Source of the DNA: Nesterenkonia salmonea | GTDB lineage: Bacteria; Actinomycetota; Actinomycetes; Actinomycetales; Micrococcaceae | Reading direction: 5' to 3' | Assembly: GCF_005771525.1 (NCBI RefSeq) | Contig: NZ_VAVZ01000011.1 | Span: 1 to 64,000 of the forward strand | Length of the DNA stretch: 64,000 nt | Shown here: positions 1-64,000 of the stretch, in pieces | How the letters are laid out: each line of letters opens with the position of its first letter | Numbering within the stretch: the stretch's first letter is position 1 | Notes under the pieces: generated by a model | Database searches by the model: none | Told to the model about the DNA's origin: nothing | Seen by the model: the letters and a program-made list of their open reading frames with translations, nothing else | Position numbers and translations under genes: made by a program

Positions 1-1
1 G

Positions 2-574
2 TCTCGCGATGCGGTCGATGCCCTGCACGCCAATGATGTCCAGGTGGTGATGATCACCGGAGACGCCGAGGCCGTGGCAGAAACCGTGGCCAAAGATCTC
101 GGGATCGACCGAGTCTTCGCAGGAGTCCGCCCTGAGGACAAGGCCGCCAAAGTTGCTGAACTGCAGGACGAAGGCAAGAAAGTGGCCATGGTCGGCGACG
201 GCGTCAATGACGCCCCCGCCCTGGCCCAAGCTGATGTCGGCATCGCCATCGGTGCCGGCACCGACGTGGCCATCGGCTCAGCCGGGGTGATCCTGGCCTC
301 CTCCGACCCCCGCTCGGTGCTCTCAGTCTTCGAGCTCTCCCGTGCCAGCTACCGCAAGATGAAGCAAAACCTGTGGTGGGCTGCCGGCTACAACATCGCC
401 GCCGTGCCACTGGCCGCTGGCGTATTGGCTCCGATCGGATTCGTGCTTCCGATGAGCGTTGGCGCCATCCTGATGTCCGCCTCCACAGTCGTCGTCGCCC
501 TGAACGCTCAACTGCTGCGTCGCCTAGACCTCACCCCGCAGGCCAGCACCGACCGGCTCATCAAGCGCGTTTAG
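2..574 (+). CDS. copB: Copper-translocating P1B-type ATPase, CopB type, C-terminal part (5' end outside the window)
   Basis: The reading frame is open from base 2, so only about the last 190 residues are present. Visible parts are the end of the P-domain (MITGD and the Mg-binding hinge [10 protein letters not shown]) and the last two membrane helices. The helix motifs are diagnostic: the penultimate helix has N-x6-YN-x4-P and the last has MSAST followed five residues later by N. The MSxST form is the P1B-3 (CopB-like) signature, whereas CopA-type pumps carry MxxSS. The protein should export copper across the membrane using ATP. It lies 50 bp upstream of csoR on the same strand and heads a block of copper genes. 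The CPH motif that would confirm the subtype is outside the window. Confidence 0.9.
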
Positions 575-624
575 CACCGGCACATTCCTCACACCAAAAA
601 CCCCACCCACAAGGAGAAAACCCA

Positions 625-936
625 ATGCCCGCTACTACCGACTCGGCCACCGGAGACCATGGCTACATCAGCGACAAAGACCGCTACCTCGCCCGACTTA
701 AGCGCATCGAAGGTCAAACCCGCGGCATCCACCGGTTGGTCAGCGAAGACACCTACTGCATCGACATCCTCACCCAGATCAGCGCGATCACGTCCGCACT
801 GAACAACGTTGCCCTTGGCCTGCTGGATGACCACCTCAAACACTGCGTTGTTGGAGCGGTACAGGGCGGCGGCGCTGAGGCAGACGCGAAGATCAGAGAA
901 GCCTCTGACGCCATTGCCCGCCTGGTGCGAAAATGA
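625..936 (+). CDS. csoR: CsoR-family copper-sensing repressor
   Basis: This 103-residue protein is an all-helical DUF156/CsoR family member with the family signature GQTRGIHRLV. The Cu(I) ligand triad is intact: Cys45 (TYCIDIL) and the His70-x3-Cys74 pair (DHLKHC). This pattern marks a copper sensor rather than a nickel, formaldehyde or persulfide sensor of the same family. The ATG at 625 was chosen because it follows AAGGAG by 8 nt; the longer frame upstream has no homology. CsoR normally represses copper export genes until Cu(I) binds, so it probably controls copB and itself. The likely operator lies upstream of copB, outside the window. Confidence 0.92.
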   Translation: MPATTDSATGDHGYISDKDRYLARLKRIEGQTRGIHRLVSEDTYCIDILTQISAITSALNNVALGLLDDHLKHCVVGAVQGGGAEADAKIREASDAIARLVRK

Positions 937-986
937 GCCTCGGTATATATGCACTGCCTTTCAGGTAAGTAGTGCAGTCAACCAGC

Positions 987-1580
987 TCAGGTCAGCTGAG
1001 AGGTGGTAAGACAGGTCGGATCGCCTTCTCTGGTTGAGATCGGTGCGGTCGATGTCAGGCCATCGTATTCAATGGTGAGTTCGGCATCTATGTCGCGGGG
1101 AAGCCACAGCCCGAAGAACCCGTTGTCGTGTGTTCGCGCAGTTTCGTTGACCAGGACCTCCCCGGTGCCTTCCTCAACCACCGTCACTTCCAACTCTTCA
1201 TTGCTCATCTCTCCGACACATGTCGTCAAGCTGTGGAAGAAGCACTCGTGGGTCTGGTCTACATAGGGCGCGACCGAGACGTAGAACTCATCCTCGGGCA
1301 GGGGGACCCAGGATTCGTTGCCCTGATCATCGACCATCACCACCGCTTCAGTTTCAACGGATGCGACAAAATCGGTGGGGCGCTCCTCCAACGGCAACCT
1401 TTCGAGTTTTTCGACAACTTCCCGCCCGGAGGCGTCCTCCAATCCCGAGGCTGACAGCGGAGTGTCGCTGGCGCCAGAAGGTGATGAGGGGTCTTGCGAC
1501 GCACATCCCGCGATAAGCACCATCACGGCAAACGCTGCGGCGGTTGTCCTGAAGCGTCCGGCGTGGTTGCTCCGATTCAT
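987..1580 (-). CDS. cueP: CueP-like copper-binding lipoprotein
   Basis: This 197-residue protein has a lipoprotein signal peptide with lipobox LIAGC (Cys26), so it should be anchored on the outer face of the membrane. The mature part matches the CueP family: the block HECFFHSLTTCVGE, the block TARTHDNGFFGLWLPR, and the C-terminal DPTCLTT. The three conserved metal-binding cysteines of Salmonella CueP are present as Cys113, Cys121 and Cys190 with nearly the same spacing. CueP binds and buffers periplasmic copper; here it would bind copper outside the membrane of a Gram-positive cell. It lies convergent to csoR and just downstream of the DUF305 gene. The match rests on recalled family motifs and is strong. 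Confidence 0.88.
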   Translation of the reverse strand: MNRSNHAGRFRTTAAAFAVMVLIAGCASQDPSSPSGASDTPLSASGLEDASGREVVEKLERLPLEERPTDFVASVETEAVVMVDDQGNESWVPLPEDEFYVSVAPYVDQTHECFFHSLTTCVGEMSNEELEVTVVEEGTGEVLVNETARTHDNGFFGLWLPRDIDAELTIEYDGLTSTAPISTREGDPTCLTTSQLT

Positions 1581-1638
1581 AGTCAGGCCTCCTCGGCACT
1601 GGGTAGTTCGGCAATTTGTTGGAAAGCCCGGTTTCGGT

Positions 1639-2250
1639 TCAGAGGTTGTCGCGCAATTCTCCCATCTCTACAATCTCTGCGCTCTGATCAGAGATGATGT
1701 TCTCTGAGAGTTCCAGGGCCTCTGGACTCTCTCCAGCCTCGAGGTGCTCTTCAGCCATGCTCACGGCACCTTCGTGATGGATAATCATCTGGTCCAGGAA
1801 CATGCGGGACGCCTCGTCACCCTCTGCAGACTCCAACTCTGCCAGGTCCTCTTCGCTCATCATACCTTCGTGACCACCGTCGTCCGTCATGTCACCGTGA
1901 TCGCCGTGGTCGTCGTCGTTCGGCTCGTACCCCCACGCTTCCAGCCACGATTCCATCTGCTCAATCTCAGGCTGCTGAGCGGCTCGGATGTCTTCTGCCA
2001 AAGCGGAGACCTCAGAGTCAGCATTATCGGTCTGCAGCAAAATATCTGACATTTCCACCGCTTGCTCGTGATGGGCAATCATCCCGGAGGCATACTCGAT
2101 ATCGGCATCGTTGAAGTTTGTATCAGCGGCCTCAGCTTGTTCTTCCTGTGCGGCAGAATCTTCGGCCTCGGTGCCAGGGTCCCCACAGGCAGCAAGTGCA
2201 ACAGATGCTGCGAACAAACTTACCGCGATTGCATTGGTTCTATTCTTCAT
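1639..2250 (-). CDS. DUF305 lipoprotein, copper-associated
   Basis: This 203-residue protein starts at the ATG at 2250, preceded by GGAGGAG; an upstream in-frame extension lacks homology. The signal peptide ends in the lipobox LAAC. The mature protein carries two DUF305 motifs, MIAHHEQAVEM and MIIHHEGAVSM, with a low-complexity His/Asp-rich stretch between them (about residues 100-120) that could bind metal. DUF305 is a ferritin-like four-helix domain often found in copper-resistance clusters, but its molecular role is not settled. It is transcribed toward cueP with a 58-bp gap, so the two could form an operon. Confidence 0.85.
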   Translation of the reverse strand: MKNRTNAIAVSLFAASVALAACGDPGTEAEDSAAQEEQAEAADTNFNDADIEYASGMIAHHEQAVEMSDILLQTDNADSEVSALAEDIRAAQQPEIEQMESWLEAWGYEPNDDDHGDHGDMTDDGGHEGMMSEEDLAELESAEGDEASRMFLDQMIIHHEGAVSMAEEHLEAGESPEALELSENIISDQSAEIVEMGELRDNL

Positions 2251-2377
2251 GACGTGATCTCCTCCGAATCGGCTCCCCCAAGTAAACATGAGGGTGAAGC
2301 TGTCAGTCGCACCCACAGAGGGTCCTTCAGAGGATCTTTACCAAAGGTATAAGTGGACTTGAAGATGCACTGAGCAG

Positions 2378-3469
2378 TCACGTGTTCCTAGGTCGCAGCT
2401 GCGGCGGGCGGAGAAGAACTTCCAGCGGCCCATGGGTAGCGAACCGAAGCCAGAAAAACGAGAGAGTCATCAGTAAGGCAATAACCATGCCGCTGACCAA
2501 CAATCCTTCAGCGAGACTCGCTGGCCCAGGCCTGACCACAATAGCAAGAATGATCAAATGACCCACATAGCTGGTGAAGGCCAACCGCCCCAGCTTCGCG
2601 AGCGGTTGCAGCCATACGTGATCACAGGTGCGAATCTTCAGACACACCCCTAATATGACGACGGCCGCTCCGGTGCTTTCAATCAGCCACAGAGGCATCT
2701 GCGAGTGTGCAACGGAGCTTATGAGCCGTTGCCACCCCTGATGACTCGTGGGCTCCCCCAGGAAATTGATGAGCGCAAACGAGATGGTCCTCGCTGCGAA
2801 GGCGGCGAGCGCACCCCAGACGATGAGCCGAGTGCTCAAAAGCCGACTGGTCAGGTCCCGCCGTCCAAGCCACATCCCGACGAGAAACGGTGCAGCCCAT
2901 ACAACAACCGGGTATGGTCCCGTAAGGAAAATACCGAGCAGCAGTTCGCCAGGGGAGTCAGTGACACTGAGCGGGTCACGGGCAAAAGCCCTATCAGCGT
3001 TTCTCTGAACTGTGATCCACACTATGGGTCCGAGCGAGGCGCTCAATCCGGCGATAACGAGCAGGGCGGACGCGGGAGCTCGAGTGAGCGGGAGCGCCGC
3101 CGTGAACAGCACAGCATAGGTCACCAAAATCACCGAGACGCCGTGGTCCAAGGCCTGGAGAGCCAGTCCACCCACAAACAACACCGATGCCCGCCACAAA
3201 ATAGCGCCCGCCGGTATGCGCGTTTCTCCGCTACGAGCGCGCCGGGTCAAGAGACAGAATCCTATTCCCCCTAGCAGCATGAAGAGTAGCGAAGCGCGTC
3301 CGTAGGGAAGGCGGTAAAGCACCTCGGCCACGCTGTCTCCACCGCGAGGTCCCACGTTGACGATGATCATGCCCGCCACAGCAAGTCCGCGAGCCGCGTC
3401 CAGTGCGGCGAGCCGCCCCGGGCTCGGCCTGTCGTTTTGCTCGAGTGAGGACGCGATCGGAGGTGCCAA
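2378..3469 (-). CDS. DUF418/HGSNAT-type multi-pass membrane protein
   Basis: This 363-residue protein has about ten predicted membrane helices. The N-terminus carries the family signature RLAALDAARGLAVAGMIIVN, followed by GRASLLFMLLGGIGFCL. It belongs to the DUF418 / heparan-alpha-glucosaminide acetyltransferase-like group, which is thought to acylate substrates across the membrane; the substrate here is unknown. The start is a TTG at 3469 with GGGAG 7 nt upstream. It sits between the copper lipoproteins and the two-component system, but no copper role is evident from sequence. A decayed relative is found at about 61.5-62.0 kb. Confidence 0.75.
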   Translation of the reverse strand: MAPPIASSLEQNDRPSPGRLAALDAARGLAVAGMIIVNVGPRGGDSVAEVLYRLPYGRASLLFMLLGGIGFCLLTRRARSGETRIPAGAILWRASVLFVGGLALQALDHGVSVILVTYAVLFTAALPLTRAPASALLVIAGLSASLGPIVWITVQRNADRAFARDPLSVTDSPGELLLGIFLTGPYPVVVWAAPFLVGMWLGRRDLTSRLLSTRLIVWGALAAFAARTISFALINFLGEPTSHQGWQRLISSVAHSQMPLWLIESTGAAVVILGVCLKIRTCDHVWLQPLAKLGRLAFTSYVGHLIILAIVVRPGPASLAEGLLVSGMVIALLMTLSFFWLRFATHGPLEVLLRPPQLRPRNT

Positions 3470-3633
3470 TGTCGCGCTCCCTGGGGTGATGCGGTCTTCG
3501 GTAGACGCGATCTTTTCTCGCGACTCTCTAGGCTAAACCAATCCCCCTGCTGTACTGACCAAACGACAGCTCCTTGACCGAATCTTTATCGCATCTTCGT
3601 CAGATTCCGGTAATTGCTGAGCATGGATGTGTT

Positions 3634-4752
3634 TCAGCCGTGGCGCGGCAACTCCACGGTAAAGCTGGCTCCATGCCCAAGGCCGCAGCTTTCGGCCCTC
3701 ACGTTGCCACCGTGGGCCTCAACAATGGAACGCACGATGGCCAGCCCGATACCGGAACCACCGTGGGCGCGATCACGGGCGGTATCGACCCGGTAGAACC
3801 TTTCGAACAGGTGAGGAAGGTGCTCTGACGCGACGCCACGCCCCGAGTCTTCAACACTCAGGAAAACTGCTGTGGAATCGCTGCAAGCCCGCAATATGAC
3901 CTGGTCACCCTGCTGCGTGTGTCGCAGAGCGTTGTCCAGCAGGTTCGTCAGAACCTGGGAAAGACGATCGCGGTCCCCCAGCACCACGGCGCCTTCGGAC
4001 GCTTCATCAACCTCCAGAGCGACATGACGTGCTGCATAGGAGCTGCGTGCTTGTCCCTGCGCAGCGGTGATGAGGTCGGCGACCGAAACGGCTTGGGTCT
4101 CTATACTCAATCGATGTTCTTCTGCAGAGCTCACTAATGAGATGTCTTCCGCGAGACGCTTCAGGCGGTCGGTCTGCACACGCAGCATGCTCAGAGTTTC
4201 GGAGTCGGCGGCCGCGACACCATCGAGCATCGCCTCCAGGTAGCCGTCTACCGTCGCGAGAGGTGTTCGCACCTCGTGGGCCAAGTCAGACAGCAGCCGC
4301 TTGCGAGTGTGTTCTGTCTCGTCGAGTTCTGCGGCCATCCGGTTGAACGCCGAAATCATCTCCGTGAACTCCGCGCCCATGGCACCCTCTGGCACTCGGG
4401 CACTGTAATCTCCAGCTGCCACCCGCATCGCAGCGCTGCGCACTTTATTCAGAGGTCGCGCTATTCGGCGGGCGAGAAAGACACTGACCAAAACGGACGC
4501 CACGCAAGCTGCTATCAGCGCTAGTAGGAGTGTGAGCTGCCACGATGCATCGAAGGCCTCCTCAGCGTGCCTCACCACCTCTGGGTCCGGGTGAGGAGTC
4601 TCAACCAGGAGCATGTGCTCATGAAAGATGATCGGTCCGGTAAGAAGTGCCACAGCCCAAGCTGTCACAGCCCCTACGCCTAGGACGAGAACCGCTCCGA
4701 GGAATATCCGGACTCCGAGCCGGTCGTCCCACGGTGGCGTACCAGATTTCAT
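3634..4752 (-). CDS. Sensor histidine kinase, CopS-like
   Basis: This 372-residue kinase has a first membrane helix (about 15-38), a short outside loop (about 40-68), a second helix (70-93), HAMP, HisKA with phospho-accepting His159 in LAHEVRTPL, and an HATPase domain with the DRLSQVLTNLLDNALRHT N-box. The outside loop is rich in possible metal ligands (HEHMLL, TPHPDPEVVRH). Its stop overlaps the upstream regulator in an ATGA arrangement, so the pair is co-translated. Corynebacterium glutamicum CopRS is encoded next to copB, csoR and DUF305-like genes. The same company here suggests this pair senses extracytoplasmic copper. The family call is firm; the copper assignment is inference. Confidence 0.85.
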   Translation of the reverse strand: MKSGTPPWDDRLGVRIFLGAVLVLGVGAVTAWAVALLTGPIIFHEHMLLVETPHPDPEVVRHAEEAFDASWQLTLLLALIAACVASVLVSVFLARRIARPLNKVRSAAMRVAAGDYSARVPEGAMGAEFTEMISAFNRMAAELDETEHTRKRLLSDLAHEVRTPLATVDGYLEAMLDGVAAADSETLSMLRVQTDRLKRLAEDISLVSSAEEHRLSIETQAVSVADLITAAQGQARSSYAARHVALEVDEASEGAVVLGDRDRLSQVLTNLLDNALRHTQQGDQVILRACSDSTAVFLSVEDSGRGVASEHLPHLFERFYRVDTARDRAHGGSGIGLAIVRSIVEAHGGNVRAESCGLGHGASFTVELPRHG

Positions 4753-5453
4753 GGTCGCATCCGTAATTTGTATCCCACGCCACGCACTGTCTGGATGAAG
4801 CGCGACTCAGCGGGGTCGTCCTGTATTTTTCGCCGGAGATTTCCGATGTGGACATCCACCAGATGTTCATCCCCTATCCATTCGTCACCCCACACTTGAG
4901 TGATCAACTCGCGGCGCGACTTGGCGGTCCCGGGTTCAGCGATGAGGGCGGCCAACAGCTCGAACTCGGTCCGAGTCACCTCCACTTGCCTATCCTCGAG
5001 CCACACCTCGCGCGCATTGGCGTCAATGACCAGGTCCCCCACCCTGTGCCTCCGACCTTCATGTCCCGGCCGTGACCTGCGCAACATAGCCCGAACCCTC
5101 AGCACGAGCTCTCGCGGACTGAATGGTTTCGTCACGTAGTCGTCAGCACCCACGGAGAGCCCAATGAGGCGATCCACCTCTTCGGCACGGGCGGTCAGCA
5201 TAATGACGAAACAATCCGAAAATGTTCGAATCCGCCGGCAGACCTCCACCCCGTCCATCCCAGGTAGACCCAGATCAAGAATGACCACGGCAGGCTCAAG
5301 ATCGTGCACCATCTGCACGGCCTCGCTACCGTCATCAGTGGCATCTACTGAAAACCCCTCCCGGTGCAGGTACTCACCGATTAAGCGCACCAGAGGCGCC
5401 TCGTCGTCCACCACGAGCACAGTTGGAAGTGCCGCTACTCTTCTTGGAACCAT
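4749..5453 (-). CDS. OmpR/PhoB-family response regulator, CopR-like
   Basis: This 234-residue regulator has a receiver domain (about 11-125) with phosphorylation site Asp60 in VILDLGLPGMDG and the conserved Lys in VTKPFSPREL. A winged-helix DNA-binding domain with VDVHIGNLRRKIQDDP and VRGVGYKL follows. It overlaps the kinase gene by 4 bp (ATGA). The ATG at 5453 is preceded by TAGGGT and exactly 6 nt, so the transcript may be leaderless. It probably activates copper-tolerance genes nearby, by analogy with CopR of C. glutamicum. Confidence 0.87.
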   Translation of the reverse strand: MVPRRVAALPTVLVVDDEAPLVRLIGEYLHREGFSVDATDDGSEAVQMVHDLEPAVVILDLGLPGMDGVEVCRRIRTFSDCFVIMLTARAEEVDRLIGLSVGADDYVTKPFSPRELVLRVRAMLRRSRPGHEGRRHRVGDLVIDANAREVWLEDRQVEVTRTEFELLAALIAEPGTAKSRRELITQVWGDEWIGDEHLVDVHIGNLRRKIQDDPAESRFIQTVRGVGYKLRMRP

Positions 5454-5580
5454 TCTTCGACCCTAGAGGAGGTTCCCGCACGCGACGTCACTGGCGCGAC
5501 GATTGTTCGAACACTTCGCACCAGACTTCCGCGATAATCCACCTGCGGGCCGAAGTGACCTGGGCCCGAAGATCTTCACC

Positions 5581-5618
5581 GTTACCTAATTGTGACAAGT
5601 ATATGGATTTGTTATAGA
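5581..5618 (+). promoter_or_regulatory. NlpC/P60 promoter 1 with GTnAC direct-repeat operator
   Basis: GTTAC-N6-GTGAC occupies 5581-5596 (11-bp period) and an extended -10, TG-T-TATAGA, lies at 5610-5618, with exactly 16 nt between repeat and hexamer. The second half-site lies at the -35 position. The same design is found at the two other NlpC/P60 genes. Confidence 0.75.
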
Positions 5619-5733
5619 GTCGGGCCCGTGCTTGGCAGAGAAGTCCAACTCTGTTGCAGGTCCGGTGAAGCCCGTATCAACCCTGGACGGGCATTCGCTG
5701 AACTACCGCAAACCCCTAGGGAAGGTTCGACAA
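5619..5733 (+). promoter_or_regulatory. Conserved 5' leader of NlpC/P60 gene 1, candidate riboswitch
   Basis: The roughly 110-nt leader between the promoter and the GTG start shares blocks with the leader at 45057-45182: GTGCTTGG near the 5' end, CAACCCTG in the middle, and AACTACCGC followed by GGGAAGGTT or GGGAAAGGTT just before the start. A GCCCG/CGGGC stem is visible at about 5668-5692. c-di-AMP (ydaO) riboswitches commonly precede such genes in Actinobacteria, and the 3' GGGAAGG resembles that class, but the core does not match well enough by eye to name it. Confidence 0.5.
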
Positions 5734-6660
5734 GTGACTGACACAACTTCTTATGACACACGCCGTGCTCGCCGCCGCGCAGCCCGCAAGACTCGGGTCG
5801 GTGCCGATACGGCAGCAGCTGGACGTGCAACCGCAGCCGTCCTGGCCGCTTCAGGCCTGGTGATCACCACTGGTGTAGCCGCTAGCGCCCACACCGACTC
5901 TGAGGAGGGCCGCGACTCCGCTACGGTTGAGCTCAGCGCCTCGGAGCTCAGTGTCGAACGTGCCTCCAATGTTGCTCCACAGGCGGTGTCGACCGCCCCC
6001 GACATGGACCTGACGTTTGAACGTCCCACCATGACGTCTGAGACCGCTCCAGAACCTGAACCCGAGCCCGCCCCAGAGCCGGAACCAGCGCCAGAGCCAG
6101 AGCCTGCCCCAGAACCGGAGCCGGAACCAGCGCCAGAGCCGGAGCCGGAGCCGGAGCCTGCCCCTGAACCTGCTCAGGGACCGGTCGATGAGGCGAGCGC
6201 CGAATCTCAGCAGTCTTCCGCGCCGCAGCAGCAGGAGCCTCAGCAGCAGAGCCAGTCCAACACCGGCCCCGCCACCTCAGGGGGCACCCAAGACCGCCCC
6301 TCCAACGACGGTGGTGGCAGCAGCTCTGTAGTCAGCGCGGCCTACGCCGGGCTTGGAGTGCCGTATCAGTGGGGAGGGACCACCACTTCCGGCTTCGACT
6401 GCTCCGGATTCATCAACTGGGCCTACAACCGCGCGGGTCAGGGCGGGCTACCCCGCACCACCTACGGGATGGAAGCATCTCTTCCGCGAGTCTCCAGCCC
6501 GCAGCCCGGTGACATCGTTCTGGCCAACAACAGCAGTCACGGTGCCATCTACGTCGGCAACGGTCAGGTCATTTCCGCCACCGTCTCTAACGGCATCGCT
6601 GTTCACGACATCGATGCCGGATGGCACCAGGTCAACGCGATCCTGCGCCCCGGAGGCTGA
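5734..6660 (+). CDS. Secreted NlpC/P60 peptidoglycan endopeptidase 1
   Basis: The GTG at 5734 (308 residues) was chosen over a longer frame because it follows GGGAAGG by 8 nt and aligns with the paralogue at 44127-45056. It has a basic N-terminus and a hydrophobic export segment (about 33-50). A long linker made of APEPEP units follows (about 104-148), then a Gln/Ser-rich stretch and a C-terminal NlpC/P60 domain (about 198-306). Catalytic Cys223 (FDCSGF) and His269 (SSHGAIYVG) are present. It should cleave peptide stems of the cell wall. Expression is probably set by the direct-repeat promoter and conserved leader upstream; a strong terminator follows. Confidence 0.88.
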
Positions 6661-6685
6661 ACCTGTTCTCACTGAAAGTTCTACA

Positions 6686-6727
6686 ACGTAGGGGCGTGAT
6701 CCGACAGGGTCACGCCCCTACGTTTTT
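6686..6727 (+). terminator. Rho-independent terminator of NlpC/P60 gene 1
   Basis: A perfect 14-bp stem (6686-6699 with 6710-6723) has a 10-nt loop and is followed by a T run. Confidence 0.92.
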
Positions 6728-6751
6728 GAGTTTCTCTCGATTTCCTCGGAT

Positions 6752-7417
6752 CTACGCTCCCGGCAGTGCCAGAGCCTGTTTGCTGAGCTCTTTATTGGGT
6801 TCGGTGTAGCTGACCGATTCCACGCCGGTGGGGCCGATCCGCAGGCTCGTAACGGAGGTCAGTGTGCATTCGCGCTGGCGAGGATCGTGCCACAGAGGAC
6901 GCTGCTCAGCCCACAACCTGGTCACCCAGATCGGCAACTGGTGAGAGACGATGACCGCCTCAGCACCATCGCCGTGCTCTGTAAGTGCCCGGTCAGCTAC
7001 ATCCTTCACGGCCTGAAGGACGCGTTCCACTTGGTGCTTATACGGCTCGCCCCAGGATGGCCGGAAGGGGTTGCGCAGCAACGGCCAGTACTTGGGAGTT
7101 CGGAGGTGTCGCCTGACATTGGAAAGACCTTCGAATGCGTTCTCCGCCTCTAAAACCCGGTCCTCAATGGTCACCGGTAGGCTGAGCTTCGCAGCCAGTG
7201 GCGCAATAGTCTCCTGCGCCCTCTGCAGCGGCGAGGCTGCGAGCAGGTGCACCGGATGCCCGCGCTCGGAGCGCTGGACGAAGTGGTCGGCGATGCCCTC
7301 AGCCATTTGTTGGCCCAATGTGGAGAGCCCGAAACTGGGCAGCCTGCCGTAGAGCACTTTGTCAGGGTTGTGCACTTCGCCGTGCCGGACAAGATGAACA
7401 GTGACGGTGTCAGCCAT
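6752..7417 (-). CDS. Histidine phosphatase / phosphoglycerate mutase-family protein
   Basis: This 221-residue protein starts at the ATG at 7417, directly before the family block HLVRHGEVHNPD (catalytic His12); the longer frame overlaps the divergent gene's promoter. The second catalytic His is in VSHQLPIW. Actinobacterial members of this group include GpgP-like and broad-specificity sugar-phosphate phosphatases, and no substrate can be assigned. It is divergent from the following membrane-protein gene with only 58 bp between starts. Confidence 0.82.
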   Translation of the reverse strand: MADTVTVHLVRHGEVHNPDKVLYGRLPSFGLSTLGQQMAEGIADHFVQRSERGHPVHLLAASPLQRAQETIAPLAAKLSLPVTIEDRVLEAENAFEGLSNVRRHLRTPKYWPLLRNPFRPSWGEPYKHQVERVLQAVKDVADRALTEHGDGAEAVIVSHQLPIWVTRLWAEQRPLWHDPRQRECTLTSVTSLRIGPTGVESVSYTEPNKELSKQALALPGA

Positions 7418-7475
7418 AGAGGCCAGTCTTGCAGTTTCTAGAGAAAATTCAGAGCCTGGCGCTAAAGTGGCGTTC

Positions 7476-8471
7476 ATGAGTACTACGCCGAATGACGACG
7501 CCGCCTCGCAAAGTCCACACGGAGACGACACTCCGGAACAGTCGTCTGAGAAGAGGCCTCAACCTCGCTATGGCGCCTATGCGCCGAATGACGGGCCAAG
7601 CAGCTCGGGAGCCGAACCTCACGCCGAGTCCGCACCCGAGTCCGGCGGCGCACCGCAGTCAGGAAGCCAGTACAACCCCTACGGGCAGCCCACGTGGGGG
7701 CAATCAGGGGCTAGCCAATCTGGGTCTGGCCAACCAGACAGCGGACAAACTCACGGCAGCCAGTCCCCAGGGTGGCAGTCCGGAGGCTGGCAACAGGGAT
7801 ACCAAAATCCCTCAGGCAGTCCCTATGGCGACCCCCACAATCAGTCCGGGTGGCAGCAGTCCAGCGATTCTCAACAGCCCACCGCTCAACAGGGTGGCTA
7901 CCCTCCGCAGGCATACGCTGCCCCGGAGCGGCCCAAACGGCCCGGGACCCTCTGGGGTGTCTTGGCCGCACTTCTGGCAGCGGGTATGACATCCCTGATC
8001 TGGGGCATCTACGTGTTCGTCACACTTCCAACGCAGACGATGGACCAAGTGTTCGGGGGCGGCTTCTCCGATGCGTTCGTCGAGGAGATGGAACGCCAGT
8101 CGGCCCAGGACCCAGAGCTGCAGAACCTCAGCGCACAGGAGATGGAGGAAGTGACGCTCCTTGGCATCGGCGTGATTGCGCTGATCTGGGCGTTCATCCT
8201 CTTGGCGCTCTACGTCACCACTGCGTTCCTCGGATCCATGGCCGGCAACGCAGGGCGCGTTCTTGCCACCATATGGGCCGCACTGAGCATTCTGTTCTTC
8301 TTCCTTGGCTACGACGGCATCACCTACGGCATCATTTTTGTCACAGTGGCACTGAGTATCGCGGCGATTGTCTTCATGTGGCTGCCTGCGTCCAGTAAGT
8401 ACATTCGTCACCGCAAATGGGAAAAAGAGGTCAGCCGCAGCGGGTACTACAACAACCCCGCCCAGCATTAG
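7476..8471 (+). CDS. Hypothetical membrane protein with Gln/Ser/Gly-rich N-terminus
   Basis: This 331-residue protein begins at the ATG at 7476. The first roughly 150 residues are low-complexity (Gln, Ser, Gly, Pro, Trp; several SGWQQ-like units) and likely cytoplasmic. About four membrane helices follow (LWGVLAALLAAGMTSLIWGI; the VIALIWAFILLAL region; two more) with a basic C-terminal tail. The loop between helices 1 and 2 is acidic. No family is recognised. Its stop is 10 bp from the convergent purN stop. Confidence 0.65.
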   Translation: MSTTPNDDAASQSPHGDDTPEQSSEKRPQPRYGAYAPNDGPSSSGAEPHAESAPESGGAPQSGSQYNPYGQPTWGQSGASQSGSGQPDSGQTHGSQSPGWQSGGWQQGYQNPSGSPYGDPHNQSGWQQSSDSQQPTAQQGGYPPQAYAAPERPKRPGTLWGVLAALLAAGMTSLIWGIYVFVTLPTQTMDQVFGGGFSDAFVEEMERQSAQDPELQNLSAQEMEEVTLLGIGVIALIWAFILLALYVTTAFLGSMAGNAGRVLATIWAALSILFFFLGYDGITYGIIFVTVALSIAAIVFMWLPASSKYIRHRKWEKEVSRSGYYNNPAQH

Positions 8472-8480
8472 GGGGCCGAA

Positions 8481-9071
8481 CTAGCCGCCTAAGTGAATCT
8501 GCCCGCTCGCTACTGCGGACAAGGTCTCGACCAATAGCCGGCGTTCCTGGACCTTGATGCGCTCGTGCAGCGAGGCGGCGTCGTCGTGCTCTCTGACCTC
8601 AACTGCGGCTTGGGCCAGAATTGGACCGGTGTCCACACCGGCATCGACTTGGTGCACGGTGCAGCCGGTGATCTTCACACCATGAGCCAGCGCATCCCGC
8701 ACCCCATGTGCGCCGGGGAAGCTGGGCAACAGTGCCGGGTGGGTGTTGATGATGGGGGCGCCGACCGATGTCAGGAACTGCTCAGACAGAATTTTCATGA
8801 ACCCTGAGGTCACCAGCAGTTCCGGCTCGTAGGAGCGCACAGCCGCACAGAGCTCTCGGTTCCATTCCGCCCGGCGCTGCGGCGACGCACCCCGCTCCAA
8901 AGGCACGGCAAAGGTGGGGATGCTGGCGGCTTCGGCGCGCTGCAGGCCCCCGCAGCCGTCAACATCTGAGCCCACGGCGGCGATCTGCACATCCAGCTGC
9001 CCGGACTGCGCGGCATCGAGCACTGCCTGCAGGTTGGACCCCGAGCCGGATACCAGCACCACAATTCGCAT
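8481..9071 (-). CDS. purN: Phosphoribosylglycinamide formyltransferase
   Basis: This 196-residue enzyme transfers a formyl group from 10-formyl-THF to GAR in purine synthesis. It shows the N-terminal VLVSGSGSNLQA phosphate loop, the catalytic NTHPALLPSFPG motif, and VDAGVDTGPIL with the catalytic Asp. The ATG at 9071 is preferred because homology begins there and AGGAG lies 10 nt upstream. It is separated by one small divergent gene from the DUF6350 gene, a neighbourhood typical of Actinobacteria. purH, often next to it, is not present in this window. Confidence 0.95.
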   Translation of the reverse strand: MRIVVLVSGSGSNLQAVLDAAQSGQLDVQIAAVGSDVDGCGGLQRAEAASIPTFAVPLERGASPQRRAEWNRELCAAVRSYEPELLVTSGFMKILSEQFLTSVGAPIINTHPALLPSFPGAHGVRDALAHGVKITGCTVHQVDAGVDTGPILAQAAVEVREHDDAASLHERIKVQERRLLVETLSAVASGQIHLGG

Positions 9072-9157
9072 CGTTCGCACGCTCCTGCGTCTCATCTCTT
9101 CTTACTGAGCCGGATGCCCGGCTCGCTTCCGTGCAAGCCTATAAGCTAGTACTCACC

Positions 9158-9625
9158 ATGAGCGCCACCCCTCCCCCCGGCCAGCCGACCACACCGCCGA
9201 CGCCCACCTCAGTCCCGCCATCCAAAAAGGACCGGCCCGAGCTTGACGACGACACCCGCCGCTTCTACTCGAGGGTCATCGGCTGGCTCGTTCTGGCTTT
9301 GATTGTCGCCTACGCGGGCCTGCAGATGCCGCTCCCCTGGCGGCTTGTCACGATCGCTGCCTCCCTGGTCGGGGTCAGCGTGGCGGTCTTCCTGCTGGTG
9401 CGGGCCATCCGGAAGAAGCTGCCGATCACGATCATGGTCGGCGCGCTCATTTTCATCACATGCTTCGCGTTCTTACTCTTCTCCGCAGGTTTCCAAGCGA
9501 TCTTCTGGGACGCATCTGTGCAGTTCGATGAATGTCTGCGAAGTGCCGTGACAGAAAGATCTACCCAGCGCTGCTACGAAAACTACGAGCACAACATGCT
9601 CGACTCAATCCCCGGGCTGCGCTGA
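9158..9625 (+). CDS. Small membrane protein of unknown function
   Basis: This 155-residue protein has a Pro/Thr-rich N-terminus, about three membrane helices (WLVLALIVAYAGL; LVTIAASLVGVSVAVFLLV; IMVGALIFITCFAFLLFSAG), and a C-terminal part with two cysteines (DECLRSA and QRCYENY) that could form a disulfide. A TATAAG hexamer lies 12 nt upstream of the ATG. It ends exactly one base before the convergent DUF6350 gene. No family is recognised. Confidence 0.65.
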   Translation: MSATPPPGQPTTPPTPTSVPPSKKDRPELDDDTRRFYSRVIGWLVLALIVAYAGLQMPLPWRLVTIAASLVGVSVAVFLLVRAIRKKLPITIMVGALIFITCFAFLLFSAGFQAIFWDASVQFDECLRSAVTERSTQRCYENYEHNMLDSIPGLR

Positions 9626-10927
9626 CTACTTAGCCTCTGCGGAGAAGGAATCTTCCTCGGCGTCGTCGTGATCTTCAGAACGGCGCCGAGGCACCAGCAG
9701 CCTTGCGGCAGGGGCAGCCAGATAGCCAACCACCGTTCCTGCCGCCACCCAGGCGGCCAGAAGTCCCGCGGTGAGCGCCGCGTGGGGCCCGACATCATTG
9801 AGCTGGCCCATCCCCAGAGAAATATGGGACAACCAGAGCGGGCCAATCAGCAGCAGGCCCGCCACCGCGCCGGTGATCGCCGCAAGCGTCACCGTAGATA
9901 CTGCCAGCGATAGCGGGCGAAGCTTCAGTTTGAGCTGACACCAGTCATCAAAGTGATTCTCCCCTTCGCGCATCAGCCACCACCCAGCCACCACACCCGC
10001 CAGAACGGGCAGGCACAGAGTAGCCAGCGAATACTCATACACCTGATCTGGCAGCGCGGCGAGCAGCGGTACCGCCGGCACCATGCCCAGCTCGGTTTCA
10101 AAAGGTCCCACCGGAGAACCAGACCCAAGGTTGAACCCGGCACCGGTGGAGTACGCCAGAGCCCACAGCACCAGGTTCGGCGCCAAGCCCAGGTGCAGCA
10201 GAGTCAACCCGGCACCACCAGAGATTCCGGCATCAAGCTCCTGGTACGCATTGGCCACATCCATCCAACGCCAACCCACCCAGCCGGCCAGCAGCAGAGC
10301 AGAAAGACCGACAGCGGTGGCTGCTGCGACCATCCCACCGCGCACCACAGCCCACGCGTACGCTCCAGCCCATTTCAGCCGCTGGGAAAAGTCCTCCACC
10401 CAGGACTCCAGGTCCACCCCAATCATGCGGGTGGCGCTGCGGGCCTCCACGTAGCAGCCCGCCAAGGAGCCCAACCCGGTCAGCACCGCGGCGGCGACAC
10501 CCGCCCACACCAATGTTCCCGGGTCATCAACTCCGAAGCGAGCAATCCCCACCGCTGCTGCCGCATAAGTCAACGCGAAAATGGAAAGCCCCTGCCACAG
10601 CTGGACAGGGTACGCCCCTTGAGCCAGGCGGCGGCCAGCGCGCCAGGACAACATGAAAGGCACCAGGGTGAAACCCAACGGCACCAGATGGAACCACCCG
10701 GAGTCAGCATTCTCCGCAAGGTTCAGCGGAACCGCGTGAATCACCAACCACGCTTGGGCGGCGACTTCGGCGGTAGCCTGCGGATCAAAATCTCCCCAAC
10801 TGCGCACCAGGCCGACACCCAGCACCGGGACGGCCACCAGCAGAGCAGTGGCCAGAACCGCCTGGATAGCCTCGAAGAGACCGAAAAGCCACAACGGCGG
10901 AGGGGGAAGTTTACGCATCGACACCAT
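9626..10927 (-). CDS. DUF6350 multi-pass membrane protein (PerM-like)
   Basis: This 433-residue protein has about ten membrane helices, with an acidic cytoplasmic C-terminus. The N-terminal PPPLWLFGLFEAIQAVLATA and the conserved FHLVPLGFTLVPF fit the DUF6350 family, whose mycobacterial member PerM takes part in cell division under stress. Genes of this family usually sit beside purN/purH, as here. Its ATG at 10927 lies immediately after a strong hairpin that is part of a 34-bp direct repeat, so translation may be influenced by that structure. Confidence 0.75.
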   Translation of the reverse strand: MVSMRKLPPPPLWLFGLFEAIQAVLATALLVAVPVLGVGLVRSWGDFDPQATAEVAAQAWLVIHAVPLNLAENADSGWFHLVPLGFTLVPFMLSWRAGRRLAQGAYPVQLWQGLSIFALTYAAAAVGIARFGVDDPGTLVWAGVAAAVLTGLGSLAGCYVEARSATRMIGVDLESWVEDFSQRLKWAGAYAWAVVRGGMVAAATAVGLSALLLAGWVGWRWMDVANAYQELDAGISGGAGLTLLHLGLAPNLVLWALAYSTGAGFNLGSGSPVGPFETELGMVPAVPLLAALPDQVYEYSLATLCLPVLAGVVAGWWLMREGENHFDDWCQLKLKLRPLSLAVSTVTLAAITGAVAGLLLIGPLWLSHISLGMGQLNDVGPHAALTAGLLAAWVAAGTVVGYLAAPAARLLVPRRRSEDHDDAEEDSFSAEAK

Positions 10928-10961
10928 GCTAGTCCCGGTGGCGGGGAAACCCCGCTCACCT
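10928..10961 (-). repeat. 34-bp direct repeat, copy 1, with internal hairpin
   Basis: This unit recurs at 10996-11029 (period 68 bp). Each copy holds an almost perfect palindrome: GCGGGG/CCCCGC with a 3-nt loop, extended by GGTG/CACC. On the minus strand it ends directly at the DUF6350 start codon. Confidence 0.85.
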
Positions 10962-10995
10962 CTCGGCCGTGTACAGCAGCCACGACCTTCACCCC

Positions 10996-11029
10996 GCTAG
11001 TCCCGGTGGCGGGGAAACCCCGCTCACCT
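10996..11029 (-). repeat. 34-bp direct repeat, copy 2
   Basis: Identical to 10928-10961 over 34 bp. The 34-nt stretch between the copies has no recognisable feature. Confidence 0.85.
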
Positions 11030-11066
11030 TCCGCTGATTGCGTGTGAACTGTCAGGGTCCATAAAC

Positions 11067-11088
11067 GTTCACGAACTGTTCACCCGGT
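11067..11088 (+). promoter_or_regulatory. PHO-box-like direct repeat upstream of the GT4 gene
   Basis: Two adjacent 11-nt units, GTTCACGAACT and GTTCACCCGGT, start at 11067 and 11078. This matches the layout of actinobacterial PhoP-binding sites (11-nt direct repeat units beginning GTTCAC). A TACCCT hexamer lies about 25 bp downstream, at 11114-11119. Confidence 0.6.
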
Positions 11089-11138
11089 TCGTACCAACAT
11101 GTCGGCCCACGGCTACCCTGAACATCCACTATGAAGAT

Positions 11139-12362
11139 GTGAAGGTCGTAGTAGTCGCAGAATCGTTCCTGCCCCATATGAACGGAGTCACCAACTCCGT
11201 TCTCAAAGTCCTCGCCCATTTGCGCCGCCGCGGTGATGATGTGACCGTCATTGCTCCCGCTGACTCCTTCCTCGAATCCAACCCGCTGGCAGAACACCCG
11301 CCGCAGCAGCCGCAACTTTGCTCAGGCTTCCCCGTAGTGAGGGTGCCTTCCATCCCGCTGCCGGACTACCCGAAGGTCCGGGTCGCCGCCGGGTTCGTGA
11401 TGCGCATCCGTCACCTGTTGGAGCAGCTCCAACCAGATGTGGTGCATGTGGCCTCACCGTTCGTCCTGGGGTGGCGAGCCATCCAGGCAGCCGATGCGCT
11501 GGGCCTACCGACCGTGTCGATCTACCAGACTGAGGTCCCCACATACGCGGCCCGCTACCGGGTCCCCAGGGCTGAAGAACTGATGTGGCAGCACGTGGAA
11601 CGGATGCACAATGCCTCCACCCTGACCCTGGTGCCCAGCTCATTCTGCAAGACCCAGCTGCGTGAACGTGGCATCCACCGGCTCAAGACCTGGCGGCGTG
11701 GAGTGGATCTGGAACTCTTCTCCCCCGAAAGACGATCTGCACAACTGCGAACACGGATCGCCCCCAACGGGGAGAAGCTCATCGGGTTTGTCGGAAGGCT
11801 CGCAGCAGAGAAGCAGATCGAAGACCTCGCAGTTCTGGACACCATGCCTGGGACTCGACTGGTCATCATCGGCACCGGTCCAGAGCAAAAAATGCTGCGC
11901 CGGAAGCTGCCCAATGCTTACTTTGCGGGTTTCCAATCTGGGGATGGGCTCGGGTCCCATGTGGCGAGCCTGGATGTGTTCGTCCACCCGGGTGAAGCGG
12001 AGACTTTCTGCCAGACCATCCAGGAGGCTTTCGCGGCCGCCGTGCCGGTCGTCGCCGTAGGCCGCGGTGGCCCCTTGGATCTGGTGGACCCGGGCCGCAC
12101 GGGGTGGCTTTACCAGCCCGGCGATCTCGAAGGTATGCGGGCAGCCGTTGAGCATCTCATCACGGACGACGACGCCCGCTCACGCGCCGCCGCTGAAGCT
12201 CACCAGGAAGTTCAGGGGCGCACCTGGGAGGCGATCTGCAATCAGCTGATCGGGCACTACGCCCGAGCTGTCGATGTCAACGACAGACTCCAGGCGAACC
12301 GCGCACGGCAGTACATCACGTCCAACTGGGCCTCCCGTGCCCTGTTGCCGGGCACGAACTGA
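11139..12362 (+). CDS. GT4-family glycosyltransferase (MgtA/PimB-like alpha-mannosyltransferase)
   Basis: This 407-residue protein starts at a GTG. It has the GT-B fold with an N-terminal acceptor domain (ESFLPHMNGVTNSVL) and a C-terminal nucleotide-sugar domain (GFVGRLAAEKQIEDL; the E-x7-E region HPGEAETFCQTIQEAFAA). It most resembles actinobacterial mannosyltransferases acting on glycolipids (MgtA, or Mycobacterium PimB/Rv0557). These use GDP-mannose to build mannosyl glycolipids and lipomannan-type precursors at the inner membrane face. The PHO-box-like repeat upstream suggests induction when phosphate is scarce, which would fit replacement of phospholipids by glycolipids. Confidence 0.8.
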   Translation: MKVVVVAESFLPHMNGVTNSVLKVLAHLRRRGDDVTVIAPADSFLESNPLAEHPPQQPQLCSGFPVVRVPSIPLPDYPKVRVAAGFVMRIRHLLEQLQPDVVHVASPFVLGWRAIQAADALGLPTVSIYQTEVPTYAARYRVPRAEELMWQHVERMHNASTLTLVPSSFCKTQLRERGIHRLKTWRRGVDLELFSPERRSAQLRTRIAPNGEKLIGFVGRLAAEKQIEDLAVLDTMPGTRLVIIGTGPEQKMLRRKLPNAYFAGFQSGDGLGSHVASLDVFVHPGEAETFCQTIQEAFAAAVPVVAVGRGGPLDLVDPGRTGWLYQPGDLEGMRAAVEHLITDDDARSRAAAEAHQEVQGRTWEAICNQLIGHYARAVDVNDRLQANRARQYITSNWASRALLPGTN

Positions 12363-12435
12363 TCTCGTTCTGCTCACAGCTCCAGACACGGGTGCGCCGG
12401 CCCAGCCAAGCGGCCGCAAATAAATCGGAAATGCA

Positions 12436-13593
12436 CTACAAGAGCCCGTAGCCGGCAAGAGTGGTCGCGATGTCTTTACCATCAGGACCATAGATCCAGG
12501 GGATGCGGTGCTCGCCGACCTGCTGAATACCCGGAAGATGCTCACCATCGGCGGAGACGCTCATGAGTTGCTCACTATCCGGGTGCTCAGCGCGGCCACC
12601 GGCAAGCACAGCCTCGGAGTAGGTGAGTTCGCGAATGATGACCGCCCGAACCGAAGCAGGATGCCGGCGAGCGAAGTCAGCGTAAATCATAGGGTCGTGC
12701 TGGCCATCATCGCCCATCAGGATCCACTTCACCTGGGGGAACTCCTCGGCCAGTCGCGCCAACTGCTCCACTTTGTGTTCTTTGCCGGACCGGAACCATC
12801 GGTCCTGAGTGGGGCCCCAATCAGTCAGGAGCAGCGGACCGTGCGGATACAGATTACGGGTGAGGAACCTGGTCAGCGTCTGCGCCACGTTCCACGCCCC
12901 TGTGGAGACATAAATGACAGCTGATCCTGGATTCTTGGTCAGCAGGCGCTCCATCATGACCGCCATACCGGGAGTTGGGGTCCTGGCGTGCTCGTCCAGC
13001 ACAAAAGAGTTCCACGCGGCGAGGAAAGGCCGTGGCAGTTTGGTGACGACCACAGTGTCGTCAATATCGCAGATGACACCGGTAGTGACGTTGTCACCAA
13101 CAATCTGCACTTCGGCCTTGGTCTGCTCAGCTCCGGCAGCCTCAAGGGTGATCTCCTGCCACCCGGGCTCCAGGTGAGCGTCGGCGGGCAGCTCGAGCAC
13201 CTGGTCCACGATTCCGCCGCGGTCAGCTGACATTCTGAAGGTATGTCCGGCAACTTTCGCGGTGACCTCAGCGAACGGCACCGGCGCGGAGACGAAGTTG
13301 CGCCAACCGCGGACCCCATCGGCGATGACCTTGGCCACCCGCCTGCCGTTCTCAAAGTCCGAGCTCGGCGCCATGACAATGCGCGAAAAGACCCTCACCC
13401 ACCGCGGCGACCCATAACCGGCCAGCGAAAGCACCGTCACGTGTTGGCCACGGTCCCGCGCCAGATTCAGTCGGAATTGGTGCCAGCGGTCTTCAATTTT
13501 CATGGCACGGTTACGCGCCGAATGCGAGTAGTGCTTCCGTACCGCTGCCAAGTCCTGACGGATCTCGGTGGGCTGGGGCTTTTCAGTCCTCAT
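12436..13593 (-). CDS. App1-family (DUF2183) phosphatase domain protein
   Basis: The protein is about 385 residues. The C-terminal half carries the HAD-like motif CDIDDTVV with nucleophile/acid Asp residues, YVSTGAWN, HKVEQLARL and LMGDDGQHDPMIYADFA, typical of the App1 catalytic domain. In yeast App1 is a phosphatidate phosphatase; the bacterial substrate is unknown. The N-terminal half may be a beta-sandwich. The start is uncertain: ATG at 13593 was used, while a TTG 9 nt upstream is also possible. It is convergent with the glycosyltransferase. Confidence 0.8.
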   Translation of the reverse strand: MRTEKPQPTEIRQDLAAVRKHYSHSARNRAMKIEDRWHQFRLNLARDRGQHVTVLSLAGYGSPRWVRVFSRIVMAPSSDFENGRRVAKVIADGVRGWRNFVSAPVPFAEVTAKVAGHTFRMSADRGGIVDQVLELPADAHLEPGWQEITLEAAGAEQTKAEVQIVGDNVTTGVICDIDDTVVVTKLPRPFLAAWNSFVLDEHARTPTPGMAVMMERLLTKNPGSAVIYVSTGAWNVAQTLTRFLTRNLYPHGPLLLTDWGPTQDRWFRSGKEHKVEQLARLAEEFPQVKWILMGDDGQHDPMIYADFARRHPASVRAVIIRELTYSEAVLAGGRAEHPDSEQLMSVSADGEHLPGIQQVGEHRIPWIYGPDGKDIATTLAGYGLL

Positions 13594-13661
13594 CGTCTCC
13601 AATACTAATGAACTCGGGAGCGGGCTGAGTCACTCCAGCAATGCGGCGTCGTACTGGAAGT

Positions 13662-15128
13662 TCATATGGTAGTGCGCAGGGCCGTTTCTTTGATGAGGAG
13701 ATTGGTGATCACCGCCGGCAGAGTCAGACAAGCAGCAACCAGGAACATGGTGCCAGTGGCATCGGCGTACACCGGTGAAGGCGCAGAAACATTGACCTCA
13801 GCCACAGACACTCCCACCACCTGCAGGGCCATCACTGACCCCAGGATGGAGGTCCCTGCCGCGCCCCCGAACACGCGGAAGAACGCGATCAGCGCACTGG
13901 CCTGACCGACCCGGGTGACCGAGACCGTGTTCTGGACAATCAGCATCAGGTTCTGCATCTGTGAACCGAAACCCAGACCCACCACCAGCAGGTATGTCAG
14001 CACGAGCGGGTAGGGGGTGCCCTGACCCACTGTGGCAAGGGCAAACATGCCGGAACTCATAATGAACGACCCGAAGACGATGTAGACCTTCCAGCGGCCG
14101 TAGCGGGTGATCAGCCGCCCGGTAACAAGAGAGCCGATGAGGTTACCCAGCACCAGTGGCAGGATCATGAGCCCGGACTCTGTGGGGCTGAGGCCCCGGC
14201 CGATCTGGAAGTACTGACCGAGGAAAGCGGGCATGCCGAACAGGCACACCGCGATGGAGGCTGAGGAGACCGCTGCCAGGAAGGTCGTGCGGTCGATCAG
14301 CATGCGCAGTTGAATGATCGGGTTATGCACCTTGCTCTCCACCAAGACAAAGACAGACAGCAGAACCAGAGCCGCAGTCAAGAAACCCGCTGACTGCCAG
14401 GAAAGCCAGGCGAAGAACTCAGGTGTACCCGCGAATGAAAGCCAGATCAGCAGCAGACCGGAGGCGATCACCAGCAGCAGTGCACCGAAGTAATCGATGC
14501 GACCTGGGCTCCGAATGACGGGCACCCGGAGGGTTCTTGCCACCATGATCATGGCAAACACTGACAGTGGGACACCCACAAAGAAGCACCAACGCCAGCC
14601 CAGGGTGTCAACGGTGATGCCGCCGATCAGTGGGCCCAGCGCGGTGGCTGACGCCAGGCACGCGCCGATGTAACCGGCGTACTTTCCGCGCTCGCGCGGG
14701 GAGACGATCGAGGCCATGATCGCCATGGCCAATGCGCCCAAACCACCCAATCCGACACCCTGGACGAACCGTGCCGCGATGAGGGTCTCCATATTGGGCG
14801 CGAACCCCGCGCCCAGGGACGAAAGGAAGAAGATCACGTTCGCCACCTGGAACAGGACCTTCTTGCTCATCATATCGGCGAGCTTTCCCCACACAGGGGT
14901 CGACGACGCGTTCGCCAGCAGGGTGGCCGTGACCACCCAGGAGTACTGTATCTGCGTGCCGCCGAGCTCCTGGGAGATCACCGGAAGCGCGGTGACCACC
15001 ACATTCATCGAGACCATAGCGGCGAAGAAGACTGCGAGGATGCCGGCGATGGCCCAGCCGAGGTCTCGGCGGGTCATGCCGTCCGGAAGACTGCCCTGCG
15101 CAGCCCGAGAACGAGATTTTAGTTGCAT
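13662..15128 (-). CDS. DHA2-family (14-helix) MFS drug exporter
   Basis: This 488-residue protein has about 14 membrane helices. It shows MFS motifs: WVVTATLLANASSTPVWGKL (motif A region), FVQGVGLGGLGALAMAI, and motif C-like ALGPLIGGITVDTLGWRWCF. DHA2 members exchange protons for drugs or other small molecules; the substrate cannot be inferred. It starts just upstream of the VIT1-like gene's stop on the same strand (31-bp gap). Confidence 0.85.
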   Translation of the reverse strand: MQLKSRSRAAQGSLPDGMTRRDLGWAIAGILAVFFAAMVSMNVVVTALPVISQELGGTQIQYSWVVTATLLANASSTPVWGKLADMMSKKVLFQVANVIFFLSSLGAGFAPNMETLIAARFVQGVGLGGLGALAMAIMASIVSPRERGKYAGYIGACLASATALGPLIGGITVDTLGWRWCFFVGVPLSVFAMIMVARTLRVPVIRSPGRIDYFGALLLVIASGLLLIWLSFAGTPEFFAWLSWQSAGFLTAALVLLSVFVLVESKVHNPIIQLRMLIDRTTFLAAVSSASIAVCLFGMPAFLGQYFQIGRGLSPTESGLMILPLVLGNLIGSLVTGRLITRYGRWKVYIVFGSFIMSSGMFALATVGQGTPYPLVLTYLLVVGLGFGSQMQNLMLIVQNTVSVTRVGQASALIAFFRVFGGAAGTSILGSVMALQVVGVSVAEVNVSAPSPVYADATGTMFLVAACLTLPAVITNLLIKETALRTTI

Positions 15129-15158
15129 TTGCGAACTAGTTTACGGTTCACCTCACAG

Positions 15159-16271
15159 CTATGCAACACCCACACCGAGTAGCGTTCCCAACAGGTAGGT
15201 GATGGCGGCGGCACCGATCCCAATGGCCAGCTGGCGCAGCGCGCGCTTCAGGGGAGAAGCACCTGAGAGCAGGCCGACAATGGCACCGGTGCACAGTAGG
15301 GCGATGCTCACCATTGCCGTGGAGAGCCCCACCGCCCACCAGCCGACGGCGCCGAACAGATACGGCAGAACCGGGATCAAGGCACCTACGCCGAAGAAAC
15401 AGAAGCTGGATCCGGCGGCGGTCCAGGCGGAGCCGACGGCCCGGTGCTCGTCCACTTCGTCTTCCGGCTTGTAGGAACGTTCCGGCCGGCAGTCGCAGTC
15501 GAACATGCCGAGCCGCTCCAGTGCGCGGTGTTCGGCGTCCTCTGTGCTCAGCCCCCGGGCACGGTACACGAGCACAAGCTCGTTGTGGTCGAAATCGAGG
15601 TCGGGTGCGGCCCGGATAGTGGCCTGGGTGGGGCGGGTGGCGTCGAGCAGCTCACGTTGACTCCGCACAGAGATGAACTCTCCAGCAGCCATGGACAGTG
15701 CACCCGCCAGGAGTCCGGCAATGCCGGTCAGTAGCACCACGGTCGCTCCGACACCTGTGCCGCCCATGCCCATAATCAGCGCAAAGTTGGACACTAAACC
15801 GTCATTGGCGCCAAATACGGCGGCCCTGAGCCCCCCGGAGAGCTTTTGCCTGCCACGGGCAGCGAGCGCCCGGACAACCTCTTCGTGGACCTCTTCGTCG
15901 GCTGCCATCCGGCGCGTCGCATCCTGGTCACTTTCGTAGGGCGATTCGCTCTCAGCCCTCTGGGCTAATGCCAAAACGAACACGGAACCGAAGATGCGCG
16001 CAAGCCAGCCGAGCATCACCCGGTGCGCTGAAGGGGAAGGGAGGTTCTCCGCTTTGTCACCGAGAAGGTCTTGCCAGTGGGCTTGGTGACGGCGCTCAGC
16101 AGCAGCTAGTCCGAGGAGGATCTGCCGCTCTTGTCCGGTCTTGCGTTTGGCCAGTTGTTCATAGAGCTTGGCTTCTGCGATTTCGTCAGCGAGGTATTTT
16201 CTCCACCGCCGAATCTGCTTGGGCCGCGGCTGCGGGCGCGCGTGGTCGGCTTCAGTGTTCACGCACTCCAT
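15159..16271 (-). CDS. Ferritin-like/VIT1 iron-manganese transporter fusion
   Basis: The protein is about 370 residues. The N-terminal domain is rubrerythrin/ferritin-like with paired carboxylate and His ligands (DEIAEAKLYEQLA; AAAERRHQAHW). The C-terminal domain is VIT1/CCC1 with FGANDGLVSNFALIMGM, AGALSMAAGEFISV and a cytoplasmic acidic/His region (RALERLGMF; EHRAVG). Related fusions (MbfA-like) export iron or manganese and protect from iron overload. ATG at 16271 was used; a GTG 15 nt upstream is also in frame. A degenerate iron-box-like site lies about 63 bp upstream. Confidence 0.85.
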   Translation of the reverse strand: MECVNTEADHARPQPRPKQIRRWRKYLADEIAEAKLYEQLAKRKTGQERQILLGLAAAERRHQAHWQDLLGDKAENLPSPSAHRVMLGWLARIFGSVFVLALAQRAESESPYESDQDATRRMAADEEVHEEVVRALAARGRQKLSGGLRAAVFGANDGLVSNFALIMGMGGTGVGATVVLLTGIAGLLAGALSMAAGEFISVRSQRELLDATRPTQATIRAAPDLDFDHNELVLVYRARGLSTEDAEHRALERLGMFDCDCRPERSYKPEDEVDEHRAVGSAWTAAGSSFCFFGVGALIPVLPYLFGAVGWWAVGLSTAMVSIALLCTGAIVGLLSGASPLKRALRQLAIGIGAAAITYLLGTLLGVGVA

Positions 16272-16333
16272 ACTGCCGTGCCCCACGCCAACCCGGGCCT
16301 ATTGGACAGGGTGTGACGATTATTCAGCACGCC

Positions 16334-16352
16334 TAAGCGTTTGCCTTGCCTA
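16334..16352 (-). promoter_or_regulatory. Possible IdeR/DtxR iron box upstream of the VIT1-like gene
   Basis: This 19-bp site matches about 11-12 positions of the TTAGGTTAGGCTAACCTAA consensus (core TTAGGCAAGGC on the minus strand). It lies about 63 bp upstream of the start codon. The match is weak and the call rests largely on context. Confidence 0.35.
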
Positions 16353-16398
16353 AACTAGTCGCCTCATGAAGCAGGTCTTACAGCCCCTGATAACGGCC

Positions 16399-17274
16399 CT
16401 AGGACCCGTGGCGGACGAACCGCGCGACGACGTCTGCTGAAGTAGGCGCCTGCACCCCGGGACCGAGGCCCAAGTAACCGGGAGCTAAGTGCAAGTCCTC
16501 TGTCACGGAACCGTTCCAGGATTGTTCGCCGCGAGTACCGTAGGGAAGGTAGTTTCCGCCCGCCCGACGCAGAATCAGCTGGGCGGCTGCCACATCCCAC
16601 GGACTGGTGCGGCAGTTGATGACCACATCGGACCAGCCTGCCGCCAGATGGCAGAGCTCCAAGGCACCGGATACGACCCTGCGCACAGTGGCATAGGTGG
16701 TGACCAGCGTTCCGAACGCTTCCAACGCCTCAGCCCCGTACTTCTCCACTCCCCAGGCACCCGGGAAGTTCGTCAGCAGAGCCAGGTTCTCCTCTGCCAC
16801 TCCGTCCTTCGAAGCAGGGCTGAGGACAGTCTCCTTCCCATCGCGGTTGATGAGGTAGGCGCCGGCGTCGTCCGCGGAAAAGGTCCATTCGTTGATGGGG
16901 TCATAGACCACCCCGGCAAGCACCACATTGTCTACGGCCGCGGCCACCGAGACGCTGAACATGGCGAACCCGTGGGCGAAATTGGAGGTGCCGTCGATCG
17001 GGTCAATGATCCACTCCACACGGCCTTCACCATGAGATCCGCCCTCCTCCCCCGTAAAACGAGAGTCCGGGACCGCGTTGCTGAGTAGATCGATGAGCGT
17101 GGTCTCGGTCTGGGTGTCCCAGACGGTGACCAGGTCATGCGCGGAGGCTTTCAGCTCCACATCCATCTGCGAGCGGAAGGCAGTCTTCAGTGGCGCCCCG
17201 GCGGTATGTGCGGCAGTGACGGCGATACTGCGCAATTCGGCAGCGGAAGGATGAGGTGCGCGCGAGTGAGTCAT
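16399..17274 (-). CDS. Inositol monophosphatase-family phosphatase
   Basis: This 291-residue protein has the full Mg-dependent phosphatase signature: GEEGG, the metal-binding WIIDPIDGTSNFAHGF, and the C-terminal WDVAAAQLILRRAGG. Family members in Actinobacteria hydrolyse inositol-1-phosphate, histidinol phosphate or other sugar phosphates, and motifs alone do not separate these. It lies upstream of the VIT1-like gene on the same strand with a 127-bp gap that contains the iron-box-like site, so separate transcription is likely. Confidence 0.88.
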   Translation of the reverse strand: MTHSRAPHPSAAELRSIAVTAAHTAGAPLKTAFRSQMDVELKASAHDLVTVWDTQTETTLIDLLSNAVPDSRFTGEEGGSHGEGRVEWIIDPIDGTSNFAHGFAMFSVSVAAAVDNVVLAGVVYDPINEWTFSADDAGAYLINRDGKETVLSPASKDGVAEENLALLTNFPGAWGVEKYGAEALEAFGTLVTTYATVRRVVSGALELCHLAAGWSDVVINCRTSPWDVAAAQLILRRAGGNYLPYGTRGEQSWNGSVTEDLHLAPGYLGLGPGVQAPTSADVVARFVRHGS

Positions 17275-17413
17275 GCATCCACTCTAGAGCTGGAACTGTT
17301 AAGGACAGAAACATTTCTGCAGGGCTCGCCTCTGGCGGGGCAATTCGCCGCGAGTAGACTGACAGTGCCGAGCAATTCGGCCCGGTAGACGACTCTAAGG
17401 GAGCGACTTCACG

Positions 17414-17866
17414 ATGTTTGATCATCCCAACAACGATCCGGTGCTGAAACTGACTGAGGACCAGTCCTGGACGCTTCTGGAACGAACTCAGCACGGGCGA
17501 CTGGTAGGCGTAGTCGGTGGGCGACCTGACATCTTCCCCGTCAACATAGCTGTCCGTGACCGCCACGTGTTCTTCCGGACAGCCCCCGGCACAAAGTTGG
17601 CCGAAGTGGCGATCAACGACCATGTTCTGATCGAGGCTGACGGTATCCTCTCCGATCAGGCATGGTCGGTAGTAGTGCGGGGCTCGGCGAGACTCCTACA
17701 AACTTCCCGGGAAATCGCTGTGGCCGAGACACTGGACCTCAGGCCATGGGTTCCAGGACCAAAAGAACAGTTCGTGGAAGTCACGCCCGCTGAAATCACT
17801 GGTCGGCATTTCCAGTTCGGCCCCTACCGCGATGCGGAACTCGGCGAAGGCTCAGAGGGCGGATGA
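17414..17866 (+). CDS. Pyridoxamine 5'-phosphate oxidase-family (FMN split-barrel) protein
   Basis: This 150-residue protein is preceded by AAGGGAG. It shows split-barrel features: TQHGRLVGVVGGRPDIFPVNIAV, FFRTAPGTKLAEV, and WSVVVRGSARLL. Small members of this family bind FMN or F420 and act on varied substrates or as heme-degrading enzymes; none can be assigned. It is convergent to sucD. Confidence 0.8.
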   Translation: MFDHPNNDPVLKLTEDQSWTLLERTQHGRLVGVVGGRPDIFPVNIAVRDRHVFFRTAPGTKLAEVAINDHVLIEADGILSDQAWSVVVRGSARLLQTSREIAVAETLDLRPWVPGPKEQFVEVTPAEITGRHFQFGPYRDAELGEGSEGG

Positions 17867-17894
17867 GAGTACGCGCTGACAATGAGTTTTGACG

Positions 17895-17936
17895 CAGGAA
17901 GCCGCCGCCCCATCTGCCCGGGACGGCGGCTTCCTG
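17895..17936. terminator. Stem-loop between convergent PNPOx-like gene and sucD
   Basis: A perfect 13-bp GC-rich stem (17895-17907 with 17924-17936) and 16-nt loop lie between two convergent stops. No T tract is present on either side, so this may be Rho-assisted or simply a 3' stabiliser. Confidence 0.6.
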
Positions 17937-17947
17937 TATGCAGTGAA

Positions 17948-18952
17948 CTACTTCTTGAAGGTGTCCTTCACTTTGTCCACCAGTGATTCAGCCTTCTCTT
18001 TGACGGTCTCCGCTGCGCCTGCGACCGGTGAAGATCCGCTGCCCTTGTAGATCTCGCGCAGAAGCTGCGCGGTCTCAGAAGGGGTCTTGCCGACTTTGAC
18101 ACCGGCAGCTTCCAGAGCTTCTTTCTTAGCCTCAGCCGTTCCGGAGGAGCCGGAAACGATGGCGCCTGCGTGGCCCATGGTCTTGCCCTCTGGCGCGGTG
18201 AAGCCTGCCACGTAGCCGACAACCGGCTTGGTGACGTGGGCCTTGATGTACTCCGCGGCGCGCTCTTCAGCGTCACCACCGATTTCACCGATCATGACGA
18301 TGGCCTCGGTGTCCGGGTCAGCTTCGAAGGCTTCCAGCGCATCGATGTGGGTGGTGCCGATGACTGGGTCACCGCCGATGCCGATGGAGGTGGAGAAACC
18401 GATGTCACGCAGTTCGTACATCATCTGGTAGGTCAGGGTTCCGGACTTGGAGACCAAGCCGACTGGACCTTTATTGGTGATGTTGGCGGGGGTGATACCG
18501 GCCAACGATTCGCCGGGGGTGATGATGCCTGGGCAGTTGGGGCCAATGATCCGGGTGAGGGGCTTACCGTCGTGGCCTTTTTTGGTGAGCGAGAGGTTGA
18601 ACAGCTCAGCGGAGTCCTGCACCGGGATTCCCTCAGTGATGATCACCAGCAGACCGATTTCGGCCTCGATGGCCTCCACTGCGGCGTCCTTGGCAAACTT
18701 CGGCGGCACGAATGCGACCGAGACATCTGCCCCGGTCTTCTCCATGGCCTCAGTGACGGAGCCGAAGACAGGCAGTTCGATGTCACTGCCGGACTGATCC
18801 TTGTGAGCAACGGTAGTGCCGGCTTTACGAGCGTTGACGCCGCCAACAATGTTGGTGCCTGCTTTGAGCATCAGTGCGGTGTGCTTGGTGCCCTCACCGC
18901 CGGTGATGCCCTGGACGATGACTTTGGAGTCCTTGTTCAGGTAGATAGACAT
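17948..18952 (-). CDS. sucD: Succinate-CoA ligase alpha subunit, with C-terminal extension
   Basis: This 334-residue protein catalyses succinyl-CoA to succinate with NDP phosphorylation in the TCA cycle, as a complex with SucC. Key parts: CoA-binding [20 protein letters not shown], the [10 protein letters not shown] region, and the phosphohistidine loop GHAGAIVSG. Most SucD proteins are near 290-300 residues; here about 35 extra residues follow the usual end: a Gly/Ser-rich piece, then an Ala/Glu/Lys amphipathic helix ([19 protein letters not shown]). sucC lies 18 bp upstream, so the two are one operon. Confidence 0.95.
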
Positions 18953-18970
18953 GTGTGTGAGCCTCAGTCC

Positions 18971-20134
18971 TTACTTGTTAGCCAGCTCGGCGGCCTTGTC
19001 GGCGCCGCCGTCCATCGTGTCAGCGGTGATGACCAGCGGGTGGTTGGCCTCTTTGAGGATCCGGCGGCCTTCTTCTACGTTGTTGCCGTCCAACCGGACC
19101 ACCAGTGGTTTGGTGGCAGTGTCACCCAGGATCTCGAGGGCCTTGACAATGCCTGTAGCCACAGCGTCACAGGATGTGATGCCGCCAAAGACGTTGACGA
19201 ACACAGACTTGACCTGCTCATCTCCGAGGATGACGTCGAGTCCGTTGGCCATCACTTCAGCTGATGCGCCACCTCCGATGTCCAGGAAGTTGGCCGGTGT
19301 GACTCCGTTGTGAGCCTCACCTGCGTAGGCCACCACGTCGAGGGTGGACATGACCAGTCCTGCACCGTTGCCGATGATCCCTACGGAACCATCGAGCTTG
19401 ACGTAGTTGAGGTCGTTTTCTTTGGCCTTCGCCTCCAGCGGGTCCTCTGCGGACTCATCGACTAGGTCAGCGTGAGCTGGCTGGCGGAAGGCGGCATTCT
19501 CGTCAATGGTGACTTTGCCGTCTAGGGCGATGATGGCGCCGTCGCCGGTCTTGACCAGTGGGTTGACCTCTACCAAGGTGGCGTCTTCAGCGGAGAAGGC
19601 TCCCCACAGTTTCTGGAAAGCGTCGACCAGTGCGGGCACCTCCTCGGAGGAGAAACCTGCCTGGGTGGCGATCTCCGCGGCGACATCAGCGTCGATACCG
19701 GTGTTGGGATCAAAGTTGTACCGGACCAGCTTCTCCGGGGAGTCGACGGCGAGCTGTTCGATCTCCACGCCGCCTTCCTTGGAGCACATTGCAAGGTAGT
19801 TGCGCTCGGCTCGGTCCAGCAGGATTGAGAAGTAGTACTCCTCGGCGATCTCTGCACCCTGGGCGATCATCACGCGGTGCACAGTGTGCCCCTTGATGTC
19901 CATGCCGAGGATGGCTTTCGCGTGCTCGTAGGCTTCGTCTGCAGTTTTGGCGAGTTTCACGCCGCCGGCTTTGCCGCGGCCTCCCACCTTAACCTGAGCT
20001 TTGACGACGACGACGCCGCCAATCTGCTCAGCAGCTGCCTTTGCTTCTTCTGGGGTTTGCGCCACGATTCCGGCGAGCACGGGTACGCCGTGTGCCTCAA
20101 ACAGATCGCGCGCCTGGTACTCATACAGGTCCAC
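18971..20134 (-). CDS. sucC: Succinate-CoA ligase beta subunit
   Basis: This 387-residue protein starts with [19 protein letters not shown]. It has the ATP-grasp fold with the glycine-rich [16 protein letters not shown] loop, the metal-binding [10 protein letters not shown] region and the C-terminal [10 protein letters not shown] segment. It is the nucleotide- and succinate-binding partner of SucD. It heads the sucCD operon. Confidence 0.96.
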
Positions 20135-20199
20135 GTGTGGTGTCCTTCTGCGTCGAAGTCAACTTCACTTATCGAGTGCCGCCAGGGCGGATCTGTGCC

Positions 20200-22668
20200 C
20201 TAGCTGACCTTCTCAACTGGAGCATATCGCAGGAGAAGCCGCTTCTCTGAGCCGGCGAAGCTGACTTTAGCTACTGATTTGTCACCAGAGCCTTCTACTG
20301 AGAGCACTTCACCGCGGCCGAACTTGGCGTGCTGCACCTGGTCACCGGGGACCAGTGCGGGCACTTCCCGCTCTGGGTTGACCTGGGACCGGGGAGCGCG
20401 TTTGGCCACGGGGCTGAATGTTACGTCCCTTGGGGAGCTTCCGGTCAGGGTGGGTTCTGATCCCCAGCCGGTATCGGCCGAACGTCCCTGGCCCGCGGAT
20501 CCGCGGCGCGGAGAGCCCAGCGGGGACCATGTTGTTGACCCGGAACCGCTGACTTCGACCAGCTCTTCTGGGAGGTCGGCCAGGAATTGGCTGGGCGGGT
20601 TGTGCTGAGTTTGGCCCCATAGGCTGCGTGATTCGGCACGGGTCAGGTAGAGACGCTGCTCGGCTCGGGTGAGTCCTACATATGCGAGCCGCCGTTCCTC
20701 TGACATCTGCTCAGAGTCACCCATGGAGCGCTGGTGGGGGAAGACACCGTGTTCCATGCCTGTGAGGAACACCACGGGAAATTCGAGTCCTTTGGCGGTG
20801 TGCAGGGTCATCAGCGTGACTTGTCCCTGTTCGGCGGCAAGGCGCCGGGACTCTGCGTCGCCGTTGTCTGGGATCGCGTCGGCGTCTGCGATCAGGCTGA
20901 CCTGTTCCAGGAAGTCGGCCAGTCCGGGCTCTTCCTGTTTGGCCTCGTATTCTTTAAGGACAGCTACGAGTTCGCCGAGGTTATCGGCCCGGGATTCGTC
21001 CTGTAGGTCTTTGGATTCCCGCAGCGCGGCCATCATGCCGGACTGTTCCAAGGCTGCTTCCAGCACAACAGATGGCTTCTCTGTGGTGGCGAGAGAGGCG
21101 ACGTCGTCCATCATCCGCACGAAGGAGTCGATGCTTTTCACTGCTCGGGGCCCTAGCCCTGTGTCCTCAACTCTGCGCAGTGCTTCGAAGAATGGGATGC
21201 GGTCCCGCGCTGCCAGCGCGGCCACGGTGGATTCGGCTTTGTCCCCGATGCCCCGCTTGGGTTCGTTGAGGATCCGGCGGAGGTTCACGTCATCATCAGG
21301 GTTGTTGATCACGTGAAGGTAGGCCAGGGCGTCTTTGATTTCTTTGCGGTCATAGAAGCGGGTGCCGCCGATGACTCGGTAGGGGATGCCTCTGTTGATC
21401 AGCCGCTCTTCGAGGGAACGGGACTGTGCGTTAGTCCGGTAGAACACTGCCACATCTGCGGGCCTGACCCCGTGGTCGTCTCCGAGCTGGTCGATGGTCC
21501 GCGCGATCCATTCCGCCTCGTCGGACTCTGAGTAGGCGGTGTGGACCGTGACTTTGGCTCCGGCACCGTTGTCTGTCCAGAGTTTCTTCTCCACCCGGGC
21601 GGGGTTCTGACTGATGACGGCGTTGGCCGCGGAGAGGATGTTCTGGGTGGAGCGGTAGTTCTGCTCCAGTTTGATGGTCGAGGCCGCCGGGTAGTCACGT
21701 TCGAACTCGACGATGTTGCGGATGTCCGCGCCGCGGAAAGCGTAGATGGACTGATCGGAGTCACCGACCACCGTCAGCTGGGCTGCTGGGGTGTCGACCT
21801 CAGCGTCGGTGCCGGTGAGTAGACGGATCAGACGGTACTGGGCGTGGTTGGTGTCCTGGTACTCATCCACCAGCACGTGCCGGAACCGCCGGCGGTAGTT
21901 ATCCAGCACCGCGGGGAAGGCTTCCAGCATGTAGACGGTCTCGCAGAGAAGATCGTCAAAGTCGTAGGCGTTGGCTGCGCGCAACCGCTGAGTGTATTCG
22001 CGGTAGACCGTGGCGACGGCCTCACTGAACGGCTCATTGGGGGCTTTGATCCCGAATTCTTCGGCGTCGACCAGCTCGTTCTTCAGTGCGGAGATTTTAT
22101 TGCGCAGAGCCCGGGGGTTGAACCTCTTGGGGTCCAGCTGGTGCTCTTTGCTGATCTGGGTGACCAGGCGCAGCGCATCGGCGGCGTCGTAAATGGTGAA
22201 CGTGGATTTCCGGCCGATGGTGGGCGCCTCTGCCCGCAGGATCCGCACGCAGGAGGAGTGGAACGTGGAGATCCACATCCGGTCAGCAGTCGGGCCGATC
22301 AGCTCTGCGACCCGGTCCTTCATCTCCCGGGCGGCCTTATTGGTGAAGGTGATGGCCAGGATCTCGTGCGGGCGCGCCTGCCCGGTCTGGATCAGGTGCG
22401 CGATCCGGCGCGTGAGCACCCGAGTCTTTCCGGAGCCAGCGCCCGCCACGATGAGCAACGGTGCGCCACTGTGCAGCACTGCCTCCTGCTGCTGCGGGTT
22501 CAGCCCCGCCGTGGCTTCAGCCGAGGACGACGACGCCTCACTCCCCTGCAGCCCGGGGGCACCCGGTGCATCCCACGGCGTCTCTTCACCCAAGGAGGGT
22601 TGAGGCACACGTGGGGCCTGGGGCGTCGTCGTACTTCTCTCAGAAGGAGGTGTGAAGAGGAATTCCAT
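20200..22668 (-). CDS. pcrA: PcrA/UvrD-type ATP-dependent DNA helicase
   Basis: This 822-residue superfamily 1A 3'-5' helicase is used in repair and replication restart. A unique about 55-residue Pro/Ser-rich N-terminus is followed by LNPQQQEAVLHSGAPLLIVA (Q motif), Walker A GAGSGKTRVL, Walker B VDEYQDTNHAQY, GDSDQSIYAFRGAD, and C-terminal motifs VTLMTLHTAKGLEFPVVFL and LAYVGLTRAEQRL. The C-terminus ends in the Tudor-like RNAP-binding domain (VQHAKFGRGEVLSVEG) typical of PcrA. It lies 65 bp downstream of sucC's start on the opposite side of a promoter-poor gap and is probably transcribed alone. Confidence 0.95.
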   Translation of the reverse strand: MEFLFTPPSERSTTTPQAPRVPQPSLGEETPWDAPGAPGLQGSEASSSSAEATAGLNPQQQEAVLHSGAPLLIVAGAGSGKTRVLTRRIAHLIQTGQARPHEILAITFTNKAAREMKDRVAELIGPTADRMWISTFHSSCVRILRAEAPTIGRKSTFTIYDAADALRLVTQISKEHQLDPKRFNPRALRNKISALKNELVDAEEFGIKAPNEPFSEAVATVYREYTQRLRAANAYDFDDLLCETVYMLEAFPAVLDNYRRRFRHVLVDEYQDTNHAQYRLIRLLTGTDAEVDTPAAQLTVVGDSDQSIYAFRGADIRNIVEFERDYPAASTIKLEQNYRSTQNILSAANAVISQNPARVEKKLWTDNGAGAKVTVHTAYSESDEAEWIARTIDQLGDDHGVRPADVAVFYRTNAQSRSLEERLINRGIPYRVIGGTRFYDRKEIKDALAYLHVINNPDDDVNLRRILNEPKRGIGDKAESTVAALAARDRIPFFEALRRVEDTGLGPRAVKSIDSFVRMMDDVASLATTEKPSVVLEAALEQSGMMAALRESKDLQDESRADNLGELVAVLKEYEAKQEEPGLADFLEQVSLIADADAIPDNGDAESRRLAAEQGQVTLMTLHTAKGLEFPVVFLTGMEHGVFPHQRSMGDSEQMSEERRLAYVGLTRAEQRLYLTRAESRSLWGQTQHNPPSQFLADLPEELVEVSGSGSTTWSPLGSPRRGSAGQGRSADTGWGSEPTLTGSSPRDVTFSPVAKRAPRSQVNPEREVPALVPGDQVQHAKFGRGEVLSVEGSGDKSVAKVSFAGSEKRLLLRYAPVEKVS

Positions 22669-22708
22669 ATCCCCACCAGTCTACGTGCGGGGCTGGAGAC
22701 GCGGAGGG

Positions 22709-23989
22709 TCAGAAGCCGCTAATGGTCAGCTGCTGGTGATCTTCACCGGCGGCGCGCAGCTGAAGTTCCGTGGAGGTGTCTGCCACCGAAAGCTCGTAGT
22801 CGCCCAGGAATCCTGAGAATCTCACCTCACCGTTCGCGTCGCTGCGCAGCGTAGTTTCCGGAGTCCACCACTGACCCCGGATGAGGTCCCTCAGGCGATT
22901 GTAGGCGGGCTTGGGTGTGCCGTCGCGGCGAATCAAGCCACCAGGCGCGTTGAGCCACATGTTGCGGTCAGGCAGGCCCCAATAGGTCAGCGCCTCGACC
23001 GCGGGGTGAGCGAACAGACGGCTGTAGTGAGCCTCGACCTCCTGTGCCTGGGCCTCTTCACCCTCTTCGGTGGAGGGCCACTGATCCGGGGTGACCTGCC
23101 AATCGTTGAGGTCTGAGAGTCCCGGGGGCACGGGGGTTCCGGAGAGGATCGTGGTCTCTGTGAAATGGATGGGGATGTTGTAGCGGGAGAATCGCTCCAG
23201 GACACGTTCGGTCTTTTCCGCCCCCCAGGGCCCCTGGTGCATATGGGATTGGAGGCCGAGCCGGTCAATGGTGATGCCCGCTTCCAGTGCCGCTTCGATC
23301 AGGCATTCGTAGGCGGTCGACATGTCGAAGTCGTTGAGCAGGAGGGTGGCGTGAGGATTGGCCGTGCGCGCCTCATCGAAGGCGATCCGCATCATCTCGA
23401 CCCGGCCCTTGGTGTGTGCGATGCGCGTCACGGCGTTGTCCTCCGCGGTGAAGACCGGCATGATGACGACCTCGTTGATCGCATCCCAGGTGTCGATGAG
23501 ACCCGAGAAGTCACTGACTTCGCGGCGGATCCGCTCTCTGAGGAGCCGCTCGGCTTCTGCGGGAGACTTCTCCAAAAGCCAGGGGGCGCAGACGGTGTGC
23601 CACACCAGTGGGTGGCCCTTGAGCCGGATTCCCTTGTCGGCGAACCACTGGGCGGTCCGGCGCAGCGCTTCAGTCTTCGGAGCTCCTTGATCCGGTTCAA
23701 AAGTCCCCCAGTAGAAGGGGAGGGTGGCAGTGTCAAACAGGCCCAGCCATTGCTCGGCGAGCGCGCCGTCGTACTCCGGGTCTATTGAACGGCCGTTGAC
23801 CCAGTCGATGAGCTCGAACCCGATGCAGCCGAACTTAAAGTCATGCCGCAACTGCCTGACTGTGACCTCGCGGTCCTGCACGGGGTCCCCGTGGTGGTCG
23901 GTGAGAGTGACCACAGCCTGTGTTTTGCGGTGGGCGAAGGTGGGGTCAGAGGTGTAGGTACCGGCGGGCGGTGTGAACAGTGAGGTCAT
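22709..23989 (-). CDS. GH10 endo-beta-1,4-xylanase-like enzyme without signal peptide
   Basis: This 426-residue protein has a beta-sandwich-like N-terminal region (about 20-50) and then a GH10 TIM barrel. The barrel shows GHPLVWHT, the acid/base Glu173 in WDAINE, and the nucleophile Glu278 in IHFTET. A short beta-rich C-terminal tail (about 385-426) follows. There is no signal peptide, unlike most xylanases, so it may act inside the cell on imported xylo-oligosaccharides or on another beta-glycan. No xylan transporters or other glycosidases are nearby. It is divergent from the riboswitch-controlled MFS gene. Confidence 0.87.
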   Translation of the reverse strand: MTSLFTPPAGTYTSDPTFAHRKTQAVVTLTDHHGDPVQDREVTVRQLRHDFKFGCIGFELIDWVNGRSIDPEYDGALAEQWLGLFDTATLPFYWGTFEPDQGAPKTEALRRTAQWFADKGIRLKGHPLVWHTVCAPWLLEKSPAEAERLLRERIRREVSDFSGLIDTWDAINEVVIMPVFTAEDNAVTRIAHTKGRVEMMRIAFDEARTANPHATLLLNDFDMSTAYECLIEAALEAGITIDRLGLQSHMHQGPWGAEKTERVLERFSRYNIPIHFTETTILSGTPVPPGLSDLNDWQVTPDQWPSTEEGEEAQAQEVEAHYSRLFAHPAVEALTYWGLPDRNMWLNAPGGLIRRDGTPKPAYNRLRDLIRGQWWTPETTLRSDANGEVRFSGFLGDYELSVADTSTELQLRAAGEDHQQLTISGF

Positions 23990-24065
23990 CGCACCAGCCT
24001 AAGTGACTTCAGTCACGCTTTGGGTTGGCTTCTGGGGATGATTGTAGGGTGGTCACAACCGACCA

Positions 24066-24180
24066 GCACAGGCGGCTAGGGTTCCGCCGGCATTTGCCGG
24101 GACTGGGTCGAGCGCCGCGATGTGCCGCCCTAGGCGGCACGGATCTTACGGGATAGAAACCTCCAGGAGCAGTGTCGGCA
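24066..24180 (+). promoter_or_regulatory. ykkC-class riboswitch (guanidine-I-like) upstream of MFS gene
   Basis: The invariant 11-nt block CTAGGGTTCCG is at 24076-24086, with an inner hairpin CCGGC/GCCGG (24087-24100) and ACTGG at 24102-24106. The P1 closing helix pairs GGCG (24071-24074) with CGCC (24113-24116). A P3-type hairpin (24122-24140) leads into CACGG (24138-24142), followed by GGGATAGAAACCTCCAGGAG (24150-24169), which corresponds to the conserved 3' block of ykkC RNAs. A stem CGGCATG/CATGCCG (24176-24193) near the start region could be the expression platform. Base differences (ACTGGGTCGAGCG versus ACTGGTCCGAGAG) leave the ligand open. Confidence 0.82.
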
Positions 24181-24214
24181 TGTTGTCATGCCGTCATCTG
24201 ATTGAGAGGTTTTC

Positions 24215-25447
24215 ATGAGGTCACCCTCGTTTCCTTCCGATTTTCCGCCTTTCCGCCGTCTGGTTTTCGCTCTGGCATTCAGTGTGGGGGTCAGCTTCGG
24301 TGCCATCCTCTACGGCACCTCAGTTTTGATTACGTCTGGCGCGGCAGGTGCCGATTTCTCTGTGGGGCTGCTTTCTGCGGCGTTCTCCGGTTCCGTACTG
24401 ACTGGAGCTGCGGTGGCGGTGCATGTGGGGCGTCGCGCTGATCGGCATGGGATTCGCGGAATGGTAGCCCTGGGCGGAATCCTGGTGTTTCTGGGGTTCT
24501 TAGGTTTCGCAGCCAGCACTTCTCAGTGGCAAGTTCTTGCCGCATGGTGGCTCTTGGTGGGTCCGGGCAGCGCCATGGTGCTGTTCGAACCGGCATTCGT
24601 GGCGATCCAGCAGTGGTTCGACCGCGAACGCCGTAACCGTGCGGCGGGAACCCTGACGCTGATCACTGGTCTTGCCGGACCAATTTTTATCCCGTCCACC
24701 TCATACATGACCGACCTTGTGGGGTGGCGTGTCACCGCAATCCTGTTGGGCACCTGCGTGCTGCTCGCCTCCTGGCTGACTGCAGGGTGGGCGTTACGCA
24801 CAGCGCCTCCGCCTGCACGCGCGCCCGCCGAGGCGACACCTGCGAAGTCCCCCGCCGAGCCTTCTAACCCTTCGACCTCCCGATGGCGGAATACCCCGGC
24901 AGGTTTTGTCCCACTGACAGTCGCAGTGGCGCTCACCATGGCAGTACTGGAGGCCTTCAATGTGCACCGTATCGCGCGGTTTGAAGCCACAGGTTTTGAC
25001 CCCACGGTGGTCGCGTGGTGGGCTGCGGCCGTCGGACTGTTGAGCCTTCCAGCACGATTCCTGCTGCCTTTGCTGGCTAATCGATTCGATTCGGCCAAGC
25101 TCTACATGACATTGACAGTGCTGATCATGCCTGCCATCTGGCTTGCCATCCGCGGAACCGAAGCCTGGGAGATGCATGGGCACTTCATCATTTTCGGCCT
25201 GCTGTTCGGGGCCTTCATCCCGCTACGTGCGGTCATTATGAGTGACTGGTACGCCGGGACCCGGTTTGGGGCCCTGATGGGGGTTCAGGCGGTGGCCATC
25301 GCGTTAGGCCGGGCAGCCGGGCCGGCGGTGGTGGGCTGGCTGGCCGAGACCCCACTGGGCTATTCCGGTGGAATCGCACTACTTGCGGCACTGCTGGTCT
25401 TGACCCTGGGCCTGCTGATGGTGGCAGCGCGGCGTCGCCGAGGCTAG
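24215..25447 (+). CDS. MFS transporter under ykkC-class riboswitch control
   Basis: This 410-residue protein has 12 predicted membrane helices in two halves joined by a Pro/Ala/Ser-rich cytoplasmic loop (about 200-225). Motif-like segments: HVGRRADRHGIRGMVALGGI after helix 2 (motif A) and DWYAGTRFGALMGVQAVA in the second half. It looks like a general anion/drug-type MFS member and cannot be assigned a substrate from motifs. The ATG at 24215 follows GAGAGGT. If the riboswitch senses guanidine, this would be a candidate guanidine exporter; SMR proteins usually fill that role. The substrate is inference only. Confidence 0.85.
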   Translation: MRSPSFPSDFPPFRRLVFALAFSVGVSFGAILYGTSVLITSGAAGADFSVGLLSAAFSGSVLTGAAVAVHVGRRADRHGIRGMVALGGILVFLGFLGFAASTSQWQVLAAWWLLVGPGSAMVLFEPAFVAIQQWFDRERRNRAAGTLTLITGLAGPIFIPSTSYMTDLVGWRVTAILLGTCVLLASWLTAGWALRTAPPPARAPAEATPAKSPAEPSNPSTSRWRNTPAGFVPLTVAVALTMAVLEAFNVHRIARFEATGFDPTVVAWWAAAVGLLSLPARFLLPLLANRFDSAKLYMTLTVLIMPAIWLAIRGTEAWEMHGHFIIFGLLFGAFIPLRAVIMSDWYAGTRFGALMGVQAVAIALGRAAGPAVVGWLAETPLGYSGGIALLAALLVLTLGLLMVAARRRRG

Positions 25448-25606
25448 CTCCGGCCAGCAGATGCGGGGCCGTTTCTGGCTTGCGCCTCGCTCATCATCAA
25501 TCCTTCACCTCCAGCGGAGGCACTGTCACGGCACCGCTGTCTTCATAGAGTCAGCACATGCTGACGTCCTCGCCGTCGCCAGGGCCGTATGCTCTCAGCA
25601 GAGATG

Positions 25607-25689
25607 CCTGCAGTAGGCTCCGAATGTGCGAACGAATCCGGCCAGCCTGCTGAAGCAACTGGAGCCGGCACTACCTCACGGGCCGGGTT
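25607..25689 (+). pseudogene. Truncated second copy of the aadA-like gene start (promoter plus about 19 codons)
   Basis: Bases 25607-25682 match 26431-26506 at about 82% (28 identical bases over the promoter and start, then 34 of 48). The match covers the -10 TAGGCT, the GTG start (25626) and codons reading VRTNPASLLKQLEPALP. The similarity stops near the 3' end of vapC. This is a 5' relic of a paralogous nucleotidyltransferase gene cut off by the vapBC segment. Confidence 0.7.
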
Positions 25690-26121
25690 TCAGGAAGAGG
25701 ACAACACCAGCGTTTCTACAGAGGGGTGCCGATCACCCAACGCTTTGTCCAGAGTGACAAGGGTGAACTTCCCGGACTGAGCGAAGGCCGAGAGGTAATC
25801 ATCAGTCCAGAGCTTATGGCTCCCATCCCGACGGGCTGACATTGCACGCCATACTGCACCAGTTCCAGGTGGCTCGTGGCTCCAGACCACCCGGGAGTCA
25901 GCTTCAATGTCATCTACAGCACGCCAGGCCTCAGCGCGGGACACCGCATCTTTCCCAAGAGCCCGCGGGTTACTAATAAGCCGTAGGACGGCCATCTGGG
26001 TCACTCGGCACAGAGCTATCGGTTCTTCGACCTGATCTATCCATCGCCGTACCTCTGCATGATGGATGTGCCTGCCCCACATGGCCGCCAACCACACATT
26101 GACATCTGGGAGATAGCTCAT
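25690..26121 (-). CDS. vapC: PIN-domain toxin, VapC family
   Basis: This 143-residue protein has the PIN ribonuclease layout: Asp6 in LPDVNVWLAA, the RVTQMAVLRLISNP block typical of a mycobacterial-type VapC subgroup, WTDDYLSAFA and LVTLDKALGD supplying acidic residues. VapC toxins cleave tRNA or rRNA when freed from the antitoxin. Its ATG overlaps the vapB stop (ATGA at 26118-26121). The pair lies in opposite orientation between two copies of the aadA-like 5' region. Confidence 0.87.
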   Translation of the reverse strand: MSYLPDVNVWLAAMWGRHIHHAEVRRWIDQVEEPIALCRVTQMAVLRLISNPRALGKDAVSRAEAWRAVDDIEADSRVVWSHEPPGTGAVWRAMSARRDGSHKLWTDDYLSAFAQSGKFTLVTLDKALGDRHPSVETLVLSSS

Positions 26122-26372
26122 AAGTCCAGGTGGTCCGCATCGTCGGTATCAAGGATCCCAGCAACATCCTCGTTGCTGAGATCTACCTGGGGCTGTTCGG
26201 CTTCACCGATCAAGGGGAGCTGCATGCGGTGCCGACTGCCCGGGGAGACCTGCGAATTGATCTCCCGCTCCAGGACGCGTGCAAACATTTCCTTCAGAGA
26301 CTCTCCGCGCTCAGCTGAACGCATCTTGGCCTTTCGCATGAGTTCATCGGGGAGATCCACGGTGGTGCGCAT
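26118..26372 (-). CDS. vapB: Ribbon-helix-helix antitoxin, VapB family
   Basis: This 84-residue protein begins MRTTVDLPDELMRKAK, a classic RHH DNA-binding N-terminus. The acidic C-terminus (NEDVAGILDTDDAD) should wrap the VapC active site. ATG at 26372 is preferred because TATTAT lies exactly 6 nt upstream, suggesting a leaderless transcript; an in-frame ATG at 26393 would add seven residues. It is translationally coupled to vapC and likely autorepresses the operon. Confidence 0.85.
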   Translation of the reverse strand: MRTTVDLPDELMRKAKMRSAERGESLKEMFARVLEREINSQVSPGSRHRMQLPLIGEAEQPQVDLSNEDVAGILDTDDADHLDL

Positions 26373-26449
26373 AAAAACATAATACTGCTTCATGGTCCGT
26401 GAATCCAGTACACACTCATCAGGGCGAGCCCCTGCAGTAGGCTCCGAAT

Positions 26450-27217
26450 GTGCGAACGGATCCAGCCACTCTGCTCAAGAACTTGGAGCCATCACTACCC
26501 ACTGGGATCCTCGGGCTCTACCTGTGCGGCTCGGCGGCTCGCGGGGCGCAGGGCCCGCATAGCGATCTTGACCTGCTGGCTGTGCTGCAGGAATCGATCA
26601 CCCACCAAGAGCGCCGGCAGTTGGTCGCCTGCCTGTTGACGCTTTCCGGGTGGTCCGGCCATGCCGAGCACTTCCCCGAAGCCGCAAATAGGCAACCCCT
26701 GGAGTTCACCGCTGTGGTGCGTGGCGACGTCGTCGACTGGCCTTATCCGCCGCGGCTGGACTTTCAGTTCGGGGAATGGTTGCGGTCTGAGCTGATGGCT
26801 GGAGCTGTGCTGGAGTCTCAGCCCGAGCCGGATCTGGTGGCTTTCATCGCCGATGCGTGTCAAAATCACGTCACCTTATTCGGGGAACCACTGTACGCAC
26901 TGCTGGATCCCCCGCCTGCAGAGTTGGTTCGTTTGGCCTGCCGTGAAGGTGCACCGGGACTGCTGCAGGAGCTCCCCGGGGATGAACGTAACGCCTTGCT
27001 CACGTTGGCTCGAATGGTCACCACACTGGAAACCGGAGAGATCGTCCCGAAGGACCAGGCGGCACACGGGCTCGCTGCGCAACTTCCACCGGAGGATGGC
27101 AGCCTTATGGAGGCCGCTGCGGCAGAGTACCTGGGCCAATCAGTTGTGGACTGGCCCGCCCACCGGGACCGGGTCGAGTCTCTCGCTCAGCGACTAGTCT
27201 CGGCAATCTGCCGCTGA
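26450..27217 (+). CDS. AadA-like aminoglycoside nucleotidyltransferase
   Basis: This 255-residue protein has the ANT fold: LYLCGSAARG (Gly27-Ser28), PHSDLDLL with Asp39 and Asp41, and the putative catalytic base Glu85 in LEFTAVV. It is AadA-like over its length: DFQFGEWLRSELMAG, GDERNALLTLARM, ETGEIVPKDQAAHGLA and EYLGQ all have counterparts in ANT(3'')(9). It may adenylylate streptomycin or spectinomycin, though chromosomal relatives can have other substrates. The GTG start is 6 nt after TAGGCT, so the mRNA is probably leaderless. A truncated copy lies at 25607. Confidence 0.82.
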   Translation: MRTDPATLLKNLEPSLPTGILGLYLCGSAARGAQGPHSDLDLLAVLQESITHQERRQLVACLLTLSGWSGHAEHFPEAANRQPLEFTAVVRGDVVDWPYPPRLDFQFGEWLRSELMAGAVLESQPEPDLVAFIADACQNHVTLFGEPLYALLDPPPAELVRLACREGAPGLLQELPGDERNALLTLARMVTTLETGEIVPKDQAAHGLAAQLPPEDGSLMEAAAAEYLGQSVVDWPAHRDRVESLAQRLVSAICR

Positions 27218-27247
27218 CGATTCTGCCGTGTCTGGGAAGATGGAGGT

Positions 27248-27883
27248 ATGTCCAAGCGGCGGAAAAAGAACCGGGGAAACCCGCAGCGCACAGGTAGCAG
27301 CGACCCTGTACCCCCCAGGCCCAATCGGGGTACGCCTAGGTCCACTCCACAGGATGAGGGCTCACCACGCATTCTGGTTTACGCGCTGCTGGGCATCACT
27401 TTGTTCATGGGGTTGTACCTGTACGCCTACGCGATGCCGCAGCTGACCTATTTCGCCAATGGCCTGTCTATGCCAGGCACCCGGGTCACTGGGTACGACG
27501 TCGCCGACATCACAGCACTTCAGGCGGCCTTTGAAGATGACGCTGAGGGTCAGCTGAACTTCCTGCAAAAGACGGCGGGCATCATTTTCCCGGTCACAGT
27601 CCTGCTCTCGGCCTGGGCAACCCTCGGGCTGTTGGTCCGCGGCTGGTGGCGTTGGGTTGTGGTAGCTGGGGCCGTGGTCTTCGCCGCAGTGGATATCACC
27701 GAGAACTTCCTGATCGACGACATTGTGACCCAGGTACCCGTCGACGCGGAAGCCGTGGCGGTCAGCTCAGCGATGACAACTCTCAGCTGGGCCCTTCTTG
27801 CAGTGATTGGCGCCGCAGTCCTGGCGGTGATCCTGCGAGATTTCATCCTCACCGGGAAGCAACCGCGCCAGAAGGGCCCATAG
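27248..27883 (+). CDS. Hypothetical membrane protein
   Basis: This 211-residue protein has a strong GGAGG ribosome-binding site. It has a basic, Pro-rich N-terminus and about four membrane helices (LVYALLGITLFMGLYLYAYA; FPVTVLLSAWATLGLLV; WVVVAGAVVFAAV; LLAVIGAAVLAVIL). The first long outside loop and the loop near AVDITENFLIDD are acidic. No family is recognised. It follows the aadA-like gene by 30 bp and may be co-transcribed. Confidence 0.65.
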   Translation: MSKRRKKNRGNPQRTGSSDPVPPRPNRGTPRSTPQDEGSPRILVYALLGITLFMGLYLYAYAMPQLTYFANGLSMPGTRVTGYDVADITALQAAFEDDAEGQLNFLQKTAGIIFPVTVLLSAWATLGLLVRGWWRWVVVAGAVVFAAVDITENFLIDDIVTQVPVDAEAVAVSSAMTTLSWALLAVIGAAVLAVILRDFILTGKQPRQKGP

Positions 27884-27920
27884 CGGCTACCATAGACGGG
27901 TGCCGTTTCCGGCACCGCAA

Positions 27921-27993
27921 GCCTCAGTAGCTCAGGGGATAGAGCACCACTCTCCTAAAGTGGGTGTCGCAGGTTCGAATCCTGCCTGGGGCA
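27921..27993 (+). tRNA. tRNA-Arg (anticodon CCT)
   Basis: The acceptor stem GCCTCAG pairs with CTGGGGC (one G-U). D-arm GCTCAGGGGATAGAGC, anticodon loop CTCCTAA and T-arm GCAGGTTCGAATCCTGC are intact. The 3' CCA is not encoded. Confidence 0.95.
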
Positions 27994-28331
27994 CGAAAAC
28001 CTGGCTAGCCGTAGCTGAATGTCGCGGGCAACCAGCCCAATAGCTCCAATACCTGCGTGCGCACCTTCTTTCTCGCCGGCTTCCTGGGCGGTTACCGCGC
28101 CGAGTTCCGCTAGCCCTAGACGCTGCCCTGCCGAGTTCCGCGAGGACACCAACAGCGTCGAACCAGACGATAGGCTCCGCTGCCCCGTAAGTCGGCCCCA
28201 GGAACAGTTCTGCCCAATTCCTTTCAGAAAATTGCCCAAATCTTGCGCTTTCCCAGAGATAGTCCTTGAGCTGGTGGCTCGAGAATTATTAGTAGGAGCC
28301 TTCCACCCTGGAGGGCAGATGGGAGCAGAAC
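27994..28331. other. 338-bp stretch without a confident gene, downstream of tRNA-Arg
   Basis: Two overlapping open frames on opposite strands cross this region. The minus-strand one reads Ala/Gly/Glu-rich protein-like sequence (LGLAELGAVTAQEAGEKEGA) but has no start signal and runs into the tRNA, so it may be a relic. GCCGAGTTCCGC occurs twice, about 40 bp apart. The 3' end holds AT-rich DNA and the GGGAG ribosome-binding site of the next gene. Confidence 0.4.
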
Positions 28332-29756
28332 GTGACGACCACTATGACAACGACCACTGACAGTGGGTTCGTGACAGTCTCGCTGCAGGATGAAGCCGCA
28401 AAAGCTCAACGCCGTAGCACTGTCGCCTGCGTCATCCCGGCATACAACGAAGAAGAGACCATTGAACAGGTTCTCGACTCACTGCTGACCCAGACCCGGC
28501 CTCCGGATGTGATTCACCTGGTCATCAACAACACCACTGATGAGACGTTCTACATCGCCCGTCGCTACGCCGGCGAACACGTCCACTCCCACCACGACGA
28601 CATCTTCACCACGTACGTATTCATTCACGACATCGGCAAAAACATGGACAAGAAGGTCGGCGCCCTGAACTACGGCTTCACCAAAGTCGCCGAAGACTTC
28701 GACTACCTCCTCGGCGTCGACGGAGACACAATCCTTGAACCGGACACCGTGGAGCGGCTCGAGGCCGAAGCGCGCTCTGAACCCCGCATTGGCGGCATCT
28801 CCGCTATCTACACCGTCGATCCCGACGCAAGCCGCGGCGTCGTATCTTCCTTCCTCACCACAGGTCAGCGCGCCCAGTTCGCCGCCTTCACCATGGACAA
28901 CCTGCTGCGCGGGCGCAACATGGCAGTGCTGGGCGGCCAATGCTCGCTGTTCTCCATCCAAGCCCTCAAAGACGTCATGGTCGCCAACCGGCAGGCCACA
29001 CCCTGGGTCAGCGACAGCGAAGTCGAAGACTCCCTACTCTCTCTCCAGCTGCGCAACATTGGCGCCGCCACCAAGGTCAGCGCCACCGCGCGAGCCTTCG
29101 TAGGTGGGATGCACACGGTCCGGGCACTCGACGGCCAACAGGTGAAATGGAACGTCGGCGCGATCGACCTCATGTGGCCAGGCCAGCGGTCCACCACAGC
29201 CGGGCAGCCGCTGCACCCAAATCTGAGACTGCGCTGGATTGAAAACCTCTCCATGCTCTTCAACATCAGTATCCGCCTGGGATTCATTCTTTTGCTGGCA
29301 GCTTCACTGAGCATCGACGCATTCGTCTTCAGCCCGTGGTGGCTCATTCCGCCGGCAGTCGCGACCCTGCTGAATCTGCGCATTGCTCTTTCCATCAAGG
29401 GACGCAGAGCCCGTGACATTTGGTTCGCCCTGCTGTTCTTCCCAGCGGAGATCTACCTCTGGATGCGCATGGGGCACTTCATACGTGCATGGAGCAAGTT
29501 CTTCGGCAAAGCTCAGACGGATAACTGGGCTGCTCAGGCCAAAGCGGAACGTGGACGGGGAATGGCTTTCCTTACACCTGTCCTGGTGGGTGTGGGTGTG
29601 GTCAGTGGAGCCATGTACGCGTGGTTCCAGCAATCGGCAGCAATTCAGTCGGCTATTCTCTCACTGGGCTGGCCGATCCTCTACATCACCACTATCGCGA
29701 TGACACTGATCATGGTCCGTAAAGCGCTGCGCCGGCACCACGGATTCACTGTATGA
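28332..29756 (+). CDS. Membrane-bound processive GT2 glycosyltransferase
   Basis: This 474-residue protein starts at a GTG with GGGAG 6 nt upstream. The catalytic domain shows VACVIPAYNEEETIEQVL, LLGVDGDTILEPD (DxD), a late acidic motif in SDSEVEDSLLSLQLR, and QQVKWN in place of the usual QxxRW. C-terminal membrane helices follow (ISIRLGFILLLAASL; AFVFSPWWLIPPAVATLL; two near 420-460). This arrangement is that of cellulose/chitin/hyaluronan-synthase-like enzymes that polymerise and export a polysaccharide. The polymer is unknown. A two-component system is encoded immediately next to it. Confidence 0.85.
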   Translation: MTTTMTTTTDSGFVTVSLQDEAAKAQRRSTVACVIPAYNEEETIEQVLDSLLTQTRPPDVIHLVINNTTDETFYIARRYAGEHVHSHHDDIFTTYVFIHDIGKNMDKKVGALNYGFTKVAEDFDYLLGVDGDTILEPDTVERLEAEARSEPRIGGISAIYTVDPDASRGVVSSFLTTGQRAQFAAFTMDNLLRGRNMAVLGGQCSLFSIQALKDVMVANRQATPWVSDSEVEDSLLSLQLRNIGAATKVSATARAFVGGMHTVRALDGQQVKWNVGAIDLMWPGQRSTTAGQPLHPNLRLRWIENLSMLFNISIRLGFILLLAASLSIDAFVFSPWWLIPPAVATLLNLRIALSIKGRRARDIWFALLFFPAEIYLWMRMGHFIRAWSKFFGKAQTDNWAAQAKAERGRGMAFLTPVLVGVGVVSGAMYAWFQQSAAIQSAILSLGWPILYITTIAMTLIMVRKALRRHHGFTV

Positions 29757-29766
29757 GGTGAGCAGC

Positions 29767-30597
29767 TTACTGCTCAGCTGCCATACGGTAGCCGACACCA
29801 CGGACCGTCTCGATCCACATCGGTTCATGACCACCCTGGCCCAGTTTCCGGCGCAGGTTCCCAATATGCACCTCCACGGCGCGCTCATCGGCCTCGCTGA
29901 CGAAGGTCTCTGCACCCACATGATCAGCTCGCAGGTGCCGAACCAGGTTCGCCTTGGTGCGTACCCGGCGGCCACTGCTCATCAGCGTCTGCAACAAGTC
30001 GAACTCAGTGCGCGTGAGGTTCAGCACCTGTTCATTCACGCGGGCAGACCGGGTGGCCGGGTCCAGGCTCAGTCCATTGTGCTCGTACATCTCAGCTGTA
30101 ACAGTCACGGGAGCGAACTGCGCAGCGGGGCCCTGAGTCCCTGCGGGCGGAGGAGTTGCAGGAGCGGGCGACGCCGCGACGGCCGGGCTGGCTGGGCTGA
30201 AGGCCCGGGGGCGGCGCATCATTGCATCTATGCGTGCGCGAAGCTCTCTGGGGCGGAACGGCTTGGTGATGAAATCATCGGCTCCTGCCCCCAAACCCAT
30301 CAGCGTTTCAGCCTCGTCAGTCCTTGCCGAAATCATGATGATGTAGCACTCACTGCCGGCGCGAATTCGGCGGGCTACTTCAAAACCGTCAATACCTGGA
30401 AGCCCAAGGTCAATGGTGACAAGAGTGGGAAAGTGCTCCCGCGCCAGTTTCACGCCAGTTTCACCGTCCGTAGCGCTGTGAACAGCAAAACCTGCCTGCT
30501 CAAAAACTGTGATGATGAGATCACGAATATCTGGATCATCTTCAATCACTACGGCCACGCTGAGGTGGTTGGCCTGCGCATCATATGTGTGCTGCAC
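29767..30597 (-). CDS. OmpR-family response regulator with long Pro/Ala linker
   Basis: This 276-residue regulator has a receiver with Asp63 in VTIDLGLPGIDG and Lys in ITKPFRPREL. A roughly 35-residue Ala/Pro-rich linker (about 130-165) is longer than usual. The winged-helix domain ends with AVEVHIGNLRRKLGQ and VRGVGYRMA. Its gene is convergent with the GT2 gene (10-bp gap) and divergent from the kinase gene (76-bp shared promoter region), so it may regulate either side. It probably works with the kinase at 30674. Confidence 0.88.
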   Translation of the reverse strand: MQHTYDAQANHLSVAVVIEDDPDIRDLIITVFEQAGFAVHSATDGETGVKLAREHFPTLVTIDLGLPGIDGFEVARRIRAGSECYIIMISARTDEAETLMGLGAGADDFITKPFRPRELRARIDAMMRRPRAFSPASPAVAASPAPATPPPAGTQGPAAQFAPVTVTAEMYEHNGLSLDPATRSARVNEQVLNLTRTEFDLLQTLMSSGRRVRTKANLVRHLRADHVGAETFVSEADERAVEVHIGNLRRKLGQGGHEPMWIETVRGVGYRMAAEQ

Positions 30598-30673
30598 GGA
30601 GCCCGTCCTTTGATTTGGAAGATTCTCTCCCGCAGACTATCGCATATACCTATCCAGTCAGAGGGGATGCTTA

Positions 30674-32383
30674 ATGAAGAGCAGACTGCCGCACATCATT
30701 CGCCGAGTAGTTGGTGCTGACAGGCGCCTCGATGCACTGGAAGAGCACCAAAGAGCCATGAGCAATCAGCGGCCATTCTTATTCGCTATCGGATTTGTCT
30801 GCATTCTAGCCTTAACAATTTCTCCTGAAACTTTCACGAATACCTTTTTCCTCATCGGACTAGGACTGGTTGTGCTCAGTGCTCTGCCAGGTGCACTCCT
30901 GTCTTGGAAGAAGCACTCATCTGTTCTCTATTGGACGATCCCGCTGCTCGAGTTCGGTGCCATTGCAGCCCTCCGGACAGGCAGTGAAGGCTATTTGGTC
31001 GGCTTGAGCCTCGTCGCCTGCTTCCCCGTAATCTGGCTAGCGTGGTTTATGCCAAATTCATGGCGAGTTCATCTCGTGAACTTCACCGCCACTTTGATAA
31101 TTGTTTCACTCCCCCTGTTTGCCACCGAGACACCGCTATCGCTGCAGGCACTGGCGACACCCCTAGTGGTACCCGTAATACTGACTGTCATCGGGGTGTT
31201 CGCAGCGAATGTCAGCCGCAGCATTGATGCCCAACAGCTGGAACTCCTGAACAAAGACGCGGAACTAAGGACAGTCGCCGAAGCGAGCCGCCACCACGCC
31301 CAACTGCTCGACACCATCATCGAAACCGTGCCCGTGGGCGTGGTAGTCGTCGACGCCGAGGGCAATGACCTCATGATGAATAGCCAACAGCGCGCTATGC
31401 ACCAAATGGGCATTCCCGACGATGTGCCAGATCCCCGTGAAGATCAACTGTTGGTTTTCGGTGAAGACAAAGTCACTCCACTGGCGGCTGACCAACGCCC
31501 CGTGCGGCAAGCTATCAACGGCGCCTCATTCACGAACCAACTCATCTGGCTCGGCGACTACCGACGGCGCAGAGCCCTATCCGTTTCGGCGAATCAGATT
31601 CAGGACCACGTGGGCAATCCGGCCGGGTCAGTCACAGTCTTCAGTGATGTCACCGAGCTCGTTGAGGCTCTTGAGGTCAAAGACGAATTCCTACAAGGGG
31701 TCTCTCACGAACTGCGCACCCCTCTAACATCTATCCTCGGCTACATAGATCTGGTCTTGGAGGAAGCTGAACGGTTCCCTGAGACGGAACACCTCTGCGC
31801 AAAATTGCGAGTTGCTGAACGGAACGCCGACCGGCTCTTGCATCTTGTCAGCGACCTTCTGACCACAGCTTCACAACCGTTGCTGAAGCTCCAGACCGCG
31901 GATTTAGCTGATGTTGTTCGATCAAGTGTGGCCTCGGCTTTCCCCCAGGCTGAAGCCGCAGGGATCACCATCATCAGTGAACCCACGCTACCGCTTCCCG
32001 GGCGGTTCGACCCTAATTGCATGCATCAAGTAATAGATAACCTGCTCTCCAACGCCATCAAATACACACCCTCCGGGGGCTCTGTCACAGCACATGCGTG
32101 GAATGACTCTGGCTGTCTCCACCTGAAAGTCTCAGACACTGGCCGAGGCATCTCTAGCGGCAATCAACGACAGATTTTCGAGAAATTCTTCCGCACGTCC
32201 GACGTGCGCGACTCGGCGATTCCTGGCGTGGGGCTCGGTCTGGCAATTGTCAAGCAAATCATTGACGCTCACCATGGGTCGATCATGGTCGACAGCACCC
32301 CTTCCCGCGGCACCACCTTCACCGTTTCGATCCCCGCCAGCGAGCCACGTTCTGACTCTGACGGGCAGCCTCAGTCCGCATAG
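30674..32383 (+). CDS. Membrane sensor histidine kinase with PAS-like domain
   Basis: This 569-residue kinase is preceded by AGAGGGG. The N-terminal half has five or six membrane helices (about 38-180) with no large outside domain, so it probably senses a membrane or intramembrane signal. A PAS-like domain (about 210-330), HisKA with GVSHELRTPLTSILGY, and HATPase with QVIDNLLSNAIKYTPSGG and DTGRGIS follow. It is divergent from its likely partner regulator. Confidence 0.88.
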   Translation: MKSRLPHIIRRVVGADRRLDALEEHQRAMSNQRPFLFAIGFVCILALTISPETFTNTFFLIGLGLVVLSALPGALLSWKKHSSVLYWTIPLLEFGAIAALRTGSEGYLVGLSLVACFPVIWLAWFMPNSWRVHLVNFTATLIIVSLPLFATETPLSLQALATPLVVPVILTVIGVFAANVSRSIDAQQLELLNKDAELRTVAEASRHHAQLLDTIIETVPVGVVVVDAEGNDLMMNSQQRAMHQMGIPDDVPDPREDQLLVFGEDKVTPLAADQRPVRQAINGASFTNQLIWLGDYRRRRALSVSANQIQDHVGNPAGSVTVFSDVTELVEALEVKDEFLQGVSHELRTPLTSILGYIDLVLEEAERFPETEHLCAKLRVAERNADRLLHLVSDLLTTASQPLLKLQTADLADVVRSSVASAFPQAEAAGITIISEPTLPLPGRFDPNCMHQVIDNLLSNAIKYTPSGGSVTAHAWNDSGCLHLKVSDTGRGISSGNQRQIFEKFFRTSDVRDSAIPGVGLGLAIVKQIIDAHHGSIMVDSTPSRGTTFTVSIPASEPRSDSDGQPQSA

Positions 32384-32443
32384 GGTTCCCCTGCTGATGA
32401 CCGTAGACTTAGCACCCATTGGCCACGTACCGAAAGGCAGCAA

Positions 32444-34627
32444 TTGAAAACTCGGCGTGAGGGCGGCCGCGCCCGTCGTGTACTGCGGGTCGTGCTACCC
32501 GCTTTGGCGGTCCTGATCTGGGTGGCGATCACCGCAGTGGGCGGTCAGACCTTCGGCAAAGTCTCGGAAGTGATCTCCAATGACCAGACCACCTTTCTGC
32601 CCGCTGATGCGGAGTCCACTCTCGCTCTGGAGCTGAGCCAGGAGTTTTCTGATGACGACGCCGTCCCCGCCACGGTGATCACCGAACCGACCACAGGCGA
32701 CCTTGGCGAGCAGCAGATCTCCGCTTTGGAGGCTGCTTCGGGGGAATTCACTGATCTGGACGGCGTCGTCCAGGTTTTGCCTCCGCAGGTCTCCGAGGAT
32801 GAGGAAGCCGCCCAAATCCTGGTCCTGATGGATGATCAGGCGGTCGAAGAAGGTGCCGTGGATGGTCTCAGGGCTGCAGTGGATGATCTCCTGCCGGCCA
32901 GCGACTGGACGGCGCATGTGACAGGCCCTGCGGCCCTCTCCGATGACTTCGCGGAAGCTTTTTCCGGCATTGACGGCCTTCTGCTGCTCGTCGCCGTGAT
33001 TGCAGTATTCATCATCCTGATTTTGGTCTACCGCTCAGTGTTGCTTCCTTTCCTTGTGCTGCTCTCCTCTATGGCTGCCCTGTGTGCTGCGATCGTCGTG
33101 ATCTTCCAAATGGCGCAGATGGAGTGGATCCAGCTCAACGGCCAAGCCCAGGGCATCTTGTCGATCCTTGTTATTGGTGCTGCTACTGACTACTCGCTCC
33201 TGCTGGTAGCTCGCTATCGTGAGGAACTTCTGCACCGCCAGGACCGCTTCTCTGCCCTGTGGCAGGCTTGGCGCCGGTCGTTGCCGGCCATTCTTGCCTC
33301 CGGAGGCACAGTTGCCGTTGCTCTTTTGTGCCTGCTGTTCTCCGATCTGAATTCCAATCGGGCCTTGGGCCCCGTGGCGAGCGCGGGGATCGTGTTCGCT
33401 ATGATTGCGACCTTGACTTTTCTGCCTGCCATGCTCGCTCTGCTTGGTCGGCCCGTGTTCTGGCCTAAAACACCCCGCGTCACGGAAGGCGCTGCTGCTG
33501 AACCGAGCCGGCGCCAGCGCCGCCAGGAACGGAAACAAGCGCGGTTGTGGTCCGCGGCAGCCAACCTGGTCCGCCGTCGTCCGCGAACTGTGTGGATAGT
33601 CGTCACCCTGCTGCTGCTCGGCGGCTCAGCGGGCGTACTTGATCTCAGGGCTGAAGGTGTCGCGCAGTCGGAATTGGTCCTCACAGAGACCGACGCCAAA
33701 GCTGGTCAGGAGATGCTGGAACGCCACTTCGATGCTGGCACGGGCGCCCCCACCGATGTCTTCGTTCCTGCAGATGAAGGTGACGAAGCGCTGAACATTG
33801 TGCAATCCATCGACGGCGTCGGGGAAGCCTACGCTGTTTCTGAGCAGGGCTCCCCCGCGTCGTCGGCATCAGACGCCGCTGAGGCGGAGGGCTTCATTCA
33901 GCTCTCCGTCACACTGACCAGTGCAGGTGACTCGCTGGAGGCGGAGAATACCATTCGGGAGATGCGGCAACAGCTTCAAGACTTGGACGGTCAGGCTCTC
34001 ACCGGCGGTACGACCGCCACTCAGTTGGACACCAATGAGACGGCTCAGGACGATCTCCTCACCATCATCCCTCTCGTCTTGGCAGTGATTCTGATCTTCC
34101 TGGTGGTTCTGCTGCGGGCCCTGGTAGCGCCGATCATTTTGTTGGTGACGACCGTGCTGTCATACCTGGCAGCCCTGGGTGTCTCCGCATTGGTTTTCAA
34201 CTATGTCTTTGGATTCCCCGGCGCCGATCCGACAGTGCCCTTGTTCGGCTTTGTGTTCCTCACCGCGCTCGGTGTGGACTACAGCATTTTCCTCACAACC
34301 CGAGCGCGGGAGGAAACACCCTTGCGGGGACCGCGTGAAGGGCTTCTGCATTCGCTGGTCATCACCGGTGGAGTGATCACCAGTGCCGGTGTGGTGCTGG
34401 CCGCGACGTTCGCTGCCCTGGCGGTGCTGCCGCTGATGTTCATGGTCCAGCTCGCCTTCCTGGTGTCATTCGGTGTGCTCATCGACACGCTGATCGTCAG
34501 GACACTCCTGATTCCTGCACTCGGAGTGGATCTGGGCCGGTGGTTCTGGTGGCCCTCCCGGATCTACAAGCCCTACGAGGATGCTCAGGCTGAGAAAGTC
34601 ACAGAAAAGGTCCCGGAGAGGGTCTAG
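32444..34627 (+). CDS. MMPL/RND-family lipid transporter
   Basis: This 727-residue protein starts at a TTG with GAAAGG 6 nt upstream. It has two MMPL repeats, each with an outside domain and about six helices. Paired GAATDYSLLLVARYREEL and ALGVDYSIFLTTRAREE segments hold the proton-relay Asp-Tyr pairs. MMPL proteins export lipids and glycolipids; C. glutamicum encodes one inside its crt operon. Here it lies 1.3 kb from the carotenoid genes, separated by hemH and convergent to them. Confidence 0.88.
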   Translation: MKTRREGGRARRVLRVVLPALAVLIWVAITAVGGQTFGKVSEVISNDQTTFLPADAESTLALELSQEFSDDDAVPATVITEPTTGDLGEQQISALEAASGEFTDLDGVVQVLPPQVSEDEEAAQILVLMDDQAVEEGAVDGLRAAVDDLLPASDWTAHVTGPAALSDDFAEAFSGIDGLLLLVAVIAVFIILILVYRSVLLPFLVLLSSMAALCAAIVVIFQMAQMEWIQLNGQAQGILSILVIGAATDYSLLLVARYREELLHRQDRFSALWQAWRRSLPAILASGGTVAVALLCLLFSDLNSNRALGPVASAGIVFAMIATLTFLPAMLALLGRPVFWPKTPRVTEGAAAEPSRRQRRQERKQARLWSAAANLVRRRPRTVWIVVTLLLLGGSAGVLDLRAEGVAQSELVLTETDAKAGQEMLERHFDAGTGAPTDVFVPADEGDEALNIVQSIDGVGEAYAVSEQGSPASSASDAAEAEGFIQLSVTLTSAGDSLEAENTIREMRQQLQDLDGQALTGGTTATQLDTNETAQDDLLTIIPLVLAVILIFLVVLLRALVAPIILLVTTVLSYLAALGVSALVFNYVFGFPGADPTVPLFGFVFLTALGVDYSIFLTTRAREETPLRGPREGLLHSLVITGGVITSAGVVLAATFAALAVLPLMFMVQLAFLVSFGVLIDTLIVRTLLIPALGVDLGRWFWWPSRIYKPYEDAQAEKVTEKVPERV

Positions 34628-34630
34628 CGT

Positions 34631-34666
34631 GATGGGCCGGCAGACCACGTGGTCCACCGGCCCATC
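34631..34666. terminator. Terminator-like stem-loop between MMPL gene and hemH
   Basis: A 10-bp stem (34631-34640 with 34657-34666) encloses an inner palindrome GACCACGTGGTC. It lies between convergent genes; no clear T run is present. Confidence 0.6.
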
Positions 34667-34697
34667 CTCGCGCTGATTGGGCGCAATGTTTGAGTGC

Positions 34698-35888
34698 CTA
34701 GGGGGCGACTCCTGCGGCGGCAGGGCGGAAGCCCAACCGGACGTTTTCGCAGCATCCCGGACGGCACACATCGAACCATGGGCCCAAATCGGTCACATGG
34801 GGCCGGTCCTCCGGTGGAACTGCAGCCATCCGCTCCTGGAGAAGATCGACGACGCTGCTGACGAATGCATGGTGAACACCAGGGGTCGGTGTCCGGGTTG
34901 CCTTCAGTCCGGCTTCTTCAGCAGCCTCCAGTGCCTCATTGTCAAGGTCCCAGAGAACTTCCATATGGTCGCTGAGGAACCCGAGAGGCACAACAGCGAC
35001 GGCTTTGACGCCCTCTGCTGGCAGCTCGGCGATACGATCACACACATCAGGCTCCAGCCATGGCTGCGAAGGGGGGCCGGACCGGGACTGGTACACCAGC
35101 TCCCATTTGGTCTCGGGTGCGGCTTGCCCGTTCTCCGTCAGCTGCTCCATGATCTGGGCCCCTACTGCTTTGTGCTGGGCTGCGTAGGCGCCGCCCTCAC
35201 CGAGCCCGAGCTCTCGTGGACCTGAACGTTCTGCATCTGCGGTGGGGATGCTGTGAGTGGCGAAAAGAACGCGGATCTCTTCGGCGGCAATGCCTTCCGA
35301 GGAGAACTCTTTCAGTGCTGCGGCAACTCCCTCAGCGAAGGGCTGGACGAAACCCGGCACGTCGAAGAACTGCCGGATCTTGTCGATGCGCACCACTCCG
35401 GCAAGACCGGTGTCATTAATCGCTCTGGCGAAGTCCTCACGGTACTGCCTGCAGCTTGAGTAGGAACTGTAAGCGCTTGTGGCAAACGCCAACAGGCGAG
35501 TGTGCCCATTGGCTGCCGCTTCCTTGACAGCATCCTCAAGGTAGGGATCCCAGTTGCGGTTTCCCCAGTAGACCGGGTGCTTCATGCCGCGTGAACGAAG
35601 CTCCTCCACCAACGCCTCGCGAAGTTGGCGGTTGTGTTCGTTGATCGGGCTCACACCTCCGAAGTGACGGTAGTGCGTGGCCACCTCTTCCAAGCGCTCA
35701 TCGGGTATACCTCTGCCCCGAGTCACATTGCGGAGGAAGGGGATGACATCATCCTGACCCTCAGGCCCGCCGAAGCCAGCCAGCAGTATGGCATCGTACT
35801 CCTGTGGCTTGGGAACGTGCGGCAGTCCCGCCGCCGAAGCCTCATTCGCGTGCAACACTTCTGAAGCACTTTGGGTTGTCTTAGTCAT
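34698..35888 (-). CDS. hemH: Coproporphyrin/protoporphyrin ferrochelatase
   Basis: This 396-residue enzyme inserts ferrous iron into the porphyrin. It shows AILLAGFGGPEGQDDV, VYWGNRNWDPYLEDAV, the SAYSSYSSCRQYRED region and FATHSIPTADAE with the catalytic His. The C-terminus carries a Cys cluster (DVCRPGCCENVR), which fits the [2Fe-2S] ligands known for actinobacterial ferrochelatases. Gram-positive enzymes of this type act on coproporphyrin III (CpfC). It sits between the MMPL and carotenoid genes; the following gene on the minus strand is crtEb's neighbour, not a heme gene. Confidence 0.93.
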   Translation of the reverse strand: MTKTTQSASEVLHANEASAAGLPHVPKPQEYDAILLAGFGGPEGQDDVIPFLRNVTRGRGIPDERLEEVATHYRHFGGVSPINEHNRQLREALVEELRSRGMKHPVYWGNRNWDPYLEDAVKEAAANGHTRLLAFATSAYSSYSSCRQYREDFARAINDTGLAGVVRIDKIRQFFDVPGFVQPFAEGVAAALKEFSSEGIAAEEIRVLFATHSIPTADAERSGPRELGLGEGGAYAAQHKAVGAQIMEQLTENGQAAPETKWELVYQSRSGPPSQPWLEPDVCDRIAELPAEGVKAVAVVPLGFLSDHMEVLWDLDNEALEAAEEAGLKATRTPTPGVHHAFVSSVVDLLQERMAAVPPEDRPHVTDLGPWFDVCRPGCCENVRLGFRPAAAGVAP

Positions 35889-35954
35889 GCTCAGTTTCCT
35901 TTCTGCATGTCGAGGGGTTGGGGTCTAGACAGTCACGCGCGGTGAACTGCCACA

Positions 35955-36812
35955 TCATGGAGAACCGAATATTACGATCAGGAGAAGAGTCAGGGCCGCA
36001 CCGACTGCGTAGTTGATCCACAGGAAGTGTTTCCACCCGCCGTTGGCTCGCTGCGCCTGATCATCGCTGAGGTTCCAGTAGGGTGCGGCCGCCGCAAGAT
36101 AGGGAAGAGCCAAGAGGCCGGCCAGGGCCCCCGGCCACCCTGCACTCGCCACGAGGAGGCCCGCTGCAACCCACAGTCCCAGGGCGAGCCGGACGGTGCG
36201 CTGAGCGCCCAACGCGGTAGCGATGGAGCTGATTCCCGCTTCTCGGTCCGGACCGATGTCTTGAACGGCACCAAATGCGTGACTGGCCATCCCCCAGAGC
36301 AGGAAAGCTCCAAGCACGCCGAATACCGCTGCCTCAACGCTGGCTCCGGCCAAGACAAGCCCATATGCAGCCGGGCTGACGAAGTGCACACTCGAGGTCA
36401 GCGAGTCCAGGAACGGGACCTCTTTGAACCGCATCGGAGGCGCCGAATAGGCCACAACGGCGAAGAGGCTGATGCCCAAGACCATCCAGGACTGCCAAGT
36501 CCCCAGCAGAAGCAACGCCACCACGAATGGAAGGCATACACCCGCAGAGGCAACCAGAACTGGTTTGTGCAGCCGAGGTGCGAGCAGGGCGCCCTCGGCC
36601 CCGCCTTTCCTGGGATTCGCACTATCGGATGCGTAGTCGAAAACGTCGTTGATGCCGTACATCGCCAAGTTATACGGAATGAGGAAGAAAACGGTGCCGA
36701 TGATGAGAGCAGCATCCACTGTCTGCGCAACTACGAAGTAAGCCACAGCGAACGGATAGGCGGTATTGATCCAGCTCACCGGGCGCGAGGACCGAAGCAT
36801 GTCACTGAGCAT
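35955..36812 (-). CDS. crtEb: Lycopene elongase, UbiA-type prenyltransferase
   Basis: This 285-residue protein begins at ATG 36812, which has AGGAG 6 nt upstream and overlaps the end of crtYf by 11 bp. It has about eight membrane helices and the UbiA Asp motifs YGINDVFDYASD (first) and DIGPDREAG (second). It adds C5 units to lycopene to make C50 flavuxanthin/nonaflavuxanthin. It is the last gene of a six-gene operon. The symbol follows C. glutamicum; the Micrococcus name is crtE2. Confidence 0.88.
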   Translation of the reverse strand: MLSDMLRSSRPVSWINTAYPFAVAYFVVAQTVDAALIIGTVFFLIPYNLAMYGINDVFDYASDSANPRKGGAEGALLAPRLHKPVLVASAGVCLPFVVALLLLGTWQSWMVLGISLFAVVAYSAPPMRFKEVPFLDSLTSSVHFVSPAAYGLVLAGASVEAAVFGVLGAFLLWGMASHAFGAVQDIGPDREAGISSIATALGAQRTVRLALGLWVAAGLLVASAGWPGALAGLLALPYLAAAAPYWNLSDDQAQRANGGWKHFLWINYAVGAALTLLLIVIFGSP

Positions 36813-37155
36813 GAGTGCTCCTGCGGCTTTGCACACGTCCCAGGAGCACCCACAGCGCTGGAAGCATGATGACAGCGGCAATCGAGTAGCTGAAGTCCTC
36901 GATCGGCGCCACTCCGATCCTGACACCGGAAATCTGCTCGTCAGAATAGTCCACGAGCCCGACACCGATGATGACGTTATCGAAGACGGCCGTCAGAAGC
37001 AGCAGTACCACTGCAGCGGCTAGGACTGCTTGCCAGGAGAAGTCTGAGCCTTTCCTGCTGCGACGGTGAACTGCGAGGGCCCAGAGCCCGATGACACCGG
37101 CTACTGCAAGGAACCCAAGACAGAGAATGACGTAGGTCATGCTGTGGCCCTCCAC
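36802..37155 (-). CDS. crtYf: C50 carotenoid cyclase subunit, CrtYf-like
   Basis: This 117-residue protein has three membrane helices and belongs to the lycopene cyclase domain family (heterodimeric type). It shows the conserved FDNVIIGVGLVDYSDEQISGVRIGVAPIEDFS core, here quoted only as DNVIIGVGLVDY and APIEDFSY. It works with the neighbouring CrtYe to form ring end groups on the C50 backbone. The gene overlaps crtYe by 19 bp and crtEb by 11 bp. Whether the rings are epsilon (decaprenoxanthin) or gamma (sarcinaxanthin) cannot be told here. Confidence 0.85.
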   Translation of the reverse strand: MEGHSMTYVILCLGFLAVAGVIGLWALAVHRRSRKGSDFSWQAVLAAAVVLLLLTAVFDNVIIGVGLVDYSDEQISGVRIGVAPIEDFSYSIAAVIMLPALWVLLGRVQSRRSTHAQ

Positions 37156-37475
37156 GTCAGCACTCGCTGTGCCCCCAGTACGAGCACCATGGTGACATGA
37201 CAGAGAAACAGCAGGAAGACTAGCTCTTCGAGGGGAAGCTCAGGTCCCAGCATGATGCCTGTCATGTACGGCCCTGTGCCTTGGAAGAATATGCCCAGCG
37301 CGATCCCGGCGACGTCCCACAGGAGAAAGAATACTGCCCCGATGATGAGGATGATGACCGCGCGCAGCGGCTCCCGGAAGAGGAACAGTCGGTGGCGCCA
37401 GTCGATGAGCATTATGCACCCCGCTGAGATCAGCAGGGCCGCCAAGTAGAGCAGGCTCGTCGGCTCAAAGGGCAC
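37137..37475 (-). CDS. crtYe: C50 carotenoid cyclase subunit, CrtYe-like
   Basis: This 112-residue protein has three membrane helices and includes CIMLIDWRHRLFLF and LGPELPLEELVFLLFL, both standard for the other half of the heterodimeric cyclase. It overlaps crtI by 11 bp and crtYf by 19 bp, indicating tight co-translation. Confidence 0.85.
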   Translation of the reverse strand: MPFEPTSLLYLAALLISAGCIMLIDWRHRLFLFREPLRAVIILIIGAVFFLLWDVAGIALGIFFQGTGPYMTGIMLGPELPLEELVFLLFLCHVTMVLVLGAQRVLTWRATA

Positions 37476-39027
37476 GCAGAGCCTCCACCGGTCCCGTGCT
37501 CTTGTCTCCCCGCACAGACTTCAGAACCAGCTCGGCACTGATCAGGCACATGGGCACGCCGATGCCCGGCATCGTCGTCGATCCGGCATAGAAGAGTCCT
37601 GTGACTTTCGGCGATGTGATGGGGCCTCGGAAGAAGGCGCTCTGACGCAGAGTGTGTGCAGGGCCAAGTGCCCCTCCTCGCCATGCACCGAACTCTTGGG
37701 CGAAGTCTTGAGGCCCGACGCTTCGCCTGACGACGATACGTTCAGCCAAATCCGGGATATCTGCCCACTGAGAGATCTGCTGCACAGACTCATCGACGAT
37801 GCGTTCCACAGCCTCATCACCGCCCCGGTCCGTTCCTCCGGATCCTAGTGAGGTATCAGCGCGCAAGGGGACCAAGACGAACAGATTCTCGTGACCTGAG
37901 GGGGCGACGTCGTCCGTTGCACTGGGACGGCACACGTAGATCGACCGTGGCGGACCAGCTGGTGGGATCTTTCCCGCGATTTCGTCAAAGCCCTGTTGCC
38001 AGTCATCTGTGAACAGCAGCGTGTGATGGGCCAATTCGGGGAGCTCGCCCTTGACTCCCAGCAGCGCCAGAACGGCGCTGGGACCAGGATCTTTGCCCTC
38101 CCACGCGCGCTGTGACCGCGTTCTGTCACGTGGTGAGAGCAGCTTGGTCTCCGTGACGTGCATATCAGCGCTGGAGACGACAACATCGGCGGAGAGGAAT
38201 TTACGGGTTCCGTTCTCATCCGTGAAGTGAACGCCGGTGGTGCGACCTCTAGACGTGGTGATGTGCTGTGCTCTGCTGCTTGTGCGCAGGGTGACACCCT
38301 GCTGCTCGGCCATACGCGCCACGGCCCCCACCACGGCGCTGAATCCGCCCTCGGGGTAGAGCACCCCCTGAGTAATGTCCAGGTGGCTCATCAGGTGGTA
38401 GAGGCTCGGTGCATCGGATGGCGAAGTCCCCAGGAACACCGCGGGATAACCGAGTATCTTCTGCAGCCGATCATCGCTGCTATGCCGTGTGATGAACGAG
38501 TCGAGCGGCTCGGTGAGCAGGCGCAGCAAGCGTGGCAGTCGCTGCAGCAGCACGGGGTCTAGAAATGCGCCCACGCTGGAGAATGTCGAGTACAGCAGCC
38601 TCTGGGTGGCCAGCTCGTATGTCTCCTCGGCTGAGGCTAGGTAGTTGTCGAGCGCCTCGGCTGAGATACCGAGAGACAGCAGTGCCTCACGGCTTCCATG
38701 GGCTGGAAGGTCGAAGGCTTCTTCCCGGCCTTCGAAAAACACCCGGTAGGCGGGATCGAGTTCTTGGAGGTTGAGTTCCTCGTCGACTGTTGTTCCGAAC
38801 AGCTTGAAGAAATGCTCGAAAACTTCAGGCATCAGGTACCAGGAGGGACCAGTTTCAAAGCGGAAACCGTCATGACTCCATTCTGCAGCCCGTCCTCCGA
38901 GCTGATCCCGGGCTTCCAGCAGAGTGACCTCTAGCCCGTCGCGTGCCAGAAGGGCGGCTGTGGCCAACCCGGAAAATCCGCCTCCGATGACTACTGCGGT
39001 GCGTGCTGTTGCGTGTCCGGGCTTCAT
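37465..39027 (-). CDS. crtI: Phytoene desaturase
   Basis: This 520-residue protein has the N-terminal FAD-binding motif VVIGGGFSGLATAALLARDG with LLEARDQLGGRA, and the C-terminal dinucleotide site region LFYAGSTTMPGIGVPM. It converts phytoene to lycopene in successive desaturations. Its start overlaps the crtB stop (ATGA at 39024-39027). Confidence 0.95.
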   Translation of the reverse strand: MKPGHATARTAVVIGGGFSGLATAALLARDGLEVTLLEARDQLGGRAAEWSHDGFRFETGPSWYLMPEVFEHFFKLFGTTVDEELNLQELDPAYRVFFEGREEAFDLPAHGSREALLSLGISAEALDNYLASAEETYELATQRLLYSTFSSVGAFLDPVLLQRLPRLLRLLTEPLDSFITRHSSDDRLQKILGYPAVFLGTSPSDAPSLYHLMSHLDITQGVLYPEGGFSAVVGAVARMAEQQGVTLRTSSRAQHITTSRGRTTGVHFTDENGTRKFLSADVVVSSADMHVTETKLLSPRDRTRSQRAWEGKDPGPSAVLALLGVKGELPELAHHTLLFTDDWQQGFDEIAGKIPPAGPPRSIYVCRPSATDDVAPSGHENLFVLVPLRADTSLGSGGTDRGGDEAVERIVDESVQQISQWADIPDLAERIVVRRSVGPQDFAQEFGAWRGGALGPAHTLRQSAFFRGPITSPKVTGLFYAGSTTMPGIGVPMCLISAELVLKSVRGDKSTGPVEALRAL

Positions 39028-39917
39028 GAGACTCGTCCTGACGTCAGGGGGATGAGAGTCTCGGCAAGAATGCGCGCTTTGACACGGTTGGGAACGGAGA
39101 CTCGGCAGTGGCGCAACGCTTCAGCATCGAGGCGTCGTAGTCGTTCATTGAGCTCCGTGAAGAGGGCCGCGGCCAGTGCGGTAGCACGACGCGGTCCAGG
39201 GGGAAGCAACGGCAGAACTCTGCGAGCTTCTGCGAGATCAGCATCGATGTCGGCGATAATCTCAGACTTTCTGTGGTCATTGAGTTCACCTGGTGCGGTC
39301 CCCGGAAAGTACGTACGACCCAGGCGTTGCGAATCCTCGGCGAAGTCGCGGAGAAAGTTGATTTTCTGGAATGCGGCCCCCAGCCGCGAAGCGCCTGCCT
39401 CCAAACGCACCAGTTCACCCTCAGTGACCTCATGATCCTGGAGAAAGACTCGCAAGCACATCAGGCCCACGGCCTCTGCTGAGCCATGGACGTATGTTTT
39501 GTACTGCTCTTCACTCAACGACACCACTGGATCGAGGTCGTGCCGCATGGAGCGGAAAAAAGCGCGCACCAAAGCGTCCTCAATACCGGTCTCACGGCCG
39601 GTGAGAGCAAAGGAGTGAACAACGAGATTCGAGCTGAATCCACACTCAAGGGCTGAAAGGGTCTCCGTTTCGAGTGCGTCCAGCACCTCGCGGCGCAGAG
39701 TGCCATCGAGACCGGCTTCCTCCGCAGTTCCGTCCACAATCTCGTCGGCGATACGGACCAGAGCGTAGACGTTGCAAATACCAGCGCGGGCACTGGCCGG
39801 CAGCAGTCGTGTGGCCAGACCGAAAGAGGTGGAGTACTCACGGATTACCCGAGAGGAGGCTCGCTCGGCAGTGCGTGAGTACTGGCCCAAATGTGTGGAG
39901 TACTGAGGCTCCTTCAC
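39024..39917 (-). CDS. crtB: Phytoene synthase
   Basis: This 297-residue squalene/phytoene synthase condenses two GGPP to phytoene. Aspartate-rich motifs are VRIADEIVDG and FLRDFAEDSQRLGRTYFP. It overlaps idi upstream and crtI downstream by 4 bp each (ATGA). The GGPP synthase gene crtE, usually beside it, is not in the cluster. Confidence 0.95.
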   Translation of the reverse strand: MKEPQYSTHLGQYSRTAERASSRVIREYSTSFGLATRLLPASARAGICNVYALVRIADEIVDGTAEEAGLDGTLRREVLDALETETLSALECGFSSNLVVHSFALTGRETGIEDALVRAFFRSMRHDLDPVVSLSEEQYKTYVHGSAEAVGLMCLRVFLQDHEVTEGELVRLEAGASRLGAAFQKINFLRDFAEDSQRLGRTYFPGTAPGELNDHRKSEIIADIDADLAEARRVLPLLPPGPRRATALAAALFTELNERLRRLDAEALRHCRVSVPNRVKARILAETLIPLTSGRVS

Positions 39918-40480
39918 AATTGGCTCCGGCCGATCGACGGTGCGCCTTCACCGTCCCGGTAGAGGGACAGCTGCGGTAGTTGGCTGACCAGCCATGGGGA
40001 GAAGGCCCAAGGAGTTGCAGCCACGGCAGCAGCGAGGTTTTCTGGCCGCACCCACCTCATTTCTGCCACTTCACTGGCGTTCGGCTTCGTCTCGGTGCCG
40101 GCAACAGCGGTGAATACAGGACAGATTTCGTTTTCCACGATTCCCGAGGCGTCAGTGGCGCGATACTGAAAATCAGGAAGCTCCAATGACACCTCGTCCA
40201 CGTCCATCCCCAACTCGTGCGCCGCGTGCCGACGCACAGCATCTTGGATATCTTCGGATGGCTGCGGGTGGCCGCAGAATGAGTTGGTCCAGACCCCTGG
40301 CCAGGTGCGCTTCTCCAGTGCACGGCGGGTGACCAGGACTTCTCCGGAAGAGTTCAGAACATGACAGGAGAAACCGAGATGTAATGGTGTTTGGTCCGAG
40401 TGGACTCGCTCTTTGAGTTCCGTGCCGCAGGGCTCACCGTTGTCGGTGAGGAGCACGACGTGACTTGCTGAGCTCTGCAT
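39914..40480 (-). CDS. idi: Isopentenyl-diphosphate isomerase, type I
   Basis: This 188-residue enzyme interconverts IPP and DMAPP. It shows the Nudix-like fold with TNSFCGHP (catalytic Cys) and VENEICPVF (catalytic Glu), plus His ligands in HLGFSCHVL. It is the first gene of the carotenoid operon, 68 bp from the divergent MarR-type regulator. The ATG at 40480 is the first in frame. Confidence 0.94.
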   Translation of the reverse strand: MQSSASHVVLLTDNGEPCGTELKERVHSDQTPLHLGFSCHVLNSSGEVLVTRRALEKRTWPGVWTNSFCGHPQPSEDIQDAVRRHAAHELGMDVDEVSLELPDFQYRATDASGIVENEICPVFTAVAGTETKPNASEVAEMRWVRPENLAAAVAATPWAFSPWLVSQLPQLSLYRDGEGAPSIGRSQL

Positions 40481-40500
40481 GTAGGCAGCACCCCTATAGT

Positions 40501-40511
40501 TAACTTAGTTA
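40501..40511. promoter_or_regulatory. Palindromic operator candidate between idi and the MarR regulator
   Basis: TAACTTAGTTA is a perfect 5-1-5 inverted repeat, flanked by a further GTTAGC half-site. It lies in the 68-bp divergent promoter gap and could be the CrtR-type operator. Confidence 0.45.
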
Positions 40512-40548
40512 GCATTGTGCTCATCTAATAGTAACCCAGGGAAGACTT

Positions 40549-41100
40549 ATGGCGAAGAATCGATCAGGGCATGGGAACGGCGAGGAGTTCTCCATGATTG
40601 ACCCCCGATTGCTTGACCCCGGCGAGGAAATGGTCAAGCATAGGTGGCTCGATAGTGATGACCTGAATCAGACTGTCCGGGTGCTGGAATCACTCAGGCG
40701 CTGGCACAACGCCGAGCGGAGCATGAGCGAAAAAGCTCGAAGGGATATGGACCTTGGCGAGACGGATATGCGTGCCCTTCGGTACATCATCGCCTGCCAG
40801 GTCAATGGTCAACTCGCCACCCCCAGCGAATTGGCACACCACCTGGGAATCTCAACCGCTGCTGTCACCAAAGTCCTTGACCGTTTAGCTGATCGAGACC
40901 ATATTCGCAGGCTCCCTCACCCGCTGGACCGCAGGAGCACTGCTATCGAAGCGACGGAGGAGACCCGCAGCGCCGCCAGGAAAGCTGTGGGCCGCACGCA
41001 CGCGGGTCGTTTCAATGTGGCAGCCTCACTGACCGCGGAGGAACGAGAAATTGTTATCGGGTTTCTCGACGCGCTCTCAGCAACTGCTCCCCAGGACTGA
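40549..41100 (+). CDS. MarR-family regulator, CrtR-like
   Basis: This 183-residue protein has an N-terminal extension (about 1-60) before the MarR winged helix. The recognition region is TPSELAHHLGISTAAVTKVLDRL, with the wing HPLDRRSTAIEATEE. In C. glutamicum, the MarR regulator CrtR is encoded divergently from the carotenoid operon and is released from DNA by GGPP and related prenyl diphosphates. The same arrangement here makes an orthologous role likely. Ligand and operator are inferred. Confidence 0.82.
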   Translation: MAKNRSGHGNGEEFSMIDPRLLDPGEEMVKHRWLDSDDLNQTVRVLESLRRWHNAERSMSEKARRDMDLGETDMRALRYIIACQVNGQLATPSELAHHLGISTAAVTKVLDRLADRDHIRRLPHPLDRRSTAIEATEETRSAARKAVGRTHAGRFNVAASLTAEEREIVIGFLDALSATAPQD

Positions 41101-41108
41101 ACCGCAGC

Positions 41109-41812
41109 TCAGCTGTGGTTGCCCTCGCCTCGCACCCAATTGGGTAATCCACCGCCGGCTTGCGGCGGCTGGCCCCCGTGGTGAAACCCGGAGTGGGGCG
41201 GTTGAGGTGCTCCAGTAAACCCATCAGGGGGAATGTCGTAGCCCACCGGAGCTCCGTAGCCGGTCCGCTCCAGAGGCAGTCCGAGGAAGTGGGAGAGTTC
41301 CCCAGCCTGTTCCAAAAGAGGCTGGTTTCCGCCAAGGCCACTGCGTTGCTGTTTACCTATGACCACCTCTGCTCCGTCACGGGTCACGAGTGCGAGTGTG
41401 GAGATGCGGTACCGGGTGCTTCCATTCTTATTGCGCCGGATGCGCTCATCCGTATGCAGTGCCAGATGGTGCCCATGTGCGGCATCGAAGGTCTCGTCAT
41501 TCCGCTTCAGACCGAACCATTGACGAGTGTGGACTTCGCTGGGCCCGAATCTCTGCAGACGAGTGCGGATTTTGCCCCGCTTCCCGCAACTGAGATACCG
41601 ACGATGAGGAAGATGAGGGGGAGCAGCAGAACCCACCACGGGTCAGAGCTCATGCCTGTCGCACGGTGAGAGAAGAAGATCGTGCTGGTGACCGATGCAG
41701 CGAAGAGGAACCCTACGACTCCGAACCCCAGTCCGAACACCATCTGGAAAACCGTGGCCGTTCCGCTGTGCAGTTCCAGGCTGTTGTGGTCGGGGCCCTG
41801 GCGGATACGCAT
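41109..41812 (-). pseudogene. Frameshifted two-helix membrane protein
   Basis: The N-terminal frame (from 41812) gives about 80 residues with two membrane helices (MVFGLGFGVVGFLFAASV; WWVLLLPLIFLIVGISVA) and then turns into non-conserved sequence. A second minus frame, shifted by one base, picks up at about 41600 with basic, protein-like sequence (KIRTRLQRFGPSEVHTRQWF; RYRISTLALVTRDGAEVVIG) and ends at 41109. Joined, they read as one about 240-residue protein with a Pro/Gly-rich tail. The break lies near short G and A runs at about 41576-41592. It may be a true mutation or a sequencing error. Confidence 0.6.
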
Positions 41813-41882
41813 GTCTTTCCTCCGGTAAGTCTGTGGCGTACACCTTCAGAATACTCAATGGTGGAAGCGGCTTAACGGAGTC

Positions 41883-41918
41883 GGCCCCCGGTGCCGCCTC
41901 AATGGCGGGCCGGGGGCC
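41883..41918 (-). terminator. Terminator-like hairpin after the cold-shock gene
   Basis: A perfect 9-bp GC stem, GGCCCCCGG with CCGGGGGCC, lies downstream of the csp stop. It has no marked T run. Confidence 0.6.
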
Positions 41919-41939
41919 GGTCCTTAGGAAGAGTGGGGG

Positions 41940-42149
41940 TCAGACAGCGCTGACGTTCTCCGCCTGCAGGCCCTTGGGGCCGGATGCAGTCTCGAACTGA
42001 ACCTGCTGGTTCTCTTCGAGAGTCTTGAACCCACCGTTGCCGGGCTCAATTGCGCTGTAGTGGACGAAAACGTCGTCCGAACCGTCTGAGGGGGCGATGA
42101 AGCCGTATCCCTTTTCGGCGTTAAACCATTTCACGGTGCCAGTGGCCAT
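41940..42149 (-). CDS. Cold-shock protein, CspA family
   Basis: This 69-residue RNA chaperone has RNP1 KGYGFIAP and RNP2 VFVHYSAI in the normal five-strand fold. The 213-bp gap upstream (42150-42362) probably holds a long 5' leader, as is usual for csp genes; no specific structure was identified there. Confidence 0.95.
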
Positions 42150-42362
42150 GTGTGTTCCTAACTACTGTGTTACTTGCGATGCACCGATAGATTCACGGTG
42201 CTGGACCACACCAACCAGGCCAGGTCAGTGTGGAGTATTGTTGAGGCCACTGGGGTAAAGCAATGACGTTCAATGTATCTAGCCTACGCTACGTATTGGA
42301 TGAGGCCAATATTCGTGTCCTTCAAGTCCGTCTCGCCGTGACGCATGAGCGCAGAAAGGCCT

Positions 42363-42866
42363 TCAGGCTGAGAGCGCTGAGGGATCGAGGAAGGGCATCC
42401 ACACGTCGCGTGGCGCGTCTAGTTCGGCGGGAAGCCACATATGGTGAGGTGGAACTCGAGGGGTAATCAGAAGCTTCCACCCCAGCTGATCGAGAGTCTT
42501 GTCACCCTTACGAACATTGCACGGTCCACAGCAGGCAAGCAGGTTCTCCCAACTTGAGTCTCCGCCACGTGATTTCGGGATCACATGGTCCACTGTGGCG
42601 GCAGATCTCCCGCAGTAACCACATTGCCGGCGGTCGCGGCGAAGAATTCCGCGACGCGAGGGGGCCCCTGGGCTCGTGCGGACCACTCGCACATACTGAT
42701 GCAGCAGGATCACGGCTGGACGGGGAATGAGTGCTGATGGAGACACAATCGGGCTGCCGTCCTCGGCCAGGACACTAGCTTTTCCGCGCATGACAAGGAC
42801 TGCCGCGCGGCGTGATGTCACCACGTTCAGCGGCTCATAGCCTGCATTGAGCACCAAGGTTCGCAT
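42363..42866 (-). CDS. HNH endonuclease-family protein
   Basis: This 167-residue protein starts at ATG 42866 with GAGGAAC upstream; an upstream in-frame extension lacks homology. It shows MRTLVLNAGYEPLNVV, zinc-binding pairs CGYCGR and CCGPCN, and the HNH core TVDHVIPKSRGGDSSWENL. This group is common in Actinobacteria as a single-copy housekeeping-like gene of unknown substrate. Confidence 0.88.
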   Translation of the reverse strand: MRTLVLNAGYEPLNVVTSRRAAVLVMRGKASVLAEDGSPIVSPSALIPRPAVILLHQYVRVVRTSPGAPSRRGILRRDRRQCGYCGRSAATVDHVIPKSRGGDSSWENLLACCGPCNVRKGDKTLDQLGWKLLITPRVPPHHMWLPAELDAPRDVWMPFLDPSALSA

Positions 42867-42975
42867 CGCAGTTCCTCGGGTCTTCTCACCGTGTGTCGCG
42901 CTTCTCTCATGGCGGGTTGTCCCCAAATCACTATAAACCCCTGCGTGGCTTCCGACGTTCTGCGGTTAATCAGAA

Positions 42976-43024
42976 ATGCCTGTGGGGTGCGACTCGAACT
43001 GAGTCGCGCCCCACAGGCATAGAA
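42976..43024 (-). terminator. Terminator of NlpC/P60 gene 2
   Basis: A 20-bp stem (42976-42995 with 43001-43020, one G-U) has a 5-nt loop and is followed on the minus strand by TTTCT. It resembles the terminator at 44060. Confidence 0.9.
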
Positions 43025-43042
43025 ATTTTGAGTCGTGCGGAC

Positions 43043-43897
43043 CTAGCTCGGCCTAAGGATTGCAATAACGTTGTGCCAGCTATCATGGTAACCGTGAGTG
43101 GTCACGCCAGACGCGGCGAGTGCGCCGATCATCTGTCCGTTACCGACGTAGATACCTGCGTGATACTGGCTGCGGATGCCACTCACCACAACGATATCTC
43201 CGGGCTGTGGCGACGACACACGGGGGAAAGAAGCCAACATGCCGTGAGTACTGCGTGCGCCGCCGGGAAGAGGCTGTCCGGCTTGCGCGTAGGCCCAGTT
43301 GATAAATCCGGAGCAGTCCATGCCCCCAAGTGTTGATCCGGCCCACAGGTAAGGAGTGCCGATAGCACTGTAAGCGGCGCTGATGACGGAGCTGTTGGCT
43401 GCCGGGGCTGGCTCTGCCTCCACAGTGCTGGTGGCTGCCTGGGAAACCTCTGCGGTCTCAGCAGCTGGTGCTTCAGCGGGCTGTGCAGCTTCCGCAGTCT
43501 CTGTAGCAGCCTGCTCGGCGCCCTCAGAGGTGGCCGGCTCTGCAGTTTCGGTGCTGACGGTTGCCTCTTCAGGGCCCTCTGTGCTGACTGCTGGGCGATC
43601 GAAGGCCAGCTCCACCTCGGCTGATGCAGTGACAGCCGCTGGGGCGGCGTGGGCCACCAGCTCGGTCCCACCTGCAGGTTCAACTGCCAGAGTTGCCTGG
43701 GCGCGTCCTTCAGACTGAGCGTCACCATCGGCCATCGCAGCCACCGAGGTGGTCAGCAACAGTCCGGAGGTTCCGAGCACAACGCCAACCTTGCGTCCTG
43801 TCTTGGCAGCGCGGGCTTTGGCGGTGCGGCGACCGTGGGCTTCAGCAGCCATGCGGCGCTCTCGCCGGGTCTGAGTTGAGGTCTGTTCGATCATCAC
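43043..43897 (-). CDS. Secreted NlpC/P60 peptidoglycan endopeptidase 2
   Basis: This 284-residue protein starts at a GTG. It has a basic N-terminus with an export helix (about 37-55), an Ala/Glu/Thr-rich linker (about 80-168) and an NlpC/P60 domain (about 170-283) with Cys195 (GMDCSGF) and His246 (YHAGIYVG). The linker differs from the Glu-Pro repeats of its paralogues. The -10 hexamer ends only 8 nt before the GTG, so the mRNA is nearly or fully leaderless, and the conserved leader of the other two genes is missing here. Confidence 0.88.
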   Translation of the reverse strand: MMIEQTSTQTRRERRMAAEAHGRRTAKARAAKTGRKVGVVLGTSGLLLTTSVAAMADGDAQSEGRAQATLAVEPAGGTELVAHAAPAAVTASAEVELAFDRPAVSTEGPEEATVSTETAEPATSEGAEQAATETAEAAQPAEAPAAETAEVSQAATSTVEAEPAPAANSSVISAAYSAIGTPYLWAGSTLGGMDCSGFINWAYAQAGQPLPGGARSTHGMLASFPRVSSPQPGDIVVVSGIRSQYHAGIYVGNGQMIGALAASGVTTHGYHDSWHNVIAILRPS

Positions 43898-43905
43898 GGG
43901 AAGAC

Positions 43906-43943
43906 TTTATAACAGAACAGTCTCGATGTCACATTTAGGTCAC
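43906..43943 (-). promoter_or_regulatory. NlpC/P60 promoter 2 with GTGAC direct-repeat operator
   Basis: On the minus strand GTGAC-N6-GTGAC covers 43943-43928, followed after exactly 16 nt by TATAAA (43911-43906), preceded by TG-T. The GTG start codon follows 8 nt later. Confidence 0.78.
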
Positions 43944-44059
43944 GGGGTCCGTAACTTTTGCATCACTAGACCTGGGCGTGAGCTGATTGTCCTGCTGCTT
44001 TCAGGCCAGGTCAGCCGACCAACGTGGCCGATCTGTGACTTAAGAATTCGGTGTAGAAA

Positions 44060-44102
44060 CGCGTGTGGGGCGCAGCTCAATAAGAGCTGCGCCCCACACG
44101 CG
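44060..44102 (-). terminator. Terminator of NlpC/P60 gene 3
   Basis: A perfect 19-bp stem (44060-44078 with 44084-44102) has a 5-nt loop and is followed by TTTCT on the minus strand. Confidence 0.9.
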
Positions 44103-44126
44103 TGGAGTACTTAAGGTCTGCCGGCT

Positions 44127-45056
44127 TTAGCCAGGACGGTGAATGCTGGTCACGTTGTGCCAGCCATCGTTGATTCCGTGAACTCGCACACCAGCGGAGG
44201 CGGTGGTCGAGATGACCTGACCGTTACCGACGTAGATGCCACCGTGGGAGTTGCCGTTGGACAACACGATGTCTCCTGGCTGCGGGCTCGATACGCGTGG
44301 CAGTGATGCCATGCCGTGGGTAGTCCTTGGAACGCTGATGCCGGCCTGAGCGTAGGCGTACTGAATCATGCCTGAGCAGTCGATTCCGGAGCCTGGCGTG
44401 GTGCCACCCATCACGTGGGGCGTGCCAAGTGTTGAGTAGGCAGCAGAGACGACGCCGCCGCGTCCTCCTGAGCTCGATGAGGGAGCAGACTGCCCCGACG
44501 AGCTGGACTGGCTCGATGAGCCTGACTGGCTGGACGAGCCGGGCTGGGAGGAGGATGAGCTGGACTGGTTCGAGGAGCTGGACTGGCTGGACGATGTGCC
44601 ACCCTCGTTCGAGCTCTGGGCCGGCTGGCTGCTCTGCCCGGTCTGCGGCGCTTCCTGCGCAGGCTGTTCGGCGGTCTGAGCTGGTGCCTCTTCGGCTGCC
44701 GGCTCAGGGGCGGCTTCAGGCTCGGGAGCAGGCTCTGGCTCTGGCTCCGGCTCCGGCTCCGGAATGCTCTCTGAGGAGAAAGCGGGGCGGTCGAAGCTGA
44801 CCTCTGCTGGTGCGCTGACCGTGGAAGCCGACTGGACACTGGCGCGCTCGACGCTCAATGTAGCTGCGTCCACGTCGATCGTGGTCAAGGCCCGACCCTC
44901 TGTGGCAGATGCATCAGCGCTTGCTGCTACACCCGTGCCGATGACGAGGCCCGCGGAGGCCAGCACTGCAGCAGCGGTCCGGCCTGCAGTCTTTGAGCCG
45001 GCGCTCTTTTGGGCGCGACGGTCACGACGCGATACGAAAGTGTTGTTATCTGTCAC
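44127..45056 (-). CDS. Secreted NlpC/P60 peptidoglycan endopeptidase 3
   Basis: This 309-residue protein starts at a GTG. An export helix (about 26-48) is followed by a short Glu-Pro repeat (100-118), an Ala/Gln region and a long Ser/Gln-rich linker (about 140-200). The NlpC/P60 domain (about 200-308) has Cys227 (GIDCSGM) and His271 (SHGGIYVG). It is closest in layout to the gene at 5734, including the N-terminal TEGRALTTIDV/ERAS region. It shares the direct-repeat promoter and the conserved leader. Confidence 0.88.
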   Translation of the reverse strand: MTDNNTFVSRRDRRAQKSAGSKTAGRTAAAVLASAGLVIGTGVAASADASATEGRALTTIDVDAATLSVERASVQSASTVSAPAEVSFDRPAFSSESIPEPEPEPEPEPAPEPEAAPEPAAEEAPAQTAEQPAQEAPQTGQSSQPAQSSNEGGTSSSQSSSSNQSSSSSSQPGSSSQSGSSSQSSSSGQSAPSSSSGGRGGVVSAAYSTLGTPHVMGGTTPGSGIDCSGMIQYAYAQAGISVPRTTHGMASLPRVSSPQPGDIVLSNGNSHGGIYVGNGQVISTTASAGVRVHGINDGWHNVTSIHRPG

Positions 45057-45182
45057 GTGAATAAAACCTTTCCCTGCAGTGGGCGGTAGTTATACGAACA
45101 TTCCTCCGGCTGACATGCAGGGTTGGCGCCTGCCAGAGGATTTCGTGGCATTTCTAACAACTGCCCCAAGCACGCGACCGAC
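45057..45182 (-). promoter_or_regulatory. Conserved 5' leader of NlpC/P60 gene 3, candidate riboswitch
   Basis: Read on the minus strand, this leader shares GTGCTTGG, CAACCCTG, AACTACCGC and GGGAAAGGTT in the same order with 5619-5733. A CCTCTGGC stem pairs with a GCCGGAGG-containing partner. The middle differs from 5619-5733 in sequence while stems are kept. Confidence 0.5.
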
Positions 45183-45220
45183 TTTATAACAGATCGATAT
45201 AAATGTCACGCTTAGGTCAC
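45183..45220 (-). promoter_or_regulatory. NlpC/P60 promoter 3 with GTGAC direct-repeat operator
   Basis: On the minus strand GTGAC-N6-GTGAC covers 45220-45205, followed after exactly 16 nt by TATAAA (45188-45183) preceded by TG-T. Confidence 0.78.
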
Positions 45221-45310
45221 GGAGGTTAAGAAAACCAATGGATTCAGCGCATGATTCTGTCACAGAACCGTAATGCGCGACAGCGCAGAGCGCCATCTGT
45301 GCGGAACGTC

Positions 45311-47613
<2,303 letters not shown>

Positions 47614-47617
<4 letters not shown>

Positions 47618-47997
47618 GCATCGAAATCGTCAGCTACACGGCGCAGCAGGGCGGCGATTTTTTTGGACTGCTCGGGTTTGGGGTAGTGGCCATTGCGCAG
47701 CTGACTCGTGGTGTTGTCCAGCATGTTGACCAGGTCCTGGACCAGCTCACCCATTTCTTCAGCGGGCTTCCGGGTGGCCCGCACCATTGAGGGAGCTTCA
47801 CTGAGCAGCCGCACGCTCAGCGCCTGTTTGCCTCGGCGCCCATCAGCGATTCCATACTCCAAACGGGTCCCCGACTTCAGCGCGTTGACCGACGATGGCA
47901 GCGCTGAGGAGTGAAGGTACACCTCTTCACCGTTGTCACCGGTGACGAATCCGAAACCTTTATCGGCGTCGAACCATTTAACTTTTCCCGTGGGCAC
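47614..47997 (-). CDS. Cold-shock-domain protein with C-terminal extension
   Basis: This 127-residue protein has an N-terminal cold-shock domain (KGFGFVTG; VYLHSSAL) and a roughly 60-residue helical C-terminal extension (EEMGELVQDLVNMLDNTTSQ) of the kind found in a distinct actinobacterial Csp subgroup. It is co-translated with the DUF3027 gene. Confidence 0.9.
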
Positions 47998-48063
47998 GTC
48001 TGTCCTACCTCCTTTTGAGCGAATACCAGAATACCCCTATTCGAACAGCGATAGAATTGGGAG

Positions 48064-48288
48064 ATGTTCGCCTCCACACCCGGTGTGCTCTCCCGCGCTT
48101 CTCTCATACTGGGCGTCATCATCACCGGCGCCTCGTTCCTCTCCCTTATCACCATTCTTGGCTTTTACTTCGCGGGAACAGTTCCCCACTCAGGACTGTA
48201 CTGGGCTGCGCTGTGGGGTTTTCCACTTGGCTTCGTCCTGATGTGCGTCTACCTTCTGATCAACTTGGGACGCCGCCGGGCCCAATAG
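48064..48288 (+). CDS. Small two-helix membrane protein
   Basis: This 74-residue protein has two membrane helices (ILGVIITGASFLSLITILGF; LWGFPLGFVLMCVYLLINLG) and a basic tail. TAGAAT lies exactly 6 nt before the ATG, with GGGAG overlapping, so transcription may start at the start codon. It is divergent from the cold-shock gene. No family is recognised. Confidence 0.6.
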   Translation: MFASTPGVLSRASLILGVIITGASFLSLITILGFYFAGTVPHSGLYWAALWGFPLGFVLMCVYLLINLGRRRAQ

Positions 48289-48377
48289 TCTCGCCCCACC
48301 TCAACCCTCAGGACAGCCAACGTTTCATGCAGCGCATGTCCAGCCGCCTTCCAGGGAGCGGGCTGATACTGGAATTT

Positions 48378-49118
48378 GTGACTGATAAAACTCCGGAAGC
48401 CAAGTTGCTCGTCGTCGACGATGAGCCCAATATCCGCGAGCTGCTCGCCACGAGCCTTCGCTTTGCTGGTTTTGATGTAGCAGCTGCCGCAAACGGGCGT
48501 GAAGCCCTCGACATCGCTGAGAAGTTCCAGCCGGATCTGGCTGTCTTGGACGTCATGCTGCCTGATATGGATGGGTTCACCGTCACCCGCAGACTCCGCG
48601 CCTCAGGCAAACACTTCCCGGTGCTGTTTCTCACGGCACGCGATGACACCGACGACAAGATCACCGGTCTCACAGTCGGTGGCGATGATTACGTCACCAA
48701 ACCCTTCTCGCTTGACGAGGTCGTTGCTCGCATCAAAGCTGTGCTGCGGCGCACCGCTCCATACGATGACGAAGACGCGGTCATCCGAATCGATAATCTC
48801 GAGCTCGACGACGACGCGCACGAGGTGCGCCACGAGGGTGAGATCATCGAGCTCTCCCCCACGGAGTTCAAACTCTTGCGCTATTTGATGATGAACCCTA
48901 ACCGGGTCCTGTCCAAGCAGCAGATCTTGGACCATGTGTGGGAGTACAACTTCAATGGCGATGCCTCCATCGTGGAGTCCTACATCTCGTATCTTCGCCG
49001 AAAGATCGAATCAGGTGCCGAAGGTGCGCCGGCTATCCAGACCAAACGCGGAGTAGGTTATGTGCTGCAGACCTGGGAGCGCCGTCAACGCTCTCAGGGT
49101 GCCACCACCTCGTCATAA
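48378..49118 (+). CDS. OmpR-family response regulator (MprA/TcrX-like)
   Basis: This 246-residue regulator starts at GTG 48378, where homologues begin; ATGs at 48327 and 48336 are alternatives. It shows KLLVVDDEPNIRELL, Asp58 in LAVLDVMLPDMDG, Lys in VTKPFSLDEV, and the winged helix with SYISYLRRKIE and KRGVGYVLQ. The partner kinase follows 74 bp downstream. Confidence 0.88.
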   Translation: MTDKTPEAKLLVVDDEPNIRELLATSLRFAGFDVAAAANGREALDIAEKFQPDLAVLDVMLPDMDGFTVTRRLRASGKHFPVLFLTARDDTDDKITGLTVGGDDYVTKPFSLDEVVARIKAVLRRTAPYDDEDAVIRIDNLELDDDAHEVRHEGEIIELSPTEFKLLRYLMMNPNRVLSKQQILDHVWEYNFNGDASIVESYISYLRRKIESGAEGAPAIQTKRGVGYVLQTWERRQRSQGATTSS

Positions 49119-49192
49119 CCTCAAAGCACGACGACGCTTTACCGCCCGGGTTCAGTCACATCGGGTTGCACTGAGGGCCTAAACTTTTGTCT

Positions 49193-50782
49193 ATGCGTCT
49201 GTTCTCCGCGATCTCGCGAGCTTGGCGGAGAACTTCTCTGCGAAGCCAACTGGTCACCATCACCTCAGGTCTATTACTTCTGACGCTTGTCGTGACCACG
49301 TTCGTCTCCGCCTCGCTTTACAGGCAGGAGCTCCTGCGAAGTGTGGACGAGGATCTGCGCAGCAACGCCCAAGCACTGGCCTACTATTTCGAGGACATCC
49401 GCAGTGATGAATTCGAGGAGGCCGAAGGGCCTCGGCCCACCTGGGCTGAGTTCCAGTCGATCTTCCGGTTCTACGGATGGATGCTTGACGATGAGGGCGC
49501 ACCCATACCGGGACTGTCTCTACGGACGAGCAACAGCGAATCCTTAGATGTTCCGCAGATACCTCAGGTGACCCCCGAAGAAGCAGCGGAGCTCGGTCCC
49601 GAGTCGTTCAATGTTCCGGGCACACTGGAAAACTCCCGAGGCTTCAGAGTTCAGGCTCACCCCCTGATGCACGGGGAAGAAACCGTCATTATTGCCCTAC
49701 CTCTGGAAAACGTTGAGACCTCGGTGGAGCGCGCGAGCTTCCTGGTGGCCACGATCGGCCTCTTAGCCACGCTTGGCGCGTCGATCATCGCCTATTCGCT
49801 GACTACGAGAGCGTTCAGGCCCTTACTCCGGGTGGAAAAGACTGCAGCGGCAATCGCTGAGGGTGACTTCGCTCAGCGCGTCCATACCACTGCGCCACCG
49901 GAAACAGAGATCGGTCGTCTGGCCACGGCGCTCAACGTCATGTTGGAGCATATTGAGCAGGCCTTCGCGCAGAAGGAAGCCTCGGAAGATAAAATGCGCC
50001 GTTTCATTCAGGATGCTTCCCACGAGCTTCGCACCCCACTGGTCACAATCAGGGGATTCTCTGAGCTGTACCGTCAGGGCGGCCTGAACGACAACCCAGA
50101 GGCCGTGGGCACAGCTATGGGGCGGATCGAGTCGGAGGCTACCCGGCTCGGTCAGCTCGTCGAAGACATGCTCACATTGGCTCGCCTGAACGAGCAGCGC
50201 GCTCTGGAGCAGAAGCCCCTGGATCTGAACATCATCGCCCATGAGGCAGTGATGGATATGACGGTCAATGCGCCAGACCGTGAGGTTAAGGTCATTGGAC
50301 TCGACGGAGGCTCGCCGTCACCTGCCCCGGTCATCGGCGACGAGGGCCGGATCCGCCAAATCGTCACGAACCTGGTGACGAATGCTCTGCGCTACACCCC
50401 GGAGGGCACTCCCATGGAGCTTGCGGTGGGCACTGACAGTCTTGTTGAGGGCGCAGTTGAGTCCGTCTTGGAGGTCCGTGACCATGGTGAAGGTATTGAC
50501 CCTGAAGATGCCGAAAAGATCTTTGAGCGGTTCTACCGGGCTGACAACTCCCGTCAGCGCGAAACCGGTGGTACCGGACTGGGGCTGGCCATATGCGCGG
50601 CTATAGCCGCCCAACACGGCGGCAGCGTCCGTCATTCGGAGACTCCCGGCGGAGGCGCCACGATGACTCTCCGGCTCCCCACGGACGATACCCTCGATTC
50701 CGACGATGAGCATGAAGTTGACCTGACCGAGGAGGAGTTGGAGCAGTTCAGGGTGGCCGCCCGAGGCCACCAGGACGGCTGA
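49193..50782 (+). CDS. Sensor histidine kinase (MprB-like)
   Basis: This 529-residue kinase has membrane helices at about 20-42 and 178-200 with an outside domain between them, then HAMP, HisKA (QDASHELRTPLVTIRGFSEL) and HATPase (QIVTNLVTNALRYTPEG; GTGLGLAICAAIA). The acidic C-terminal tail (DSDDEHEVDLTEEELEQF) is unusual. ATG 49193 is used; TAAACT lies 7 nt upstream, so the transcript is probably leaderless. A TTG 6 nt earlier is in frame. Confidence 0.88.
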   Translation: MRLFSAISRAWRRTSLRSQLVTITSGLLLLTLVVTTFVSASLYRQELLRSVDEDLRSNAQALAYYFEDIRSDEFEEAEGPRPTWAEFQSIFRFYGWMLDDEGAPIPGLSLRTSNSESLDVPQIPQVTPEEAAELGPESFNVPGTLENSRGFRVQAHPLMHGEETVIIALPLENVETSVERASFLVATIGLLATLGASIIAYSLTTRAFRPLLRVEKTAAAIAEGDFAQRVHTTAPPETEIGRLATALNVMLEHIEQAFAQKEASEDKMRRFIQDASHELRTPLVTIRGFSELYRQGGLNDNPEAVGTAMGRIESEATRLGQLVEDMLTLARLNEQRALEQKPLDLNIIAHEAVMDMTVNAPDREVKVIGLDGGSPSPAPVIGDEGRIRQIVTNLVTNALRYTPEGTPMELAVGTDSLVEGAVESVLEVRDHGEGIDPEDAEKIFERFYRADNSRQRETGGTGLGLAICAAIAAQHGGSVRHSETPGGGATMTLRLPTDDTLDSDDEHEVDLTEEELEQFRVAARGHQDG

Positions 50783-50987
50783 GCGGCAGCGGCACTCAGG
50801 GCCTGGGCTGGTCACCGCAAAGTGTTCTGGTGTTTTCCCCAGGGACCAGCATCGCCGCCCGACACGCCATGCACTCCCCACGTGACCTTGCCCGGCAACC
50901 TGGCTTCGCACTTACTCCCTAGCGTGAGATGCGGAAAGGACTTCCCCAGTTCTTCCGCATCACACAGACAAGGAAGGGAGTATCGCC

Positions 50988-51278
50988 ATGGCAATTTTCC
51001 AGATAGACACCGGTGACCTCATGGCCAAGTCGGGGACCGTAGAGGCCACACTGAGCCGTATCCAATCGGATGTCAGCTCCATGGAGGGTCAACTGCGTCA
51101 GCTGCAGGAAACCTGGAAAGGCTCTGCCTCAGGTGCATTCCAGGACGTACTCACTCAGTGGCGTGCTACGCAGGTGCAGGTGGAACAATCCCTCGCCAGC
51201 GTTCGTCAAGCGATGTCTGCAGCATCATCTCACTACGAGGAGACAGAGCTGGCCAACGCCAGAATGTTCGGCCGGTAA
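50988..51278 (+). CDS. WXG100-family (ESAT-6-like) protein
   Basis: This 96-residue protein has the two-helix hairpin with the central turn ETWKGSASGAF (WxG motif). These small proteins are usually type VII secretion substrates or partners. No second WXG100 gene and no EccC/EccB/EccD genes are nearby. It has a strong ribosome-binding site (AAGGAAGGGAG) and is convergent to groEL with a shared terminator. The 205-bp gap upstream shows nothing recognisable. Confidence 0.9.
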   Translation: MAIFQIDTGDLMAKSGTVEATLSRIQSDVSSMEGQLRQLQETWKGSASGAFQDVLTQWRATQVQVEQSLASVRQAMSAASSHYEETELANARMFGR

Positions 51279-51285
51279 GGGCAAA

Positions 51286-51318
51286 GAAAAACCCGCAGGC
51301 ACGGTGCCTGCGGGTTTT
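51286..51318. terminator. Bidirectional terminator between WXG100 gene and groEL
   Basis: A perfect 15-bp stem, including A5 and T5 runs on either side of CCCGCAGGCA and its complement, with a 3-nt loop, serves both convergent genes. Confidence 0.95.
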
Positions 51319-51334
51319 TCTTTCGGGATTGGGC

Positions 51335-53161
<1,827 letters not shown>

Positions 53162-53179
53162 TCACCTGATGGGTTCGTC

Positions 53180-53206
53180 TTAGCAGTCTCAACGCGAGAG
53201 TGCTAA
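53180..53206. promoter_or_regulatory. CIRCE element 1 (HrcA operator)
   Basis: TTAGCAGTC-N9-GAGTGCTAA differs from the CIRCE consensus TTAGCACTC-N9-GAGTGCTAA at one base. It lies downstream of the putative -10 of the groEL promoter. Confidence 0.93.
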
Positions 53207-53214
53207 GACAATTT

Positions 53215-53241
53215 TTAGCACTCTGTGGCCGAGAGTGCAAG
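53215..53241. promoter_or_regulatory. CIRCE element 2 overlapping the groEL promoter
   Basis: TTAGCACTC-N9-GAGTGCAAG has a perfect left arm and two differences in the right arm. A groEL promoter, TTGCAC (53240-53235) with 17 nt to TAAAAA (53217-53212) on the minus strand, lies within it. Confidence 0.85.
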
Positions 53242-53260
53242 AAAGGCCGCTGTTCCCGAC

Positions 53261-53914
53261 CTACTCGTATTCGGGTCCGACGACCACCACAATGGTCGCC
53301 CAGCTCTCATCCTGAGAGACCGTCTCGATACCGAGTTCTCCGGCAACAGCTTCAGCCAGTTCCTGCTGATCCTGGCTAGGGTAAATCACGAGTGGGGTAT
53401 TGGGAGTTCCCCAGTTGCCGAAGTCCCAGTCGATGGACTGCTGGACATCGAGCCCAAGTTCTTCAAGTTCTGAGCTGAGCTGCCCGGCCGATCCGTCGGG
53501 AGCACCAGCGTTGACTGCCCGGACCGGGAACTCATCGCTGAGACCACCGGCAGGCTGGTCCTCTCCGTTTTCACCATTCTCGCCGTTTTCTCCGCCTTCG
53601 CCGTTTTCGCCGTCTTCGGCGTCGCCGTCGCCATCTTCGCCACCGTTCTCACCATCGGCCTCGGCGTCGGCGTCATCCTCGGCTTGCTGCTCATCGGCAG
53701 TTGGGGCGGCGTCGTCATCGTCACCATCCCTGGTCACGAACCAGCCGACAGCCACGATCACGACCACCGCGACGACCAGAAGACCGATCCACTTCATCAT
53801 GCCCGAGGACCCAGCAGCAGCTACGGGGGGTGCGCCGGGGGCGCGATGCTTACCAACTTCGTCCGGCCGGTAGGGCTGAACCTCGTCGAACTCGTCATGG
53901 GGGAACTGGCTCAT
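53261..53914 (-). CDS. Membrane-anchored LytR C-terminal-domain protein
   Basis: This 217-residue protein has a cytoplasmic N-terminus, one membrane helix (about 40-62) and a strongly acidic linker with Gly-Glu-Asn repeats (about 64-118). A LytR_C domain follows ([39 protein letters not shown]). LytR_C domains occur on cell-envelope proteins; the exact role is unknown. It is divergent from ung. Confidence 0.8.
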
Positions 53915-53998
53915 GCCCCCATACTACGGGCGAGGCACCCGCGCCAGCGGAATATCCGCACACTGCCAACACCAGTGCGTCGTCTACCCTGGGGTTGT

Positions 53999-54697
53999 GT
54001 GAGTGTCTTTGAGAACTTAGTTGATCCGCTAGACCCCGGCTGGGAACGCGCCCTGGCCCCGGCAGAACCGCAGTTCGCTGCTGTTGCCGAGAAGCTGAAG
54101 CGGCGCCGCGCCCAGGGTGAGCAGATCCTGCCTGCACCTGAGAACGTGCTGCGGGCTTTCCGCCAGCCGTTCGATGAGGTCAAAGTGCTGGTGATCGGCC
54201 AAGACCCCTACCCCACGCCTGGGCACCCGATTGGGATGTCTTTCGCGGTCGCAGCAGATGTCCGACCCCTTCCCAGATCTCTGGGCAATATCTTCAAGGA
54301 GCTCCAGAGTGATCTGGGGATTGCACCCAGCCTTCACGGTGACCTCACCCACTGGGCACAGCAGGGCGTGCTGATGCTGAACCGGGTGCTCACTGTGCAG
54401 GCGGGTGAACCGGCTTCCCACCGGGGAATCGGCTGGGAGGCCGTGACAGAGACCGCGGTGCGCGCCCTCGCTGAGTCCGGGAAGCCTTTGGTCTCGATTC
54501 TCTGGGGAGTACAGGCGCGGCAGCTGCAGCCGATCCTCAATGCTGGTTCGCACACCGAGGTCATCGTCTCACCACATCCATCGCCGCTGTCTGCATCGCG
54601 CGGCTTCTTCGGCTCCCGGCCCTTCAGCCGAACCAATGAAGCGCTCCAGCGGCTTGGGGCAGACCCGATCGACTGGACATTGCCACCGGCTGGGTGA
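53999..54697 (+). CDS. ung: Uracil-DNA glycosylase
   Basis: This 232-residue enzyme removes uracil from DNA. It shows the water-activating [25 protein letters not shown] and [17 protein letters not shown] with the catalytic His. GTG 53999 is used; the longer upstream frame overlaps the divergent LytR_C gene. TACCCT lies 8 nt upstream of the start, so a leaderless mRNA is possible. Confidence 0.95.
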
Positions 54698-54716
54698 CTG
54701 TCCTAGCACAGGTGAG

Positions 54717-56717
54717 CTAGCGGCGACGCGCGTTGGACCGCTCATTGGACTGCAGGCTGGAGGTGAAGCGCCGCATCACGACATCGCCCAGCACGATTCC
54801 TGCGGCGATGGCCATAATGATGATCAGCGCGTTGAACAGCTCAAACAGACCACCCATCATGGACCCCGCCGTGTTCTCAATGGCGATCTGGTACATCCCG
54901 CGGAAGACCATCAGCCCTGGGAGCATGAACATCATGGCCGGCACCGCCACCACCAGTTGAGGTGCCCCAAGCCTGAGCGCGACCACTCGGCCCAAGGCTC
55001 CCACCAGAAAGCCTCCGATCACCGGTGTGAAGCGGTCTCCGAGGCCGACCAGCTCGCCCATGTAGAGCGCGCAGAAACCCAAGGCAGCCACAGCGCCCGT
55101 GGGCAGGATGAGCCCTGGCCGAGTCTGTTCCACAATCGCGGCGGCGCAGCCGGCGAAGAACACCAAGATGATGAGCACAGGAGCCGGGTAGATGCGCGTC
55201 AGGCCCTGTGCCAATTCGGTCTGCACGATCCCCAACAAATCTGCACCGACAACTGCCGCCATAATGCCGGCAGTCATACCTGCGAAGGCGATCAGAGTCG
55301 AGACCAGCCGACCAGCCGCCGTCATGGGGAAACCGTTGATGGCATCCTGGATGGCGCCGACGATCCGCACACTAGGGAGCAGGATCATCAGGCCCCCCGC
55401 TGTGACCATCGACGGGGTGATATCGGCATCGAGCGCGAAGGCGGTCATCGCGAATGCCGAGGCCGCGAAGCCTCCAGCGGCGAGCGCGAAAAATTCCGGA
55501 ATTCGCCAGGTCGTCAGCGTTTTGGTCGTCCACATCACCAGCAAGGTCGCAGCGAACCCTGCAGTGGCATCAAGAATTGGCGCCCCCAGGTAGCTGGCGA
55601 ACAGGCTGGCGAATAAAGCTCCGCACACCGTCACCATCCACCGCGGGTACGGTTTGGGCTGGCGAGTGATGTCCTTCAACTCAGCCTCCGCCTCAGAACG
55701 GGTCAACCTCCCGGAGGTGACATCGGCGACAAGCTGGTGCACTGCAGCGAGTGCCTGAAAGTTCTGCGACCAGGAACGGACCACTCGCACGCGTGAGTAT
55801 GGGATCTTCGCTTCAGGCGCCCAGTTGAGGCTGATGGACTGGTTGGTGATGTCCACGTCAGTGTTTTTCATACCGAACGCCGCGGTGACAGCGATGATGG
55901 AGGTCTCCACCTCAAGCGCACCGGCACCGTAGCGGAACAATGCTTCGCCGAGGTCGAGGACGAAGCTCATAGTTTCCAGCTCATCGAGACCCTCATGGAG
56001 CTCACCCTGAACGGTGTGCTGGAACGGAGTGCCCTGCAGGCGGTCGATGATGGACTGCTCGCCGGTCATGGGGCGTTCAGTCTGCATGATTTTGTTGAAG
56101 ACGTACTGCGGGTTGACACGCCGGTCAAAGACTGTGCGATTCAGGAGCGTGGAGGTCTTGCTGCCGGGCTTGATCTTGGGCCGCAGCCATGACGGCCGCA
56201 GCACTGACCGGCGCCGCATGGGTTCGGTGCCGGGGACCTGAGGGATCGGTGATGACGGGCCGGTGATCGGCAGCGCGATGGGACCTGTCGGAGCCGTAGG
56301 CCGGTCCATGGTCGGTGGCCCATGCCGGACAACAGGAACTGCAGAGGTTGCTGTGGGCGGTTCTCTGGTGTCAGCGAGTGAAAAGTCATCCGAGTATGCG
56401 TGACGGGTGGATTCGGCTTCCTCTGCGGCTGCCTCTTGCTCGGCGCGGGCGGCGGCTTCGGTGTCGTATTCCTCCCATTCGAGGTATGTCTCTTCACCAG
56501 CGGCAGCCCATGAAGCGGCAATCGACCCGGTGAGGTTTTTCATGAACCCTTCGTCCTGTTCCTCTGACTCAGTCTCAGAGGGGCGGACAACGGGGATCAT
56601 GCTGGTGTCCGTGGGAGGTTCAGAAATGACAGGGTCAATGGGGGCAGTGCGGTGGACCTCGGCGTCATCGTGATCCCGCTGTGCGGAATCTTGTGCACGC
56701 ATTCCTCGCTCCGGCAT
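54717..56717 (-). CDS. ThrE-type threonine/serine exporter
   Basis: The protein is about 666 residues. The N-terminal 190 residues are variable and rich in Glu, Pro and Thr. The ThrE cytoplasmic domain (LGEALFRYGAGALEVETSI; VRSWSQNFQALAAVHQLV) and about ten membrane helices follow, in both ThrE and ThrE_2 halves, with PVIGGFLVGALGRVVALRLG. It should export threonine and serine. ATG 56717 follows GGGAGG by 4 nt; ATG 56702 is another option. Confidence 0.87.
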   Translation of the reverse strand: MPERGMRAQDSAQRDHDDAEVHRTAPIDPVISEPPTDTSMIPVVRPSETESEEQDEGFMKNLTGSIAASWAAAGEETYLEWEEYDTEAAARAEQEAAAEEAESTRHAYSDDFSLADTREPPTATSAVPVVRHGPPTMDRPTAPTGPIALPITGPSSPIPQVPGTEPMRRRSVLRPSWLRPKIKPGSKTSTLLNRTVFDRRVNPQYVFNKIMQTERPMTGEQSIIDRLQGTPFQHTVQGELHEGLDELETMSFVLDLGEALFRYGAGALEVETSIIAVTAAFGMKNTDVDITNQSISLNWAPEAKIPYSRVRVVRSWSQNFQALAAVHQLVADVTSGRLTRSEAEAELKDITRQPKPYPRWMVTVCGALFASLFASYLGAPILDATAGFAATLLVMWTTKTLTTWRIPEFFALAAGGFAASAFAMTAFALDADITPSMVTAGGLMILLPSVRIVGAIQDAINGFPMTAAGRLVSTLIAFAGMTAGIMAAVVGADLLGIVQTELAQGLTRIYPAPVLIILVFFAGCAAAIVEQTRPGLILPTGAVAALGFCALYMGELVGLGDRFTPVIGGFLVGALGRVVALRLGAPQLVVAVPAMMFMLPGLMVFRGMYQIAIENTAGSMMGGLFELFNALIIIMAIAAGIVLGDVVMRRFTSSLQSNERSNARRR

Positions 56718-56835
56718 TCGACCTCCCGCGGACAAGACAATCACGAATAGACCCGCCAATGCGGGCTTCGCACACTAATGAAGAACATACATACAGTCTG
56801 AGAGTCAGGCTGCAGAGGGCAGAATGCCCCGTTTG

Positions 56836-56909
56836 TGGATCTGAATGGACTCGAACCATCGACCTCACGCGTGTGAAGCGTGCGCTCTAACCAACTGAGC
56901 TACAGATCC
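56836..56909 (-). tRNA. tRNA-Val (anticodon CAC)
   Basis: Read on the minus strand: acceptor GGATCTG with CAGATCC, D-arm GCTCAGTTGGTTAGAGC, anticodon loop TTCACAC, T-arm ATGGTTCGAGTCCAT. CCA is not encoded. Confidence 0.95.
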
Positions 56910-56952
56910 GGAAACCTCAGAATCTTAGCACCCGGAGGGTGCCTGACCCAAC

Positions 56953-57642
56953 TTAGTCGATGGCGTCAGCGATCGGGGTTTCCCCGTCAAAGAAATTCAC
57001 GGTCTGCCGGCGCGCAGCCGGCGCAGTCAGTACGTAGGTGATGACCTCCGCGACGTTCTCCCGTGAGGTCCTGCTGGCTTCGGGGCCGCCCTGTGCGGTG
57101 GCTTCAGCGGCACCGTCGGCGTCGACAGTGGTGATTTTTCCGCTGGCTGGCTCATTGGTGAGTCCGCCGGGTCCCAGGATGCTGTAGTCCAGGTCCGTTT
57201 CACGCAGGTGGTTGTCGGCATGATGCTTGGCCGCCGCGTAGGGGTAGAAGGAGTTCTCCGGATCCAGGTTGTGGATGTCCGCCTCAGACCGGGCGTAGGA
57301 GACCATCACGTAGCGGCTCACGCCAGCCTGAGCTGCCGCATCCATGGTGCGAATTGCAGCGTCTTGGTCCACGGCCTTGGTCCGCGCAGGGTTCCCCCCA
57401 CCAGCACCAGCGGAGAAGACCACGGCCGAGGCCCCCGCGAATGCTTCAGCAAGCGCATCGGTGTCAGTGTGCTCCACATCCAGCACCACAGGAGAGGCAC
57501 CCGCGGCGGTGACATCCTCCGCGTGGTCTGGGTTGCGAATCAGAGACTCTACAGAGAGTCCGGCTTCGACAAGCTTAGGGGCAGCAAGCAGGGCGATTTT
57601 TCCGTGCCCACCGACAATGACAACTTTTTTCTGATCAGCCAT
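56953..57642 (-). CDS. NAD(P)-binding Rossmann-fold (NmrA/SDR-like) protein
   Basis: This 229-residue protein has the N-terminal dinucleotide motif VVIVGGHGKIALLAAPKL, SAGAGGGNPARTKAVDQD, the partial active-site segment YPYAAAKHHADNHLRE and ILGPGGLTNEPASG. This is the YwnB/atypical SDR group, often redox sensors or oxidoreductases; the substrate is unknown. Confidence 0.85.
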   Translation of the reverse strand: MADQKKVVIVGGHGKIALLAAPKLVEAGLSVESLIRNPDHAEDVTAAGASPVVLDVEHTDTDALAEAFAGASAVVFSAGAGGGNPARTKAVDQDAAIRTMDAAAQAGVSRYVMVSYARSEADIHNLDPENSFYPYAAAKHHADNHLRETDLDYSILGPGGLTNEPASGKITTVDADGAAEATAQGGPEASRTSRENVAEVITYVLTAPAARRQTVNFFDGETPIADAID

Positions 57643-57690
57643 ACCCTGCTTAACACCTGAGCATGAGGTCTATTCCTTACCCGACCAGCG

Positions 57691-58362
57691 TTACCCCTGT
57701 TCAGCGGCTCCCAGATCGAGGCCCATCTGCCAGAAGGCCGATTCCATGCGCGTGGCAGTAGCAAAGGTTTCAGCGACTTCCCTGAACCGTGACTCTGGGA
57801 GGAAGCGCTCACCCAGGGCGTCGATCTCAGCGATGGCGTCTGCTGCCAGCTGCTGCGACTGCTCGGAGGAATACTCAGCGATCCACTCAGCGTAGGGATG
57901 GTCCGGATTGGCCTGTAGCGCGGGCTTGAGCCGGGCACCGATCTCCGCATAGCCCACCACACAGGGAGACAGTGCCACGTGAAGGTCGAGCAGGTCACCC
58001 CTCATGCCGGTATCAAGCACGTACCGCGTGTATGCCACGGTGGCGGGATGTTCTGGCGTCGCCTCCATCTGTTCCCGACTGATGCCCCACTCGGCGCAGA
58101 GTCTGACGTGCAGTTCTGTTTCCTCAACTGAGGCGTTGAGCCCCCGCAGCCCCTGGGTGATATCCGCGAGGGTGCGCCCCTTATAGGCGGCCAGAGCGTA
58201 GGCACGAGCGAACTGTATGAGGAACAGGTAGTCCTGGATGAGGTAGTTCCGGAAAGCCGCCTTCGGCAGAGTTCCGGCTTCCAACTGCTGGAGGAAGCTG
58301 TGACCGGTGTAGGTCGACCATTCCGTGCCGGCAGCGGTCTTCAGACGGTTGAACAGCGTCAT
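57691..58362 (-). CDS. tenA: TenA-family aminopyrimidine aminohydrolase (thiaminase II)
   Basis: This 223-residue protein has the TenA fold with FRNYLIQDYLFLIQFARAYA, the catalytic Cys in VALSPCVVGYAEIG and acidic residues in ATRMESAFW. It salvages degraded thiamine by hydrolysing aminopyrimidines. A TPP riboswitch lies immediately upstream, supporting the thiamine role. GGAAAGGA is 7 nt before the ATG. Confidence 0.93.
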   Translation of the reverse strand: MTLFNRLKTAAGTEWSTYTGHSFLQQLEAGTLPKAAFRNYLIQDYLFLIQFARAYALAAYKGRTLADITQGLRGLNASVEETELHVRLCAEWGISREQMEATPEHPATVAYTRYVLDTGMRGDLLDLHVALSPCVVGYAEIGARLKPALQANPDHPYAEWIAEYSSEQSQQLAADAIAEIDALGERFLPESRFREVAETFATATRMESAFWQMGLDLGAAEQG

Positions 58363-58373
58363 GCGGTATTCCT

Positions 58374-58461
58374 TTCCCTACGGCGGTATGAGCCGCGTCA
58401 GGTTCATAGGGTCCCGCGCCGTGGTCAGCGCGATCTCAGCTCTTGTGAAAGCTCCCCTCGG
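58374..58461 (-). promoter_or_regulatory. TPP riboswitch upstream of tenA
   Basis: On the minus strand the thi-box elements appear in order: GGGGAGC, GCTGAGAT, GACCCTATGAACCTGA and CCGTAGGGA. It covers the space between promoter and ribosome-binding site, with the AAGGA site directly after the closing stem, so translational control is likely. Confidence 0.95.
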
Positions 58462-58759
58462 ACAGTAATGACGCTATCAAAGCACTCATTTGGTGTGACC
58501 CTCATCGCAATGGGAGCGCATTTTCCCTTGCCAGAGCACGACGCCGCCACACTCACCTCAATGAAGAACACAATTGCGCAAGTTGGGTGTTGCGTAATCC
58601 GCGAAGTGCTGGGTAAGCTAGGGATCACTTGGGTGCGACACAGCGAGAGAGACAACTCGCTGAGAGGGGATCAGCTCGGTGCGGGCTGGTCCCCTCACTC
58701 TTCAAGCTGAGGTGTGGACCTGACTCACCAGCCACGGGCAGATCAGCGATCATGGACTC
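58462..58759. other. Intergenic region with one strong hairpin
   Basis: Beyond the tenA promoter region, the only structure seen is a 12-bp stem (58664-58675 with 58685-58696, one G-U) of terminator or leader type ahead of the hydrolase gene. No gene is supported. Confidence 0.5.
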
Positions 58760-59623
58760 ATGGCACGCGATGACCAACTGCCGAAGCCCCGCCGGCGCGG
58801 GCGCAAACTCATCATCGGAGCTGCTACCATCCTGGGAGCCGTCTCGATGGTGCTGGTACTGGTGTGGGCCTTTCAGCGCTCCCTGATCTTCTTTCCGGAC
58901 ACCGCAGAGGTGCCACCGGCAGCCGACGTCCTTTCCGGTGGCGAGGACTTGACCCTCAGAACCTCTGACGGACTGGAGCTGGAGGCCTGGTTCGCCCCGC
59001 CAGCCCCAGCGTCAGAGGACCGCGACTTCGCCGTGCTGATGGCTCCCGGAAATGGCGGAAACCGCGAATCCAGGGCCGGCTTGGCCCATGCCCTGCAGGA
59101 TGAAGGCTTCGCCGTGCTTCTGCTGGAGTATCGCGGTTACAGCAAGAACCCTGGCAGTCCCAGTGAGGCGGGACTCATCCGTGATGGCATAGCAGCCACT
59201 GATGCTCTCGAGGCCAAGGGGTACCCGTCGGAGCGGACCATCTACTGGGGCGAGTCAATAGGCGGCGGAGTGATCGCCGCACTATTGACCGAACGCCCTC
59301 CTGCTGCAGCAGTATTCCGTTCACCCTTCACCGAACTGGCTGATGTGGGCAGCGTGCACTATCCGTGGCTTCCCGTTCGCACGATTCTTCGTGACGAGTT
59401 CCCGGTGGCCACCCATGTGAGCCAGAGCCGGGTTCCGATCTCCGTGATCCGGGCCGAACACGACTCGGTGGTGCCGGCGGAGCTCAGTGCGGACGTCGCT
59501 GCTGCGGCGCCGCATCTGGTTGAGGAGCGGGTGATCGAGAACGCCGACCACAATGACCCAGTGATGTTCGGTCCGGAGGTCGCCGAAGTGGTGGTCCGTT
59601 TGGCTGAGGCAGTCGGCCCCTGA
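58760..59623 (+). CDS. Membrane-anchored alpha/beta hydrolase
   Basis: This 287-residue protein has a basic N-terminus, one membrane helix (about 17-38), then an alpha/beta-hydrolase domain. It shows the oxyanion region MAPGNGGNRESR, the nucleophile elbow YWGESIGGG, Asp in RAEHDSVVP and His in NADHNDP. It resembles BEM46-like proteins. Substrate unknown. Confidence 0.85.
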   Translation: MARDDQLPKPRRRGRKLIIGAATILGAVSMVLVLVWAFQRSLIFFPDTAEVPPAADVLSGGEDLTLRTSDGLELEAWFAPPAPASEDRDFAVLMAPGNGGNRESRAGLAHALQDEGFAVLLLEYRGYSKNPGSPSEAGLIRDGIAATDALEAKGYPSERTIYWGESIGGGVIAALLTERPPAAAVFRSPFTELADVGSVHYPWLPVRTILRDEFPVATHVSQSRVPISVIRAEHDSVVPAELSADVAAAAPHLVEERVIENADHNDPVMFGPEVAEVVVRLAEAVGP

Positions 59624-59654
59624 GCGGGACCCTGACTCGCTAGCGCTTGGGCCC

Positions 59655-61205
59655 TTACTTGGCCGCGATTTTCTGTGCTTCTGACGGGGCTGCGGTGTTC
59701 TCTTCAGCGGGGGTGGCACGCAGGGTCATGCCGAGCAGCAGTGTTCCGATACTCAAGACGGCAGCCGAGCGGAATGCTAGGCGGAAGCCGTCCAACGCTG
59801 CCTGATCGGGAGCTGCTCCCTGGGCGGCAGACATCGCAGCGCCAATGCCGACCAATGCCACCAAGGCGGCGGTACCAATAGCTGCCGCCAATTGCTGAAG
59901 CGTATTGAGCACAGCGGAGCCGTGGGAATACAGCGGCTGCGGCAACGGGTTCATAGCGGTCGTGAAAGCCGGGGTGAACAACAGAGCCAAACCACCGGAG
60001 AGCACCAGGTGTAGGGCCAACACCATCCACAGTTCGGTCTCCGGTCGCAGCAGGCTCATACCGAACAGGGCAAGGATCAGGATCGACGCCCCGGGGATCA
60101 CCAGCGGCTTCGGGCCGACGCGGTCGTAGATTCGGCCGACGAAGGGCGCCATCAGGGCCATCAGCAGGCCTCCGGGCAGCATGAGCAGGCCAGTGGCCAG
60201 TGTGTCCAGCCCGCGGACTGACTGGAGGAACAGCGGCAGCAGAATAAGGGCCCCGAAAAGGGCGACCATCATCATCAGCATCATCATCAGACTGCGGGTG
60301 AACATGGTGTATTTGAAGGGCTTCAGGCTCAGCAGCGCCGACTCTGTCCGCTGCAGGCGCACCTGCAGCAGGACGAATGCAGCCAAGCAGATGATGCCTA
60401 CGAGGAGCACTGCAATGGCCACGGGATCCACTCCAGGGCCTTCGGCTGCAGCTTCGACGTCCTCTGTGCCGTGTCCGCCGCCGATCTGGCTAATGCCGTA
60501 GACCAGACCACCGAAACCGGGAACCGCCAGCAGCAGCGATGGAACGCTGATGCGCTTACCCACTACACCGGGGTCGGTGTTCAACCTGGGCCGGCCTAGG
60601 AACAGTGCGATGAATGCGATCGGCAGGATAGTCAAGAACAGCCACCGCCATTCCGCGAAGTGCAGGATAAAGCCGGACAGCGCAGGGCCGGTTGCCGGGG
60701 CCACTGAGATCACGATGGCGATGTTGCCCATCACCACGCCGCGGCGCCGCAGCGGCACCAGGGTCAGCACGGTGGTCATCAGCAGAGGCAACATGATGGC
60801 AGTGCCTGCAGCCTGAACAACTCGACCTGCTACCAGGAAGCTGAACCCCGGGGCGGCAGCGCTCAGCGCCGTACCGGAGATGAACAGGATCATGGCCGCA
60901 GTGAAGACGCTTCGGAGGCTGAAGCGGCCGATAATGAACCCAGTGGTGGGGATGACCACGGCAAGTGTGAGCATGAAGGCCGTTGTGAGCCACTGGACAG
61001 TAGTCTCAGCGACCTGGAATTGCTCCATGAGCGGGGTCAGCGCCACATTCATGATGGTCTCATTGAGAATCATGACGAACGCAGCCACCAAAAGCGCACC
61101 GATTGTGAGCTTGTCCGCAGTCGGCATCCGACTGCTGTCTGTCACCAATGGGCTGCTATCAGCAGCGGATTTTTTGGGCGCACCGGCCCCTGACGTGGAT
61201 TCCAC
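59655..61205 (-). CDS. DHA2-family (14-helix) MFS drug exporter
   Basis: This 516-residue protein starts at a GTG with AAGGAG 6 nt upstream. It has 14 predicted helices with VQWLTTAFMLTLAVVIPTTGF, GRVVQAAGTAIMLPLLMT and SVAPATGPALSGFILHFAEWRW motif C. It belongs to the MdtR/EmrB-like group. It follows tRNA-Thr by 108 bp, in which a GGAGTGG/CCACTCC stem may end the tRNA transcript. Confidence 0.87.
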   Translation of the reverse strand: MESTSGAGAPKKSAADSSPLVTDSSRMPTADKLTIGALLVAAFVMILNETIMNVALTPLMEQFQVAETTVQWLTTAFMLTLAVVIPTTGFIIGRFSLRSVFTAAMILFISGTALSAAAPGFSFLVAGRVVQAAGTAIMLPLLMTTVLTLVPLRRRGVVMGNIAIVISVAPATGPALSGFILHFAEWRWLFLTILPIAFIALFLGRPRLNTDPGVVGKRISVPSLLLAVPGFGGLVYGISQIGGGHGTEDVEAAAEGPGVDPVAIAVLLVGIICLAAFVLLQVRLQRTESALLSLKPFKYTMFTRSLMMMLMMMVALFGALILLPLFLQSVRGLDTLATGLLMLPGGLLMALMAPFVGRIYDRVGPKPLVIPGASILILALFGMSLLRPETELWMVLALHLVLSGGLALLFTPAFTTAMNPLPQPLYSHGSAVLNTLQQLAAAIGTAALVALVGIGAAMSAAQGAAPDQAALDGFRLAFRSAAVLSIGTLLLGMTLRATPAEENTAAPSEAQKIAAK

Positions 61206-61313
61206 GAAATACTCCTTGAGGCACGGAACGCGCAGTGCCCATCATCAGATCAAGAGTCAGTGGGGAAAAGCCCCACGGAGGAGTGGCCTAGCAGGTACCC
61301 ACTCCAGGCTCCG

Positions 61314-61386
61314 AGCCTCCTCCCGGGTTCGAACCGAGGACCTACTGTTTACAAGACAGTTGCTCTACCAGCTGAGCTAAGGAGGC
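61314..61386 (-). tRNA. tRNA-Thr (anticodon TGT)
   Basis: Read on the minus strand: acceptor GCCTCCT with AGGAGGC, D-arm GCTCAGCTGGTAGAGC, anticodon loop CTTGTAA, and a T-arm with the loop GTTCGAACC. CCA is not encoded. Confidence 0.95.
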
Positions 61387-61459
61387 ATGGGCTGCAGCCA
61401 TAGGGCGCAGCGCCGACACAGTAGTCTAACGCCGACTCAGCCATTCTGACCAACTGGCA

Positions 61460-61982
61460 TCATAGGCGCGCCGCGGCGCCGTGCTGTCGTGAATCCACCA
61501 GACGCCCTGCACCCCAGCCTGTGAGCCGCTCCAGGGGTCCGCGCCCGACCAGAAGAGTCCACGCCGTGCAGGAGACCAACAAGCCGACCGTCAGTCCTGG
61601 ATTTTCGACACTGATCTCTTCGATGTAGGTGGCCCACCCGTTGCTGCCTGAGTCTTCGAAGGAGTCGACGAAACCTTTCTCTCCAAAGTCTCCTTCCGGA
61701 TAGCACGAGATGAAGTCGTCGCTACGTTCGAGACCGCGTAGACGACGCGGAAGAACGTGGGAATGACCGCCACCGAGGCGGCCCACAGTTCCAAAGTGAG
61801 CCCGATGAGGAAGATCATCAGGCCGCGGCCGATCAGTCTCAGACGCAGGGGGGGTGAGCTCAGCGCCGGCGGGTATGCGTGAGCGTCCGGTCATCAGCGC
61901 TATGGATATGCCAGCCAGGAGCGCAAAGAGGATTGAGGAACGACCTGAGGCGATTTCCGGGCACGTCGTCGGGTCAGCTCAT
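61460..61982 (-). pseudogene. Decayed DUF418-family membrane protein gene
   Basis: Three protein-like pieces in two minus frames belong to one DUF418-type protein. The first reads SSILFALLAGISIALMTGR in one frame. The second reads LRLIGRGLMIFLIGLTLELW in another, entered at a seven-G tract (61848-61854). The third is a C-terminal-like piece with VGRGPLERLTGWGAGR, back in the first frame. The normal N-terminus and several central helices are missing. No start codon with a ribosome-binding site is seen. An intact family member is at 2378-3469. Confidence 0.65.
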
Positions 61983-62021
61983 GAAAGAGGCCATCACCGC
62001 ATGATCGGAGGCCGCGGCAGA

Positions 62022-62948
62022 CTACTCGTCTTCGGCGGCGTCGTCCTCTTCAATATCTTCATCTTCGACGTCTTCCACGTCGTCCTCAACCTCGTCGACC
62101 ACCTGTTCGCCCGTCTCATCCTGGTACTCCTGGACGGCGGAGAGGATCACCTCGCCGGTGTTCCCAATATCCTCGACCTGATCATCGTCAACAAAGATGG
62201 ATGGAGTGGCTGTGACACTGTTCGCGCTGGCCATGCCGGTGGTGTAGCTGACGAATGCACGGTAAGTGCCGTCCTCCACACACTCAGAGATATCGACGCC
62301 GTAGTCGTTCTCGGCGCGAGCGGAGAGCTCCTCATTGGAGTACTCCGCGCCCTGTGCGCGCTCAGCGGTCACTGCACCGAGGAAGGAGAGGTAGTTCTCA
62401 GGGTGCTCTTCTGCCATGCAGGCGAACGCGTTTGCGGCGCGCGCTGAGTACGCCATGGGCTGGAACTGTACTGAGCGGTACTCCAGGGTGATCGCACCTG
62501 CGTCAACCCACTCAGTGAGCATCTGGTGGTACGCAGCTTCGAAACTGCCGCAGCCCGGGCAGGCGGCATCGGTGTAGATCACTACATGTGGCGGCTCGCC
62601 CTCTTCACGAGGCTCGACGCCGACTGGCAAATCCCCTGGCGACTCGGCAGCTGGGACATCTCCTAGATTCTCCGAGTCGACAGTGCCGATATCCTCACCC
62701 TCAACAAGCTCAGAGGACGAGGTCAGGACGAAACCACCCTGTTCATTGGCTGCGGCGGGCGCCGGCCCCTCGGTGTAGCTTTCATTGTCACCCCGGTTGA
62801 CCACCCAGAGGGTCAAGCCCACTATGACAGCGACGGCCACGACCACGACACCGAGACGCAGCAGTAGGGACTGCATTTTCTGCTTGCGTTCCTGCTCCTG
62901 CTGAAGTTTGCGGGCTTGCTCGCGCGCACTAGCGCCATTTCTTGCCAT
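62022..62948 (-). CDS. Membrane-anchored DsbA-family thiol oxidoreductase
   Basis: This 308-residue protein has a basic coiled N-terminus, one membrane helix (about 29-50), a linker and a DsbA/thioredoxin domain. The redox motif is Cys130-Pro-Gly-Cys133 and the cis-Pro region is VTATPSIFVDD. Two further Cys (FACMAEE and ISECVED) may pair. The C-terminal 35 residues are almost all acidic. It should act on disulfides outside the membrane. Confidence 0.87.
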   Translation of the reverse strand: MARNGASAREQARKLQQEQERKQKMQSLLLRLGVVVVAVAVIVGLTLWVVNRGDNESYTEGPAPAAANEQGGFVLTSSSELVEGEDIGTVDSENLGDVPAAESPGDLPVGVEPREEGEPPHVVIYTDAACPGCGSFEAAYHQMLTEWVDAGAITLEYRSVQFQPMAYSARAANAFACMAEEHPENYLSFLGAVTAERAQGAEYSNEELSARAENDYGVDISECVEDGTYRAFVSYTTGMASANSVTATPSIFVDDDQVEDIGNTGEVILSAVQEYQDETGEQVVDEVEDDVEDVEDEDIEEDDAAEDE

Positions 62949-63066
62949 AGGGGGACTCCGTTGAGACGCGGTCTAAAGACGTAAGGACAATAGGTTCCAG
63001 GATACCGCGTGTGTCGAACCGGCCGGGGTAGGCTAAAACAAAGAACCGATAAGGGACGGATGCGCG

Positions 63067-64000
63067 ATGACAGAGACTCCCGAGAAGGACGATCACCGGA
63101 CCGGATACGACTTTGTGGTGGTCGCCAACCGCCTAGCCGTCAACCGGGTCACCTCCAGTGATGGCTCCACAGGCTGGCAACGTTCACCCGGTGGCCTAGT
63201 GACCGCTCTGGCACCGATCATGTCCAGCTCAGGCGGCGCCTGGGTCGGCTGGCACGGAGCGGCCGATGAAACCCTGGAGCCGTTCGACCACGACAGCATG
63301 CACCTTCACCCGGTGCCGCTGAGCGAGCAGGAGGTCGAGGACTTCTACGAGGGCTTCTCCAACGGCACGCTGTGGCCGCTGTACCACGATGTGATCGCCC
63401 GCCCCCTGTTTCACCGCCACTGGTGGGATGCCTATAAGCGCGTCAACCAGCGGTTCGCCGAGGCTGCCGCAGTTGTCGCCGCTGAGAATGCCACCGTCTG
63501 GGTGCAGGACTACCAACTGCAGTTGGTGCCGCAGATGCTCCGGGACATCCGCCCGGATGTGAAGATCGGCTTCTTCAACCACATACCGTTCCCGCCGCCG
63601 GGACTTTTTGCGCAACTGCCCTGGCGCCATTCGGTGATGAAAGGCCTGCTCGGAGCGGACCTGATCGGTTTTCAGCGCGAGTCCGACGCCAAAAACTTTC
63701 AGCGCGCTGTCCGCGCAAGGTTGGGCTTCTACATCAAATCGGACCGGGTCTATGTCCCATTGGATGCCGACGCTGCCGCACCCCTGGAAGGCTTCACCGC
63801 AGATCCTGCCCGCGGGACCGCCCCCCGGCAGCTGTCAGCTCCGGCGGAGGGAACCTACCGGGGCTCCGAGGCCACAGCCTTCCCCATCTCGATCGACACC
63901 GACCGGATCGTGGAGCTCTCCAACGACCCCAAGATCATTGCCCGGGCTGCGCAGATTCGCGCCGAGCTCGGCAACCCAGAGACTATCTTCCTCGGCGTGG
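63067..64000 (+). CDS. otsA: Trehalose-6-phosphate synthase, N-terminal part (runs off the window)
   Basis: At least 311 residues are present with no stop before the window edge. GT20 motifs are FVVVANRLAVNRV, RSPGGLVTAL (UDP-glucose loop), TVWVQDYQLQLVPQML, GFFNHIPFPPPGLFAQLP and DLIGFQRESDAKNF. It makes trehalose-6-phosphate from a nucleotide-glucose and glucose-6-phosphate. An insertion of about 20 residues (DADAAAPLEGFTADPARG) lies before FPISIDTD. ATG 63067 was chosen because it precedes the conserved domain with GGGACGG-type purines upstream. Confidence 0.93.
   Translation, partial: MTETPEKDDHRTGYDFVVVANRLAVNRVTSSDGSTGWQRSPGGLVTALAPIMSSSGGAWVGWHGAADETLEPFDHDSMHLHPVPLSEQEVEDFYEGFSNGTLWPLYHDVIARPLFHRHWWDAYKRVNQRFAEAAAVVAAENATVWVQDYQLQLVPQMLRDIRPDVKIGFFNHIPFPPPGLFAQLPWRHSVMKGLLGADLIGFQRESDAKNFQRAVRARLGFYIKSDRVYVPLDADAAAPLEGFTADPARGTAPRQLSAPAEGTYRGSEATAFPISIDTDRIVELSNDPKIIARAAQIRAELGNPETIFLGV

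Follow-up and report, generated by a model that had tools for sequence, protein, structure and literature searches.

In the window, the whole 64,000-nucleotide stretch of Nesterenkonia salmonea DNA analysed here, a leader RNA with a ykkC fold stands directly before a gene for an MFS transporter. Its best reading is a new MFS-linked branch beside the orphan ykkC 2d group, and it is probably not a guanidine-I riboswitch. The observed fold, its conservation, the gene linkage, the pocket bases shared with EamA and TauE leaders, and the complementarity to the Shine-Dalgarno region form the basis of a wider account. In that account, a 2d-type branch would release the Shine-Dalgarno region when its ligand binds, turning on an MFS protein that exports; taken as a whole, this appears likely.

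A ykkC-fold leader and its parts

The preliminary description was correct in placing a ykkC-fold riboswitch immediately upstream of an MFS gene, which is an unusual target, and in allowing for a ligand variant. It proposed a covariance-model check of the region, and a search of 251 nt against all of Rfam with permissive filters matches the guanidine-I family RF00442 at 24065-24171 with 42.2 bits. The E-value of 1.4e-6, or 4.3e-6 at whole-genome search size, places this match beyond chance, though its score lies below the family's gathering score of 63 bits. RF00442 is the sole Rfam family with E < 1 at the leader, the next Rfam match having an E-value of 2.1. At gathering thresholds, a whole-window Rfam scan leaves the 24-kb place unlisted; its entries are three tRNAs and one TPP riboswitch. 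One of the guanidine-I-type RNAs used for comparison, L042, also falls under the RF00442 cut-off, with 59.9 bits. The window genome contains two RF00442 places, the one in the window and a second on contig C51 (45.7 bits).

The leader and its gene consist of the following parts.

24045..24050, + strand: putative -10 element TAGGGT, assigned by eye, with similar hexamers at about the same distance upstream of CCG in sister leaders
24059..24064, + strand: P0 5' strand CCGACC, pairing with 24172 and 24174-24178, paired in 11/11 leaders
24072..24076, + strand: P1 5' strand GCGGC, pairing with 24114-24118, 100% paired, one pair changing from C-G to U-A in 2/11 leaders
24076..24086, + strand: conserved ykkC motif CTAGGGTTCCG, invariant in alignment A1
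24084..24106, + strand: P1a/P1b hairpin, with two-sided change at 4/9 pairs among 11 sequences
24110..24113, + strand: pocket bulge GAGC, in which C at 24113 is RF00442 position 52, an A in guanidine-I
24114..24118, + strand: P1 3' strand, pairing in A1
24122..24140, + strand: P2 hairpin GTGCCGC/GCGGCAC, whose end plus GG makes CACGG at 24138-24142
24143..24152, + strand: P3 5' strand ATCTTACGGG, replacing CACGG..GG of guanidine-I
24153..24159, + strand: P3 loop ATAGAAA (RF00442 consensus AuAAAAG)
24160..24168, + strand: P3 3' strand CCTCCAGGA, which with the preceding AAA is also the complement of the Shine-Dalgarno region
24172..24178, + strand: P0 3' strand (G, then GTCGG), pairing in A1 and A4
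24176..24193, + strand: hairpin CGGCATG-TTGT-CATGCCG between aptamer and start codon, overlapping the P0 3' strand and present in the predicted fold of the window copy
24204..24214, + strand: Shine-Dalgarno region GAGAGGTTTTC, complementary to the P3 3' strand
24215..25447, + strand: MFS transporter reading frame of 410 aa, monocarboxylate-transporter-like (PF07690; SfMCT matches)

Judging by eye from the putative -10 element, transcription would begin at about 24055-24059, which would put the aptamer at the very 5' end of the RNA. CTAGGGTTCCG, the inner hairpin, ACTGG, the P1 closing helix, the GGGATAGAAACC..GGAG 3' block and the MFS reading frame were all recognised earlier and are found in the correct order; among the 11 distinct leaders, the last G of ACTGGG occurs only in the window and in L025. 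The altered junction noted at the outset is general, GAGAG having become GAGCG in 11/11 distinct leaders. The earlier start at 24066 leaves out the P0 strand CCGACC.

The P3 hairpin was at first thought to end in CACGG, whereas these letters combine the final three bases of the 3' strand of P2 with the GG that follows. CACGG was rejected as part of P3; it lies at the P2/P3 border in only 2/11 distinct leaders (the window and L025), and L033 also contains CCACGG, but further upstream, away from that border. The conserved strand following P2 is GATCTNAMGGGATAGAA (M = A or C), and its TCT at 24144-24146 is able to pair with GGA at 24166-24168 in 11/11 MFS leaders, never varying. Hairpins like the one at 24176-24193 are visible by eye in the 11 distinct leaders. 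An intrinsic terminator was rejected by eye, this hairpin having no U run behind it; four T's at 24210-24213 are within the Shine-Dalgarno region.

Thirteen intact leaders yield 11 distinct ones, because the RNA of L024 equals that of L001 and the RNA of L035 equals that of L033. L033 and L035, which sit close to contig ends in a single genome, may represent the same locus. The alignment of the 11 distinct MFS leaders (A1) supports P0, P1, P1a, P1b, P2 and a two-part P3, with 98.2% of 385 cells paired and two-sided change at 8/35 pairs. None of 500 shuffles is as high for pairing or change, and slid versions of the structure reach at most 45.3% paired. Within A1, the P3 pairs and 5/6 P0 pairs never vary. 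Adding eight EamA leaders and one TauE leader, fitted to the structure model, gives alignment A4, where two-sided change appears at 18/35 pairs and the covariation score is 0.402 versus 0.158 for shuffled alignments. In A4, 4/6 P0 pairs change on both sides with 89.9% of cells paired; the outer helix of P3 changes on both sides at 1/3 pairs and the inner helix at none, and one pair of the TCT/GGA helix does so in 2/20 leaders.

Pocket bases and neighbouring ykkC groups

A set of 44 ykkC-fold RNAs was compared, comprising 13 MFS, 19 EamA and 2 TauE leaders and 10 guanidine-I-type RNAs that precede arginase-family (3), amino-acid permease (3), DUF1989 (2), SSF (1) and solute-binding (1) genes. 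The comparison is a description and not a blind test, because models of the same groups were used to find the RNAs, and labels were assigned once the sequences had been read, and it separates them as follows: the bulge base before the P1 3' strand is C in 34/34 MFS, EamA and TauE leaders (13/13 MFS) and A in 10/10 guanidine-I-type RNAs. CACGG is present in P3 in 0/34 of the former (0/13 MFS) versus 10/10 of the latter. A[TC]CT.A begins P3 in 33/34 MFS, EamA and TauE leaders, and L094, with one additional base in the P3 strand, is counted as "other". Two of these 34 transporter-linked RNAs are duplicates (L024, L035).

Pfam supplied the labels of the 19 EamA, 2 TauE and 10 guanidine-I-type genes, L047 barely (28.3 versus 28.2), and that of the window's MFS gene, while the other MFS genes were labelled by tblastn. 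L029, L031 and L044 were read from a second CTAGGG upstream (pairing 1/4), and for these three the alignments give the same bulge and strand. The set omits the relics L032, L034 and L037, L052 (no clear target gene) and L100 (motif not picked up), together with repeats of places already included: L036, L038, L040, L053-L055, L058, L064-L074, L082, L085, L089, L091 and L095.

In the accessible text of published work, the AG bulge in P1 is part of the guanidinium pocket in guanidine-I structures (PMC11661666), and other ykkC RNAs have been told apart from guanidine-I by a pyrimidine that replaces A46 (PMC6031431). Position 24113 is taken as the pocket base because the base before the P1 3' strand is A in guanidine-I-type RNAs and C in the others; by sequence comparison, it would be equivalent to A46 of Reiss et al., as this base is described in the accessible parts of PMC6031431 and PMC11661666.

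Subtype 2d, said to be nearest to guanidine-I, has EamA (phn_DUF6) and TauE targets and was an orphan without a ligand in 2018 and 2020, according to the accessible text of PMC5912903 and PMC7266159. Among the matches listed in the open-licence literature, at the level of titles and abstract starts, no later 2d ligand was noticed. The window leader has the ykkC fold together with a marker base other than that of guanidine-I, and the MFS leaders have pocket strands like those of the EamA and TauE leaders, sharing the bulge C, the A[UC]CU strand in P3, the absence of CACGG and a transporter as target. What sets them apart is an MFS gene as target, a GGKUCRAGC junction, an AUAGAA loop and, in the 3' strand of P3, UNCA. 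Since the target is MFS_1 and not EamA or TauE, the leader is placed next to 2d on a new branch of its own instead of being counted as an ordinary member; this placement uses the gene types stated in the accessible text of PMC7266159 and PMC5912903. Within the searchable text, the MFS target looks new, because "MFS" has no occurrence in the main text of PMC5912903, PMC7266159 or PMC12186494, nor "major facilitator" in that of PMC7266159 or PMC12186494.

Three covariance models were built, R1 from the MFS leaders, R2 from the EamA set A2 and R3 jointly. The search of the order used RF00442 at E <= 0.001 (14/396 genomes) and R1 (9/297), and that of the phylum used R2 (11/396). R3 was applied to one other class in two overlapping searches (8/178 and 7/119 genomes) and to the window's class (12/148). 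With R1, EamA-B leaders of other classes score highly (L057 69.6, L059 85.7, L061 64.1 bits), A2 EamA leaders reach 41.2-53.4, TauE leader L056 49.1 and EamA leader L063 28.2, and 4/10 guanidine-I-type RNAs, those tested, score 21.1, 23.1, 24.1 and 40.5 bits. R2 gives the MFS leaders 38.5-51.1 and guanidine-I-type RNAs 25.1, 35.6, 40.4 (L062) and 46.0 (L060). R3 gives EamA-B leaders 73.7-97.9 except L094 (52.9) and L096 (48.2), TauE leader L092 78.1 and guanidine-I-type RNAs 32.4-52.2. R2 thus leaves MFS leaders and guanidine-I-type RNAs unseparated, and R1 and R3 overlap at the margin; because whole-model scores overlap, the filing rests on the pocket bases.

The MFS branch might instead be a separate ligand class, split from the EamA and TauE leaders and sensing another compound, which seems rather improbable. 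The P3 3' strand reads CC-UNCA-GGA in MFS leaders versus CC-YGGA-GGA in nine A2 EamA and two TauE leaders and CC-UCGA in nine EamA-B leaders, and in the same region G96A converts a PRPP aptamer to a ppGpp aptamer, as the accessible text of PMC6031431 states. The AUAGAA loop and the gene family have likewise not been seen with the other groups. Against such a split, the EamA-B leaders bridge the groups by R1 score (64.1-85.7), and L057, L059 and L061 also have, by eye, a P0 and a GGCAC-type hairpin. The common A[UC]CUNA strand and bulge C further suggest one pocket.

It is unlikely that the leader is a guanidine-I riboswitch that has diverged yet still responds to guanidinium and controls an MFS exporter of guanidine. 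Such an RNA would account for the RF00442 match being alone at the leader and for the likeness in overall fold, CUAGGGUUCCG, CUGG and loop, the loop and the P1 domain being close to the guanidine-I consensus; guanidine-I-type RNAs also precede transporters (amino-acid permease, SSF, SBP), and R2 scores do not split them from the MFS leaders. Yet the bulge A that forms part of the pocket in the accessible descriptions (PMC11661666, PMC6031431) is C in 13/13 MFS leaders, CACGG is gone, the window reaches 42.2 versus 63 bits, and the MFS protein finds its closest matches among anion transporters. Guanidine sensing is disfavoured because the pocket bases are replaced as in EamA and TauE leaders, so that of the two possibilities first raised, a guanidine-responsive exporter or a ligand variant, only the variant is favoured.

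A ppGpp, PRPP or nucleoside-diphosphate riboswitch (2a-2c) placed before a transporter, compared here by published descriptions, is very unlikely. The leader shares with PRPP/ppGpp RNAs (2b, 2a) a pyrimidine at the marker position and a terminal P0 helix, which is present in the PRPP aptamer and absent in guanidine-I in the accessible text of PMC6031431. However, the PRPP and ppGpp pockets described there use C75, A76 and C77, taken as the CAC strand, where the window has UCU, and their ligands are phosphorylated. Their main genes serve amino-acid or purine biosynthesis or encode NUDIX/HAD hydrolases, as given in the accessible text of PMC7266159.

Distribution and mobility in Nesterenkonia

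Nesterenkonia belongs to the Micrococcaceae (Actinomycetota) in NCBI. RF00442 matches at E <= 0.1 occur in 13/30 Nesterenkonia genomes, at 15 places, and 0/30 genomes have one over the cut-off. Thirteen places in 11/30 genomes are intact, and each is immediately followed by the same MFS gene, a member of the family of the window's transporter with 66-100% identity to it by tblastn. These copies score 33.3-47.9 bits with RF00442 and are unlisted at its cut-off, and a covariance model of their own is therefore warranted. The MFS protein also matches contigs of N. haasae, N. sphaerica and N. ebinurensis with 66-95% identity. Outside the genus, seven MFS homologue loci (34-49% identity; L039, L075-L079, L081) have no such RNA with R1 or R2. 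When these seven are taken together with 11 weaker loci, mostly intra-genus paralogues (L012-L022), R1 finds none in the 18, and R2 gives one match at E <= 1 (L014, 13.2 bits, E 0.48).

Worn copies exist beside the intact ones. L032 (genome G014) is a relic that retains part of P1 only and runs, without an MFS gene, into a gene found at 27248 in the window; L034 (genome G013) is a broken leader copy, and L037 is a worn leader (24.9 bits with R1) before a further MFS copy (79%) in N. sphaerica. That the window's leader is itself such a decayed, non-functional relic is scarcely credible, relics in the genus (L032, L034, L037) notwithstanding, given its R1 score of 137.1 bits (it is a training sequence), which is similar to those of 10 other intact leaders, and the compensatory changes across the leader set.

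In the C51 segment, the RNA and gene have been mobilised together. This second copy of the window genome lies in a 2,007-bp segment that is 99.4% identical to an N. sphaerica contig, with no alignment between the two outside the 2,007 bp. The N. sphaerica segment has a 34-nt direct repeat, with one mismatch, at both ends. A 27-nt core of the repeat occurs 14 times in 7/30 genomes at up to 3 mismatches, and the reversed control occurs 0 times.

The proposed switch and the transporter

The P3 3' strand, AARCCUNCAGGA, finds its complement in the 26 nt before the start codon. A duplex with the Shine-Dalgarno region can form in 10/11 leaders at -7.6 to -16.1 kcal/mol (window -9.6), with the start codons of L001 (GTG) and L033 (TTG) chosen by the analyst; in L027, at -2.8 kcal/mol, it is counted absent. 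It beats 95% of mononucleotide shuffles in 5/11 leaders, and 5.6% of shuffles are as good for the window. The minimum-energy fold of the window leader contains this duplex, and the variable base N of the P3 3' strand often tracks its partner, L029 and L031 being exceptions.

In the proposed mechanism, the leader at 24057-24214 would act as a ykkC-fold riboswitch of the orphan 2d-type group, on its own branch tied to MFS genes. When ligand is absent, the P3 3' strand AAACCTCCAGG would pair with the Shine-Dalgarno region before the MFS start, keeping translation low. Bound ligand would let P3 form, together with P0 and the docked loop, withdrawing AAACCTCCAGG so that the MFS protein is made. A translational ON switch fits, and ligand should turn translation on, because the final strand of the aptamer can base-pair with the Shine-Dalgarno region. 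ON switching is also what the accessible text of PMC6031431 gives for guanidine-I, PRPP and ppGpp riboswitches. Ligand-dependent switching, its ON direction and export would together complete the mechanism, with the MCT-related MFS protein most likely exporting the ligand or a near relative. Being short, the leader suits in-line probing. According to the accessible text of PMC7266159 and PMC12186494, guanidine came to light through a screen of the growth-condition array type.

The protein matches PF07690 with 87.3 bits. Its best NCBIfam matches are SfMCT, a bacterial SLC16 homologue (77.2; equivalog cut-off 320), and ArsK (57.8; cut-off 400), all below cut-off, and SfMCT is the only PDB sequence match at E <= 0.01 (2.3e-9). 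An AlphaFold2 model (mean pLDDT 87.2) also finds its best fold match in SfMCT (E 3e-12, TM 0.77), followed by MCT1, VMAT2, MCT2, MCT8 and OxlT. R281 aligns with SfMCT R280 and Y383 with SfMCT Y383, each in 13/13 rows. The two proteins differ in having only ~22% identity, and S277 and R255 of the MFS protein stand at N276 and H250 of SfMCT. In the accessible text of PMC6573034, changing SfMCT R280 to alanine abolishes lactate binding and transport, and N276 is required.

By sequence and predicted structure, monocarboxylate transporters are the closest matches of the MFS protein, which appears to keep the carboxylate-binding arginine at the aligned position; a carboxylate or other small anion is a fair guess for its substrate. 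Fold alone leaves the charge of the substrate unsettled, because the cation carrier VMAT is also among the matches. A more tentative idea, possible though doubtful, is that what the 2d-type pocket recognises is not a guanidine-like cation but a toxic organic anion of small size, of the carboxylate, sulfonate or phosphonate type, with EamA, TauE/SafE and MCT-like MFS proteins each exporting it.

These are three unrelated transporter families. The MFS target, which has a relative of solved structure and a residue known to bind substrate, narrows the candidate ligand chemistry, which EamA and TauE alone do not, and it offers an initial hint that the ligand may be a small organic anion. If this is true, one RNA fold would have shifted from a cation to a small anion ligand, and the MFS branch may even have separated with a ligand of its own.

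A segment shared between two genomes

Pairwise alignment of the second riboswitch and MFS gene copy in the genome under study with its counterpart in N. sphaerica delimits a shared 2,007-bp segment, carrying both elements, that is 99.4% identical between the two genomes. The aligned copies lie as follows:

7522-9528 of locus L101 (contig C51 of the window's own genome, G000): segment copy
910-2916 of locus L102 (contig C28 of N. sphaerica, G005): segment copy

The flanks of the segment differ between the two loci, and a 34-nt direct repeat bounds the N. sphaerica copy on both sides. Additionally, the C51 stretch that holds the segment contains a transposase of the IS110 type as well as a gene of the phage integrase family. 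In N. sphaerica, two ORFs of L102 adjoin the segment:

30-587: protein-kinase-domain ORF
4119-5936: ThiF and Prok-E2_A ORF

Pairs of protein-kinase and ThiF plus Prok-E2_A type are found in some defence islands.

Relic leaders, weak matches and other window features

Two degenerate leaders were recovered:

1501-1624 of L032 (G014), minus strand: RNA remnant
4869-4965 of L037 (N. sphaerica): worn leader, 24.9 bits with R1, the covariance model built from MFS leaders

The G014 remnant keeps the P1 portion of the leader, lacks P3 and the MFS gene, and runs into the counterpart of the window gene at 27248. The L037 leader stands before an MFS gene with 79% identity; N. sphaerica also carries a copy of the 2,007-bp segment.

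Two further loci gave weak ykkC-like matches, L052 (1498-1613), which has the bulge C, and L100, in which a scripted motif search found no motif; examination of the adjoining genes revealed no clear target gene for either.

The window itself also contains:

25690-26121, close to the MFS gene: VapC-family PIN protein (111.1 bits, over the cut-off of 73.6)
26450-27217, close to the MFS gene: ANT(9)/AadA-like nucleotidyltransferase (195.8 bits, under the cut-off of 340)
58357-58468: TPP riboswitch on the minus strand, scoring 70.6 bits

The repeat core in Nesterenkonia

The repeat core, AGAGGTTARTCCGCTTTTGAACTCGAC, occurs 14 times in seven of 30 Nesterenkonia genomes (loci L103, L106, L107, L111 and L112), and the bases preceding it are often alike among occurrences. 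In contigs G004:C14 and G038:C3, copies recur at intervals of 1-3 kb. The core is possibly a cassette-type recombination site.
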